Below are positions 1-64,000 of a stretch of DNA of 64,000 nt, piece by piece (the first letter of the stretch is position 1; every line of letters starts with the position of its first letter). Source of the stretch: Yersinia kristensenii (GTDB lineage: Bacteria > Pseudomonadota > Gammaproteobacteria > Enterobacterales > Enterobacteriaceae). A program made the translations under genes and the position numbers. The stretch lies in NCBI RefSeq assembly GCF_900460525.1, contig NZ_UHIY01000001.1, positions 2,914,001 to 2,978,000 of the forward strand, given 5' to 3'. Under the pieces are notes generated by a model. That model searched no databases. It saw nothing but the letters and a program-made list of their open reading frames with translations, and was not told the origin of the DNA.

Positions 1-789
<789 letters not shown>

Positions 790-892
790 TCACTGGTGAT
801 ATGGGCAAGGCTACTGTACCTGCTCATGTCATGCCAATAGTTTCTTATCTACTTTGGATTAAATTATATAAAAGGCGCGTATTCGCCGGTAA

Positions 893-918
893 CCGGCCTA
901 CGCAGTCACGTAGGCCGG
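893..918 (-). terminator. Perfect 10-bp hairpin downstream of maeA
   Basis: CCGGCCTACG at 893-902 pairs perfectly with CGTAGGCCGG at 909-918 around a 6-base loop, just after the maeA stop codon. There is no clear T-run on the minus strand, so it may be a weak terminator or an mRNA 3'-end stabiliser. Confidence 0.5.
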
Positions 919-925
919 GCAGCAT

Positions 926-2662
<1,737 letters not shown>

Positions 2663-2828
2663 TTACCCTCGATCCTAAAAGATAAGAGAAATATGTACAG
2701 CTTTTGTTACTTAAATATCTCGGTTACCGGCAAAAGTGCGAGTTAACTTGCAGATTCTACAGCTAATCAGCAACATGTGGTGTTTTATTGAGCAATACAT
2801 CGCATTTACTTATTAGCTGTTTGTGTTA

Positions 2829-2984
2829 TTACATCGCGGCAGACTGATTCACTGTCAGTTCAATCCGCTGACCAAACGAAATTTCCAACGTATTACCATC
2901 CGGATCAGCAAAATAGGCCCAATAACCCACAGGTTCGCCCGAATCATTGCCGTTTACGGTGCCTTCTTTGCCTTTTGTGCAGGT
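2829..2984 (-). pseudogene. 3' remnant of a glyoxalase/VOC-family gene
   Basis: Reading leftwards from about 2984, an open stretch of roughly 50 codons ends at TAA 2829-2831. It contains VGYWAYFADPDGNTLEISFG, the typical last beta-strand and metal-ligand segment of vicinal-oxygen-chelate (glyoxalase/bleomycin-resistance) proteins, which normally reads YFxDPDGNxLE. An in-frame stop at 2988-2990 lies immediately upstream, and no start codon or N-terminal half is visible. I read it as the C-terminal fragment of a decayed gene of about 130 codons. The family assignment rests on this motif alone. Confidence 0.7.
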
Positions 2985-3109
2985 ATGTCATAGCCGCAAT
3001 GATGACAAAAGTGATCACTGTTGGTTACGGGAGCAAGTTAGCGAAAGTGCGGGGCAAGGTAATCATCGGGGCTAGCCAGTCAGGTAACCCCAGTTGCGGT
3101 GCAATTAGT

Positions 3110-3994
3110 TTAAAATGTCACGCGTTTGACATCAATACAACCAAGGGCGGCCAGTGTGGCTTGGGTTGCATCCCACTGAGTCAACATAGGCTGGCGGCCT
3201 TCGACCAGCACCGCACGGCGAACCGCGCCACAATCTTTGCCCGAAAGGTTGGCCAGAATTAATGCGGCTTGCAGTGGTGGTAAGCTTGGGTTGAACGCCG
3301 CATTTTCAGCATAACGGCCCGCATAAATGTTGCCATCGGCAGTTTCCAAGGCTACACCGCTGTGAGAAAGGCTGTAAGGTGCATGGCTGTGGTTGGCACC
3401 ATCGAGTGCCGCCTGAGTCAAGGCATCAGTGTCAGCCACTTTATATTGGTGATTGACTGGGTCCATCAGCAGGGTGGTGATATCCAGATCTTTTGGGCCG
3501 AAAGAGTCAGGTAAATATTGCCCCAGTGTCGAAGCTGGGCGGCCCGGTAGATGAATGTGCAGACCGGTTCCGCTGTTCAGTTCATTCATAAACTGGCGGC
3601 AATGACCACATGGCGTGTAATTGACGGTAATAGAAACCAAACTGGCCTCATTACGCAGCCACGCATGGGTGACAGCACACTGTTCGGCATGAATGGTTTG
3701 TTGCAATGGGGTACCACTGAACTCCATATTGGCACCGAAGTAGAGATTACCGCTAGTCCCCCTGGCGATGGCCCCGACCTTAAAATGAGAGATAGGCGTT
3801 AGCGCACAAGCGGCAGCCAGTGGTAACAATTCAAATGCCAGCGCATTGTCATCTAACCCACTAATGCTCTTCACTGTCTCCACTTGCTCAGCTGTCAACA
3901 TGGCAGGGAAATCGTTTGCGCTCAAGATAGGTTCAAGGGCGGATTGCAGTGAGGCGGGCAATGTAGCCCAAGCGTCATGAAAACGTGCTTGCAT
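3110..3994 (-). CDS. cdd: Cytidine deaminase
   Basis: Hydrolytic deamination of cytidine and deoxycytidine to uridine forms in pyrimidine salvage; a cytoplasmic zinc enzyme. It has 294 residues, the same as E. coli Cdd, which carries a catalytic and a degenerate second domain in one chain. The zinc and catalytic motif [13 protein letters not shown] (His-Ala-Glu) and the zinc-cysteine motif [10 protein letters not shown] are intact near residues 100-135. ATG at 3994 is the family start. It is transcribed alone from the promoter described just upstream; yohK, also on the minus strand, ends about 140 bp upstream of it. Confidence 0.97.
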
Positions 3995-4023
3995 AGGGTT
4001 CTCTCCAATAGTTACGGGAAACT

Positions 4024-4116
4024 ATTTTAGGCAGCTTAGGGCTTTCTTTGTGTGATGTGGATCTCGTTGTATATGAAATTTATGCAAGTAAAATCTCAAA
4101 TGAGAGATGTATCTCA
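4024..4116 (-). promoter_or_regulatory. cdd promoter with two CRP-type sites
   Basis: Read towards cdd, a TAAAAT -10 hexamer lies at 4024-4029, giving an expected transcription start near 4017. A CRP-like site TGTGA-N6-TCTCG lies at 4051-4066, centred about 41.5 bp upstream of that start, the class II spacing. A second, perfectly symmetric TGAGA-N6-TCTCA lies at 4101-4116, centred 50 bp further up. The E. coli cdd promoter has the same two-CRP-site layout with CytR bound between. The intervening 34 bp include a TGCAA element that could serve CytR; that last point is inference. Confidence 0.65.
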
Positions 4117-4133
4117 AAATTATACCGTAACCC

Positions 4134-4829
4134 TCAGCCAAATAAATGTAGCAGTACTGGAAACAAGAAGGGCGCTAACAGTGAGGTGATAATCCCGCAG
4201 ATAACCAATGCGAGTGAGCTAAATGCGCCTTCCTGGAAATCTAACTCCGCGCAACGGGCAGTGCCAAGGGCGTGCGAAGCGGTTCCCATTGCCAAGCCGC
4301 GCGAGGCTTTGGTGGTGATTTTTAATAGATTCAATAAGCTGTGACCAAACACGGCCCCTAGAATGCCGACAAAAATAACACATACCGCACTGATGGCCGG
4401 TAAACCATGAATGGATTCGGCCACGGCCATGGCGATCGGCGTAGTGACGGATTTTGGCAAAACTGAGGCAGCAATTTCAGGTGTTGCCCCCATCCAGAGG
4501 GCAACAGCAGTACCACTGACCATGGCGGTAATACTGCCGATAAAACAGATGCTAATGATGGATTTCCAGCGCGCACGAATCTGATGCAACTGTTCATACA
4601 GTGGGAAAGCCAGTGCCACCACCGCGGGCTGCAACAGGTCATTCAGGATTTTGCTGCCAGCGAAATAGTTGGCATAGGGCATATGTGTTACTAACAACAA
4701 TGGAATGATGACAACCATTGATATCAATAATGGGTTGAGCAGCGGCATTTTTAGCCAGCGGGCCAAACGACGGGCGCTGAAGAACACAATGAGAGTCAGT
4801 GGCAGTGACCACCATAAATTGCTGATCAT
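4134..4829 (-). CDS. yohK: YohK, LrgB/CidB-family membrane protein
   Basis: Integral inner-membrane protein of the LrgB family (231 residues, several hydrophobic segments throughout). In Gram-positive bacteria the LrgAB/CidAB pairs modulate murein hydrolase activity; in enterobacteria the family has been linked to glycolate/pyruvate export, but the role of YohJK itself is not settled. The [17 protein letters not shown] segment is the conserved core of the family. Its ATG overlaps the yohJ stop by four bases (ATGA), so the two are translationally coupled. Confidence 0.92.
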
Positions 4830-5233
4830 TTGTCTTCCTCCGTGTGAGTCGGAGAACCTACCACCTTGCGCTCACGGTGGACATATTGTGAACTGTAGGC
4901 CACCACCAGCATCACAATCAGGGTACTGACAAAGCAGGAAACCACAATCGGGCCAAATTGCTGGGTCAGTTGATCATAATATTGCATGACGCCGACACCG
5001 ATCGGCACAAACAGTAGCGCCATATAGCGAATCAGCAGGTGGCAGCCGGGTTTCACCCAGGTTGAAGGCAAAATCTGTGAGGCAAGCAGGGCAAACAGAA
5101 TCAGCATGCCGATGATGCTACCGGGGATGGTGATGGGTAGCAGTAAGGCCACGGCCTTACCCGCCCATAAACACAGATAAATAATGACGAAAGCTCGCAG
5201 ATACTGCCAGCAAAGTGAAGTCACATTGCGCAT
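4826..5233 (-). CDS. yohJ: YohJ, LrgA/CidA-family holin-like protein
   Basis: Small inner-membrane protein of the LrgA/CidA family, partner of YohK. From ATG 5233 it has 135 residues, close to the 132 of E. coli YohJ, and aligns from its N-terminus ([20 protein letters not shown]). Four hydrophobic helices are evident, with the family signature [13 protein letters not shown] in helix 2 and [17 protein letters not shown] in helix 3. A longer reading from a TTG at 5272 is possible but adds 13 residues absent from relatives, so I prefer 5233, which has AGGA upstream. First gene of the yohJK pair. Confidence 0.9.
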
Positions 5234-5326
5234 AAGAAGAGTCCTGAGTGACCGAATACATTCATCATACAATTAAGTTTAGCACTGTGCCAGTCATCAC
5301 AGTATGAATAATATACCCATTACTTT

Positions 5327-6544
5327 TCAAATTGCAGGGGTGCTGGCTGCTGGCTCTTCTTGTCTTTTAGCCAGTTGGTAGCCGCGATAGAAGAATGCCA
5401 GCCCCAAAATAGCCGCCACAATTAGCATATAGAACATCATTTGTGGTGCCGTATACGCTAACAAAAAGCCGCAAAGTACCGGATTAGCTGCACCGCCTAA
5501 CTGGCCGAGATTCTGTACTCCATAGTAACTGCCTTTAAGATTTGCTGGGGCAATAAAATCGATAAACAGGTATTCGACCGGGATAACAATAATCTCACCT
5601 AATGAGAAAATCGCCATTGCCAGCATCCACACTGGAATTGACTGCTGAGCCACCATAAATCCGAACAAACCAATAATAAAGAACAGTGTGCCGAGCATCA
5701 GCCAGCGCATTAAATTCTGTTGATTCATACGGCGACTTAATAGGTATTGTAAGGTAATGACAATGACGGCATTGACCGTCATCACTGCACCAATCACTTG
5801 ATAAGCAAATTTGGCATCAGACACGGTAATCAGGTATTGAGATAAGTAGCCGGAGAACTGGCCAAAAACCACTGCACTGAGCATGCTCCCAATAGTGAAA
5901 TAAATCAGCCGTTTATCATGGCGCAGAATACGGAATGTCTGGCGGAAATCTGGCACTGATTCGGTCTGTGTCTGTTCAGCGACCGACATATCAGCGCTGT
6001 TTATTCTGAATTTCAAAGTGATGGCCACCAATAACGCCAGTATCCCCGAAATGATAAAAGGAACTTGCGGCCCCATGCTGACCACCAAAACACCCAATGC
6101 CGGGCCGATCGCCCAGCCAACATTCACTAGGGTGTAGTTAGCCGAGAAAGCTTTAATGCGCTCATTAACCGGTAGCCAGTCAGCAAAACAGGCTTTAATA
6201 GCAATAGCGTAGACCGAGTAGGCCGAGTGCAACAGCGCCAGAATCAGGATAACCCACGCTGGGTGCTCAACCCACGGCAAGCTAAAAAAGGTCACTGAGA
6301 ATAGGGTGACGGCTAGCAGAATCAACTGTTTTTTGTTGAATTTGTCCACCAGATAACCGCCGTACAAACTGGTGAAAATACCTAAGGTTAAACTCGCCCC
6401 AAGGACTAACCCAACCTTATCGGGAGCCAACTGAAAATGCTCGGCCAAATAGATGGTGATAAAGGGGAGTGTGACGGCTCGCCCAATGGTCAAGACCAAT
6501 GAGGCAATCAGCAGATTAGTGACACGCGATGGAAATCCTTTCAT
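5327..6544 (-). CDS. MFS transporter, YdeE-like
   Basis: Twelve-helix major facilitator family efflux-type transporter of 405 residues. The N-terminal half opens with LTIGRAVTLPFITIYL and has the family A-motif-like GGYLVDKFNKKQLILL in the loop after helix 2 (about residues 62-77), followed by the second half from about residue 210. The overall pattern (IGRAxTLPFxTIYL, NYTLVNVGWAIGPALG, GEIIxxPxEYLxIDFIAP) resembles E. coli YdeE, described as a dipeptide/arabinose exporter, more than MdtH. Substrate cannot be read from sequence. Monocistronic, ATG 6544. Confidence 0.85.
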   Translation of the reverse strand: MKGFPSRVTNLLIASLVLTIGRAVTLPFITIYLAEHFQLAPDKVGLVLGASLTLGIFTSLYGGYLVDKFNKKQLILLAVTLFSVTFFSLPWVEHPAWVILILALLHSAYSVYAIAIKACFADWLPVNERIKAFSANYTLVNVGWAIGPALGVLVVSMGPQVPFIISGILALLVAITLKFRINSADMSVAEQTQTESVPDFRQTFRILRHDKRLIYFTIGSMLSAVVFGQFSGYLSQYLITVSDAKFAYQVIGAVMTVNAVIVITLQYLLSRRMNQQNLMRWLMLGTLFFIIGLFGFMVAQQSIPVWMLAMAIFSLGEIIVIPVEYLFIDFIAPANLKGSYYGVQNLGQLGGAANPVLCGFLLAYTAPQMMFYMLIVAAILGLAFFYRGYQLAKRQEEPAASTPAI

Positions 6545-6745
6545 GGAATCTTCTTACTTATCATTTTTTGGGATATGAACTGTTTCTATGCGGTTTTTTC
6601 AATCAAAAGAATGACTCGAACAGCATTACGACAGAGCGGCTCAGCCAATTACAGTAGACTATTGCAGGAACGAAAGAGAGGGGGGAGGCGGAAAAATTTT
6701 TGCAAATAGCCGATCGACCTAAATCGACCGGCCACTTATAGACTT

Positions 6746-6811
6746 ACCCAAAGTCATTGGAGTGCAGGTAGGGGGTCAGCGAACACCCCTGCGGCTCCAA
6801 GGACAAAGGGA
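6746..6811. repeat. Shortened ERIC-like palindrome
   Basis: The stretch has ERIC-type ends: TTACCCAAAGTCATTGGAG with GCAGG following on one side, and CTGCGGCTCCAAGGACAAAGGG on the other. The arms TTGGAGTGCAG and CTGCGGCTCCAA pair with one bulge, with an inner AGGGG/CCCCT stem. At about 66 bp it looks like an ERIC that lost its central part. It lies between the LVIVD gene and the MFS gene and may act as the 3' hairpin of the former. Confidence 0.45.
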
Positions 6812-6814
6812 TAA

Positions 6815-8068
6815 TTAACCTAAATATTCGATGATAGATAAGCCACCATTATAATCGGTGCTGTAGATAATCCCTTGGGCATCAACAAACACATCACATG
6901 ACTGAATAACTTGTGGGCGACTGGGCCGTTTATCCATCATTTTTTCCGGTGCCGCAGGCACTAAAGCCCCTGTTTCCTTGGGTTGATAGGGGTTGCTGAT
7001 ATCATAAGCACGAACCCCGGCATTCTGGTAGGTCGCAAAAATTAGCGTTGAGCTGATAAAACTACCCGGCCGATTTTCATGCAAATTATGTGGGCCAAAA
7101 TGAGCGCCTTTTTTCACATAATCCTGCTCATCAGGTACCGGGAAAGTTGAGATACTGACCGGATTGATCGGCTCGCGAATGTCGAATAGCCAGATATGCT
7201 TCTCGCCATCTTCTTGGTTATCCAGCACCGCTTCATCTAGCACCACCAATAAATTGCGGTCGGGCAGGGGTAACGCGGTATGTGTACCACCGCCAAAAGG
7301 TGGGCTCCAGTTACGATGACTGATCAGCTTTGGCTCCGAGCGGTCGCTGACATCCAACAACGTCAGGCCACCATCGCGCCAACTGCCATATGCCGTGTCG
7401 CCGCTGATAATGGCATGATGCAATGCATAACGTTTACCATCCGGCCAAGTGGCTTGCTCACCCGCCGCAGTATGCATGCCGGGTAAAGCATACCGGCCAG
7501 CGACCTGCGGTTTTTGTGGGTCAGCCAAGTCAATGGTCAGGAAGATATAATCACTGTAGCCATCTAACAGCGCAGAAACATAAGCCCAGCGCCCGCCGAC
7601 ATACCAGATGCGGTGGATACCAATACCATCAAGTGGCAGGAAACTTATCTCGCGCGGCTTATCTGGCGTTGAAATATCAAAAACACGTAAACCGGCACTC
7701 CAACCGCGCCCTTCTTGCCGGGTACTGATCGTTTGGGCGACTGATTGGGTGTAATACACTTTCTCTTCGGCAAAACTGGCATCAGCAAAGAGATCGCGGG
7801 CATTAATCACCAGTAGCAGGTCATCATGGGCCTGTAAGTGTACATTCCAGGTATTGGGCGGTGCGGCGATAAAACCTGCGGGACGGGGGTTTTTTGCATC
7901 ACGAACATCAATAATGGATACGCCCTGCGACACCATATGGCCGACATAGGCGTAACCACGATGCACCATCACCTGTACCCCATCGGGTTTACCGCCCTGA
8001 TCGCTATGACCAATCAGCCGCATATTGCGGCTGTATTCAGGTGTCGGCAAGACTCCTTGCGCTGCCAT
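6815..8068 (-). CDS. LVIVD-repeat beta-propeller protein
   Basis: Protein of 417 residues built of repeated blades of the type ...GYAYVGHMVSQGVSIIDVRDAKNPRPAG, AGLRVFDISTPDKPREI, GGLTLLDVSDRSEPKLI and AGVRAYDISNPYQPKET. This is the LVIVD repeat, in which each unit ends in a hydrophobic strand, then D(V/I)S/R, then xPxxxG. The fold is expected to be a beta-propeller; the biochemical role of the family is not established. No signal peptide is visible (start MAAQGVLPTPEYS), in contrast to its periplasmic neighbour. It follows the binding-protein gene by 45 bp in the same direction and has GGAG ahead of ATG 8068, so the two form an operon under the upstream MetJ-like boxes. Confidence 0.85.
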   Translation of the reverse strand: MAAQGVLPTPEYSRNMRLIGHSDQGGKPDGVQVMVHRGYAYVGHMVSQGVSIIDVRDAKNPRPAGFIAAPPNTWNVHLQAHDDLLLVINARDLFADASFAEEKVYYTQSVAQTISTRQEGRGWSAGLRVFDISTPDKPREISFLPLDGIGIHRIWYVGGRWAYVSALLDGYSDYIFLTIDLADPQKPQVAGRYALPGMHTAAGEQATWPDGKRYALHHAIISGDTAYGSWRDGGLTLLDVSDRSEPKLISHRNWSPPFGGGTHTALPLPDRNLLVVLDEAVLDNQEDGEKHIWLFDIREPINPVSISTFPVPDEQDYVKKGAHFGPHNLHENRPGSFISSTLIFATYQNAGVRAYDISNPYQPKETGALVPAAPEKMMDKRPSRPQVIQSCDVFVDAQGIIYSTDYNGGLSIIEYLG

Positions 8069-8113
8069 CTATTTCACTCCAAATCGATTAACCACATTGA
8101 TTTTACTGGTTGA

Positions 8114-9190
8114 TTACTGACCGTTTTTAGCGGCAAGGGTCGCAAACCAAGGCGAGTTGAAATCATCTGACTGGCCCCAGCCAGGAATGATTTTACTCAA
8201 ACCCGCGACGTTAACCGGGCCTGGCTGGCTTGCCAGCAGAGCTTGTGGAATAGAGGCTGCACGGAATTCATAGCTAGCGGGAGTTTCTTCACCGGCAATT
8301 TTCTTGGCAATCAGGCGCAAGTTAACCGCCCCAATCAGCTTAGGATCGACAGCAACACTGACTTTCCACGGGCTATTGGCTTCACGCATCAGTTGCAAAT
8401 CCTGATTCGAGATATCAATGCTATACAATTTGATTTCGGTACGGCCATTTTCCTGCAAGGCTTTATAAGCGCCCTGAGTAAAGGCATCCCAAGTGCCCCA
8501 GATAGCGTCGATTTTACCTTTTGGGTATTTTGCCAAGACGGCACCCACTTTATTCGCGGTATCACCTTGAACATCAGATGAAACAGCACCAATAGATTCC
8601 AGTTCAATAATGCCCGGATTTTGTTTCAGTAATGTCTGATAAGCGGCCTGGCGACGTTCCATTGGTGGGAACCCGGCAACCCAGAGTTTAATAATATTCG
8701 CTTTCCCGTTGAAGTCTTTAACTAACTGGCCGAAAGATTCGTTGGTCAGGGAGGCGTCGTCTTGTTGAGTCACAGTTAAACCGGGGATATCGCCCTGAAT
8801 GGCGGTATCAAATACAGACACCGCAATGCCGCTGGCGGCAATACGTTTAACCAGTTCAGTTGAATAAGGGTCACGGCCTTGGGAGAGGATAATCCCATCA
8901 TATTTTTGGCTGATGGCTTGGTTAACAAAGTCCTGAAAACGCGCATCATCGCCATTACTTAAGAAAGTATCGACTTTGAAACCAAGCTTTTTGCCCTCTT
9001 TCAATACACCAGACAAGAACTGTGTTGTGTTGTCGTCAGAACCTAAATTACGGATCACCGCAATTTTAATCTGCCCTTTATGGTTAGCTATTGCATCTGG
9101 AATAGGGGCGACTGTGGCGGTGTCCGCAGCAAATACTGGCAGTGCCGTCAGTAGGCTCAGGGCCAGTAATGGGGAAGCAATTTTTTTCAT
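8114..9190 (-). CDS. Sugar-type ABC transporter periplasmic binding protein (orphan)
   Basis: Type I periplasmic binding protein of the ribose/galactose (Peripla_BP_4) class, 358 residues. The N-terminus MKKIASPLLALSLLTALPVFA-ADT is a signal peptide with an Ala-X-Ala cleavage site. Two lobes follow: IKIAVIRNLGSDDNTTQFLSG opens the first, and AIWGTWDAFTQGAYKALQ with KLYSIDISNQDLQLM belongs to the second. I choose ATG 9190 (GGAG seven bases upstream) over an ATG five codons earlier. No permease or ATPase gene is adjacent; only the LVIVD gene follows. The ligand is unknown; the MetJ-like operator upstream hints at a methionine-linked compound. Confidence 0.85.
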   Translation of the reverse strand: MKKIASPLLALSLLTALPVFAADTATVAPIPDAIANHKGQIKIAVIRNLGSDDNTTQFLSGVLKEGKKLGFKVDTFLSNGDDARFQDFVNQAISQKYDGIILSQGRDPYSTELVKRIAASGIAVSVFDTAIQGDIPGLTVTQQDDASLTNESFGQLVKDFNGKANIIKLWVAGFPPMERRQAAYQTLLKQNPGIIELESIGAVSSDVQGDTANKVGAVLAKYPKGKIDAIWGTWDAFTQGAYKALQENGRTEIKLYSIDISNQDLQLMREANSPWKVSVAVDPKLIGAVNLRLIAKKIAGEETPASYEFRAASIPQALLASQPGPVNVAGLSKIIPGWGQSDDFNSPWFATLAAKNGQ

Positions 9191-9249
9191 CTGGAACTCC
9201 GTCATGGTGTTGATATGTTATGCAATGTGTACGTTGCTATCATTATTAT

Positions 9250-9281
9250 GGCTATCTTTGTGTCTAGACGTCTATTTGTCT
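9250..9281 (-). promoter_or_regulatory. Four tandem met boxes (MetJ operator candidate)
   Basis: MetJ binds tandem 8-bp met boxes with consensus AGACGTCT. Here consecutive octamers read GGCTATCT (9250), TTGTGTCT (9258), AGACGTCT (9266, perfect 8/8) and ATTTGTCT (9274). The last five bases match the consensus well in three of four, and TCT recurs exactly every 8 bp. The core GTCTAGACGTCT (9262-9273) equals 12 bases of the doubled consensus. The array lies 60-91 bp upstream of the binding-protein ATG, where it could cover the promoter. The only other candidate target is the plus-strand gene at 9647, 365 bp away. Confidence 0.7.
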
Positions 9282-9646
9282 CTATGCAGCATCATAACCA
9301 TAACGATTTAGATAAGGAATTAACTTTGTTATGAATTTTTGGATCGTCTTATGTCTTTTAGTTTGGGTAGCTTAAATAAACAGCGAGAGGCAGAGAGGAG
9401 GTGAGTATAATGAGAACAAATAATGGCAATAACCTTTTTATTTTAGTGGTTTTTTCTCAATCAAGTTTATAGTGTTATTTTCATTACAACGAATCTCAGG
9501 ATTAATATTTTATTTCGCTGAATACACATGACTGGTATTCTAAATAGATCTGAGCCATAACAATAAAATAATAGATGTTAACTGTCATGAAATGAGTCAT
9601 TTTTCATCATTTTAAGTTTAATGATTTTTAAAGGATTAAAGTCACT
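9282..9646. other. AT-rich intergenic region
   Basis: Between the met-box array and the unknown membrane gene lie about 365 bp of AT-rich DNA. It must hold the promoter of the plus-strand gene at 9647. I see no convincing operator, hairpin or small reading frame in it. Confidence 0.5.
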
Positions 9647-10492
9647 ATGGGTAAAATTAGCAACCTATATAAATTCAGAAAGGATAGCGTTGAAATGGCG
9701 CAAATGAATTTAGATTATCTAATCAAAAATGGATTTATTGATAATCCCATTTGCCGTTATATGTCGCGTAGTGAATTTTTCTTTCTCTTTTTCCGTTATT
9801 TATTCGCATTAATGGTCATTGTATTTCTAGTAACGGTTTTATTTCCTGATTTGACTGATGAAGTTTTGTACTTTTCAGTGTCGTCCTTCTTTGCCGTGCT
9901 TTCATTGGTGTTAGTGCTACCTTGCTCATACCGCTTGGCCAGCCAAAAGTTAAGTCCTTATTTATTAATGTTCCACGTTCTTCCGTTCGCTTGTTATTTT
10001 TCGTATGGTTTATTGACGTTTTTCTTATTGGGTTCATTTTTACTTTATCTGATATTTATCAATATTTTTGACATAAAACCACTCACATGCGAACGTAGAA
10101 AACAATGGGCTGCTGCTTTACCTAACGAATATCCATTCGGATTGGCATTGATCAGTTTTAGTTTATTATATCTAAGCTTTTTTCTGTTATTTGAGTTAGA
10201 TGATGCCGTTATTGCGCTAATGATGTTGTCATGGATTTTCTTTTTATTGGCTAAATGGTATTGGCCGGTGGTGGCATTAAATATCGTGGGAGCCGTCGGT
10301 TTATTTTGGTTTTTCTCGTCAGGATTTGTGGAAGTAAAGCATCATAAGAATATTATTATCGATGCACTTATTAAGGTTTCTTTACTGGACAGTATTTTAT
10401 TTCTAATTTTCTCACTCAGTTTATTTATTAATATCTTATTTTGGCTGGAAGCTAGACAACGTGAACAGCAACCTATCGTGCATAGAGAGTAA
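9647..10492 (+). CDS. Unknown polytopic membrane protein
   Basis: I do not recognise this 281-residue protein. It has a soluble N-terminal stretch of about 40 residues and roughly eight hydrophobic segments (about residues 44-66, 74-92, 104-121, 122-142, 163-182, 187-203, 205-225, 246-267), then a short charged tail (EARQREQQPIVHRE). No transporter or enzyme motif stands out. The gene is visibly AT-rich and rich in TTT/TTA codons, unlike metG beside it, suggesting foreign origin or relaxed constraint. An AAGGA element precedes ATG 9647. It ends against the metG terminator, which is two-sided and may serve both. Confidence 0.6.
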   Translation: MGKISNLYKFRKDSVEMAQMNLDYLIKNGFIDNPICRYMSRSEFFFLFFRYLFALMVIVFLVTVLFPDLTDEVLYFSVSSFFAVLSLVLVLPCSYRLASQKLSPYLLMFHVLPFACYFSYGLLTFFLLGSFLLYLIFINIFDIKPLTCERRKQWAAALPNEYPFGLALISFSLLYLSFFLLFELDDAVIALMMLSWIFFLLAKWYWPVVALNIVGAVGLFWFFSSGFVEVKHHKNIIIDALIKVSLLDSILFLIFSLSLFINILFWLEARQREQQPIVHRE

Positions 10493-10526
10493 AGGTTAGA
10501 TTTTAATCAATAAGTTGGCAATAAAA

Positions 10527-10553
10527 AGCCGGTCAGGGTACCCGTGACCGGCT
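10527..10553 (-). terminator. metG terminator, bidirectional
   Basis: AGCCGGTCA at 10527-10535 pairs perfectly with TGACCGGCT at 10545-10553, with GGG/CCC able to extend the stem inwards. On the minus strand the stem is followed by TTTTTATT, a classical intrinsic terminator for metG. It also stands at the 3' end of the plus-strand membrane gene. Confidence 0.85.
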
Positions 10554-10573
10554 GTTCGTCTTCTAGCTTAATG

Positions 10574-12604
10574 TCACTTTACTTGCATGCCTGGTTGAGC
10601 ACCGTTGTCCGGGCTAAGCAGGAAGATATCATTGCCGCCAGGGCCAGCTGCCATCACCATACCCTCTGATATACCAAAGCGCATTTTGCGTGGAGCCAGG
10701 TTCGCTACCATCATGGTGAGCCGGCCTTCTAAGACCTTTGGATCAGGGTAAGCCGAACGAATACCAGAGAATACCTGGCGCGTCTCACCGCCGATATCCA
10801 GTTTCAGTTTCAGTAGCTTATCTGAACCCTCGACAAAATCTGCTTGTTCAATCAGCGCGATACGCATATCTACTTTAGCAAAATCATCAAAACTGATGGT
10901 TTCCTGGATCGGGTCATCGGCCAATGGACCGGTTACCGTCACTGTTGTCGCCGCCATATCTTCTTTAGAAGAGGCGACCATTTCGTTCACTTTGTCCAAA
11001 TCAATACGGTTAAACAGCGCTTTAAAAGTATTGATTTGATGACCTAACAGGGGTTGCTCGATGCTATCCCAAGTTAATTCAGTGTTGAGGAAAGCCTCTG
11101 TACGTGCGGTCAGCGCAGGTAGCACTGGCTTGAGGTAAGTCATCAGGACCCGGAACAGGTTGATGCCCATGGAGCAAATAGCTTGCAAGTCAGCATCACG
11201 GCCGTCTTCTTTCGCCACAACCCAAGGAGCCTGTTCATCAACATAGCGGTTGGCAACATCGGCCAGTGCCATAATTTCACGAATCGCTTTGCTTGATTCG
11301 CGGCTATTATAAGCATCCGCAATACTGACGGCGGCATCCGTAAAGGTTTTGTATAACTCAGGGGAAGCAAGGTGATCAGCTAACTTGCCAGCAAAACGCT
11401 TGCTAATAAAACCGGCATTACGGGAAGCCAGGTTGACCACTTTGTTGACGATATCGGCATTGACGCGCTGGACAAAATCTTCCAGATTCAAGTCGATATC
11501 ATCAATACGTGAAGAGAGTTTCGCCGCGTAGTAATAGCGCAGGCAATCGGCATCCAGATGTTTCAGGTAAGTGCCCGCTTTAATGAATGTGCCACGGGAT
11601 TTCGACATTTTTGCGCCGTTTACCGTGACATAACCATGGACGAACAGGTTGGTTGGTTTGCGGAAATTACTGCCTTCCAACATGGCTGGCCAGAACAAAC
11701 TATGGAAGTAAACAATGTCTTTACCGATGAAGTGATACAGATCGGTTGTAGAATCTTTACGCCAGAATTCATCAAAATCTAAATCGCCGCGCTTATCGCA
11801 CAGATTTTTGAATGCCCCCATATAGCCGATAGGGGCATCAAGCCAGACGTAGAAATATTTACCTGGCGCATCGGGGATTTCAAAACCGAAATAAGGCGCA
11901 TCACGGGAGATATCCCACTGTTGTAGGCCCGATTCAAACCACTCCTGCATTTTATTGGCAACTTGTTCTTGCAGTGCGCCGGAACGTGTCCAAGCTTGCA
12001 ACATATCGCTGAAAGCAGGTAAGTCGAAGAAGAAATGTTCAGATTCGCGCATGACCGGCGTAGCACCGGAAACCGCAGATTTTGGATCAATAAGCTCAGT
12101 CGGGCTGTAAGTTGCACCACAAACTTCGCAGTTATCGCCATATTGATCCGGCGCTTTACACTTCGGACAAGTGCCTTTCACGAAGCGATCAGGCAGGAAC
12201 ATGCCTTTCTCAGGATCATAGAGCTGAGAAATAGTGCGATTCTTTATATGACCGTTCGCTTTTAGGCGGCTGTATATCAGGCTCGACAGTTCACGGTTTT
12301 CATCACTGTGAGTCGAGTGATAGTTATCATAACTGATAGCGAAACCGGCGAAATCTTGTTGGTGCTCCTGGCTCATCTCAGCAATCATTTGCTCTGGTTC
12401 GATACCCAGTTGCTGAGCTTTCAGCATAATTGGGGTGCCGTGGGCATCGTCTGCACAGATAAAATGAACCTGGTTGCCGCGCATTCGCTGGAAACGGACC
12501 CAGATGTCTGCCTGGATGTGCTCGAGCATGTGACCGAGATGTATAGAACCGTTAGCGTATGGTAGCGCGCACGTCACCAATATTTTTTTCGCGACTTGAG
12601 CCAT
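10574..12604 (-). CDS. metG: Methionyl-tRNA synthetase
   Basis: Charges tRNA-Met with methionine; cytoplasmic homodimer. The 676 residues match the long enterobacterial form (677 in E. coli). The class I HIGH motif appears as SIHLGH near residue 20, the zinc-knuckle cysteines are in [17 protein letters not shown] (about residues 143-160), and KMSKS is present as [10 protein letters not shown] near residue 333. The C-terminal 110 residues (from [16 protein letters not shown]) are the EMAP-II-like tRNA-binding and dimerisation domain. ATG 12604 is the family start. Divergent from mrp, as in E. coli. Confidence 0.98.
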
Positions 12605-12757
12605 AGTGGGAAATTGCTTTCTTTATGTCGATTAAAGGGTCTTTGATGTTAACCGATATACTGGCTCGTCGCTAGGGTAGCAAACCTGCACTTTGCCTTA
12701 AGTTATAATCGATTTACTTTGACGACACAGGTACGACGGAGTTCTGGTACACTATTA

Positions 12758-12800
12758 TTGGCTAATACGATAAATTCTGTTGGTTAATAACGATAAATTC
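12758..12800. repeat. Two imperfect 20/21-bp direct repeats ahead of mrp
   Basis: TTGGCTAATACGATAAATTC at 12758-12777 is repeated as TTGGTTAATAACGATAAATTC at 12780-12800, with one substitution and one inserted base. The second copy ends against the AAGGAG ribosome-binding site of mrp. It could be a tandem operator or a slippage duplication. Confidence 0.7.
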
Positions 12801-12811
12801 AAGGAGCCGGG

Positions 12812-13924
12812 ATGAGCCAAAAATCCCCCGAGCAGACCACCCCTGACCTGCTGCAATTACAAATTTCAAAGGTTATTGCTACCTTTAAACACCCAACCTT
12901 GCAAAAAAGCCTGACCGAGCTGCGCGCTATTCATCACTGTGCATTATTGGACAATGTGCTGCATATCGAGCTGGTGATGCCTTTTGCCTGGCAATTTGGT
13001 TTTGATGCATTGAAAGAGTCAGTCAGCGGAGAATTGCTGGCAGTGACCGGTGCTAAAGCCATTGACTGGAAACTTTCTCATAATATCACCACGCTAAAAC
13101 GTGCCAATGATCAACCTGGTGTGAAAGGCGTGCGCAACATTGTCGCGGTCAGTTCCGGTAAAGGCGGGGTGGGGAAATCCAGCACCGCGGTGAACCTGGC
13201 ACTGGCCTTGGCGGAGGAGGGCGCAAAAGTCGGTATTCTGGATGCTGATATCTATGGTCCTTCCATCCCAAATATGTTGGGTACCACTCAGCAGCGGCCA
13301 ACTTCCCCCGATGGCAAACATATGGCGCCGATTATGGCCCACGGTATCGCCACTAACTCGATTGGTTATTTGGTGACCGACGAAAACGCTATGGTGTGGC
13401 GCGGCCCGATGGCTAGCAAGGCTTTAATGCAGATGCTGCAAGATACCTTATGGCCTGATTTGGATTATTTGGTCATTGATATGCCGCCGGGTACCGGTGA
13501 TATTCAACTGACGCTGTCACAGAATATTCCGGTCACCGGCGCGCTGGTGGTGACCACGCCACAGGATATTGCCTTGATTGATGCTATGAAAGGCATCGTG
13601 ATGTTTGAGAAAGTGCATGTGCCAGTGCTGGGTATTATTGAGAATATGAGCATGCATATTTGCAGTAATTGTGGCCATCTGGAGCCTATCTTTGGCACCG
13701 GTGGGGCAGAAAAACTGGCGCAGAAATATCATTGCAAACTACTGGGCCAAATTCCGCTGCATATCTCACTGCGCGAAGACCTTGACCGCGGCGAGCCAAC
13801 CGTTGTCAGTCATCCTGATAGCGAATTTGCTGATATCTATCGCCAACTGGCATCCAACGTTGCGGCAGAAATGTACTGGCAGGGCGAAGCCATTCCGACG
13901 GAAATTTCATTCCGCGCGGTGTAA
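12812..13924 (+). CDS. mrp: Iron-sulfur cluster carrier ATPase Mrp (ApbC)
   Basis: Cytoplasmic P-loop ATPase of the Mrp/NBP35 family that carries and transfers [4Fe-4S] clusters. It has 370 residues. An N-terminal DUF59/MIP18-like domain (about residues 10-90) is followed by the ATPase domain with the deviant Walker A SSGKGGVGKSS (about residue 115), the switch segment DADIYGPSIPNML and the cluster-binding CxxC in MHICSNCGHLEP. AAGGAG lies just before ATG 12812. Divergent from metG, with udk downstream, as in E. coli. Confidence 0.97.
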   Translation: MSQKSPEQTTPDLLQLQISKVIATFKHPTLQKSLTELRAIHHCALLDNVLHIELVMPFAWQFGFDALKESVSGELLAVTGAKAIDWKLSHNITTLKRANDQPGVKGVRNIVAVSSGKGGVGKSSTAVNLALALAEEGAKVGILDADIYGPSIPNMLGTTQQRPTSPDGKHMAPIMAHGIATNSIGYLVTDENAMVWRGPMASKALMQMLQDTLWPDLDYLVIDMPPGTGDIQLTLSQNIPVTGALVVTTPQDIALIDAMKGIVMFEKVHVPVLGIIENMSMHICSNCGHLEPIFGTGGAEKLAQKYHCKLLGQIPLHISLREDLDRGEPTVVSHPDSEFADIYRQLASNVAAEMYWQGEAIPTEISFRAV

Positions 13925-13947
13925 TCGCGGTTATTTTTCTATCTAAA

Positions 13948-13990
13948 GTCTTTGGCGTTGTGCAGTCAACACCACGGCCACGCCAAAGAC
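13948..13990 (+). terminator. 11-bp perfect inverted repeat between mrp and udk
   Basis: GTCTTTGGCGT at 13948-13958 pairs with ACGCCAAAGAC at 13980-13990 around a 21-base interval. It follows the mrp stop by about 24 bases. There is no T-run, so it may be a 3'-end hairpin or an element in the udk leader rather than a strong terminator. Confidence 0.5.
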
Positions 13991-14099
13991 GCAGGGTATT
14001 GTGCTGGCATCAAACCCGTTAACTCCTTATAATTGGCGCGATCGAAGCACTTAGCGTGCTTTGTCTCCCCCCACACTTCGTAATCAGGTCTTTAATTTT

Positions 14100-14741
14100 A
14101 TGACTGACAAAGCACACCAGTGCGTCATTATCGGGATAGCGGGTGCCTCAGCCTCCGGAAAAAGTCTTATCGCTAGTACGCTGTATCGTGAATTGCGTGA
14201 ACAGGTTGGTGACCAACATATTGGCGTCATTCCTGAGGATGGTTATTACAAAGACCAGAGTCACCTGTCAATGGAAGAGCGGGTCAAAACTAACTATGAC
14301 CATCCCAGCGCCATGGATCACAATTTATTGCTGGAACATCTGCAATCGCTGAAAGCGGGTAAGTCGATTGAACTGCCGCTTTACAGTTACACTGAGCACA
14401 CACGTAAAAAAGAAACCGTCCATTTAGAACCGAAAAAAGTGATTATTTTGGAAGGGATCTTGCTGTTGACTGATATTCGTCTGCGCCAGGAAATGAACTT
14501 TTCTATCTTTGTCGATACCCCTTTGGATATCTGTTTGATGCGCCGCATGAAACGTGATGTTAATGAGCGTGGCCGTTCAATGGACTCCGTCATGGCTCAA
14601 TACCAAAAGACAGTGCGCCCAATGTTCCTGCAGTTTATCGAGCCGTCCAAGCAATATGCTGACATTATTGTTCCGCGCGGCGGCAAAAACCGGATTGCGA
14701 TCGATATTCTAAAAGCGAAAATTAGCCAGTTCTTTGAGTAA
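14100..14741 (+). CDS. udk: Uridine/cytidine kinase
   Basis: Phosphorylates uridine and cytidine to UMP and CMP in pyrimidine salvage. From ATG 14100 the protein has 213 residues and aligns end to end with E. coli Udk ([20 protein letters not shown]). The P-loop [11 protein letters not shown] lies near residues 13-23, and the segments [12 protein letters not shown] and NYDHPSAMD are those of the nucleoside site. A reading from 13 codons further up (14061) adds residues absent from relatives. Gene order mrp-udk-dcd-asmA matches E. coli. Confidence 0.97.
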
Positions 14742-14826
14742 TGTTCGTCTGGATCTTTGCTTCTTAATATGGCAGCTTTCATAGTATGCAAGCTGTAACA
14801 TGCGAATTTTGATGGAGATTTTAGCA

Positions 14827-15408
14827 ATGAGACTGTGCGACCGTGACATAGAAGCCTGGCTGGACAGCGGTAAATTGGGGATCGACCCTCGCCCGCCAGT
14901 AGAACGTATTAATGGTGCGACAGTCGATGTCCGCTTAGGGAATAAATTCCGTGTCTTCCTCGGGCATACTGCGGGGTTTATTGACTTAAGCGGCCCGAAA
15001 GATGAAGTCAGCGCAGCGCTGGAACGGGTCATGAGTGATGAAATCATTCTACCTGAAGGGGAGGCATTCTTTCTGCATCCTGGTGAGTTAGCACTGGCGG
15101 TTACACTGGAATCAGTGACTATCCCCGATGACCTGGTCGGCTGGCTTGATGGGCGCTCTTCCTTGGCCCGTCTTGGGTTGATGGTGCATGTGACCGCCCA
15201 CAGAATAGATCCCGGCTGGCAAGGCAGGATTGTGCTGGAATTCTATAATTCAGGTAAGTTGCCATTGGCACTGCGCCCTGGAATGCTGATTGGTGCGTTG
15301 AGTTTTGAGCCACTCTCTGGCCCAGCGGCTCGTCCTTACAATAGCCGTCAGGATGCCAAATATCGTGGCCAACAAGGCGCGGTAGCCAGCCGTATTGATG
15401 AAGATTAG
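14827..15408 (+). CDS. dcd: dCTP deaminase
   Basis: Deaminates dCTP to dUTP, the main route to dTTP precursors in enterobacteria; cytoplasmic homotrimer. From ATG 14827 the length is 193 residues, identical to E. coli Dcd ([15 protein letters not shown]). The catalytic segment [22 protein letters not shown] and the [10 protein letters not shown] motif (nucleotide-binding) are intact. An upstream in-frame ATG at 14800 adds nine residues not found in the family; GGAG before 14827 supports the shorter start. Gap of 85 bp to udk. Confidence 0.97.
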
Positions 15409-15434
15409 CCCTTTTCTCGCTGAGATTTTTGCCT

Positions 15435-15477
15435 GATAAGACTTTTAGCTCGATAAGACTTTTAGATCGATAAGACA
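15435..15477. repeat. 17-bp tandem repeat in the asmA leader
   Basis: GATAAGACTTTTAGCTC at 15435-15451 is followed directly by GATAAGACTTTTAGATC at 15452-15468 and a truncated third copy GATAAGACA at 15469-15477. The array ends at the asmA ribosome-binding site (AAGAGGA). Confidence 0.85.
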
Positions 15478-15487
15478 AGAGGATGTC

Positions 15488-17335
15488 ATGAGACGATTAC
15501 TAACGACGTTGATTATCCTGCTGGTTGTGTTGGTGGCAGGAATGAGCGCATTGGTATTGCTAGTAAATCCTAATGACTTTCGTGCTTATATGGTCAAACA
15601 GGTTGAGAGAAAAAGTGGTTATCATCTGCAACTGGACGGTGATTTACGTTGGCATGTCTGGCCACAACTTAGCATCATTGTTGGCCGGACGGCACTAACG
15701 GCCCCCGGTGCTGCTGCGCCGGTAGTCAGTGCTGAAAATATGCGCCTGGATGTCAAACTCTGGCCACTGTTATCGCATCAGCTTGATGTTAAACAGGTAA
15801 TGTTAAAAGGTGCTGTTATCCGTTTAACGCCGGATAGTGAGGCACAGCAGGAACCAGGGGCGCCGGTTGCACCAGCGGGCAATGCCCCGCTCGATGAACA
15901 TCGCGCCTGGAAACTCGATATCAATAAAGTCCAGGTTGCTGACAGCCTGCTAATTTGGCAACGGTCAGATAATGATCAAGTGAATGTCCGTGATATTAAT
16001 CTTGAACTTAGCCAAGACCCTCAACGACAAGTCCATATAACACTCGACAGCCGTGTTAATCGTAATCAGCGGGATCTCACTTTCTCCTTGGTTGCCGACG
16101 CAGATATGCGCCATTATCCGCAGCAGTTCAGCGCGAGTATTAGCCAATTTACCTATAAATTGGAAGGTGCGGATATTCCTGTCGGTGGTGTGAGCGGCCA
16201 GGGGACATTACAAGCCAGTTATCAACGCGATATTCAGCAATTATTGCTCAATCAACTGAGTTTCACTGCAAATAATAACCAACTGACAGGCAGTGCCAAA
16301 GCGACTTTGGGCCCAGTTCCTGAGTATGTTATTAATCTGGCTGCTGATAATCTCAACTTGGATTCCATTTTCGGTTGGGAGCCTAAGAGCACCGCCAGCG
16401 CTAAAGCGACAGCTAAAGTGGCAACGGTAACCTCACCCGTCATTGCAGCTCAAATCGATGATGATGTTGGGCAGGATTTAGAGGCATTACGCGATTTTTC
16501 GGCGCAAATGACACTGACTGCGAATAATATGGTTTATCGTGCAATAAAAGTCAGTCAATTGAATTTACAAGCATCAAACCAACAAGGTGATGTCCAGATT
16601 AACCGTTTAACGGGCAGCGCATTGGGCGGTGATTTTTCACTACCAGGCTCATTGGATGTCACGGGCAAGAAAGTCCTCATCGCTATTAACCCAGTGATAA
16701 ACCATATGGAATTAGGCCCGGTATTGGCGGCAGGAGATTTACCGCAGATGATGACGGGTAAATTCTCCATGAAAGCGCAGCTGTCTGGCGATGGCATTAA
16801 TGTTAAGGCTTTCACTCATCGTTGGAATGGGAATGCGCAGTTCAGCATGAATGATGCAAAGTTAGAGGGGCTGAATATTCAGCAACTCATTCAGCAGGCT
16901 GTCACCCGGAGTTCCAGTGATGTTCAGGCTCAAGAACGCGACGAGCGCTATACTGCGGTTAAACAGCTGCAAGCGAATTTGGCCCTGAATAAAGGGCGGA
17001 TGAATATCAGTAATCTGGTAGCTGATTCTATGTTGATTTCGGTTAAAGGCAGTGGAGAACTCAATTTACCGGCGCAACAAGCTGACATGAATTTATCAGT
17101 ACGAGTGATGCAAGGTTGGAGCGGGCAAGATAGCCTGGTCAAAATGCTGCAAAATACGGACATTCCACTGCGTATTTATGGCCCATGGGCTCAACTCAGT
17201 TATCAATTGAATGTTGAGCAGCTTTTGCGGAATGAATTACAACAGCGGGCTAAAAAAGCACTCAATGACTGGGCTGAACGTGCTCAGCAGAGCCGCGGAA
17301 GTCAGGATCTCAAAAAGCTGATTGATAAGCTGTAA
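15488..17335 (+). CDS. asmA: AsmA, envelope biogenesis protein
   Basis: Inner-membrane-anchored periplasmic protein of the AsmA-like family, 615 residues (617 in E. coli). The N-terminal helix LLTTLIILLVVLVAGMSALVLLV (about residues 3-25) is the membrane anchor. The rest is a long periplasmic chain that in this family forms a lipid-bridging beta-groove; E. coli asmA mutations suppress OmpF assembly defects and affect LPS. The typical opening VNPNDFRAYMVKQVERKSGY is present. ATG 15488 with AGAGGA upstream. It lies 79 bp after dcd in the same direction. Confidence 0.95.
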   Translation: MRRLLTTLIILLVVLVAGMSALVLLVNPNDFRAYMVKQVERKSGYHLQLDGDLRWHVWPQLSIIVGRTALTAPGAAAPVVSAENMRLDVKLWPLLSHQLDVKQVMLKGAVIRLTPDSEAQQEPGAPVAPAGNAPLDEHRAWKLDINKVQVADSLLIWQRSDNDQVNVRDINLELSQDPQRQVHITLDSRVNRNQRDLTFSLVADADMRHYPQQFSASISQFTYKLEGADIPVGGVSGQGTLQASYQRDIQQLLLNQLSFTANNNQLTGSAKATLGPVPEYVINLAADNLNLDSIFGWEPKSTASAKATAKVATVTSPVIAAQIDDDVGQDLEALRDFSAQMTLTANNMVYRAIKVSQLNLQASNQQGDVQINRLTGSALGGDFSLPGSLDVTGKKVLIAINPVINHMELGPVLAAGDLPQMMTGKFSMKAQLSGDGINVKAFTHRWNGNAQFSMNDAKLEGLNIQQLIQQAVTRSSSDVQAQERDERYTAVKQLQANLALNKGRMNISNLVADSMLISVKGSGELNLPAQQADMNLSVRVMQGWSGQDSLVKMLQNTDIPLRIYGPWAQLSYQLNVEQLLRNELQQRAKKALNDWAERAQQSRGSQDLKKLIDKL

Positions 17336-17347
17336 AAAGAGCATCAT

Positions 17348-17374
17348 CTCCGATAGCAATGAAAGTTATCGGAG
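17348..17374 (+). terminator. Hairpin after asmA
   Basis: CTCCGATA at 17348-17355 pairs with TATCGGAG at 17367-17374. It begins 12 bases after the asmA stop. Only a weak T-rich tract follows (GATTTTGTTATCTT), so termination strength is uncertain. Confidence 0.6.
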
Positions 17375-17664
17375 GTGGTGGTCTGATTTTGTTATCTTCC
17401 AGTTATGATATTGTTCGTCAGTCTCGCCTTTCTAAACATAAAATCCTCTCTCTTGCTCACAAACTAACATTTGTTTCTAAAATCTCTGCGAATCATTGAT
17501 AGATGTCATAAACTCGCCCATGGACTTTGGGCAGAGTGCAGAGCGATTTCTGTGTTTTAACAATCAACAATAATGATTTATTCCCCAAGTGATTGGCATG
17601 CCTCTGATGGTGTTGAAAGCGAAGGGTATTTAGCAACAGGCGAGTTTTCGGTAAGAGAGGGTAT
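17375..17664. other. dcuC upstream region
   Basis: About 290 bp with no convincing reading frame. It should hold the dcuC promoter. In E. coli dcuC is induced anaerobically by FNR; I looked for a TTGAT-N4-ATCAA site and found no good match, only half-sites such as CATTGATAGATGTCAT near 17495. Confidence 0.4.
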
Positions 17665-19023
17665 ATGCTAGATCTTTTGATTGGGGTTGTAGTGGCCATT
17701 GGTGTTGGCCGTTATATTATTAAAGGCTACTCAGCCACCGGCGTACTGATGGTCGGGGGTTTACTGTTATTAATTATCAGTGCCTTGATGGGCAAAAACG
17801 TATTACCTGCCAGTGCAACGCCGACCGGTTGGCGGGCGACAGACATTGTTGAATACGTCAAAATCTTGTTGATGAGCCGTGGCGGCGACCTCGGCATGAT
17901 GATCATGATGTTATGTGGTTTTGCTGCGTATATGACTCACATAGGCGCGAATGATGTGGTAGTTAAGATTGCATCCAAACCACTGCAAATGATCAACTCC
18001 CCGTATTTATTGATGGTCGCGGCTTATATTGTGGCCTGTTTAATGTCTTTGGCGGTGTCATCGGCCACTGGGTTGGGCGTATTATTGATGGCAACATTGT
18101 TCCCAGTGATGGTTAACGTGGGTATCAGCCGGGGGGCTGCAGCTGCAATTTGCGCATCACCCGCAGCTATCATTCTTGCCCCAACCTCTGGCGATGTAGT
18201 GCTCGCAGCGAAAGCTTCTGAAATGCCACTGGTCGATTTTGCCTTTAAAACGACATTACCGATTTCCATTGCCGCCATTGTCTGCATGGCTATTGCTCAC
18301 TTTTTCTGGCAGCGCTATCTGGATAATAAAAGTCAGGAAAAGCATGAGATGATGGATGTCAATGACATCACGACCAATGCCCCGAGCTTTTACGCCATTT
18401 TACCTTTCACACCCATCATTGGCGTGCTGATATTTGATGGTAAATGGGGGCCGGAACTGCACATCATCACGGTATTGGTCATCTGTATGCTGATTGCTGC
18501 AGTGATTGAGTTCTTGCGCAGCTTCAATGCAAAAACGGTCTTTACCGGACTTGAAGTTGCTTACCGGGGGATGGCTGATGCATTTGCGACAGTAGTCATG
18601 CTGTTAGTGGCTGCAGGGGTATTTGCACAGGGATTGAGTACCGTTGGTTTTATCAGTGGGCTGATTGGATTGGCGCAATCATTCGGCACAGGTGGCATTA
18701 TTATGATGCTGGTATTGGTCACTATCACCATGCTGGCGGCCATGACGACGGGCTCAGGTAATGCACCATTCTATGCATTTGTTGAATTGATCCCGAAATT
18801 GGCAGCACAAATGGGAATTAATCCAGCTTATCTGGTGATCCCAATGCTACAAGCTTCAAATTTGGGGCGTACGCTGTCGCCGGTTTCTGGCGTGGTGGTT
18901 GCAGTGGCGGGGATGGCAAAAATCTCACCTTTCGAAGTAGTGAAACGCACCTCAGTTCCGGTATTGGTTGGGCTAGTGGTGGTGATTGTCGCCACTGAGA
19001 TTCTGGTCCCCGTGCACTTATAA
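17665..19023 (+). CDS. dcuC: Anaerobic C4-dicarboxylate transporter DcuC
   Basis: Twelve-or-more-helix inner-membrane carrier that exports succinate, or exchanges it for fumarate, during anaerobic growth. The 452 residues align with E. coli DcuC (461), for example YIIKGYSATGVL, LLMSRGGDLGMMIMMLCGFAAY and GNAPFYAFVELIPKLA. The C-terminal 8-9 residues of the E. coli protein are missing, ending at EILVPVHL, which is within family variation. GAGAGG lies just upstream of ATG 17665. Monocistronic, between asmA and yegH, which are neighbours in E. coli. Confidence 0.96.
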   Translation: MLDLLIGVVVAIGVGRYIIKGYSATGVLMVGGLLLLIISALMGKNVLPASATPTGWRATDIVEYVKILLMSRGGDLGMMIMMLCGFAAYMTHIGANDVVVKIASKPLQMINSPYLLMVAAYIVACLMSLAVSSATGLGVLLMATLFPVMVNVGISRGAAAAICASPAAIILAPTSGDVVLAAKASEMPLVDFAFKTTLPISIAAIVCMAIAHFFWQRYLDNKSQEKHEMMDVNDITTNAPSFYAILPFTPIIGVLIFDGKWGPELHIITVLVICMLIAAVIEFLRSFNAKTVFTGLEVAYRGMADAFATVVMLLVAAGVFAQGLSTVGFISGLIGLAQSFGTGGIIMMLVLVTITMLAAMTTGSGNAPFYAFVELIPKLAAQMGINPAYLVIPMLQASNLGRTLSPVSGVVVAVAGMAKISPFEVVKRTSVPVLVGLVVVIVATEILVPVHL

Positions 19024-19063
19024 CGTCTGCGAATTGCCATAAAAAGAGCAAATAATCATAAAA

Positions 19064-19092
19064 AAACCGGGTGGCAATAAGCAACCCGGTTT
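19064..19092. terminator. Bidirectional terminator between dcuC and yegH
   Basis: AAACCGGGT at 19064-19072 pairs with ACCCGGTTT at 19084-19092, flanked by A-runs on the left and TAATTTT on the right. It terminates dcuC on the plus strand and yegH on the minus strand. Confidence 0.85.
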
Positions 19093-19149
19093 AATTTTCA
19101 TCATTTACACAGCTAATTTCTGTGACCTAAATATTCTGCTACCCGCAAA

Positions 19150-20736
19150 TCACACTTCATAATCAGGGTCAGGAACTTTCAGCGGCGTTATCTTCACCTT
19201 TAAGATACGGTGGCTGCTCACCTCAATGGGCTCAAACAGATAGTCACCAATTTTCAATTGTTCACCGACCTGAGGGATCCGCTGGGTATACTCCATCAAT
19301 AATCCAGCTAATGTATGATACTCACGTTTATCATCGATCGGCAGTGGTAGGTAGAGCACTAAATCTTCCAACGGCATATAGCCATTGGCTATCCAGCAGC
19401 CATCATCAGTTTGTTGAATATCATGACGGGCATCTAACTCCTCACCTGCAACAGGCAAATTACCTGCAATGGTTTCCATCACATCGGTTAGGGTCACCAC
19501 CCCTTCGATAGAGCCAAATTCATCCACCACGAAGGCAAAATGGGTTTGTGCCTGGCGGAATTGTTCAAGCGCCATCAGCAATGAGACTTGCTCAGGGAAA
19601 ATTAAAGGTTGGCGAATTAGCGCTCTTAAGTCGAGTTTTTCATTGGTTAATTGTTGTTTCAATAAATCAATTACGTGAATCACGCCGAGCGGTTCATCTG
19701 TTGAGCTATCTTCAGTGACGACAATTCGGGTATGCATATTTTTTGTCAGCAACTGAGCCAATTTTTCTGGCGGATCATTCAAGTCGAGATATTCAACATC
19801 ATGGCGTGAGGTCATGATGCTACTCACAGTCCGCTGTGCCAGGCCTAATACCCGCTCAATCATCCGGCGTTCTTGTTGGTTGAACACCTCTTGACCCACC
19901 CGAGTATTATCAGCAATCAGATTAGCTGTATGATTATCCAATTCAGCTTCTTCGTGCTTGCCACTGAGCATACGCAGCACCGCCTCTGCTGTCCTTTCAC
20001 GTAAAGGGCGGACAGTCGACAGGAAGCGGCGGCGGTTGAATTGTGCAAACTGATTTAGCGATTCAATAATGACTGAGAAACCAATGGCCGCATACAGATA
20101 ACCTTTCGGAATACGGTAGCCAAAGCCTTCAGCCACTAAACTGAAACCTATCATCAGTAAGAAGCTCAAACAGAGAATGACAATCGTTGGATGCGCATTC
20201 ACAAAGCGGGTCAACGGCTTACTGGCTAATAGCATCAGGCCAATTGCAATACAGACCGCAGCCATCATAACTGCAAGGTGATCGACCATGCCGACGGCGG
20301 TAATCACTGAATCGAGAGAGAAAATAGCATCCAACACCACAATCTGTGCTACGACGGGCCAGAAACGTGCGCCTTTACGTTGCTGATTTTGTTGATGATC
20401 CTTGCCTTCAAGGCGCTCATTAAGCTCCATGGTGGCTTTGAATAGCAAGAAGATACCGCCGATTAACATGATCAAGTCACGCGCGCTGAACGGATGCCCA
20501 GAAAGTGTGACAAATGGCGCAGTTAATGTCGCTAACCAAGAGATACTCGCCAATAACACCAAGCGCATTAACAATGCGCACAACAACCCTGTTACTCTGG
20601 CTTTATCTCGTAAATGGCGGGGGAGCTTCTCCGCCAAAATAGCAATAAAGATTAAATTATCAATACCCAACACAATTTCGAGCACAACCAGCGTCGCTAG
20701 CCCCGCCCAAATAGTAGGATCTGCGATCCATTCCAT
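19150..20736 (-). CDS. yegH: YegH, TerC-like membrane protein with CBS and CorC/HlyC domains
   Basis: Inner-membrane protein of 528 residues (E. coli YegH 527). The N-terminal half is a TerC-type membrane domain ([21 protein letters not shown] near residue 20, [21 protein letters not shown] near 135), whose acidic residues suggest metal-ion handling. It continues with a CBS pair from about residue 305 ([35 protein letters not shown]) and a C-terminal CorC_HlyC transporter-associated domain ([20 protein letters not shown]). The function is not established; metal efflux is plausible by family. It has its own promoter upstream of 20736. Confidence 0.94.
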
Positions 20737-21212
20737 ATATCTAACTTCACCTTTTATTTCTACGAATTATGACATTAAAACGAATAATGGGCGCTGAGAG
20801 CATAAAATTCAATATCCAGCCCTGCGATAACTTAAAGCGACGAACTTTCGTTAGACAACTGGCAATGAAATGAAGTGCAATTCTCATCAGTGTGGGATGA
20901 AAAGCAATCAATTATGTAGGAGGATATTTCTGTTTAATGCATTGATTCGGTTTATTCTTAAAAAAGTTTTATTAGTAAGCAAATTGCGTAAGATTAATTT
21001 AACAAAGTGTTAAGGTGGAATATAATAAATGACGAGAACGTCAATGTTTCGGAGTCAGACTATTGAACTTCGAACAACGTAATACATTGAAATAATATAT
21101 AAATATAGGGATTCTGTAATTTGAATTACAGTCTACACTATTGGTACTGTGAGTTGGTATTTGTAGATATTTGAAGCCCTGCTCAGTGACTACACCAGAA
21201 AAGGTATGGTAG
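20737..21212. other. yegH-galU divergent intergenic region
   Basis: About 475 bp, AT-rich towards galU, holding the divergent promoters of yegH and galU. I looked for the JUMPstart/ops element (GGCGGTAG) that usually precedes polysaccharide operons and did not find it. A strong AGGAGG occurs at 20918-20923, but no ATG/GTG/TTG-initiated frame follows at a useful distance. Confidence 0.5.
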
Positions 21213-22106
21213 ATGGATAAGAAATTGAAAGCAGTCATTCCTGTTGCCGGGCTTGGCACCCGTATGTTGCCAGCAACTAAGGCTATTCCGAAAGAAATGC
21301 TGCCAGTGGTCGATAAGCCTCTGATTCAATATATCGTAGATGAATGTGTTGCCGCCGGAGTCAAAGAGATCGTGCTGGTAAGCCACTCGTCCAAGAATGC
21401 GATAGAAAACCATTTTGATACCTCATTTGAATTGGAAGCGGCGCTGGAGTCACGGGTTAAGCGGCAGTTATTAAAAGAGATTAAAAATATTTGCCCACCC
21501 GATGTCACAATTATGCAAGTGCGCCAGGGTCATGCCAAAGGGCTTGGGCACGCAGTACTTTGTGCTCAACCGATAGTGGGCGATAATCCCTTTATTGTGC
21601 TGCTGCCGGATGTGTTACTTGACGATTCAACCGCTGATTTGTCTAAAGAGAATCTTGCCAGCATGATTCAGCGCTTTGAGAAAACTGGGCATAGCCAAAT
21701 CATGGTTGAGCCGGTGCCTCAAGCGGACGTTTCCAAGTATGGTATTGCTGACTGTGGTCATGTCGACTTAAAACCAGGTGAGAGTACCCAGATGACAGCT
21801 GTGGTTGAGAAGCCTTCTGTAGCTGATGCGCCTTCTAATCTTGCTGTGGTCGGGCGCTATGTGTTGTCTAAAGATATTTGGCCATTATTGAAAAAAACGC
21901 CTCGCGGTGCTGGCGATGAAATTCAGCTTACTGATGCCATTGCGATGTTAATGGAACAAGAACCTGTTGAAGCTTTCCATATGACCGGTAAATCTCATGA
22001 TTGCGGCGACAAATTAGGCTATATGAAAGCCTTTGTCACTTATGGCGTTCGCCATAACACCGAAGGTGAAAATTTTACTGCTTGGCTGAAAAAACAAACC
22101 GATTAA
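21213..22106 (+). CDS. galU: UTP-glucose-1-phosphate uridylyltransferase GalU
   Basis: Makes UDP-glucose from UTP and glucose-1-phosphate for LPS, galactose metabolism and trehalose. It has 297 residues. The catalytic loop [18 protein letters not shown] near residues 12-29 keeps the Thr-Arg pair of active GalU, and [16 protein letters not shown] in the C-terminal half is also GalU type, unlike the downstream paralogue. ATG 21213. It heads a galU-galF pair separated by 63 bp. Confidence 0.93.
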
Positions 22107-22169
22107 CATCGGTTTAGTGCCCAAATATATACTTATTTTAAATTTGCATTGAAAATCAGTGGGTTAATT

Positions 22170-23063
22170 ATGACCAAATTGAAAGCAGTAATCCCTGTGG
22201 CCGGTTTAGGCATGAGAATGCTTCCCGCGACCAAAGCCATTCCCAAGGAAATGCTACCTATTGTCGATAAGCCATTAATCCAATATGTCGTTAACGAATG
22301 TGTGGCTGCCGGTATTAAAGAAATTATTTTAATCACTCATTCGTCAAAGAATGCAGTCGAAAACCATTTTGATACTTCTTATGAGCTAGAGGCCATGCTG
22401 GAGGCGCGTGTTAAGCGCCAATTATTGGAAGAAGTGCAATCTATCTGCCCGCCGGGTGTGACGATTATGCACCTTCGCCAAGGGCACGCTGAAGGATTAG
22501 GTCATGCTGTATTATGCGCTAAACCACTTGTAGGAGATGAACCATTCGCGGTGTTGTTGCCGGATGTGTTGATTGATGACGCAAAGTCGAATTTAACCCG
22601 AGATAATCTGGCTCAATTGGTTAAACGTTTCGAAGAAACCGGCAATAGCCAGGTATTAGTTCATTCGCTTGAACCAGAAGCTTTATCAAACTACTCGGTT
22701 ATTTCTTGTGAGAAAGCCAATTTAGAACCGGGTGAAAGCAGCCGTATTAAGGCCATGGTAGAAAAACCGCAAAGCCCAGTTGACTTACAGTCTAATCTGT
22801 CTGCTGTGGGGCGCTATGTTCTGTCTGCAGATATTTGGCCACTGTTGGAGCAAACCAAGCCCGGAGCCTGGGGGCGTATTCAACTGACAGATGCGATTGA
22901 TGCTCTGGCTGCGGTTAAACCTGTGGAAGCTGTTGGATTAACCGGTGAGTCTTATAACTGTGGTGAGAAACTCGGTTATATGCAGGCATATGTTGCTTAC
23001 GGCCTACGTCATCCAAAGCAAGGCGCTGAGTTTAAAGCCTGGCTGAAAGAATTTTTGGCGTAA
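22170..23063 (+). CDS. galF: GalF, GalU paralogue
   Basis: A 297-residue paralogue of the preceding GalU with the hallmarks of GalF. The loop reads [18 protein letters not shown], with Met in place of the GalU Thr (E. coli GalF has Met-His here), and [13 protein letters not shown] replaces [13 protein letters not shown]. In E. coli GalF has little transferase activity and is thought to modulate GalU; by analogy this copy may be regulatory. I start at ATG 22170 ([12 protein letters not shown]), which aligns with E. coli GalF; upstream codons from a TTG at 22149 are not family-like. Followed by a strong terminator. Confidence 0.9.
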
Positions 23064-23082
23064 GCCAACGAGAGATAAATGA

Positions 23083-23112
23083 AAAGCGATCATCGTGATT
23101 GCTTTTTTTTTC
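23083..23112 (+). terminator. galF terminator
   Basis: AAAGCGATCA at 23083-23092 pairs with TGATTGCTTT at 23096-23105 (one G-T pair, 3-base loop), followed by a run of eight further T. It is a classical intrinsic terminator and so uncouples gnd from galUF. Confidence 0.9.
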
Positions 23113-23318
23113 TACAAATCAGCATGATAAATTAAATCATATTCACCGTTTACTTTGATAAAGCAAACGTGTGCGAACAGCAACTAGTCAGTTGTGCTAT
23201 CTATCGCACCAATCACTACCCAGCTGACATAATCCTGAGTTAACATGTTTCCCACATCAAAAACCTGTTGGCTTCAAGGCTGATAACAGGTGTCATCTCT
23301 TCAGACAGGAGTTTTTTA

Positions 23319-24728
23319 ATGTCCAAACAACAGATCGGCGTTGTCGGTATGGCAGTGATGGGCCGTAACCTGGCGCTCAATATCGAAAGCCGCGGCTATT
23401 CCGTCTCTATTTTTAACCGTTCATCAGACAAAACCGACGAAGTGGTTGCTGAGAACCCAGGTAAAAACCTGGTGCCGAGTTACACCGTTGAAGAGTTTGT
23501 TGATTCACTGGAAAAGCCGCGCCGCATCCTGCTGATGGTGAAGGCGGGTGAAGCCACTGACAAAACGATTGCCTCACTGACGCCGCACTTGGATAAAGGC
23601 GACATTCTGATTGATGGTGGTAATACTTACTATAAAGACACCATTCGTCGTAATCGCGAACTTTCTGCGCAAGGTTTTAACTTTATTGGTACGGGTGTTT
23701 CCGGTGGCGAAGAGGGGGCATTGAAAGGCCCATCCATCATGCCTGGTGGCCAGAAAGAAGCCTACGAGTTGGTTGCCCCTATTCTTGAGAAAATTGCTGC
23801 CCGTGCTGATGATGGTGATGCTTGTGTTGCTTATATCGGTGCCGATGGTGCTGGCCATTACGTTAAAATGGTTCACAACGGCATCGAATACGGCGACATG
23901 CAGCTGATCGCCGAAGCTTATTCTCTGTTGAAACAGTCTTTGGGCTTGAGCAACGAAGAGTTGGCAAGCACCTTTGCTGAGTGGAATAAAGGTGAGCTAA
24001 ATAGCTATCTGATTGATATTACTAAAGAAATCTTTACCAAAAAAGATGAGGATGGTAAATATCTGGTTGACGTCATCCTGGATGAAGCCGCTAACAAGGG
24101 TACCGGCAAATGGACTAGCCAAAGTTCTCTGGACTTAGGCGAGCCATTAACATTAATTACTGAGTCTGTGTTTGCCCGCTACTTATCTTCTCTGAAAGAT
24201 CAGCGTGTTGCCGCTTCTAAAGTGCTGACCGGCCCGACAGTGAAACCTTTTACTGGCGATAAAGCTGAGTTTATCGAGAAAATCCGTCGTGCGTTGTATT
24301 TGGGTAAAATCGTTTCTTACGCACAAGGTTTCTCTCAGTTGAAAGCCGCCTCTGAAGAAAATAATTGGAATCTGCATTACGGCGAGATTGCCAAGATTTT
24401 CCGTGCGGGTTGCATTATTCGTGCTCAGTTCCTGCAAAAAATCACTGACGCGTACGCAGAAAATGCGGATATCGCAAATCTGCTGTTAGCTCCTTACTTC
24501 AAGAAAATTGCTGATGAATACCAGCAAGCACTGCGTGATGTTGTGTCTTACGCGGTTCAAAATGGTATCCCTACGCCGACATTCTCTGCGGCGATTAACT
24601 ATTACGATAGCTACCGCTCAGCCGTGCTGCCAGCTAATTTGATTCAGGCGCAGCGCGACTATTTCGGTGCACATACATACAAACGCACTGACAAAGAAGG
24701 TGTATTCCACACCGAGTGGATGGAGTAA
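23319..24728 (+). CDS. gnd: 6-phosphogluconate dehydrogenase (decarboxylating)
   Basis: Converts 6-phosphogluconate to ribulose-5-phosphate with NADP+, third step of the oxidative pentose phosphate pathway. From ATG 23319 it has 469 residues (468 in E. coli), beginning [20 protein letters not shown], which holds the Rossmann motif GxxxMGxN. The catalytic [16 protein letters not shown] and [17 protein letters not shown] segments are intact. AGGAG eight bases upstream fixes this start; an in-frame codon 51 bases earlier is not needed. It stands alone between the galF terminator and a long palindrome. Confidence 0.97.
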
Positions 24729-24794
24729 TCTATTTAGCTGCTACTGTGCTTTGCCTTAATTGGTTTTTTGGTGAAGACGGTTCGATAGCTTAAA

Positions 24795-24898
24795 ACAGGC
24801 GGAATACTGAAGAGTAAAGCATCCGCGCCAAGACGGCGCGGCTCGAGCCTCCAAGAATGGATTAACGGCCGTCTTTACGATCTGAGTATTTCTCCTGT
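24795..24898. repeat. About 104-bp imperfect palindrome after gnd
   Basis: The left arm from 24795 (ACAGGCGGAATACTGA, then GTAAAG) and the right arm ending at 24898 (CTTTACGATC, then TGAGTATTTCTCCTGT) are inverted copies with few mismatches. Inner stems AGACGGC/GCCGTCT (24831-24837 with 24869-24875) and GGCTCGAGCC sit between. It may be the gnd 3' structure or a dispersed palindromic repeat. Confidence 0.65.
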
Positions 24899-24946
24899 CT
24901 TACTACGGGTAGCTCAAACTTCGGTGCTTGATAGCTGCCCAATAAA

Positions 24947-24981
24947 AAACGCTCCCGATGATAAGTCGAGAGCGTTTTTTT
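24947..24981 (-). terminator. his operon terminator, bidirectional
   Basis: AAACGCTC at 24947-24954 pairs with GAGCGTTT at 24970-24977. On the minus strand the stem is followed by GTTTTTTATT, terminating the histidine operon. On the plus strand a T-run (GTTTTTTTAT) also follows, so it can stop readthrough from gnd. Confidence 0.88.
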
Positions 24982-25006
24982 ATCTACGATCAAACCAATA
25001 ATAAAA

Positions 25007-25614
25007 TTACTTCTCGTGGCGTTCCCGCAGGCGGCCAATCACTTTACTTAGATCCAAATCCTGATCTTGTAATAACACCAACAGGTGATACATCAAATCT
25101 GATGCTTCATTCGTCAATTCTTCACGATCATTCACTGTGGCAGCAAGGGCAGTTTCTACACCTTCTTCGCCCACTTTCTGCGCGATACGCTTAGTCCCGC
25201 TGGCATACAGTTTTGCAGTGTAAGAACTGGCGGGATCTGCTGATTTACGCGATGCCAACAACTGCTCAAGTTGATACAGGAAACTCCAATCACTGGCCGC
25301 AGGGGCGAAGCAACTGTTATTGCCCAAATGGCAGGTTGGGCCGATAGGATTGACCAGAATCAGCAAAGTATCATTATCGCAGTCAGGGTAGATATTTACC
25401 ACATTCAGGAAATGGCCGGAGCTTTCGCCTTTGGTCCATAAGCGCTGTTTAGTGCGAGAGAAAAAAGTCACTTTGCCGGTGTCTTGTGTCACCGCCAGCG
25501 CTTCTTTGTCCATATAGCCCATCATCAGAACTTCACCGGATACGGCATGCTGAACGATGGCTGGCATCAGATTGTCGACTTTTTCCCAATCCAGTTGGTT
25601 AATTTGTTGTTCGC

Positions 25615-25621
<7 letters not shown>
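25007..25621 (-). CDS. hisI: HisIE, phosphoribosyl-AMP cyclohydrolase / phosphoribosyl-ATP pyrophosphatase
   Basis: Bifunctional enzyme of 204 residues for the second and third steps of histidine synthesis. The N-terminal cyclohydrolase domain has the metal-site segment [15 protein letters not shown] (around residues 90-105). The C-terminal pyrophosphohydrolase helix bundle has [12 protein letters not shown] and [15 protein letters not shown]. Translation starts at GTG 25621, which overlaps the last seven bases of hisF and matches the E. coli N-terminus. It is the last gene of the operon before the terminator. Confidence 0.97.
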
Positions 25622-31216
<5,595 letters not shown>

Positions 31217-31219
31217 TCC

Positions 31220-32119
31220 TTACTCCATCATCTTTTCAATCGGTAACACCAGAATGGAGCTGGCACCCAGCGCCTTCAGTTTTTCCATGGTTTCCCAGAA
31301 TAGGGTCTCGCTACTGACCATATGCATCGCTACGCGGCTCTTGTCACCAGCCAGTGGTAGAATGGTAGGGCGCTCGGCACCTGGCAGCAGGGTGATGATT
31401 TCGTCCAAACGCTCACTTGGCGCGTGCATCATGATGTATTTGGATTCGCGCGCTTGAATCACGCCCTGAATACGGGTCATCAGGCGGTCAATCAGCTGTT
31501 GCTTATCGGCAGGCATTTCGCCATCACGTTGAATCAGGCAGGCTTTAGAGCGGTAAATCACTTCAACTTCGCGCAGACCGTTGGCTTCCAGTGTGGCGCC
31601 CGTTGAGACCAGGTCACAAATGACATCGGCCAAGCCAGCACGTGGAGCCACTTCTACTGAGCCGTTGAGCAAACAAGATTTGAAAGTCACTCCTTGTTTA
31701 TCAAGATATTGCTTTAAAATATGGGGGTAAGAGGTGGCAATGCGCTTATTTTGTAAACATTGCGGGCCGGTATACTCGGTATCCAGTGAGGCGGCCAGTG
31801 ACAGGCGACAGCCACCGAAATCCAGGCGGCGCAAGGTGAAGTAACGTGGATCTTCACCTTGAGCGCGGCGGCTCAGTAGCTCTTCTTCCAGCACGTTTTC
31901 GCCAATAATTCCCAGGTCAACCACGCCATCCATCACCAGCCCTGGGATGTCGTCATCACGCACCCGCAGGATGTCAATGGGCATGTTTTCCGCGAAAGCG
32001 ATCAGGCGCTGTTGTTGTAAATTGATTTTAATCCCGCAGCGCGATAGCAATTCGTGGCAATCGTCACTTAGGCGGCCTGATTTCTGCATCGCAATGCGTA
32101 AACGTGTTTTATCCAGCAT
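31220..32119 (-). CDS. hisG: HisG, ATP phosphoribosyltransferase
   Basis: First, feedback-regulated step of histidine synthesis (ATP plus PRPP). Long-form HisG of 299 residues, the E. coli length, with catalytic periplasmic-binding-like lobes, the PRPP loop around [14 protein letters not shown] (about residue 170), and a C-terminal histidine-binding ACT-like domain ending LPIEKMME. First structural gene after the attenuator, 47 bases beyond the terminator stem. Confidence 0.98.
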
Positions 32120-32166
32120 GATAACCCTCTTCTTATTTAATTTTATAAAATGGTGAGCAACAAAAA

Positions 32167-32246
32167 AGCCCTCGGAAGATAATCTTCCGAGGGCTTTCTC
32201 TATTGCGTTCTACCGCCACCTGGAAGATTCGTTAACCGTCTTCCAG
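32167..32246 (-). promoter_or_regulatory. his operon attenuator
   Basis: Reading towards hisG, CTGGAAGA/TCTTCCAG (32219-32246, 11-base loop) forms an upstream hairpin. A 13-bp perfect stem AGCCCTCGGAAGA/TCTTCCGAGGGCT (32167-32195) is then followed by TTTTTTG, the intrinsic terminator. The shared TCTTCC/GGAAGA sequences allow the mutually exclusive pairings needed for attenuation controlled by ribosome position on hisL. Confidence 0.92.
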
Positions 32247-32265
32247 CACACATCGGCCTGCAAGA

Positions 32266-32313
32266 CTAGTCAGGATGATGGTGATGATGGTGATTAAATT
32301 GAACGCGATTCAT
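32266..32313 (-). CDS. hisL: HisL, his operon leader peptide
   Basis: A 15-residue leader peptide [15 protein letters not shown] followed by TAG, starting at ATG 32313. It has six consecutive histidine codons (E. coli has seven), so scarcity of charged tRNA-His stalls the ribosome and favours the antiterminator. GAGAAGC precedes the start. A TTGACA -35 element for the operon is visible on the minus strand at 32381-32386. Confidence 0.95.
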
Positions 32314-32564
32314 AGTTGCTTCTCTGTTTGGGCTTTTTGAGATAATCAAAATAGCCATATTCATTAGATGCCATAATTTCTGTCAATCAACGTAAACCAT
32401 CTGACTAGTACCGCGCAACCTTTTTTTCACCTGATGATTTTATTTTACCCTCGCGCATCACGCGCCATCTGCTGCCAGAGGTTTTATTTTTAGCGATTAT
32501 CACTTTGTTTGATGTCAGTTTAAGCAGGAAGTTGTTACATATGGCTATTACGCCGACTAATGAA

Positions 32565-32690
32565 ATATCCTTCATACTTGCAGCCACAGGGTTGTTAGCT
32601 ACATTCATTCACCCGAATCACATACTTGAGTAAATTCATCGGGTTCGCTCACTTGCTGCTTACCTGTAAATCCAATTATTTTGGTTATCA
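32565..32690. repeat. ERIC element, standard length
   Basis: About 126 bp with ERIC features: end ATCCTTCATACTTGCAGCC, centre CACCCGAATCACATACTTGAG with TCGGGTTCGC following, and end ACCTGTAAATCCAATTATTTTGG. Length and palindromic layout fit the 126-127 bp enterobacterial repetitive intergenic consensus. It fills most of the gap between the his promoter and yeeZ, which otherwise shows no gene. Confidence 0.8.
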
Positions 32691-32779
32691 TGATATAGAG
32701 CAATTATTAAGTTACATTCATTGGTGTAGGTTATTAGTATGGAGTGTGTGGCGGTATGAACCGGTCGAGGGCAATTGAG

Positions 32780-33607
32780 ATGAAGAAAATAGCCATTATT
32801 GGATTGGGCTGGCTAGGTATGCCGTTGGCACAATCATTGGTGCGTCGTGGAATTGAGGTCGTGGGGAGTAAAACCACACCGGATGGCGTCGAAGCTGCCA
32901 GAATGAGCGGGATAAATTGCTTTCAATTGCAACTGACACCCGAGTTGCTTTGTGACCCGGATGATCTGGCACAACTGATGACGGTGGATGCGCTGGTTAT
33001 TACCTTACCCGCCAGCCGCACGACGGGGGGCGGCGCACAGTATTTTCAAGCGGTACAGATGGTGGTCGATAGCGCACTGGCGTTTGGTGTGCCGCGCATT
33101 ATTTTTACCAGCTCGACTTCTGTGTATGGCGAAACTCGGGGCCGAATTAAAGAAAGTTCACCGCTGCAACCGGTGACCACTGCCGGCAAAACGCTGGCAG
33201 AACTTGAACTTTGGCTGCATAAATTACCCAATACTTCGGTGGATATTTTGCGTCTGGCGGGGTTGGTGGGGGCGGAACGCCATCCTGGGCGATTCCTTGC
33301 GGGTAAAACCGATGTGAAAGGCGGCTCGCAGGGGGTGAATCTGGTGCATCAGGAAGATGTCATCTCTGCCATCGAACTGCTGCTTAATCTCCCCAGAGGC
33401 GGGCATATTTATAATTTGTGTGCGCCGATTCACCCACGAAAACGTGATTTTTACCCCGAGTGCGCCCGTGCTTTAGAACTGACTCCGCCCGAGTTTGCGT
33501 CTGAAGATATTGAAGAACCCATTCGAGAGATTGATGGCAGTAAGATTTGCAGTGAGTTGGGGTTTGAGTATCAGTATCCAGACCCAAATCGAATGCCTTT
33601 AAATTAA
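32780..33607 (+). CDS. yeeZ: YeeZ, NAD-dependent epimerase-like SDR protein
   Basis: Extended short-chain dehydrogenase of 275 residues (E. coli YeeZ 274). The Rossmann motif IIGLGWLGMPLAQSL is at the N-terminus, FTSSTSVYGETRG in the middle holds the family Ser-Tyr region, and ILRLAGLVGxxRHPGRFLAGK follows. The natural substrate is not known. I start at ATG 32780 (MKKIAIIGLGWLG), which matches E. coli; upstream in-frame starts add 12 non-conserved residues. Divergent from the his operon, the same neighbourhood as in E. coli. Confidence 0.93.
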   Translation: MKKIAIIGLGWLGMPLAQSLVRRGIEVVGSKTTPDGVEAARMSGINCFQLQLTPELLCDPDDLAQLMTVDALVITLPASRTTGGGAQYFQAVQMVVDSALAFGVPRIIFTSSTSVYGETRGRIKESSPLQPVTTAGKTLAELELWLHKLPNTSVDILRLAGLVGAERHPGRFLAGKTDVKGGSQGVNLVHQEDVISAIELLLNLPRGGHIYNLCAPIHPRKRDFYPECARALELTPPEFASEDIEEPIREIDGSKICSELGFEYQYPDPNRMPLN

Positions 33608-33632
33608 GCCTATTATCGGCTACTGCGCGTCG

Positions 33633-33716
33633 TCATCCTGAGATTGTGCAGTGCCCGTACTCCTCACGTACTGGGTGTACGCTCCGGGTACTGCGCGCTG
33701 TACGCACTCAGTATGA
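33633..33716. repeat. 84-bp imperfect palindrome after yeeZ
   Basis: The termini TCATCCTGAG (33633-33642) and CTCAGTATGA (33707-33716) are inverted copies (9/10). Inside, GCAGTGCCC (33648-33656) matches GGGTACTGC (33686-33694), and GTAC-containing arms flank the centre. It lies between the convergent yeeZ and ABC permease genes and could end both transcripts or be a mobile palindromic unit. Confidence 0.65.
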
Positions 33717-33780
33717 CTTAGCTCGCTACGCCTTGAATGGATGGCATTGAAAACATTACGAAATAAGAATCAATGCCCAA

Positions 33781-34779
33781 TCATCGCTTCTGATGAATAT
33801 AAGTCAGGGCTAAGGCCAGCGCCAGAACCCCCCCTTTGATAATATCCATTGCGTAGTAAGGTACTGACAGCATCACCAGCCCGTTTTGCAACACACCGAG
33901 GATTACCGCGCCAATTAAGGTGCCGAAAGCATTGGGTTTGCCGGAGCCCGCAAGTGAAAAGCCAATATAGGCGGCGGCTACGGCGTCCATCAGGTAACCG
34001 CCACCGGCGTTGACTTGTGACGAGCCAATGCGCGACGCCAGTAAAATCCCGCCCAGTGCCGCTAATAGAGATGAAAATACATAAGCCAGCACCCGATAAC
34101 GCAGGGTACGGATACCCGCTAGCCGCGCCGCTTCTGGATTACCACCAATGGCATACATCCGGCGGCCATGTTTGGTCAGTGACAAATACAATTGCACCAC
34201 AATAGTGACCGCCAACATGATAATCACGATGACTGGCACTTGGCCCAGCGCTGAAAACATCTCAGGAATGACGCCCTCCGCCATATCGCCGCTCGGCAGT
34301 AACATATTCTGTGTGATAGAGCCGCCGTAGCTGTACGTCATCGCCACGCCCTGAATGACAAACAGACTGGCGAGGGTCGCTAGCATATCGGGGATCTTCA
34401 ACACCACAATCAGAAATGCGTTAAACAAACCCACCAGAGTACAAATCAGTAAAGTCAGTATGATGGCTCCGGTGGTGCCAAAGCCGTACCAGACAAATAA
34501 CGACACCACGATGGCATTGGCTAGCGAGGCGGTCGAACCGACCGATAAGTCAAAACCTCCCACCGACAAGGAGATCGACACCCCGATAGCAATCACTGTC
34601 ACGATGGCAATAGATCGTAATATATTGATGATATTGTTTGGGTCGAGGAAGTTATCTGAGGCCAGACCAAACAGCGCGATTAGCGCCACAACGGTGAGCA
34701 ACATCCCCCATTTGTAGAGAAAATCAAACAACTGGTGACGCCATGGCTGCGCGTCTGGCAGGGGTATTTCTTTGCTCAC
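33781..34779 (-). CDS. Sugar ABC transporter permease (RbsC type)
   Basis: Inner-membrane permease of the ribose/AraH class, 332 residues with about ten hydrophobic segments. Family landmarks are VGGFDLSVGSTASLANAIV (about residues 72-90), the EAA-like loop ...NPEAARLAGI (about 215) and GGYLMDAVAAAYIGFSLAGSGKPN. It starts at GTG 34779, overlapping the ATPase stop (GTGA), so it is coupled to that gene. A homodimer is expected, since only one permease gene is present. No binding protein is encoded beside it; the substrate is unknown. Confidence 0.9.
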   Translation of the reverse strand: MSKEIPLPDAQPWRHQLFDFLYKWGMLLTVVALIALFGLASDNFLDPNNIINILRSIAIVTVIAIGVSISLSVGGFDLSVGSTASLANAIVVSLFVWYGFGTTGAIILTLLICTLVGLFNAFLIVVLKIPDMLATLASLFVIQGVAMTYSYGGSITQNMLLPSGDMAEGVIPEMFSALGQVPVIVIIMLAVTIVVQLYLSLTKHGRRMYAIGGNPEAARLAGIRTLRYRVLAYVFSSLLAALGGILLASRIGSSQVNAGGGYLMDAVAAAYIGFSLAGSGKPNAFGTLIGAVILGVLQNGLVMLSVPYYAMDIIKGGVLALALALTYIHQKR

Positions 34780-36290
34780 TGAGGGGTTCCTCCGGTTGAA
34801 AATAAGAGTAATGTTTCTTCATCGACATCTGCGGCATTCAGCTCGGCAACAATACGCCCATCCCACAGCACACAGATACGAGAGCATAAACCGACCAATT
34901 CTGAGAATTCACCGGATGCATAAATAATGCCTTTTCCTTGTTGTGCTAACCCATCAATCAGAGTGAACAGATCCTGCTTGGCCTTGATGTCCACGCCTTT
35001 AGTTGGCTCATCAAAAATTAATACCTGCGCATCACCGCGCAACCATTTACCGATCGCCACTTTCTGCTGATTTCCTCCTGACAAGCGGGCGAGTTTTTGC
35101 TGCGGTGAGGAAGTTCGCACTCCCAGGCGTGCAATCAGTTCCTTGGCCCAGCGCAACTCTTGGCGGCGGCTAAAAATACTCCAGTGGGAAAAACTGTCAT
35201 CGGCTGCCACACTCAGGTTCATTGGGATACCTTCGTGAATGAAAATGCCCTCTTTGCGTCGTTCTTCGGGCACTAAAGCTAGCCCCTGTGCGACGGAACG
35301 GTCTGGTGAGCGCGGCTTCCACGGTTTACCCAGTAATTCACCCTGATCAACACGGCTCGGCGTAGCACCGAACAAGGCTTTACACAATTCGGTTTTACCC
35401 GCGCCCGCTAGCCCGGCAATCCCTAATATTTCCCCTTCACGGAGTGTTAGGGAGATATCACATAATTTATGTTGGTCGTGTAACCCACTGACTGATAGCA
35501 ATATTTTGTCACTAATGGCGGCCCGCCGTGGTGGGAAAATATCATCCAAAGTATGGCCGAGCATCTTTTCGACAATTTGCTCACCACTCAGGTCACCCAT
35601 TGCATCATGGCTGACTTTGCGACCATCGCGTAATACCGTCAATTGATCGCAAATCTCGCGCAATTCATGAATACGATGCGAAATGAAAACAATGGCTATC
35701 CCTTCGGATTGCAAGCGGCGAACCACTTTAAACAGGCGCGCACTCTCTTCTTGATCCAACGGCGCGGTGGGTTCATCCAAAATGAGAAAACGGCATTGAT
35801 GGGAAAGGGCGCGGGCCAATAGCACCTGTTGTTTCTCCGCCAATGTGCAGGATTCCAGGCGCTGGCGCGCATTCAACTTGAGGTCAAGCTGCCCGAGTAG
35901 TGCTTCTGCCTGACGATAAAGTTGCGGCCAATTAAACAGATGCCCCTGTTCAGCCAGCGTATCCAGCATGATATTTTCCGCCACAGACAGGGTAGGGATC
36001 AGTGCAACATCAACCTCTTGCTGAACCACATGGATACCGTGCTGCTTTGCTTGACGGGGGGAGTGAATATCTACCTGCTGACCATCAATATAGATCTCGC
36101 CGCGATAGTGACTGTGTGCGCCGGAAAGAATCGCCATCAGCGTTGATTTCCCTGCGCCATTAGCACCGACTAGCGCATGAGTAGACCCACCTTCCAGTGT
36201 GAAATCAACCTGTTGTAGAGCATGGAATCCAGAAAATGAGATAGAGATATTCCGCATCTCAAGGCGGGAGGATGAGGTGAGACTGGACAT
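34776..36290 (-). CDS. Sugar ABC transporter ATPase (RbsA type, two ABC domains)
   Basis: Fused double ATPase of 504 residues typical of ribose-class importers. The first domain has Walker A GANGAGKST (about residue 43) and Walker B FLILDEPTA. The second has a degenerate Walker A GLAGAGKTE (about residue 290) and a good signature LSGGNQQKVAIGKWL followed by VLIFDEPTKGVD. ATG 36290. First gene of a two-gene unit with the permease; divergent from hcxA across 201 bp. A binding protein is missing locally. Confidence 0.92.
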   Translation of the reverse strand: MSSLTSSSRLEMRNISISFSGFHALQQVDFTLEGGSTHALVGANGAGKSTLMAILSGAHSHYRGEIYIDGQQVDIHSPRQAKQHGIHVVQQEVDVALIPTLSVAENIMLDTLAEQGHLFNWPQLYRQAEALLGQLDLKLNARQRLESCTLAEKQQVLLARALSHQCRFLILDEPTAPLDQEESARLFKVVRRLQSEGIAIVFISHRIHELREICDQLTVLRDGRKVSHDAMGDLSGEQIVEKMLGHTLDDIFPPRRAAISDKILLSVSGLHDQHKLCDISLTLREGEILGIAGLAGAGKTELCKALFGATPSRVDQGELLGKPWKPRSPDRSVAQGLALVPEERRKEGIFIHEGIPMNLSVAADDSFSHWSIFSRRQELRWAKELIARLGVRTSSPQQKLARLSGGNQQKVAIGKWLRGDAQVLIFDEPTKGVDIKAKQDLFTLIDGLAQQGKGIIYASGEFSELVGLCSRICVLWDGRIVAELNAADVDEETLLLFSTGGTPQ

Positions 36291-36491
36291 AAATTTCTAT
36301 CACTGCCCTATGAAGTATTTTGACGGAATAGGCAGTCAATAATGCTGCGGTAGACTTCTTTTTAACACAATTTCTATTATTCGCAACAAACTAAAATGGT
36401 TAAGGTATATCAAAAAATTATTAAACATTGGCAACTTAGCCCTTAAGATGAGAAAAATACTGATGAGACCATCCTTTAAAAGGAACGCGCC

Positions 36492-37583
36492 ATGAGCACG
36501 AATGCAATCCGAGTGCAGGTGGGGCCTGCCAACTATTTTTCTTTTCCAGGCGCTATCGATAAGCTGAGTGAGTTTTATCCTCAAGCAGCACTGGAAAATG
36601 CGCTGTGGATCTATGGCGAGAGCGCCTTGGTGGCGGCCAGTGATTATCTGCCAGCGGTTTTCCATGCGCCGCAAGCGGTGCGGGCTTTATTTTCCACCCA
36701 TTGCAGTGAGTCTACTGTGGCTGATTTGGTGACAACTGCGGGCAGTGACCGACAAGTGGTGATCGGCATTGGCGGTGGGGCGGTATTGGATACCGCAAAA
36801 GTGGTGGCGCGTAAACTTGGGTTGCCGTTGGTAGCCATTCCCACTATCGCGGCAACCTGTGCGGCCTGGACCCCACTTTCTGTGTGGTATAGCGATGCCG
36901 GTCAAGCGCTGAGTTTTGAAATATTCAAAGATGCCAATCAGTTAGTGTTAGTCGAGCCGCGTATTATTTTGCAGGCACCCGTGGAATATCTGTTGGCGGG
37001 AATTGGCGATACTCTGGCGAAATGGTACGAAGCGGTGGTGCTAAGCCCACAACCGGAAAGATTATCTTTGACCGTTCGTTTGGGATTACAGGCCGCTTTG
37101 GACATTCGCAATGTGCTGCTTAAGCAGAGCGAATCTGCATTGCAGGCGGTGGAACAGGGGGAATTGACACAAGATTTTCTTGATGTAGTCGATGCGATTA
37201 TTGCCGGTGGAGGCATGGTTGGTGGGTTGGGCGAACGTTATACCCGTGTCGCGGCGGCCCATGCAGTACACAATGGCCTGACACTGTTGCCCCAGACTGA
37301 GCATTTCCTGCATGGTACCAAAGTCGCTTATGGAATTTTGGTTCAAACGGCGCTGCTGGAGCAGGATGAAGCATTGCAATCATTGATTGTGGCGTTTAAT
37401 AAATTAGGTTTACCAACGCATTTGGCTGCGCTGGATGTTGATATTAATGACCGTGATGCTATCGAGCGTGTGATTAGTCGAATTCTGAAGCCGAGCGAGT
37501 CAATTCATTATCTGCCTGTTGAGCTGAATTCAGACAAGATATGGGCAGCAATTGAGCGCGTAGAAATTGCTGCTCAGCACTGA
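36492..37583 (+). CDS. hcxA: HcxA (YbdH), hydroxycarboxylate dehydrogenase-like
   Basis: Iron/glycerol-dehydrogenase-family oxidoreductase of 363 residues, close throughout to E. coli YbdH, now HcxA, which reduces 2-oxo acids such as 2-oxobutanoate with NADPH. The cofactor motif VVIGIGGGAVLDTAK is near residue 95, and the metal-site and active-site region AIPTIAATCAAWTPLSVWY, GIGDTLAKWYEAV and AHAVHNGL are conserved. AAGGAACGC precedes ATG 36492. Divergent from the ABC ATPase, so a shared control region and a link to that substrate are possible; I cannot show it. Ends at a strong terminator. Confidence 0.9.
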   Translation: MSTNAIRVQVGPANYFSFPGAIDKLSEFYPQAALENALWIYGESALVAASDYLPAVFHAPQAVRALFSTHCSESTVADLVTTAGSDRQVVIGIGGGAVLDTAKVVARKLGLPLVAIPTIAATCAAWTPLSVWYSDAGQALSFEIFKDANQLVLVEPRIILQAPVEYLLAGIGDTLAKWYEAVVLSPQPERLSLTVRLGLQAALDIRNVLLKQSESALQAVEQGELTQDFLDVVDAIIAGGGMVGGLGERYTRVAAAHAVHNGLTLLPQTEHFLHGTKVAYGILVQTALLEQDEALQSLIVAFNKLGLPTHLAALDVDINDRDAIERVISRILKPSESIHYLPVELNSDKIWAAIERVEIAAQH

Positions 37584-37690
37584 TACAGCATAGAAATAGC
37601 CGTTTAGATCAAACTGCCATAAGAATATTGTTTCAAGCCGTTTAACATCTTGTTTTTTGCTCTCGAGTTAGGGCAGAATACGCGCCATGG

Positions 37691-37726
37691 AATAACCGAC
37701 GTTTAAACGCGTCGGTTATTTTTTTG
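37691..37726 (+). terminator. Intrinsic terminator after hcxA
   Basis: AATAACCGACG at 37691-37701 pairs perfectly with CGTCGGTTATT at 37710-37720 and is followed by TTTTTGC. It isolates hcxA from the plaP leader. Confidence 0.9.
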
Positions 37727-37752
37727 CATTCGTGTTTTCACAAATCAAGAGG

Positions 37753-38005
37753 CCGGACAACGATCCGGATAGATAAACAGGTCCGCGAGCGATTATTCAC
37801 ATACGAAAATCGCCGTTATGAGGAAAGAAAGATGGGGCAATTATTCACACTGGCACCGGTGCCCACCGGTATGCGCTGCACATGCAGCGATTATGGCGCA
37901 ACAGGGATGGCATATACCCGTTACACCGCTCTTATTTCCCCACTTGCGTATCCCAGGCAGATACGAAGTTTCCCCGTCACCTCTGACCTGCGAGCTACAC
38001 TCGCA
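37753..38005 (+). promoter_or_regulatory. Structured leader upstream of plaP with five short perfect hairpins
   Basis: Five perfect short stems follow one another: CCGGA/TCCGG (37753-37768), ACCGGT/ACCGGT (37855-37870), CGCTGC/GCAGCG (37874-37889), CGTATC/GATACG (37947-37965) and TGCGAG/CTCGCA (37989-38005). All have loops of 4-7 bases and lie between the hcxA terminator and the plaP start. I could not match them to a riboswitch class I know. A cis-acting leader controlling the putrescine importer is inference. Confidence 0.45.
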
Positions 38006-38047
38006 AATAAGGTTAAAGGTATGGGGAGGCTGAATCATGACGCATAA
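37832..38047 (+). CDS. Candidate upstream reading frame overlapping plaP start
   Basis: A 71-codon frame begins at ATG 37832 ([20 protein letters not shown]) with AGGA seven bases upstream and stops at TAA 38045-38047, eleven bases inside plaP. The placement would allow translational coupling or ribosome-based regulation of plaP. Composition is not strongly protein-like and I recognise no family, so it may be accidental. It runs through three of the leader hairpins and the two nearer plaP are also within it. Confidence 0.3.
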
Positions 38048-39425
38048 TGCTACTGTTGCAGTCGGCACCAATCAAACTGGCGCCAATAACCGCGTTCAAC
38101 TCAGAAAAACACTGACGTTGGTACAAGTGGTGATGATGGGGCTGGCTTATTTACAGCCGATGACCATTTTCGATACTTTTGGTATTGTATCCGGCCTGAC
38201 CGATGGTCACGTCGCGACGTCTTACGCCATTGCGTTGATAGCGGTGCTGTTCACTGCCATTAGCTATGGCAAGTTGGTTAAGCGCTTCCCGTCTGCGGGT
38301 TCGGCTTATACTTACGCTCAGAAATCTATTAGCCCGAATGTTGGCTTTATGGTGGGTTGGTCATCACTGCTGGACTATCTGTTCATGCCGATGATTAATA
38401 TTCTGTTGGCAAAAATTTATCTCGAGGCGATTTTCCCAGGCGTGCCATCATGGATTTTTGTTGGCGCGTTGGTCAGCTTGATGACGCTATTCAACCTACG
38501 TGGCATTAATGTGGTTGCTAACCTGAACTCAATCATCGTTGTCGTTCAGGTCGCTGTCATGGTGGTCTTTATGGGGTTGCTGATTCACGGTGTTTATCAA
38601 GGTGAAGGAACAGGCACACTGGTTAGCCCACGTCCGTTCTATTCTGAAAATGCCCATTTGGTGCCGATGATAACCGGGGCCACGATACTGTGCTTCTCAT
38701 TCCTTGGCTTCGATGGCATTAGTTCGCTGTCTGAAGAAACGCCAGATGCCGGTAGAGTGATCCCGAAAGCGATTTTCCTGACTGCATTGATTGGCGGCAT
38801 CATCTTTATCGTGGTGTCTTATTTCTTGCAGCTCTATTTCCCGGATATTTCGCGCTTCACTGATCCTGATGCATCACAGCCAGAAATCATGCTGTTTGTG
38901 GCCGGTAAATTCTTCCAGTCAGTGATTCTGTGCTTCTCTTGTGTCACGGTGTTGGCATCAGGTATGGCAGCACACGCCGGGGTTTCGCGCTTGCTGTATG
39001 TAATGGGCCGCGACGGGGTATTCCCTGAGAAAATATTTGGCTACGTGCATCCAAAATGGCGTACACCCGCAATCAACGTATTGTTGGTGGGGGGCGTGGC
39101 ATTGTCTGCTATTTCCTTTGATTTGGTCACGGCAACCGCATTGATTAACTTTGGTGCGCTGGTGGCCTTCACCTTCGTTAACCTGTCGGTGATTTCACAG
39201 TTCTATATCCGCGAGCGCCGTAACCGTACGTTCAGGGATCATTTCAGCTACCTGATTCTCCCTATGATTGGCGCAGGAACAGTGGGTGTACTGTGGGTTA
39301 ACTTGGAAAGTAGCTCTATGACTCTGGGGCTGGTATGGGGTGCAATTGGCCTGCTTTATATGGTCTGGAAAACCCGTGCTTTCCGCCAGGCATTACCTCA
39401 GTTTACTGGCGAACTTGCACAGTAA
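38037..39425 (+). CDS. plaP: PlaP, putrescine importer (APC family)
   Basis: Twelve-helix amino acid-polyamine-organocation permease of 462 residues, orthologous to E. coli PlaP (YeeF), a proton-coupled low-affinity putrescine importer. Diagnostic stretches are [35 protein letters not shown] and [24 protein letters not shown] 38037 is preceded by GGGGAGG. In E. coli it also lies near sbcB and yeeA. It has an unusually long upstream region after the hcxA terminator, described separately. Confidence 0.95.
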
Positions 39426-39468
39426 CTCCATTTGGTATTGTTTGTTAGATATGGTGTTATTGCTGACT

Positions 39469-39496
39469 AAAACGGAGCCTTATGGCTCCGTTTTTT
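39469..39496. terminator. Bidirectional terminator between plaP and sbcB
   Basis: AAAACGGAGCC at 39469-39479 pairs with GGCTCCGTTTT at 39484-39494 around a 4-base loop, followed by further T on the plus strand and TTTTAG on the minus strand. Confidence 0.9.
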
Positions 39497-39520
39497 ATGG
39501 GATTAAATTCAGTATCAATA

Positions 39521-40951
39521 TTAGCTCACCAGATCTCTGGCATAGTCAAACAGGGCTTTCAGTAGTGCCAACTTCTCTTTATCGCCCTCATATTGGTTAT
39601 AAAACTGTTCCAGTTGCAGCACATATTCCTGCACTCTTTCTGGATTGAGTGCTTCGCGACGATGCGCTAACCAGCGCTGTTGCTCACTGTCCGTCAAAGT
39701 ATTCGGATAATTACGTGCGCGGAAGCGGAATAGCAGCGCTTCCAATCGTGGATCTTGGAAAGTCAGGTCGAGCGCGGGCAGATTTTGCGGATCGGTTTGT
39801 AAAATTATTTTCATGGTGGCGCGGTCAGCATCACTGAAAAAACCATTATACAGCTGGGCATCCACATCATCAGATACAGCAAAAGGCTCTGCTTCAGCAA
39901 ACAGGGCGACCACTTTTTCGCGTATTTGCGGGTTTTGTCGCAATAGTTGCAGGTTCCGCAGGCAGCGCTGACGATCAATCCCCAGCCGTTCGGCATTTTC
40001 AGCCAGTAGGGTTTTCGCCGGTGCCAATACCGGGCATTTATTGATATGTACTAGTTTTAAGGGGATGGCGGCGTCTTGCGCATTAAGTTTATCGCGGCGG
40101 GTATACAGCCGCTCACGTAGAGTATCGCTATCCAGCTCCAATAATGGCGACATATCACCCGCTAAATCGCACATAATAACCGCATTTTTATTCTCAGGAT
40201 GCCATGCTAGCGGCGCAACCCAACTGGTGTTACCCCGTGCTGCACCAAACATGCCAGACACATGAACCAGTGGCGTCATATCTGAGATATCAATCAAGGC
40301 GTTGATTTTATGCTTACTACGGTGCTGATAGAGGTAATCAAACAGCCGGGGTTGTGCTTGTTTGACCAGCTTTGCCATGGCGATGGTGGCGTGCACATCT
40401 GACATAGCATCATGAGCATGTAAGTGTTCGACACCATTGGCTTTGGTTAAATGCTCAAGTTTGAAACTGGGTAAGCCATCTTCGTTCTCCGGCCAGACAA
40501 TACCTTCTGGGCGCAGGGCATAACAGGCGCGCATCACATCGAGCAAGTCCCAACGGGAATTACCGCCTTGCCAGCTATAGGCATAAGGATCATAGAAATT
40601 GCGGTAGAAAATATTACGGCTAACTTCATCATCAAAACGAATATTATTGTAACCGAGAATACAGGTGCCGGGCACATTGAAAGCTTGATGAATTTGGCGG
40701 GCAAACTCGGCTTCATTAACCCCCTTGGCTAAGGCCTGTTGCGGGGTGATGCCCGTTATCATCACGGCTTCTGGTTGCGGCAGGTAGTCATCGGCGGGAG
40801 CACAATAAACCACCAATGGTTCCTCGATGATATTGAAATCCAAATCGGTACGTACTCCGGCAAACTGTGCTGGTCTGTCTAACGCCGGGCGCTGACCAAA
40901 GGTTTCATAATCGTGAATGTAAAATGTTGGTGACTTATTTTTATCTGACAT
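39521..40951 (-). CDS. sbcB: Exonuclease I
   Basis: 3'-5' exonuclease on single-stranded DNA, used in recombination and mismatch repair. It has 476 residues (475 in E. coli). The DEDDh nuclease motif Exo I is FYIHDYETFG near residue 10, with downstream acidic segments ILGYNNIRFDDEVSRN and HAHDAMSDVHATIAMAKL (His and Asp of the active site). The SH3-like and C-terminal helical regions follow. ATG 40951, monocistronic. Confidence 0.97.
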   Translation of the reverse strand: MSDKNKSPTFYIHDYETFGQRPALDRPAQFAGVRTDLDFNIIEEPLVVYCAPADDYLPQPEAVMITGITPQQALAKGVNEAEFARQIHQAFNVPGTCILGYNNIRFDDEVSRNIFYRNFYDPYAYSWQGGNSRWDLLDVMRACYALRPEGIVWPENEDGLPSFKLEHLTKANGVEHLHAHDAMSDVHATIAMAKLVKQAQPRLFDYLYQHRSKHKINALIDISDMTPLVHVSGMFGAARGNTSWVAPLAWHPENKNAVIMCDLAGDMSPLLELDSDTLRERLYTRRDKLNAQDAAIPLKLVHINKCPVLAPAKTLLAENAERLGIDRQRCLRNLQLLRQNPQIREKVVALFAEAEPFAVSDDVDAQLYNGFFSDADRATMKIILQTDPQNLPALDLTFQDPRLEALLFRFRARNYPNTLTDSEQQRWLAHRREALNPERVQEYVLQLEQFYNQYEGDKEKLALLKALFDYARDLVS

Positions 40952-41180
40952 TATTCGATTTAACCCTTAATTCTTATGATTATTCTTTATGATGGGACAC
41001 CGCCCGCGGTGACCCATGGCATTAGCGTTAGAATATCATTTCAGGCGGGCCAAGGTGTCAGGATTTATTTTGAAATAATTATGTTTCAGTCATAATGTGT
41101 CGATCTGACTAATATTTAGCTGCCGTTTACTTAGCTATTCATACAATCCGCTTACTGAATATAATAAGTAGGATTTATAA

Positions 41181-42290
41181 GTGAAAACACTTTTGTTAAC
41201 CGGTGCCACTGGTTTTCTGGGCGGAGCCGTGCTCGAAAAGCTATTGTTAGAAAACTCAGATTTTAATTATTTATTATTGGTTCGTGCCAATACACCGGAG
41301 CAGGGGCTTATGCGTATTCGAGAGAATATGGAGAAGTTTTACCTCCCCAATGGGCGATTGAATAAAATAAATGTTAGTCATATTTTATTAGGGGATTTAG
41401 CTGAACCTGACAGTTTTATTCATGACTCGCGTATCGATGAAGTCACGCATGTTATTAATTGTGCTGCCGTCGCATCATTTGGTAATAACCCATTAATCTG
41501 GAAAGTGAATGTCGATGGTACATTAGCTTTTGGCAAAAGAATGTCTCAGGTTGCCGGTTTACAAAGATTCATTCATGTGGGCACCGCCATGTCTTGTACT
41601 CCCGATGCCGATACGGTGGTGAGTGAGCAGATCCTATCCGCAGAAGATGATGCGCATTTAGTGGAATACACGAAATCCAAATCGGCCATTGAGCGCCTAT
41701 TGGCGGAAGAATGTCCGGGATTGCCATTGGTATTTGCCCGGCCATCAATTGTTGTCGGGCACACTCGTTTGGGCTGCCAACCCTCCAGCAGCATCTTTTG
41801 GGTATTCCGTATGGCACTCATGTTGCGCAAGTTTATGTGTTCTTTAGATGACTATATTGATGTTATTCCAGTCGATTATTGTGCTGATGCCTTAATGTGT
41901 ATTTTGCTGCATCCAAACTTACCGGAGAATATCTATCATATTTCTGCTGGTGAGAAAGACAGTGTCAGTTTTTCTGACATTGATCAGGCCATGTCGTCAG
42001 CGGCTCGACAACAACCCATGGGAGCGGATTATCGCCAGGTAGAATACGGTGCTTTGGTGCAGATGCGTAAGCAACTGAAAGGGATTTTTGGCCCCTGTAA
42101 TGAGCGTTTAATGCTGAAAGCTATGCGCTTATACGGCTCTTTTGCCGTGTTGAATGTGCGTTTCAGTAATGAGCGTTTGCTCAGCTTGGGGATGCCAAGG
42201 TCGCCCCGTTTTACCGATTATATTGCTTGCTGTGTAGAATCGAGCTTTGGCATGACTATCCAGCAACAAATGGCAGTTGATTTTAAATAA
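41181..42290 (+). CDS. SDR reductase of the male-sterility / thioester-reductase type
   Basis: Extended SDR protein of 369 residues with an NAD(P)-binding domain of the NAD_binding_4 class (as in fatty acyl-CoA and thioester reductases). The cofactor motif LLTGATGFLGGAVLEKLL is at the N-terminus, INCAAVASFGNN is near residue 95, and the catalytic Tyr-X3-Lys is in VEYTKSKSAIE near residue 165. No adenylation or carrier domain is attached. It starts at GTG 41181 with TAGGA upstream. The 3' end lies 149 bp before the preferred yeeA start, so they may be cotranscribed. Substrate unknown; a lipid or acyl-CoA is a guess from the family. Confidence 0.8.
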   Translation: MKTLLLTGATGFLGGAVLEKLLLENSDFNYLLLVRANTPEQGLMRIRENMEKFYLPNGRLNKINVSHILLGDLAEPDSFIHDSRIDEVTHVINCAAVASFGNNPLIWKVNVDGTLAFGKRMSQVAGLQRFIHVGTAMSCTPDADTVVSEQILSAEDDAHLVEYTKSKSAIERLLAEECPGLPLVFARPSIVVGHTRLGCQPSSSIFWVFRMALMLRKFMCSLDDYIDVIPVDYCADALMCILLHPNLPENIYHISAGEKDSVSFSDIDQAMSSAARQQPMGADYRQVEYGALVQMRKQLKGIFGPCNERLMLKAMRLYGSFAVLNVRFSNERLLSLGMPRSPRFTDYIACCVESSFGMTIQQQMAVDFK

Positions 42291-42439
42291 GCCTATTGCC
42301 CCGTTTGGTCATCTCTGACGGGGAATATTTAGCTCCCTCCAATTTATTTCTGCTACTTTTGGTAACGGTTAATCCGATGCCAGAGTGTAATAACTCAGCT
42401 AGACTTAGCTTCTGGTATCTTATTGGAAGTAGGTCTGTT

Positions 42440-43498
42440 GTGCGCTTGAATAAAAAAATATCGCCACTGGATAACCTGATTTACAGCCATTACCGCATTA
42501 CCCATGCTTTGCGTATTACGCTGGCTTTTATCCTAACATTCCTGATTATCCGCTTATTGGCCGTTCCGGAGGGCACTTGGCCGCTGATCACCTTAGTGGT
42601 GGTGATGGGGCCGATATCGTATTGGGGTAATGTGTTGTCCAGAGCCATGCAGCGCATTGGCGGGACTGTTTTTGGCGCAATATCCGGTCTGATAGCCCTT
42701 TATCTTGAGTCATATTCTCTCACTCTGATGCTGGTTTGGTGTGGGGCCGTCATGTTCCTGTGTGGTTATCTGACGTTGGGCAAGCGCCCCTATATGGCCC
42801 TGCTGATTGGTATCACGCTGGCAGTGGTTTGTGGGTCAGCTCCAGGGGATATGAACACGGCCCTGTGGCGCAGCGGCGATGTTATTTTTGGCTCATTATT
42901 GGCGTTAGTTTTTACCAGTGTCTATCCACAACGCGCCTTTACTCATTGGCGTATGCAAATGAGTGATAACCTGCGCGCTATCAGCCAAATTTATGCCGCC
43001 TACTTATCGCCGAATGTTATCGATCGCCCGCGATTAGAGCCAAAATTAAAAGCTGCACTCAATCAATCGGTTAAAATGCGCACTTTTATTGCGCCTGCCA
43101 GTAAAGAATCTCATATTAATAAAGATGTTTTTGAGGCTATCCAAACACTGAGCCGCAATCTGATTTGCACACTGGAATTACTGGTGGATGCTTATTGGTC
43201 ATCACGAGAAAGTCATTTTATTATGCTCAATGCTAAAGGGCTGCGCAGCGCTCAGTTGATGACGGCCCGCACTCTGAATACGTTAAGTGACAGTTTGCGC
43301 GATGGCTCGCCAGCGCGAGAGCGGGAAGTTGCGGGTGAGTTGAGCGAAATTTCCACCGAATTGAAATCATTGATGTTGGCTGTCACGCAAGAACAGCAGA
43401 TAGAAACGCCCATTTATGGCTATGTTTGGCTGAGTCTGGAGTTAACCAAACAGCTTGAGGAATTGGACGATCTGATTAATATGACCTTACGCCGGTGA
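42440..43498 (+). CDS. yeeA: YeeA, FUSC-family inner-membrane protein
   Basis: Inner-membrane protein of the aromatic acid exporter/FUSC-like family. From GTG 42440 it has 352 residues, exactly the length of E. coli YeeA, and aligns from the first residues (RLNKKISPLDNLIYSHYRI with RADKSLSPFEIRVYRHYRI). About six N-terminal helices (for example ITLAFILTFLIIRLLAV) are followed by a cytoplasmic helical half. The frame is open upstream to 42296, but those 48 residues have no counterpart, so I prefer the GTG with TAGG upstream. Transported substrate unknown. Confidence 0.9.
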   Translation: MRLNKKISPLDNLIYSHYRITHALRITLAFILTFLIIRLLAVPEGTWPLITLVVVMGPISYWGNVLSRAMQRIGGTVFGAISGLIALYLESYSLTLMLVWCGAVMFLCGYLTLGKRPYMALLIGITLAVVCGSAPGDMNTALWRSGDVIFGSLLALVFTSVYPQRAFTHWRMQMSDNLRAISQIYAAYLSPNVIDRPRLEPKLKAALNQSVKMRTFIAPASKESHINKDVFEAIQTLSRNLICTLELLVDAYWSSRESHFIMLNAKGLRSAQLMTARTLNTLSDSLRDGSPAREREVAGELSEISTELKSLMLAVTQEQQIETPIYGYVWLSLELTKQLEELDDLINMTLRR

Positions 43499-43503
43499 TC
43501 TTT

Positions 43504-43701
43504 CCCCTTCGTACTTGAAGCCGCAGGGTTGTTAGCTGCTCGCACTTACCCGAATCAGTTACTTGAGTAAGTGATTCGGGATTAATGAGCCTCATCCTTG
43601 AGGCTCACCCTAAGGGCTAGCATAAATGCTGTTCAAATCGGTTCCCGACCGATTTGTCGTTTGCTGGCTGCTTACCTGCAACGCCAATAACTTTGGGTAT
43701 A
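43504..43701. repeat. ERIC element with an internal insertion of about 72 bp
   Basis: The ends match the ERIC at 32565-32690 (CCTTCGTACTTGAAGCCGCA, GGGTTGTTAGCTGC; and GGCTGCTTACCTGCAACGCC, AATAACTTTGGGTAT), but the element is about 198 bp. The extra DNA begins after TTCGGG at 43580 and holds two perfect stem-loops, GAGCCTCA/TGAGGCTC (43587-43606) and AAATCGGT/ACCGATTT (43635-43655). It occupies most of the yeeA-yeeX gap; the remaining 150 bp must carry the yeeX promoter. Confidence 0.75.
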
Positions 43702-43834
43702 ACATGGAAATCAGGCAGATGATATTTCTGTCTGGCGGGTAAAGCGGGTAAGATAAGTCAATGAATCTTGTCATCAGGTACAGCAAAGCGGTATGGTGCA
43801 GGTAGCCTGGTCACCAGCAATTGAATTTGTGTAA

Positions 43835-44173
<339 letters not shown>

Positions 44174-44214
44174 CTTTAGCTCAAGCGGGATAGTTTTTTT
44201 GTAGCTATTAATAG

Positions 44215-44245
44215 AAAGGCTGGCATCAATTGCCAGCCTTTTCTT
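44215..44245 (+). terminator. yeeX terminator
   Basis: AAAGGCTGGCA at 44215-44225 pairs with TGCCAGCCTTT at 44231-44241, with a 5-base loop and T-rich sequence following. It lies between the convergent yeeX and ABC permease genes and may act on both strands. Confidence 0.88.
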
Positions 44246-44277
44246 TTTCTATCAATACATTATTCTCTATCAATACA

Positions 44278-45261
44278 CTAGCTTGATGGTTTATTCTGCC
44301 GCAAGAAACGCAACGCCGGAATGTTGATTCCTTTAACAAAGATAAATGCCAGCAGTAACGAACCCCACAATGCCATGGTGATATAGCTACTCACCCCCAT
44401 GATATTCAGCCCGCTTTCCAGCATTTGCAGCAAGAACAGCGCTAACACAATGCCGAAAATCTTACCAAAGCCGCCATCAGGATTAACCCCGCCTAATACC
44501 GTCGCCAGAATAGTGATAAGTAACAGTGACTCGCCGTAGGAAGCTTTGGCGGAGTTGAGCTTGGACATCATCAACAACGCCGCGACAGTGCACAGTAACG
44601 ATGAAATCACATACACCCAAATGAGTGTGCGGCGGGTATTAATCCCGGAGAAAAAGGTGGCTTTTTCGTTGGAGCCAGAAAGGTATATCTGACGGCCCAA
44701 CGGGGTCTTGGCCAGTATTAGCCAGATAATCAGAGCTACCGCGATGAACAAATACAGTGGCACTGGCACCCCGAGAAAGTTATTGCGATCCAATGCCAGC
44801 ACATAGTTGGGGAAGTTAGAAATCGCCGACCCTTTGGAGATAAGCACATTCACGCCTTTGAGTAAGGTCATGATGCCCAGTGTCGCCAGAATAGGGGAGA
44901 CGCGAACCACGGAGATAAGCACCCCATTGATCAGCCCCACCACCAAAGCAACTGAGGCTCCGGCCAATAGCATTAGCATCATTGAGCTGAATGTGGGCTC
45001 AAGATGGGTACAAACCCACGCCATCACCAGCGCACTGGCATTGGCGGTAGCAATGATTGATAAGTTGATCCCCCCGGTTAGCATGGTGATCGCCATTGCC
45101 AGCGTTAATACCCCAGCGACAGGTATTTGTGAGGCAATGGATTGGAAGTTAGCTGCGGACCAGAATACCTGTGGGATCAGCACACTGAACACCACCGCCA
45201 CCAGCACCAGTAGTGCCACCAGCCAGCGCTCAGTATGGTCTCGTTGTGTTGTTTTCGACAT
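44278..45261 (-). CDS. Sugar-type ABC importer, second permease
   Basis: Inner-membrane permease of the ribose/AraH (BPD_transp_2) class, 327 residues. Landmarks are AMAITMLTGGINLSIIATANA (about residue 55), the coupling-loop SGSNEKATFFSGINTRR (about residue 195) and ATVLGGVNPDGGFGKIFG. Start ATG 45261, two bases after the first permease stop. Two non-identical permeases make a heterodimer, as in the AI-2 (LsrCD) and rhamnose-type systems. Last gene of the four-gene unit. Substrate unknown. Confidence 0.9.
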   Translation of the reverse strand: MSKTTQRDHTERWLVALLVLVAVVFSVLIPQVFWSAANFQSIASQIPVAGVLTLAMAITMLTGGINLSIIATANASALVMAWVCTHLEPTFSSMMLMLLAGASVALVVGLINGVLISVVRVSPILATLGIMTLLKGVNVLISKGSAISNFPNYVLALDRNNFLGVPVPLYLFIAVALIIWLILAKTPLGRQIYLSGSNEKATFFSGINTRRTLIWVYVISSLLCTVAALLMMSKLNSAKASYGESLLLITILATVLGGVNPDGGFGKIFGIVLALFLLQMLESGLNIMGVSSYITMALWGSLLLAFIFVKGINIPALRFLRQNKPSS

Positions 45262-45263
45262 GG

Positions 45264-46286
45264 TTATATCCCTACCTTATGACGTTGGCCCCAGGCCGTC
45301 ACACTGATACTGATGACAATCACCAGACCGATAACCACGGTGTGCCAGTACGACGAAATCCCCAGTAAATTCAAACCATTCTGCAATATTGCCAGCAATA
45401 TCACCCCCAGCAGAGTACCGGTCAAGGTGCCGCGCCCGCCGATAATACTGGTGCCGCCCAGCACTACCGCCGCCAGTACCGTGAGTTCATAACCGAGCAG
45501 AGAATCGGGGGCCACCGTTAAGACGGTGTAAGACTGCACGACACCGGCGATACCGGATAAAAAGCCCATATAACCATAAACAAACAGCTGTAGCTTAAGA
45601 ATGCTGAACCCCATGCGGGAGGCCGCTTCCTGATTACCGCCTAATGCATAAATTTGCCGACCAATGCTGGTGCGAGTCATCAGCAAGGCTGTGACAATAA
45701 TGGTCGTCAGCAAAGTCAAAATCGGCAGTGAAAGGCCATATTCATAGCCATCAGCAGCGGTAAAGGCGAACAGCATCGGCCCATGTTCGAACCATTCTGG
45801 GTAGGTATACAGCCAAATCCCTCGGCTGAGATACAGCAGTAATCCGTAGAATATATTCAGCGTGGAAATGGTAATAATGATGGACGGTACGCGCAGGCGA
45901 TTAACTAACAGCGCATTAATTAGCCCCAGTAATAAGCCGATACCGCCTGCCAGCGCGAATGCTACCGGGAAGTTGCCACCGAACTTCACAATTAATGTCA
46001 CCATGACATATTGTGAGATGATGGTCATCGCCGGGAATGAAATATCAATACCGCCAGAAATCAACACGATAAATAAGCCACAGGCCAAAATGGTCAACAT
46101 GGCATAGTTATTTATCAAGTCATAAATATTGGCTAGAGTCAGAAAATCGGGACTGGCGAAAGCCAGGTAAGTCGAAATAACCAATATAGTGAAAGCCAGC
46201 ATGACTTCATGGCGTTTCAGATGTTCTTTATTGAATAAACCTGTTTTACCGACATCCGATTTATTGAGTGCATGGGGATTAGCCAT
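45264..46286 (-). CDS. Sugar-type ABC importer, first permease
   Basis: Inner-membrane permease of 340 residues with about ten hydrophobic segments, same class as the following gene. GLFIVLISGGIDISFPAMTIISQY lies near residue 70, the coupling loop ALGGNQEAASRMGFSI is near residue 205, and ELTVLAAVVLGGTSIIGGRGTLTG closes the family pattern. ATG 46286 overlaps the ATPase 3' end by eight bases. Sequence differs clearly from the second permease, so the pair is not a recent duplication. Confidence 0.9.
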   Translation of the reverse strand: MANPHALNKSDVGKTGLFNKEHLKRHEVMLAFTILVISTYLAFASPDFLTLANIYDLINNYAMLTILACGLFIVLISGGIDISFPAMTIISQYVMVTLIVKFGGNFPVAFALAGGIGLLLGLINALLVNRLRVPSIIITISTLNIFYGLLLYLSRGIWLYTYPEWFEHGPMLFAFTAADGYEYGLSLPILTLLTTIIVTALLMTRTSIGRQIYALGGNQEAASRMGFSILKLQLFVYGYMGFLSGIAGVVQSYTVLTVAPDSLLGYELTVLAAVVLGGTSIIGGRGTLTGTLLGVILLAILQNGLNLLGISSYWHTVVIGLVIVISISVTAWGQRHKVGI

Positions 46287-47760
46287 TTACTACCTCCGCA
46301 ATGGCTGCTTCGCTGCTGTTACTCGGCAAGAACTCCTGCACAAGTCGCCCGGCCCGCATAACTAAAATGCGGTGGCTGTTAAAATAAGCTTCATCAATCT
46401 CATCACACACCATCAACACCGCAATACCGCGTGCTGACAACGCATTGATAATATTATAAATACCGGCTTTATTGGCGATATCTACCCCCACTGTTGGGGA
46501 GTCGAGGATCAATATTTGTGGCTCAGTTGCCAGCCATTTGGCGATAGCAATGCGCTGCGCATTTCCGCCGGATAAGGTATTGACCGGCAAGTCACTGCTG
46601 CCAATTTTAATCGACAGATGCTTTACCATATCTTCGACCAAGGTATCGACCCGTTCAGTACGCATCAGGTGGAAGGTGTTTTTCAGTCGGTGTAAAACCG
46701 TAGCGCTGATATTGTCGCGGATTGATTGCGCCATAATCAGCCCGGTACTCATGCGGTCTTCCGAAACATAACCCACACCGGCGGCGATGGCATCGCGGTT
46801 ACTGCTGAAATACATTGGCTTATCATTGATACGAATGGTGCCTGACTCGGGTGTGGTTAAACCGAATAAACTAAGACACAGCTCGGTTCGGCCGGAACCC
46901 AATAAGCCAACCAGCGAGATAATTTCGCCCGGATGTAAAGTCAGTGAGATATTGTGATATTCGTTCCCTCGGGAAAGTTCTTCCACCACCAACACGGGAG
47001 GACGTGCCGTGTTGTAAGCGGGTAACACCTGAAAATCAAACTTCATGCCGGTCATTAGCCAGGCCAGCCGTGGGTTATCTACTTCAGCGGCGGGGTAGGT
47101 TCCGACCCAATTACCATCTTTTAACACCGTAATGCGGTCTGAAATTTCCAGCACTTCACTCAACCGGTGGCTAACAAATACCACGCAAATATTGCGTGAT
47201 TTCAGCTCATGCACCACCCGCAGCAAGCCGTTAACTTCTTGCCGGGTCAGTGACGCGGTGGGTTCATCCATCACAATCAGGCGCGCATCTTGTGCCAGCG
47301 CACGACAGATAGCGACCAACTGCTTCTGGGCGATGGGTAAATCCTCAACCAATGCATCCAGATTAAGATGGGCATCAATGCTATTGATTACGCGCTCGGC
47401 GGTTTCCCGCATCTGACGTTTATTCACCCACAGATGATGATGATAGTGATTCATGGCGATATTCTCAGCCACGGTCAGATTCGGGAATAATGATAAATCC
47501 TGATAAATTACCTGAATCCCCAGCCGGACAGATTCAATCGGAGTCAGGGTTGAATAAGTTTTGCCATCGACAGTTATCGCGGCCTCGGCATCGGGTTGAT
47601 AAACACCGGAAATAATCTTGATCAGTGTAGATTTGCCACAACCGTTTTGCCCTGCAAGGCAATGAACCTCACCCGGTAACAGGGTCATGGCCACCTTATT
47701 CAGCGCTTTAACGCCATAAAAGGTTTTACTGATATTTTCCAGGGTAATAAATGGCTGCAT
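46279..47760 (-). CDS. Sugar-type ABC importer, double ATPase
   Basis: Fused ATPase of 493 residues. Domain 1 has Walker A GQNGCGKST (about residue 38) and LIVMDEPTASL. Domain 2 has the degenerate Walker A GLLGSGRTE (about residue 288), signature LSGGNAQRIAIAKWL and LILDSPTVGVD, with Ser replacing Glu in the second Walker B, a common state for the inactive half in this class. ATG 47760. It lies 237 bp downstream of the binding-protein gene, the space being filled by two hairpins that may lower its expression relative to the binding protein. Confidence 0.92.
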   Translation of the reverse strand: MQPFITLENISKTFYGVKALNKVAMTLLPGEVHCLAGQNGCGKSTLIKIISGVYQPDAEAAITVDGKTYSTLTPIESVRLGIQVIYQDLSLFPNLTVAENIAMNHYHHHLWVNKRQMRETAERVINSIDAHLNLDALVEDLPIAQKQLVAICRALAQDARLIVMDEPTASLTRQEVNGLLRVVHELKSRNICVVFVSHRLSEVLEISDRITVLKDGNWVGTYPAAEVDNPRLAWLMTGMKFDFQVLPAYNTARPPVLVVEELSRGNEYHNISLTLHPGEIISLVGLLGSGRTELCLSLFGLTTPESGTIRINDKPMYFSSNRDAIAAGVGYVSEDRMSTGLIMAQSIRDNISATVLHRLKNTFHLMRTERVDTLVEDMVKHLSIKIGSSDLPVNTLSGGNAQRIAIAKWLATEPQILILDSPTVGVDIANKAGIYNIINALSARGIAVLMVCDEIDEAYFNSHRILVMRAGRLVQEFLPSNSSEAAIAEVVNG

Positions 47761-47825
47761 AGATCCTCTGGATACAAATAGATGCTATCTAAATCATAAA
47801 AAGCCAGACAAGGCACTGCAGCAAT

Positions 47826-47934
47826 GAGGCTGTAGCAATATCAATTGAAGGGGAAGCGTTCCGTTGGGGTCGTAGCGGCGTAAGCCGCCGGAGTGCCCCT
47901 AGGAGCGTTAAACCCTTCAGCCCTCTAACTTATT
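47826..47934. repeat. 109-bp imperfect palindrome between binding-protein and ATPase genes
   Basis: Nested inverted pairs share one centre: GAGGCTG with CAGCCCTC (outer), TGAAGGG with CCCTTCA, GGGG with CCCC, and GCGGC/GCCGC around GTAA. A T-run (eight T from 47941) follows on the plus strand. It sits where REP/BIME elements often balance expression inside transport operons. Confidence 0.6.
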
Positions 47935-47956
47935 GGCTGGTTTTTTTTATTAATTA

Positions 47957-47982
47957 CGGAGCCAAACCGGAGTTCGGCTCCG
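47957..47982 (-). terminator. Hairpin just after the binding-protein gene
   Basis: CGGAGCC at 47957-47963 pairs with GGCTCCG at 47976-47982, with an inner CCGG-containing loop. It lies 15 bases after the binding-protein stop. No U-run follows on the minus strand, so it is more likely an attenuating or stabilising hairpin than a full terminator. Confidence 0.55.
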
Positions 47983-47997
47983 CCATAACTCAGTGAA

Positions 47998-48981
47998 TCA
48001 ATACAGTGAATCCACGTTATCTTTGGTCACGCGTAACACATTATGGAATTGAATCAGACGCTTATCCTGATCAACTTCCGCTTTACCCACGCCAGGAATG
48101 TCCATGCCGGTTTCGATTTTCTCGCCTTTCAGCACTTTATCGGCCACCGCAGTCATCGCATAACCGGCTGAACCTGGGTCATACGTCACCCCCATCGCGA
48201 TGTCACCACTTTTCACCAGCGATGCCGCCTGAGACGGGATCATCATGCCGAAGACATGAACATTGTTTTTCGCACGTTTTTCTTTCACTGCGCGCCCAGC
48301 ACCAATCGGGCCTTGTGAACCGAAAGCCACAATACCTTTCAAGTCACTGTGCGCTTTCATCAAATCCAGTGTGGTGCGGCGTGAGTCATCAATGCTCTCG
48401 GCGACCGGCATACGGCTGGTCACTTCAAACATTTCTGGGTAATGCTCTTTTTGGTATTTAACAAATAAATCTGCCCACAGGTTATGTTGTGGCACGGTCA
48501 GGCTGCCAACATAAATCACATAACCGCCTTTGCCGCCCATCGCTTTTGCCATTTCTTCCACATTATCTGCGGCAAACTTGGCGTTATCGATGATTTCAAT
48601 ATCCCAGTTAGCACTTGGCTGCCCCGGAGATTCGTTGGTTAACACCACGATACCGGCATCACGCGCTTTCTTAAATACTGGCTCCAGCACATCGGCATCG
48701 TTTGGTACAATGCTGATGGCACTGACTTTCTTGGCGATTAAATCTTCAATGATTTTAACTTGTTGTGGGGCATCAGTGCTGGAGGGGCCGACTTGATAGG
48801 CTTTGATCCCCAGATCTTTACCGGCCTTTTCCACCCCTTCACCCATGCGGTTGAACCACGGCATACCCGCGATTTTCGAGATATTGACGACTTCCACTTC
48901 TTGCGCCAATGCGCTGCCCGTGCAGGCGATCATGCTGAACAAGCTGGCCGCTAATAAGGTTTTTACACTCAGTTTTTTCAT
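47998..48981 (-). CDS. Sugar-type ABC importer, periplasmic binding protein
   Basis: Type I periplasmic binding protein of 327 residues. The signal peptide MKKLSVKTLLAASLFSMIAC... ends in ALA before QEVEVV. The mature start VVNISKIAGMPWFNRMGEGVEKAGKDLG, then YQVGPSSTDAPQQVKIIEDL and AISIVPNDADVLEPV, places it in the RhaS/LsrB-like subgroup (rhamnose- and AI-2-binding proteins) rather than with RbsB. The ligand cannot be read. First gene of the unit, 375 bp after pduX on the same strand, so it probably has its own promoter. Confidence 0.9.
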   Translation of the reverse strand: MKKLSVKTLLAASLFSMIACTGSALAQEVEVVNISKIAGMPWFNRMGEGVEKAGKDLGIKAYQVGPSSTDAPQQVKIIEDLIAKKVSAISIVPNDADVLEPVFKKARDAGIVVLTNESPGQPSANWDIEIIDNAKFAADNVEEMAKAMGGKGGYVIYVGSLTVPQHNLWADLFVKYQKEHYPEMFEVTSRMPVAESIDDSRRTTLDLMKAHSDLKGIVAFGSQGPIGAGRAVKEKRAKNNVHVFGMMIPSQAASLVKSGDIAMGVTYDPGSAGYAMTAVADKVLKGEKIETGMDIPGVGKAEVDQDKRLIQFHNVLRVTKDNVDSLY

Positions 48982-49356
48982 CCAAGACTCCCGGTGTTCA
49001 TTGTAGGTTGAGGCTATCGTAGTTTGGTGTTGGCGTAATATTCTGTATGACTTAAGTTATATTTATGTTTTTAAGAAAATGAAGATTTATTGGGAAGCAG
49101 ATTTTACATCTGCATTACATTCCCGTAGATGGACTCTACTGCCTCGGTAGCTATTTTCCCCATATCTTTGAATGCTATTTACATGGATTAAATGGCTGCT
49201 TTCCTGGTTTGTGACTGAGGTCATGATTCTGAGGGGGGGAGCAATGTGAGTTGCAGAGAAATAGTCAGCGTGAGGAGAATAACAGCGCGTCTAGCATGGA
49301 CATTCTGGTTTGATAATAATGGCGGTTAGCCAGAGTTGAATGTCGGCCTATGAAGT
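48982..49356. other. Control region of the ABC importer, after pduX
   Basis: About 375 bp without a gene. A perfect operator-like inverted repeat GCAGAT-TTTAC-ATCTGC lies at 49097-49113, about 116 bp upstream of the binding-protein ATG. A CRP-like TGTGA-N6-TCATG lies at 49210-49225. Neither position is tied to a promoter I can define. No clear terminator follows pduX. Confidence 0.4.
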
Positions 49357-50217
49357 CTATCTCACTCCGCCAGGGACCATGGTTAATAAGTGTTGGCGCG
49401 GATAATTTTGGCTGATATTGCGCTGATGTAATTGCCAATAAATTTGTTCTATATCATGAAGTTGGCGGTCTAATAGTAACCCCACCACACTGCCACTGTG
49501 TGCCACATTCAGCCCATATAGATCCAATTCCTCCACTAACGCCAATAGGGCGGGAAAATCCGGTTTGACCAGCAGATGCTGGCTGGCCTGTGCGCTAAGG
49601 GTGGTGGACTGGCCCAACAGGGCGTTATCGTGGCGCTCGGCGGCTTGAGTAAACAGTTGCCATGCCTGTTCCAGTGAGGCGGCACTTGCCAGCAGTGCCG
49701 TCTGGCGATGGCGACGATGATAATCCTCAGTATTGAGAATATGCGGGCTTTCCAGCAGCAGAATATCGACTTTCGGTTGCCAATCATAAGAAATCTGCGT
49801 GGCGGCGGTTTGGTGGTCAAACAAGGTCAGCTGTCGAAATAGGGTGCTGTCAGTGGGTTCAAGACTGACGCACAAGGCGGCAAGGGTGGCTTCTTCCAGT
49901 GTTTCCCCCAGATGACGGGCGGTGGCCAGTGCGGTGGCGGCAATGTCGGCGGTACTGCTGGCTAACCCTTTTGCCACTGGAATAGTGGAATCAAAATCGA
50001 TATGCAGGCCACGGGCGGTATCTGCCGGTTGGTCGAAGTAAGCCAGTACCGCCCTCAGCATCTGGCGCATCCGTGGCCGTTCGTGGCAGCCCGGAGCTCC
50101 GTCGGTAACTGACACCGTGCTAAACCAGTTTACTGGGCAGGAAATCAGTTTTTCCCCACCCAGTATCCAGCCCTGAATTAACTCACCACAGGACGCGGGG
50201 CAGCGGGCTTCAGCCAT
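49357..50217 (-). CDS. pduX: PduX, L-threonine kinase
   Basis: GHMP kinase that phosphorylates L-threonine, which CobD then decarboxylates to aminopropanol phosphate for the B12 nucleotide loop. The ATP motif is PVAKGLASSTADIAATALA (about residue 90), and EARCPASCGELIQGWILGGEKL is the family N-terminus. I start at ATG 50217 (286 residues), overlapping cobD by eight bases; a GTG at 50268 gives 303 residues, nearer the Salmonella length, and cannot be excluded. Adjacent to cobD, its functional partner. Last gene of the pdu unit. Confidence 0.92.
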   Translation of the reverse strand: MAEARCPASCGELIQGWILGGEKLISCPVNWFSTVSVTDGAPGCHERPRMRQMLRAVLAYFDQPADTARGLHIDFDSTIPVAKGLASSTADIAATALATARHLGETLEEATLAALCVSLEPTDSTLFRQLTLFDHQTAATQISYDWQPKVDILLLESPHILNTEDYHRRHRQTALLASAASLEQAWQLFTQAAERHDNALLGQSTTLSAQASQHLLVKPDFPALLALVEELDLYGLNVAHSGSVVGLLLDRQLHDIEQIYWQLHQRNISQNYPRQHLLTMVPGGVR

Positions 50218-51283
50218 GACCCAAAACCTGTTGTAAGGCGATGACCAGCCGCTGATTATCCGCCGCACTTTTGATGGCTACGCGGTAGTAGTCACGGCTC
50301 AGCCCGGGATAATTGGCACAATGGCGAATCAAAATATGCTGCTGTAATAATGCCTGTTGCAAATCAATTTCCGGCCTTAGACAGCGTAGGAAAATATAAT
50401 TGGCGCATCCTTGCCACACCTGCAACGCGGGTAAGGCAGCTAAGTGCTGATATAACCAAGGCCGCTGTTCTGCGAGCCATTCATGAGTGGCCTGAATATA
50501 AGGCTGGTCATCGAGAATAATCTCACCCGCCAACGCGGCAAAGGCATTGATAGTCCAGGGTTCACGCTGCTGTTTCATTTGCTGGATGCCCGCCAGATTG
50601 CCACTGAGCAGGTAACCCAAACGCAGCCCCGGAATAGCGAAAAATTTGGTCAGCGAGCGCAAGATATAAAGATGGGGGAAATCCGCCAATTGCGGGATAA
50701 GCCCCGGCGCATCCGGCAGAAAATCAATGAAGGCTTCATCAACAATTAATGCAATTTGGTATTGGTGGCAGCACTGCACAATGGCTTGCAACAGCATCGC
50801 ATCCGGCATCAGGCCGGTGGGGTTATTCGGCGTCGCAAGAAACAAGCAGTCAGGGCGTAATTGCACTAAAACGTCTAACAGCCGCTCATCGGGCTGATAG
50901 CCATCGGCTTCACTCATCGGATAATCATGAATCTGGCAACCCACCCGTTGCAGGGCGCGGCGATACTCAGCAAAGCCCGGTGTCAACAGCAGGGCGCTGC
51001 GCGGCTGCAAATGCTGCACCACGGCATAAATCAGTTCAGTGGCCCCATTGCCCGCCATGATATTTTCTGGCAAACAATGGTGAGCGCGGGCCAGTGCACT
51101 GTGCAATTGGCGATACTCAACATCCGGGTAGCGCTCGGCACGCGCCAACTGCTCCACAATGGCGGTTTTTAGCGAGTTTGGCATCCCCAGCGGGTTAATA
51201 TTGGCACTGAAATCAATGATATTTTCTGCATCTGTCCCGATTTTCAGTGCCATTTCCAGCACATTGCCGCCATGTTCGCTCAT
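50210..51283 (-). CDS. cobD: CobD, threonine-phosphate decarboxylase
   Basis: PLP enzyme of the class I/II aminotransferase fold, 357 residues, that makes (R)-1-amino-2-propanol phosphate for cobalamin. The opening EHGGNVLEMALKIG, FSANINPLGMPNSLK, the PLP loop ATPNNPTGLM and the Schiff-base lysine in ILRSLTKFFAIPGLRLGYLLS are CobD-like. It is a distant paralogue of hisC in this window. ATG 51283, 31 bp after the SUMT gene. In Salmonella cobD lies in the cob region rather than at the end of pdu. Confidence 0.93.
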   Translation of the reverse strand: MSEHGGNVLEMALKIGTDAENIIDFSANINPLGMPNSLKTAIVEQLARAERYPDVEYRQLHSALARAHHCLPENIMAGNGATELIYAVVQHLQPRSALLLTPGFAEYRRALQRVGCQIHDYPMSEADGYQPDERLLDVLVQLRPDCLFLATPNNPTGLMPDAMLLQAIVQCCHQYQIALIVDEAFIDFLPDAPGLIPQLADFPHLYILRSLTKFFAIPGLRLGYLLSGNLAGIQQMKQQREPWTINAFAALAGEIILDDQPYIQATHEWLAEQRPWLYQHLAALPALQVWQGCANYIFLRCLRPEIDLQQALLQQHILIRHCANYPGLSRDYYRVAIKSAADNQRLVIALQQVLGHG

Positions 51284-51314
51284 TGCTGTTTTATTCCCCC
51301 TATAGCATGTGTGT

Positions 51315-52097
51315 TCAGAGTACCATAAGCGAGGGAGTTGAGTTTAGTGACAGTATTTCTGGAGTGAATGCCAGAATCTCGCGCAAGCGCACCACATCAC
51401 CAATCACAATCAGCGCTGGGGCGGATAACCCTTGCGCCGCCACTTGATCCGCTAAGGTGGTCAGGGTGCCACTGGCCACCTGTTGCTGTTGGTGGCTGGC
51501 ATACATCACCACTGCGGCGGGTGTGCTCGCTGCTTTACCCGCGGCAATCAATTGCTGGCAAATGGGGGTCAGTTGCGTCATTCCCATCAGGATAATCAGT
51601 GTGCCTTCCAGTTTTGCCAATGTTGCCCAGTCCTGTGGTTCATTGCCTTGGCGCAAGTGGCCGGTAACCACATGAAAACCAGAAGCATAATCGCGATGAG
51701 TGACTGGGATCCCCGCATAGGCCAGCCCGCCGATGGCGGAGCTTATCCCCGGCACCACTTCAAATGGAATATCCGCCAATGCCAGCGCTTCGGCTTCTTC
51801 GCCGCCACGCCCGAATACATAAGGGTCGCCGCCTTTGAGCCGCACCACATTCAGGCCGCGCTGGGCGCAATCCACCAGAATCTGATTGATTTGTGTTTGC
51901 GGCACCAAATGATGATGGGGCGTTTTACCCACATTGATCATTTCGCACCCGTCCGGGGCTTCAGCTAATAATTCTTCACAAACTAACCGGTCATATACCA
52001 GTGCTTCGGCGCGGCGAATGGCATGTAATCCTTTTACTGTAATCAGTGCCGCATCCCCCGGCCCCGCGCCTACTAGCCAAACTTTCCCACTTTTCAT
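51315..52097 (-). CDS. cobA: Uroporphyrinogen-III C-methyltransferase (SUMT, CobA type)
   Basis: SAM-dependent methylation of uroporphyrinogen III to precorrin-2, the entry to cobalamin and siroheme. It is a 260-residue free-standing SUMT equivalent to the C-terminal domain of CysG. VWLVGAGPGDAALITVKGLHAI is the N-terminal SAM motif, VVRLKGGDPYVFGRGGEE follows near residue 85, and VPGISSAIGGLAYAGIPVTHRD near 125. I take ATG 52097 (MKSGKVWLVGAG) with GAGAGG upstream; an ATG 12 bases earlier overlaps the pduW stop. Note that E. coli uses the name cobA for a different enzyme. Confidence 0.92.
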   Translation of the reverse strand: MKSGKVWLVGAGPGDAALITVKGLHAIRRAEALVYDRLVCEELLAEAPDGCEMINVGKTPHHHLVPQTQINQILVDCAQRGLNVVRLKGGDPYVFGRGGEEAEALALADIPFEVVPGISSAIGGLAYAGIPVTHRDYASGFHVVTGHLRQGNEPQDWATLAKLEGTLIILMGMTQLTPICQQLIAAGKAASTPAAVVMYASHQQQQVASGTLTTLADQVAAQGLSAPALIVIGDVVRLREILAFTPEILSLNSTPSLMVL

Positions 52098-52105
52098 ATT
52101 GCCTC

Positions 52106-53344
<1,239 letters not shown>

Positions 53345-53353
53345 TTAAATAAG

Positions 53354-53788
53354 TCATAAGGGATTCAAATAGGTCATAAGGTCAGTTAACCCCTCGCCGG
53401 TTTGCGCCGAGGTAATAAAAATATGCTGTGCGCCCGCTTGAGTGAGGCAGTCCGCCGCCCAGCTCAGTTGATTTGGGTGGCTGACGGTATCGGCTTTGCT
53501 GATAATGCCAATCACCGGCTTATTGAAAACCTGTGCCAGCATCGGGGCAAACCAGCTCTGTGTTGCATCGGCATTTTGTACCAACCCCACTACATCGGCC
53601 TCACAAGCACTCGCCAGTAACGCACTGTATAAACAGCGGTTTTCCAGATACTCGCCCGGTGTGTCTATGGCATTGTCCTGCCAGATAATGGACTGGGTTT
53701 TCTGGTAATTCAGCGCCTCACCGTGTAAACGCTGAATCAGCGAAGTTTTGCCGCACTGACTGGGGCCAATCAACATGATGCGCTGCAT
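53354..53788 (-). CDS. pduV: PduV, Ras-like GTPase-fold protein
   Basis: EutP/PduV family protein of 144 residues. The P-loop is [14 protein letters not shown] at the N-terminus, [19 protein letters not shown] is switch-II-like, and IISKADT is the base-recognition motif. In Salmonella PduV associates with the outside of the microcompartment and influences its movement; catalytic importance is unclear. ATG 53788 lies four bases after pduU. Confidence 0.92.
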
Positions 53789-53792
53789 GGCA

Positions 53793-54143
53793 TTAAGTCC
53801 GGGTCATCGGACAGGCGGTAAATTTCATCATGTCGCCCAAAGTGTGAATCACCTGTTTTAGGGCGTATTCCACTGCGGAAACATCGCCGGTAAACACCAC
53901 TGCGCCAGTGAAGCGGTCAATAAAACCAATCTCAACCGCGCCAGATTTGGTGGCGATATCACTGGCAATAATCGAGGCCTCACTGGGGGTAATCGTCAGA
54001 ATGCCGATGGCGCTACTGATATCGTTTAGCCCCAGTTTTTTGTAAAGTGCCTTATTCGGGTTGGCTATCAGATGCGCCAGAGTGATCTGTTTGCCGGGGA
54101 CATATTCCTGAATCACGCGCTCGGGGGTACTGTTGGTTTCCAT
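53793..54143 (-). CDS. pduU: PduU, microcompartment shell protein
   Basis: Circularly permuted BMC-H shell protein, 116 residues from ATG 54143, the Salmonella length. [21 protein letters not shown] forms the N-terminal extension that makes a small beta-barrel on the hexamer, and [23 protein letters not shown] is the BMC core. AGGAGG lies just upstream, inside the end of pduT; the start ATG overlaps the pduT stop (TGATG). Confidence 0.95.
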
Positions 54144-54700
54144 CATGCCTCCTGAACTAACTGACGCCACAGCGCCTCATGGGGACGTGGGATCACTGAA
54201 CTGTAAATCAATAATCCCTTTTCACCGGCACATTGGCTGGCGACCTCGACGGCGGTTTGTACATCGGCAATATCGCCACTCAGTACCTGATAACATTTGC
54301 CGCCGATACCAAAAGCCATATGAATGCGCACCAGAGTGACATTGGCGGCTTTCACCGCTCGGTCGGCAGCAGTGATGCAGGCCACCACACTCCAGGTTTC
54401 CACCACACCTGCCGCCTGGCGGTTCTCCACCAGATTAAGGCCGCTGATGGCGGGTAATACTGACGAGTGAAGATTGGGCAGCACGATGCTGTCGACCAAT
54501 AAATGCCCGCTGTGCTGTTCACCATTTTGCACCGATTGCGTCACTGCTCCGATGTCGCCCCCGACCATCAATAAATACTTGCCGGGGCACAGCGTTTTGC
54601 TGACCAACAGGTCGACGTTAGCGCTTTTCAGCATCAGGTCGCAGACTTCCATCCCTTTGGCGATACTGCTTAATTCAACAATTCCAATGGCTTGTGACAT
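54143..54700 (-). CDS. pduT: PduT, tandem-domain shell protein with Fe-S site
   Basis: BMC-T trimeric shell protein with two BMC domains (about residues 1-90 and 95-180), 185 residues. Cys38 in [17 protein letters not shown] is at the same position as the cysteine that in Salmonella PduT binds a [4Fe-4S] cluster at the threefold axis, probably to move electrons across the shell, likely to PduS. ATG 54700, 25 bp after pduS. Confidence 0.95.
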
Positions 54701-54725
54701 GCCGATTCCTCTTTAAAAAACACGG

Positions 54726-56117
54726 TCAGCCGCGGCTTAGGGTGATGGCGCTGTTACTGATGGCCGTGATGACACCACTGATACTGGCGTGTAGCGGTGC
54801 GCCCAAGGCACCATGCGGGATTTGCCCAATCAACTGGCCGTGTTCTACCCGCTCACCCACGGTGACGATAGCTTCTGTGGATGCGCCGATATGCTGACGC
54901 AACGGCAAAATCACCTGTTGCGGGCAATAGCTTTCCTCACTGAAAGGCGCGGCTTGATACCAGTCAGTCAGGTCTAATCGGGTAATCAGCCGTGATGTCG
55001 GCACCAGGCGGTAATTTGCCATTGGGTCAGCTTCCCGCAGTTCTCCTTGATAGCGTGCCCCTTGGGCACGTAACTGGGTTTTCAGCAGGCGGTTAATGCG
55101 CATCGGTGAGATATCCACCGGGCAGGCATAGCTTTCACACAGGCTGCATTCCGAGCAGGTGAGGGCGCTGAGCAAAATATCGGGTGTAGCAACGTGTTGA
55201 TAAATAATCGCCCGCACCAGCAGATGCGGCGGTAGTTCATGGCCGATAAGGTGGCGTGGGCAGAGTTCAGTACACATGCGGCATTGCTCACAGACGGTGC
55301 GGGCGATGGCCAGTACATCCCTATCACTGCGAGCGCGGCGGGTGATCAACAGATGAGAGGCTGGCAGCACCAGCAGGCCGCCAGTGGTTTTGGTCACCGG
55401 CTGATCGAGGTCATGCAGCGCATGGCCCATCATTGGGCCGCCATTGATATAGGCCGGATTATTAATGGTCACGCCACCGGCTAACGCCAATACTTCGCGC
55501 AGGGAAGTTCCTAATGGCACGGTCAAGGTTAAGGGTCGCGCCACCGCACCGTTGACGGTCAGAGTGCGGCGGGTCACTGGCCATTGCTGTTCCACTGCCC
55601 GAGCCACATTGAGCAAAGTTTGCACATTATTGACCACCACCCCAATGCTGATGGGCAGTGCGGCGGGCGGAACCCGACGGCCGGTTGCTAGCCAGATGGT
55701 GATCACTTCATCACCGGCGGGGTAAACATCAGGTAAAATATGCAGCCGAATTTGCGGTGGCAGCAGCGGCGTCAGCGCCGCAATCGCCTCGCCATACTTG
55801 GCTTTCAGTGCAATGATGCCTTCGCGTGCACCGGTTGCCACCATGCCATACAGCACGCCGCGCACCAGCCGTGCCGCTTGACGCGGGATCAATTGCTGAT
55901 CCACCTTCAACATAGGTTCACACTCAGCGGCATTGACCAGAAAAATGTCTGCCTGCGCCTGTAACTTCACCGCAGTGGGGAATCCAGCCCCACCGGCCCC
56001 GACCACCCCGGCATCGCACACCCGCTGTTGGATAGTGGCGGCGTCACATGGTGTCAGTTGGCCATAAGCGGGTGGCGAGCGCAGCACGTTGGCCTCCGGC
56101 ATCTGAATATCACTCAT
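54726..56117 (-). CDS. pduS: PduS, cobalamin reductase
   Basis: Flavin- and Fe-S-containing RnfC-like protein that reduces cob(III)alamin/cob(II)alamin for PduO. From ATG 56117 it has 463 residues. The NADH/FMN region is AGVVGAGGAGFPTAVKLQAQ and the soluble ligand-binding SLBB region follows. Two four-cysteine clusters, CEQCRMCTELCPRH and CSECSLCESYACPVD, bind [4Fe-4S], and the C-terminal IPHGALGAPLHASISGVITAI is the RnfC sandwich hybrid motif. The start overlaps the pduQ end by eight bases; a TTG-type extension to 56138 is less likely. Confidence 0.94.
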   Translation of the reverse strand: MSDIQMPEANVLRSPPAYGQLTPCDAATIQQRVCDAGVVGAGGAGFPTAVKLQAQADIFLVNAAECEPMLKVDQQLIPRQAARLVRGVLYGMVATGAREGIIALKAKYGEAIAALTPLLPPQIRLHILPDVYPAGDEVITIWLATGRRVPPAALPISIGVVVNNVQTLLNVARAVEQQWPVTRRTLTVNGAVARPLTLTVPLGTSLREVLALAGGVTINNPAYINGGPMMGHALHDLDQPVTKTTGGLLVLPASHLLITRRARSDRDVLAIARTVCEQCRMCTELCPRHLIGHELPPHLLVRAIIYQHVATPDILLSALTCSECSLCESYACPVDISPMRINRLLKTQLRAQGARYQGELREADPMANYRLVPTSRLITRLDLTDWYQAAPFSEESYCPQQVILPLRQHIGASTEAIVTVGERVEHGQLIGQIPHGALGAPLHASISGVITAISNSAITLSRG

Positions 56118-57225
56118 AAAGCGCCTCGATAATTCCACGGATATCTTGGCGGTCAGCTGCGCGCGGGTTAGTACGCAATGTCACGTCGGCCTGAGCGGCA
56201 GTAATCATGTCTGGAATCTGTTGCTGCAACTGGCGTTCATTGACTTTCATCGCCGCCAACGGCTGAGGCAGCCCGCACTGGCGTTTCAGTAATTCTATTT
56301 GGTGAATAAGTTGATTCACCGCGCCGCGCTCGTCGCCATTGGCCGGGCTGAAATGACACAATTTCGCCAGCCGCGCATAGCGTTTCCGCGCCCGCGCATC
56401 GGCGGCGTTAAAGCGAATTACCGGCACCAGCAGCAGGGCATTCGCCAAGCCGTGAGCAATGTGGAATTGACCGCCCAATTGGTGGGCGATGGCATGATTA
56501 ATTCCCAGCCCCGCCTGGCTGAATGCGATGCCAGCCAGTGTCGAGGCATTGTGCATTTTTCCACGAGTTATCAGGCAATCGCCCTTACGGCAGGCGGTTG
56601 CCAAATGACGAAATACCAGTTGCACCGCTTTCTCTGCCAGCGCATCGGTAAAATCACTGGCACGCGGTGAAACATAGGCTTCCAGCGCATGAGTCAGCAC
56701 GTCCAACCCGGTATTGGCGGTAATTTCAGGCGGCACACTGGCCACCAGTGCCGCATCCAAAATGGCGATATCAGGATAAATTTCATCGTCAAATATCGGA
56801 TATTTAATATTTTTTTCCGGGTCACTTATCACGCAAGCGCTGGTGACTTCCGAGCCGGTGCCGCTGGTGGTCGGGATGGCAATACAGGTTTCTATCTCCA
56901 GCCCCTGTTTACGGCTAAACCAGACAATGGCTTTGGCGGCATCCAGTGCTGAACCACCACCAAAACCAATCACAATGTCGGGGCGCAGCGCTTGCATCTG
57001 CTCAATCCCTTTGACCACCGTGGCGATGTTCGGGTCGGGGGTGATATCGCTGAACAAGGTTATCTGGTTGTCAGCGGGTAGCGCTTGTTTGAGCTTATCC
57101 AACAGCGGGGAGGTCGCCAAAAAGCCGTCGCAAATTATCCAGATTTTGCGCTGATGAAAGCGTTGCAGCACCTTGAGGCTGCCTTCCCCGCTATAAATGC
57201 GTGTTTGCAGGAAAAAAGTTTTCAT
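56110..57225 (-). CDS. pduQ: PduQ, propanol dehydrogenase
   Basis: Iron-dependent alcohol dehydrogenase (371 residues) that reduces propionaldehyde to 1-propanol and regenerates NAD+ inside the microcompartment. The cofactor site is IVIGFGGGSALDAAKAI (about residue 85), ETCIAIPTTSGTGSEVT follows, and the iron-ligand histidines lie in the GINHAIAHQLGGQFHIAHGLANA segment (about residue 260). Follows pduP by 10 bp. hcxA at 36492 is a distant family member. Confidence 0.95.
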   Translation of the reverse strand: MKTFFLQTRIYSGEGSLKVLQRFHQRKIWIICDGFLATSPLLDKLKQALPADNQITLFSDITPDPNIATVVKGIEQMQALRPDIVIGFGGGSALDAAKAIVWFSRKQGLEIETCIAIPTTSGTGSEVTSACVISDPEKNIKYPIFDDEIYPDIAILDAALVASVPPEITANTGLDVLTHALEAYVSPRASDFTDALAEKAVQLVFRHLATACRKGDCLITRGKMHNASTLAGIAFSQAGLGINHAIAHQLGGQFHIAHGLANALLLVPVIRFNAADARARKRYARLAKLCHFSPANGDERGAVNQLIHQIELLKRQCGLPQPLAAMKVNERQLQQQIPDMITAAQADVTLRTNPRAADRQDIRGIIEALYE

Positions 57226-57235
57226 ACGTCCTCGC

Positions 57236-58624
57236 TCAGCGAATGGAGAAACCGTTAGTCAGTACACAGCGGCGTTGACGGGCAAAAGTGCGCGCCGAAG
57301 TGGTGCCTTCTCCGGTAGGAGTGGCGATGGTAAAGGTGGTAAAGCCCTCACCGCCGACGCCGATCCCGGCATAGGACGGGCCGTTTTTGACGAAAATGGA
57401 GGTTTGCAATAGGCGCGCGGCTAGATTTAGGCGCGAGACATTCTGCGAATGCATGGTCGCGGTATGATGCAGACCGCCCTCGACGTGCAGTGCCAGTGTC
57501 AGGGCCGCATCAAAATCCTTTACCCGCACCACCGGTAACAGCGGCATCAATTGTTCGGTGGTGACTAAGGGGTCGTCACCGGCCACTTCGACCAGCAACA
57601 GGCGCGGGGCTTTAGCCGGGCAGGCGATGCCAGCCGCTTGCAGCAGTTCAATTGGGCTTTTACCGACCAGGTTTTTATTAGCATGGCCCTGTGGGGTCAG
57701 GCAGGCTTTGCGTAGGCTGTCGACCTCTTGCGGATTGCTTATCAGTAATGCATCGAAGGCCTGCATCTGTTGCAATAAACGGTCGGCAACACTTTCCACC
57801 ACAATCAAGCTTTTCTCGGCAATACAGGGGAGGTTGTAGTCGAATGAAGCTCCGGCGACGATATCCTGCGCCGCTTTGACTAACTCGGCAGTTTCATCCA
57901 CCAGGCAAGGCGGGTTACCGGCACCGGCCCCAATCACTTTCTTGCCACTTTTCATGCCCATGGCGACAATGGCTGGGCCACCCGTGATGGCGAGCAAAGC
58001 AATTTTGTCATGGGCCATCATCTGTTGAGTGGCTTCAAAACTCGGATCTTTCACTGTCACGACCAGATTGCGAATACCGCAACTGTTGAAAATGATCTCT
58101 TCGATTTGGGCGATCAAATCCAGTGACACGGCTTTAGCGCCAGGGTGTGGGCTGAAATACACTGCATTACCGGCTGCTAACATACTGATACTGTTATTGA
58201 TAATGGTTTCGGTCGGGTTGGTGCTGGGGGCGACCGAACCAATGACGCCAAAGGGCGAATATTCGAATAACACCATGCCGCCGTCGCCGGTCAGCGCGGT
58301 GGTGGACAAGTCTTCAATACCCGGTGTGTTTTCCAGTGCCGCTCTATTTTTCAGGATTTTATCTTCTTTATTACCCATGCCGGTTTCACTGGCACCGCGC
58401 TCAGATAGAGAGACGAGTTGTGACTTTAGCTGTTCACGAATAGCGCTGATAATGGCGCTACGGGTTTTCATTGGGCTTTGCTGATAGCGCAAAAACGCGC
58501 TGTGAGCGGCATTGATGGCTTCATCCACACTGGCAAAAATGGCGCTGGAGGCAGAGGCCGTTACCGGCGTCAGTTGCTCGGTGAGGATGGTGCGAATGAG
58601 AGATTCAAGGTCATTGGTATTCAT
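57236..58624 (-). CDS. pduP: PduP, CoA-acylating propionaldehyde dehydrogenase
   Basis: Oxidises propionaldehyde to propionyl-CoA with NAD+ inside the compartment. It has 462 residues. The N-terminal helix MNTNDLESLIRTILTEQL is the amphipathic encapsulation peptide, known from Salmonella PduP. The catalytic cysteine is in FDYNLPCIAEKSLIV (about residue 270), and AITGGPAIVAMGMKSGKK is the cofactor segment. Start ATG overlaps the pduO stop by one base (TAATG). Confidence 0.96.
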   Translation of the reverse strand: MNTNDLESLIRTILTEQLTPVTASASSAIFASVDEAINAAHSAFLRYQQSPMKTRSAIISAIREQLKSQLVSLSERGASETGMGNKEDKILKNRAALENTPGIEDLSTTALTGDGGMVLFEYSPFGVIGSVAPSTNPTETIINNSISMLAAGNAVYFSPHPGAKAVSLDLIAQIEEIIFNSCGIRNLVVTVKDPSFEATQQMMAHDKIALLAITGGPAIVAMGMKSGKKVIGAGAGNPPCLVDETAELVKAAQDIVAGASFDYNLPCIAEKSLIVVESVADRLLQQMQAFDALLISNPQEVDSLRKACLTPQGHANKNLVGKSPIELLQAAGIACPAKAPRLLLVEVAGDDPLVTTEQLMPLLPVVRVKDFDAALTLALHVEGGLHHTATMHSQNVSRLNLAARLLQTSIFVKNGPSYAGIGVGGEGFTTFTIATPTGEGTTSARTFARQRRCVLTNGFSIR

Positions 58625-59643
58625 TATTCATTCCTCAGATGTAAAGCCGATATGGCCGCTTCTGCTATGTGCATATCTTGTTCGACACTACCGCCGCTTA
58701 TCCCTAGCCCGCCCACTAATTGGCCGTTGCGCCACAGCGGGTAGCCGCCACCAAAACTCACCACTTTGCCGCCGGTGCTGGCCTCCAGTTGGAACAGGTC
58801 GGCCCCCGGTTGCACCGCAGCACTCAGCTGGTGGGTGGCGGTTTTTAAAGCAACGGCGGTCCAGGCCTTTTTAGGTGCCAGTTCACTGCTCACTAGCAGG
58901 GTATCGGGCATGCGGTAGGTCATAATCAGGTTGCCGTGGCGGTCGGTCAGTGCCACAACTACAGCAATCTGTAATGTCATGGCGGCCTCAACGGCTAACT
59001 TAACTAGCTGGTGAACATCAGAAAATCCTAGTTCTGCGGTGGTGGGCTGAGTCAGCGGCGGTGTTGGCTTTTCTACGGTTGCCGCCAGATAACGGGCCAC
59101 CACGGTTTGTGCTGTTTGCTGTAATTGCTGGCGTTGATCTTCATCACGGGCCAGGGCATACAAGCAATCGGATAGCCGGTTAAGGTATTGCAATAACACC
59201 GGGCGCACTGGCACTTGCTCGGCCAGCTCTATTAATCGCCTTTCACAACGCCGTGCCAGAGTGCGGGCAAAATGCAAGCGGCTCCCGGCTTCGGTGTTAC
59301 CGGGCAGGATAAAACCGTGCACCGGCGGCAGTTGCGCCATGCAGCGATCCACCGCCTGTTCCAGCGCTTGAATATCTTGTTCGCGAATACTTTTTCGCCC
59401 ACTGGGCGGGGTTTCGATACCCTCACTGGCCAGCTCGGCGCTGAAATAAAACAGCTGATGTTGCACGGCATCAAGTAACTGAAGGTTTTCAGCGCCTTGC
59501 GCTACGCGGGCACACAGGCTAAGTGCTGCATTCAGTTCATCCAAGGTGCCGTAGGTTTCCACCCGAGGATGACTTTTTTTGACTCGCTGGCCGGTGAACA
59601 GGGCGGTGGTGCCCGCATCACCGGTTTTGGTATAGATGCTCAT
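58624..59643 (-). CDS. pduO: PduO, ATP:cob(I)alamin adenosyltransferase
   Basis: Adenosylates cob(I)alamin to coenzyme B12 for diol dehydratase. It has 339 residues: an N-terminal adenosyltransferase domain with MSIYTKTGDAGTTALFTGQRVKK (ATP loop), RVETYGTLDELNA and LARRCERRLIEL; and a C-terminal DUF336/HbpS-like domain (about residues 200-339) ending GGYPLWRNGQLVGGLGISGG, known to bind heme in the Salmonella protein. Separated from pduN by 34 bp containing a short tandem duplication. Confidence 0.95.
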   Translation of the reverse strand: MSIYTKTGDAGTTALFTGQRVKKSHPRVETYGTLDELNAALSLCARVAQGAENLQLLDAVQHQLFYFSAELASEGIETPPSGRKSIREQDIQALEQAVDRCMAQLPPVHGFILPGNTEAGSRLHFARTLARRCERRLIELAEQVPVRPVLLQYLNRLSDCLYALARDEDQRQQLQQTAQTVVARYLAATVEKPTPPLTQPTTAELGFSDVHQLVKLAVEAAMTLQIAVVVALTDRHGNLIMTYRMPDTLLVSSELAPKKAWTAVALKTATHQLSAAVQPGADLFQLEASTGGKVVSFGGGYPLWRNGQLVGGLGISGGSVEQDMHIAEAAISALHLRNE

Positions 59644-59657
59644 AAAATCACCGTTTA

Positions 59658-59695
59658 ATCAGTAAGAACAGTCATCATCAGTAAGAGCATTCATC
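59658..59695. repeat. 19-bp tandem duplication at the pduN 3' end
   Basis: ATCAGTAAGAACAGTCATC (59658-59676) is followed directly by ATCAGTAAGAGCATTCATC (59677-59695), 17 of 19 identical. Read on the minus strand the first copy met encodes the PduN terminus DECSY plus stop; the second repeats the stretch after the stop. Confidence 0.85.
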
Positions 59696-59953
59696 GACGA
59701 TGGCGACAATCGCCAGGTCGATAGCATCATTCGGTTCGGCAAAAACGCGCCGAGCGCTGGAACCTCCGGATAGCAGCACCAGTTCGCCCTGACCCGCACC
59801 GACCGAATCGACCGCCACTTCATCCGGCGTGTTGCTGTCCGCTGGCAAGGAGCCATCGCCGGCGACACGGCGCACCAACAGCAGTTTCTTACCAATCAGC
59901 GTCGGTGACTTTTGCGTTGAGACCACAGAACCTACCACTCGGGCCAGTTGCAT
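59678..59953 (-). CDS. pduN: PduN, microcompartment vertex protein
   Basis: BMC-P (EutN/CcmL) pentamer of 91 residues that caps the vertices of the shell. [27 protein letters not shown] opens the OB-like barrel, and the loop [20 protein letters not shown] is the family signature. Ends in DECSY within a short tandem duplication. Follows pduM by 3 bp. Confidence 0.95.
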
Positions 59954-59956
59954 GAT

Positions 59957-60454
59957 TTACTCCTGCCTTAACAGTTGAATGTGACGGGCTGACAGGGTTT
60001 CCTGTGCCAGCGGTGTAACCAACGTGGGGTGGTCAATCAGCAACCAACCGGGGTCAAGTGTGGCAATATCGCGATAACTCAATACCTGGCCTGCATGTAG
60101 CCGCACCGCCAGACCTTGGTTGTCACTGAAGCTCAGTGGCAATGGGCGCAGTGCCGCCGAGGGCAGGGCGGGTAGCAGTTGGCGGTGCAGGCTGATATGT
60201 ACTTTCATGCCCCACGACCAGGCCTCATTCAGCGCCGCCACCGCCGGGCAAGTGGCATCGAACTGCGCCAACCGGTGGATAAACGCCAAATCCGGCAACA
60301 TTAAATGCAGCGTGGCATAGTGCGTGAATACCGAGGAATCCAGCCCGGCGCGTAGCTGCGGCAGCCGTAGGGCGTGAACCCGACGTTCGCGCTCAGCCAA
60401 CCGCGTGACAATCTGGCTGACCAGTTGTTCGGTTTGCGCCTGAGTCAGATTCAT
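59957..60454 (-). CDS. pduM: PduM, microcompartment assembly protein
   Basis: PduM family protein of 165 residues, with no recognised domain outside this family. In Salmonella it is a microcompartment component needed for proper assembly. Visible features are an N-terminal helical stretch MNLTQAQTEQLVSQIVTRLAERERR resembling encapsulation helices, and a hydrophobic, leucine-rich body. Its ATG overlaps the pduL stop by four bases. Confidence 0.88.
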   Translation of the reverse strand: MNLTQAQTEQLVSQIVTRLAERERRVHALRLPQLRAGLDSSVFTHYATLHLMLPDLAFIHRLAQFDATCPAVAALNEAWSWGMKVHISLHRQLLPALPSAALRPLPLSFSDNQGLAVRLHAGQVLSYRDIATLDPGWLLIDHPTLVTPLAQETLSARHIQLLRQE

Positions 60455-61098
60455 GGCTGCGCTGTCCGTGACGGGCCTAATAACGTGGCGAACGCGGCGG
60501 GGTCGTCAGCGCCAGCCGCATTGGCCTCATCGGTATCAATGTGCATTTCCAGTTTCATTTGCGGTGACACACGGATAGCCACATCGTCCAAAATCAACCG
60601 CCGCCCGCTCCCCTGAATTGCCACCTGCACCCGGTCACCGTGTTTGACCCGATAGATAAGGGCATCCAGCGGTGACATATGAATATGGCGCAGCGCTACA
60701 ATCACACCGTGCGGTAATTCCAGCTCGCCATACGGGCTGACCAGCCGGATAGCGGGCGTATCGTCCAGATTGCCCGACATCCGCAGCGGCGCATTGATCC
60801 CCAATGTGCGCGCGTCAGTGCGGGAGATTTCAACCTGGCTGTGACTGCGCAGCGGGCCAAGAATACGCACATTTTTTAAGCTGCCTTTCGGCCCGATCAA
60901 GGTTACCGTCTGTTCGGCGGCATACTGACCGGGCTGGAGCAGCGCTTTTTTCTCCATCAGCGGCTGGTCGGGGAACAATTGTTGGTAATCCTGCACCGAG
61001 AGGTGCAGGTGTCGATTGGAAACCCCAAGCGGGATCGGACGAAGACGCATTTCGTCGAGGATCTTACTGACAACGGGTTCCAGTAACGCTTTTTCCAT
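60451..61098 (-). CDS. pduL: PduL, phosphotransacylase
   Basis: Converts propionyl-CoA and phosphate to propionyl-phosphate and recycles CoA inside the compartment. It has 215 residues (Salmonella 210). The N-terminal MEKALLEPVVSKILDEM is an encapsulation helix. Metal-binding histidines are in PLGVSNRHLHLS and ALRHIHMSPLDA, the duplicated PduL motif, with a further HID near the end (LEMHIDTDEANAAG). Start shares a base with the pduK stop (TGATG). Confidence 0.95.
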   Translation of the reverse strand: MEKALLEPVVSKILDEMRLRPIPLGVSNRHLHLSVQDYQQLFPDQPLMEKKALLQPGQYAAEQTVTLIGPKGSLKNVRILGPLRSHSQVEISRTDARTLGINAPLRMSGNLDDTPAIRLVSPYGELELPHGVIVALRHIHMSPLDALIYRVKHGDRVQVAIQGSGRRLILDDVAIRVSPQMKLEMHIDTDEANAAGADDPAAFATLLGPSRTAQP

Positions 61099-61706
61099 CA
61101 GACTTTTCCTCGTTTACCCAAGTGGATACAGCGAAAGCGAGGCTCACCTTTATGGCGTCGGCAAACCGGATCGAGGCAGAGATTGCAGCTCACGCGCAGA
61201 GCTGGCAGGGCCTCACTTTCTGCACTTTTTATTTCCATATCCTGAGCCATTATTGCCACATCCAAGGCTACGCCAGGTTCATCGTCGCTGGCGGCATTGG
61301 CCGGTGGTGAGATTGGTGCTGCCTCTGCCTCCTCTTCTTCGAATGCGGGTATTTCAGGGATAATCACCTCGATGACGACCGCTGGAGCAGGTTCGCTCAA
61401 GGTTGTCGGTTTGGCGGTTATCGGCTCAAGTTTGGCTGTTTGCCAGTGCGCCATCAGGGCATCCGCCGGGCGGGCCAATACTGCGCTTGAGACCAGACCA
61501 TGATGCTGCTGGGCAAAGGCGGCACCGGTGCTGATTGCCGCCTGAACTGAAGCCACATCACCGGTCAGGCGGATTAGCATCCAGCCGGAACCGTTGGTTT
61601 TTTCTATACCTATCAGGTTGATAGATGCTGACTTTGCCATCGCATCCGCCGCACCAATCGCCAGCGCTAAACCGCTAACTTCCAGTAAACCCAGTGACGT
61701 TTTCAC
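61098..61706 (-). CDS. pduK: PduK, shell protein with extended C-terminal tail
   Basis: BMC-H domain (about residues 1-88: SLGLLEVSGLALAIGAADAMAKSA) followed by a long tail, 202 residues in total, longer than Salmonella PduK (160). The tail has an acidic, proline/alanine-rich linker (AFEEEEAEAAPISPP) and ends in a cysteine motif Cys174-X2-Cys177-X4-Cys182-X10-Cys193 (CNLCLDPVCRRHKGEPRFRC) that could bind iron-sulfur or zinc. Starts at GTG 61706. Its role in the shell is minor or unclear in Salmonella. Confidence 0.93.
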   Translation of the reverse strand: MKTSLGLLEVSGLALAIGAADAMAKSASINLIGIEKTNGSGWMLIRLTGDVASVQAAISTGAAFAQQHHGLVSSAVLARPADALMAHWQTAKLEPITAKPTTLSEPAPAVVIEVIIPEIPAFEEEEAEAAPISPPANAASDDEPGVALDVAIMAQDMEIKSAESEALPALRVSCNLCLDPVCRRHKGEPRFRCIHLGKRGKV

Positions 61707-61727
61707 ACAGTGCTCCTCTTCTTACCC

Positions 61728-62003
61728 TTAGGCAGAGGTCGGTAAAATGGCTTCTACATCACTGTGTGGGCGCGGGATAACATGGCAAGATTTCACTTCA
61801 CCCACCGCGCTGGCGGCCGCCGAGCCGGCATCAACGGCAGCTTTCACTGCGCCAACATCGCCGCGAACCATGACAGTGACCAGGCCGGAGCCGATTTTTT
61901 CGTAGCCCACCAGTTGGACATTGGCGGATTTGACCATGGCGTCAGCCGCTTCGATGGCCGCGACCAGACCTTTGGTTTCGATAAGTCCTAATGCGTTATT
62001 CAT
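61728..62003 (-). CDS. pduJ: PduJ, major shell protein
   Basis: BMC-H hexamer protein of 91 residues, one of the most abundant facet proteins of the propanediol microcompartment. [39 protein letters not shown] is the canonical core, with the pore-lining KIGSGLV segment. ATG 62003, 38 bp after pduH and 21 bp before pduK, the largest gaps in this part of the operon, giving room for good ribosome-binding sites. Confidence 0.96.
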
Positions 62004-62041
62004 ATTTCTCTATCCTTCATCGGGGTTATAGGGGGGGGACT

Positions 62042-62392
62042 TTAGAGTGAAAACTTAAACGGTAGACCTTTAACCAGTCGGGCGGCGTTGTTACCCAACC
62101 GCCGTAATTGGTCTTCGTTCTGCTCGCGTTCCTGCCGAAATAGCGGGTTGGCGGGCGGTAAATGACGAAAATGCACAATCACTTCGTCGGCAGAACATGC
62201 CAGCCCCACCAATAATGGAGAGCGGGTCGCCGCCTGCCAGGCGCGTTGTATGGCATCCGTGTCATCGTCTTGCTGCCATTGCCAGGGAATACCTTCCTCC
62301 TCAATCCCCAGTAATACCTGGTGCCAAATCGCCTCAGGGGTTGACGAAGTTAGGCTGATAACAATCGCGGGTGCATCTTGGGTAAAGTTCAT
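62042..62392 (-). CDS. pduH: PduH, diol dehydratase reactivase small subunit
   Basis: Small subunit of the reactivating factor that exchanges damaged B12 on diol dehydratase. From ATG 62392 it has 116 residues, as in Salmonella. APAIVISLTSSTPEAIWHQVLLGIEEEGIPW begins the dehydratase-beta-like fold, and LVGLACSADEVIVHFRHLPPANPLF is the family core. The start overlaps the pduG stop by one base (TGATG); a TTG one codon earlier is not needed. Confidence 0.94.
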   Translation of the reverse strand: MNFTQDAPAIVISLTSSTPEAIWHQVLLGIEEEGIPWQWQQDDDTDAIQRAWQAATRSPLLVGLACSADEVIVHFRHLPPANPLFRQEREQNEDQLRRLGNNAARLVKGLPFKFSL

Positions 62393-64000
62393 CAATAACT
62401 CTCCCGCTGATAGGCCAGAATCAGCCCGGTGGCAACCGCATTACGCGGGCCTTCACTAGCACGGATATTGCCGCGACCAGCCACCAGCTTGTAGTGGGAG
62501 AGAGCGTCGGTCACCAATTGTGGGATTTCGAAGTCCAGCGAGGAGCCGCCAACCAGCACCACGAAGGGGATATCGCGGATATTGCCGGTCGGGCTGACTT
62601 GACGTAGGGCGCGAAGCGCATTAGTGACAAATACCCGCTCTTTGGCAGAACGGCGGATATTGCGCACTTTTTCCAGTGCGTAATCCCCCGGCAGAGGGGT
62701 CAGACCTTCCGGTTTAACCACCACCAATCGGGCAAAAACTTCGGGCGGCAGCGGTTGTGGGAAGAACTGAACGCTGCCGTCTTCGTGGCGCAGGTGGAAC
62801 AGACTTTCCACTTTTGCCAAGGGATATTTTTTGATGTCTTCGGCCAAATAGCGGTCTTGCAAATCCAGTTCAGAGGCGATGATCATCGTGACCATGTCCC
62901 CGGCTCCTGCCAGATGGGTGGCAACGATTTGACCCTGCGCATTGATGATAGAGGCATCGGTAGATCCAGCCCCTAAATCGAGGATGGCGAGTGGCCGCCG
63001 CGTCCCTGGTGTGGTCAGCGCGCCGAGTATCGCCGCTTCGGCCTCCGCCCCCCCGACCTGTACCTCAATATTTAGGTTCTTTTTGATTTCACTGGCGATG
63101 TGTGCCATTTGCAGGCGATCAGATTTCACCATTGAGGCGATACCCACCGCCTGTTCAAGCGAAAACTCTCCCGCCAGACCGCCGGTGACATTGACTGGCA
63201 CCGCCGTGTCAACCGCCAACAAATCTTGAATGAAGATCTCACTGGTCGGTTTGTTGGTCAGTTCGGCCATGGTTTGGCGCACGTGCTCAAGCATGCCGCC
63301 GATATTGGTACCGGCTTCGCCACTGACATTATCCAGATGCCGGAAGCTGTTGACCGCAGTCATGATAGCTTCAGCACCGGTGGCGACATCCACCCGCAGG
63401 GTACGGCCATTGGCAAATAGCTCCAAATGACCCGCCGGAATAGAACGGGCTTTAACATCGCCCTCGGGTGTTTTCACCACCACCGCAGAGCGCGTGCCAA
63501 TTAAGGCGCGTGCCACTGGGACGATGTTTTTGGTTTCTTCGGCATTGAGTTCAAATACGGTGGCAATACCATAAGGGTTTGAAAGGGTTTCAATCACTTG
63601 ACCCGGCATGGCAACTTCAACTGCCGCCAGCATACCCATCGGGATGCGGTCGATATGCAAGACTTCATCGACGATGGGCAATGGATGCGTGAGGCGGTTA
63701 CTGACCAGCACCCCATCATCCCGTTGCAGGATAATCGCGGTAATGTGGTATCCAGCGCCGTGAGCCGCATTCACCACAGCCGCAACATCGGCAAAATCAA
63801 CCGCTGAAGGCACCACCAGAATGTAAGGCCGGGTAGGGTCGCGAGTGACCAGCTCATCAATCGTGATGGTTACCCCAACGCCCAACCCCAGCCCACCGGG
63901 AGTTTTCGGATTGTGGCCTATCATGGTGGATTCAGTGATGATGGTTTCAGTAATGGTTTCCATCGCCACATCACCAATGACCGGGGTCGCCTCGTTGATG
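62392..64000 (-). CDS. pduG: PduG, diol dehydratase reactivase large subunit (5' end cut by window edge)
   Basis: ATPase subunit of the diol dehydratase reactivase. The frame is open to base 64000, where it reads INEATPVIGDVAMETITET, an internal segment of the family about 80 residues from the N-terminus of the 610-residue Salmonella protein, so this is a C-terminal portion of about 535 residues, not a complete gene. ASKHA-type ATPase motifs are AILDLGAGSTDASII, THLAGAGDMVTMII and FVVLVGGSSLDFE. Upstream pdu genes lie beyond the edge. Confidence 0.96.
   Translation of the reverse strand, partial: INEATPVIGDVAMETITETIITESTMIGHNPKTPGGLGLGVGVTITIDELVTRDPTRPYILVVPSAVDFADVAAVVNAAHGAGYHITAIILQRDDGVLVSNRLTHPLPIVDEVLHIDRIPMGMLAAVEVAMPGQVIETLSNPYGIATVFELNAEETKNIVPVARALIGTRSAVVVKTPEGDVKARSIPAGHLELFANGRTLRVDVATGAEAIMTAVNSFRHLDNVSGEAGTNIGGMLEHVRQTMAELTNKPTSEIFIQDLLAVDTAVPVNVTGGLAGEFSLEQAVGIASMVKSDRLQMAHIASEIKKNLNIEVQVGGAEAEAAILGALTTPGTRRPLAILDLGAGSTDASIINAQGQIVATHLAGAGDMVTMIIASELDLQDRYLAEDIKKYPLAKVESLFHLRHEDGSVQFFPQPLPPEVFARLVVVKPEGLTPLPGDYALEKVRNIRRSAKERVFVTNALRALRQVSPTGNIRDIPFVVLVGGSSLDFEIPQLVTDALSHYKLVAGRGNIRASEGPRNAVATGLILAYQRESY

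Follow-up and report, generated by a model that had tools for sequence, protein, structure and literature searches.

Within the stretch of Yersinia kristensenii DNA analysed here (64 kb in full, hereafter the window), the gene mtrB is preceded by four consecutive octamers and followed, after 45 bp, by mtrY, which encodes an LVIVD-repeat protein (Table 1). The octamers read GGCTATCT TTGTGTCT AGACGTCT ATTTGTCT, feature TCT at 8-bp spacing and lie 59 bp from the ATG of mtrB, which is transcribed from the minus strand. The mtrB reading frame may start as early as 9205; the ATG at 9190 was preferred since the leader peptide begins there. Two further genes of the transporter, mtrC and mtrA, reside 24.6 kb away from mtrB in the same window, next to the divergent ybdH.

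Table 1. Coordinates of the operator and of the mtr-associated genes in the window.
Feature	Position	Strand	Basis
MetJ operator of four octamers, with a perfect met box at 9266-9273	9250..9281	-	box scores, shuffles, orthologue conservation
mtrY, LVIVD-repeat beta-propeller, tentatively proposed cytosolic metal-dependent hydrolase	6815..8068	-	PF08309, invariant His/Glu, predicted model, Foldseek match 5hrm
mtrB, periplasmic binding protein of the probable methylthioribose transporter	8114..9190	-	start ATG at 9190
mtrC, permease of the same transporter as MtrB	33781..34779	-	PF02653; 83% identical to the L022 permease
mtrA, ATPase of the same transporter as MtrB	34776..36290	-	PF00005, two stretches
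ybdH, iron-containing alcohol dehydrogenase, divergent from mtrA	36492..37583	+	PF00465

The octamers agree with the met box AGACGTCT in 4, 4, 8 and 5 of 8 bases, respectively, so that three of the four are weak boxes, while the remaining one is the only perfect met box in the window. The four octamers, the TCT every 8 bp and the single perfect box of the earlier note held, the weakness of the other three being a correction to it. At least two tandem AGACGTCT-like octamers upstream of the gene are nevertheless present, and with 21/32 the run constitutes the top four-octamer match of the window; the next two runs (19 each) represent the same site shifted by 8, followed by a score of 18 at 7180 within the LVIVD gene. 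A 16-base double box with at most three mismatches occurs once in the window against 0.06 expected, and at least one occurred in 5/100 shuffles. In the 200 bp upstream of mtrB, the two-, three- and four-box scores were reached by none of 5000 dinucleotide shuffles. A promoter scan of the operator region returned no excess of promoter-like sites (6 versus 6.6 in shuffles); two such sites on the minus strand overlap the met boxes.

The genome encodes MetJ itself (PF01340, 193.5 bits at a cut-off of 25). Genome-wide, the double-box pattern was encountered at 11 places versus 7 for a reversed control pattern, for which reason a two-box score alone is weak evidence. Seven of the 11 places, corresponding to six loci, are situated upstream of metF, metN, btuB, metA (in two registers), mtnA/mtnK and mtrB, the gene names being read by eye from the translations and mtnK being assigned by a separate search. 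The remaining four, likewise judged by eye, fall into two copies of one phage-like region and into the interiors of an integrase-like and a pyruvate-kinase-like reading frame. The places L005 and L012 (G000:C1 near 4124965 and 3893001) have 101 bases in common, among them a double met box containing 2 mismatches, and are neighboured by helicase-like and phage-like reading frames (by eye).

Conservation of the boxes was assessed in two samples. To the first, 12 of the 295 genomes examined from the order contributed 13 close mtrB loci; six of these loci attained a three-box score of at least 17/24, none of the six having mtrC directly upstream. In six others mtrC directly precedes mtrB and the three-box score there amounts to 11, while the last locus, L019, scores 14. 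The second sample consisted of 80 named loci, the best 80 of 524 mtrY loci, and thus leans to close relatives; 57 of them could be scored for boxes upstream of mtrB, whereas for 23 (13 of these from alpha- and betaproteobacteria) the script returned no plus-strand mtrB reading frame of more than 70% identity and more than 300 residues. Among these best 80 of 524, boxes reached by at most 10 of 500 shuffles were found in 0/27 loci with mtrC at most 150 nt upstream of mtrB (lowest count 182), as opposed to 22/30 loci without mtrC in that range. Two of the eight loci missing the threshold, L089 and L097, do have mtrC upstream according to tblastn; the other six, L057, L063, L071, L079, L100 and L105, are genuine misses. 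The scored loci are related to each other, and the counts are not independent. In the five other Yersinia loci (L015, L044-L047), the orthologue check suggested by the earlier note came out in favour of the operator, with boxes upstream of mtrB in every one. This internal control, with boxes where mtrB heads its unit and none where it follows mtrC, indicates that enteric bacteria place the uptake of a discarded by-product of methionine under the methionine repressor.

The association of MetJ, mtrB and mtrY has been known since 2011, when mtrACB was assigned to the MetJ regulon as a probable methylthioribose transporter and mtrB was reported to be followed by 'mtrY' (COG5276), whose role was called 'a mystery' (Augustus & Spicer 2011, PMC3228920). 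Genes, operator position upstream of mtrB and follower gene are the same there as here, Yersinia included, and there is no difference in kind. The text consulted gives a repression ratio of at most 0.12 for a group to which mtrB belongs, 'in E. coli, Yersinia or Klebsiella', leaving the species of the mtrB operator unstated. Elsewhere, in passages likewise seen in excerpt, methylthioribose uptake genes are listed under MetJ (PMC4239095), the methylthioribose kinase appears among genes with altered expression (PMC2631605) and salvage genes are up under starvation (PMC5230779); the excerpts of the latter two do not touch upon the operator. An excerpt of a further report names Pectobacterium mtrB among PhoPQ-controlled genes (PMC7843439). 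Within the literature searched, the function of mtrY is taken up in print by PMC3228920 alone. In relation to that paper, the present analysis adds the split layout of mtrB-mtrY and mtrA-mtrC, controls by shuffling and by gene context, and the findings concerning MtrY. Taken together, shuffles, orthologue conservation, the encoded MetJ and the published repression of an mtrB reporter bear out the MetJ-type operator proposed in the earlier note.

The same note had regarded MtrB as an orphan lacking permease and ATPase, which proved incorrect: a search with the permease encoded directly upstream of mtrB in L022 located MtrC and the adjoining ATPase within the window (33781-36290). Relatives of mtrA precede mtrC in other genomes as well, and ybdH adjoins mtrA, mtrB or mtrY in relatives. 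The distance between mtrC and mtrB varies from about 26 kb on one contig in a second Yersinia genome (G258) to about 476 kb in another genus (G126); the two genes are adjacent in G208 and G248 and lie on separate contigs in G198, G228 and G276. In the last of these, mtrB, mtrC and mtrY (L023, L129, L135) are distributed over three contigs, which places mtrY away from its only close mtrB. The mtrA-ybdH gap of the present genome is devoid of detectable met boxes (15/32, reached by 729/2000 shuffles), and hence the signs of MetJ control here extend to a part of the transporter only. Of nine ybdH-mtrA gaps chosen from other genera, six yielded a three-box score reached in at most 11/1000 shuffles; among the three failing ones, L068 and L076 had been shortened to 65 bp by the ORF calls. 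Between the 32744-33607 reading frame and mtrC, the segment 33620-33740 appears by eye G+C-rich and repeat-like.

Regarding the ligand, MtrB combines a periplasmic binding protein fold with a leader peptide and is 97% identical to PDB 5ulb. Its second structural relative is 4ry8, which exceeds the next one by a Z margin of 9.5 and is, by its title, the 5-methylthioribose transporter binding protein of the distant species Thermotoga lettingae (30% identity); the crystal presumably contains methylthioribose. The nearest relative of known ligand class is a methylthioribose binder, and a cognate permease, an ATPase and mtnK are all present in the genome. Moreover, an S-methyl-5-thioribose-kinase-like gene adjoins two of three distant homologues (L026 and L028), and homologues of the L028 neighbour bear the name S-methyl-5-thioribose kinase; at L027, no such kinase was found within its 4 kb. 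The idea that the L026 and L028 neighbours are distant LVIVD proteins was discarded, as Pfam identifies them as kinases. The earlier guess of a methylthioribose-type ligand is thus consistent with both the ranking of 4ry8 directly after 5ulb and the kinase-like neighbours, and judging from these sequence relations we infer that methylthioribose is the cargo of MtrB in Yersinia kristensenii. Further close copies of mtrB were not found in this genome, the sole other match being 28% identical. In one Mangrovibacter record (L106, 6913-7983), mtrB is split into two reading frames, with matches to mtrY, mtrA, mtrC, mtnK and mtnA around it.

In all, the octamers are very probably the operator of an mtrB-mtrY unit that belongs to the methionine salvage regulon and in which MtrB supplies methylthioribose to the distant MtrC-MtrA. 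When S-adenosylmethionine is plentiful, MetJ would occupy the tandem boxes and keep mtrB-mtrY off, while under methionine shortage MtrB would be made and capture methylthioribose in the periplasm. External 5-methylthioribose would then be passed by MtrB to the MtrC-MtrA permease and ATPase, and inside the cell MtnK and the later Mtn enzymes would turn it back to methionine; MtrY in the cytosol may carry out a metal-dependent hydrolysis of a compound derived from the imported thiosugar. The half of this scheme that concerns MetJ, MtrB and transport is well supported; the role assigned to MtrY is what we infer from the protein itself and its genomic company.

Two other readings concern the operator and the ligand. 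MtrB might bind a different sugar, such as ribose, allose or AI-2, with MetJ control reflecting another link to activated-methyl metabolism; in its favour, ribose- and allose-binding proteins belong to the same Pfam family, and the corresponding NCBIfam models produce weak matches (26 and 19 bits at cut-offs of 335 and 337). We consider this reading improbable. That the octamers merely match by chance and MetJ exerts no action on them is more improbable still, to the point of being scarcely tenable. The weakness of three of the four boxes and the genome-wide counts of the two-box pattern and its reversal speak for it; against it stand the shuffles and the rank of the run within the window, the recurrence of the boxes ahead of mtrB, in unchanged register, among relatives, their absence where mtrB is inside an operon, and the repression of the mtrB reporter published in PMC3228920.

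The remaining interest rests with MtrY, the 'mystery' of 2011 (PMC3228920), for which a concrete proposal can now be made. MtrY exceeds the Pfam LVIVD cut-off (PF08309, COG5276 family; 33.9 versus 20.2 bits), and no hydrophobic leader was detected within its first 45 residues, where the best 12-residue mean is 1.2 compared with 2.3 for MtrB; on the other hand, three relatives carry the source name 'signal peptide protein'. Among the best 80 of 524 loci, an mtrB-like gene lies at most 400 bp upstream of mtrY in 78, and in the other two (L058 and L067) mtrY adjoins ybdH without mtrB nearby; 1 and 2 of 1000 shuffles, respectively, attained the three-box scores of the mtrY-ybdH gaps. Counted from mtrB, mtrY is directly next in 8/13 loci, not adjacent in 4/13 and obscured by a contig end in 1/13. 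Again among the best 80 of 524, MtrY retains 68-71% identity in 13 loci that their record titles place in the alphaproteobacteria (11) and betaproteobacteria (2), while the binding protein adjoining these distant mtrY genes, as measured in nine of the 13, is only 26-32% identical. Since conservation between proteobacterial classes is higher for MtrY than for the adjoining transporter, the function of MtrY is probably more constrained than transport.

The neighbourhoods of these distant loci provide further context. At L116, 4ry8 is the best solved relative of both nearby binding proteins, with a lead of 81 and 102 bits over 5ulb and of approximately 150 bits or more over anything else. Two of the three alpha- and betaproteobacterial loci scanned (L115 and L116) contain an SfnB sulfur-acquisition oxidoreductase, NtaA/DmoA and an MsnO8 monooxygenase above cut-offs; the third (L120) features a nucleoside-hydrolase-like gene scoring under its cut-off.

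At the level of residues, H44, H152, H217, H263, E279, H327, H330 and E331 are invariant in 60 MtrY sequences. The predicted model of MtrY (pLDDT 87.3, pTM 0.90) finds as its first Foldseek match 5hrm, the haloalkylphosphorus hydrolase (a phosphotriesterase) from Sphingobium sp. TCM1 (E 7.0e-17, as against 1.7e-9 for the next protein), to which it is 22% identical over 350 residues and which is about 80 residues longer. Profile matches to 5hrm attained E 4.3e-13 with distant relatives included (A1) and 1.7e-6 with these excluded (A2). MtrY hence displays the same fold as, and a detectable sequence relation to, the Sb-PTE-like propeller hydrolases, though by Z WD40 propellers tie with 5hrm for the model. 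The title of a work in a reference list describes the 5hrm enzyme as a seven-bladed propeller that contains a binuclear metal centre (PMC11656708, reference list only). The pattern formed by H152, H217, H263, E279, H327 and H330 of MtrY could fit the metal ligands of Sb-PTE, and the site is kept at this pattern level because the repeats alias by one blade. These ligands we take to be E201, H258, H389, E407 and H475. In a local alignment of the printed fragments, itself subject to blade aliasing, H204 of Sb-PTE alone falls on an invariant histidine of MtrY (H152), while E201 and H389 fall into gaps and H258, E407 and H475 align with H199, Y41 and H323. A residue-by-residue map of the ligands was dropped, as the aliasing affected profile, sequence and local alignments alike.

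On this basis we tentatively suggest that MtrY may be a cytosolic metal-dependent hydrolase that has so far escaped recognition, acts in thiosugar salvage and accompanies transporters of the methylthioribose type in gamma-, alpha- and betaproteobacteria. Its substrate would be a derivative entering with, or formed from, methylthioribose, for instance methylthioribonolactone or an esterified form; if true, the enzyme adds a branch to methionine salvage. The rival notion of the earlier note, that MtrY serves the binding protein as partner or sensor, or else the notion of a non-catalytic scaffold, appears somewhat less likely to us. A partner or sensor is at odds with the missing leader, with mtrY standing beside ybdH without mtrB in two of the best 80 of 524 loci, with four of 13 mtrB loci that are devoid of an adjoining mtrY, and with the steady identity of MtrY where that of the binding protein falls; the invariant histidines and the match to 5hrm point to an enzyme instead.

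Three MtrY relatives of 36-43% identity are found in one genome (L041-L043); two of them flank an Amidohydro_2 gene and L041 is divergent from a gene of the CobW family, whose members serve metal supply. These neighbours hint at a wider enzyme family around MtrY.

Downstream of mtrY, a minus-strand gene (5327-6544) encodes an MFS transporter closest to YdeE (345 bits, under the cut-off of 582), and in L044-L047, too, mtrY is followed by a reading frame of about this length. On the other side, divergent from mtrB on the plus strand, a reading frame of 281 residues (9647-10492), apparently membrane-bound, gave no Pfam or NCBIfam match; one of equal length occupies this position in L015, L044, L045 and L047, and a shorter one in L046.
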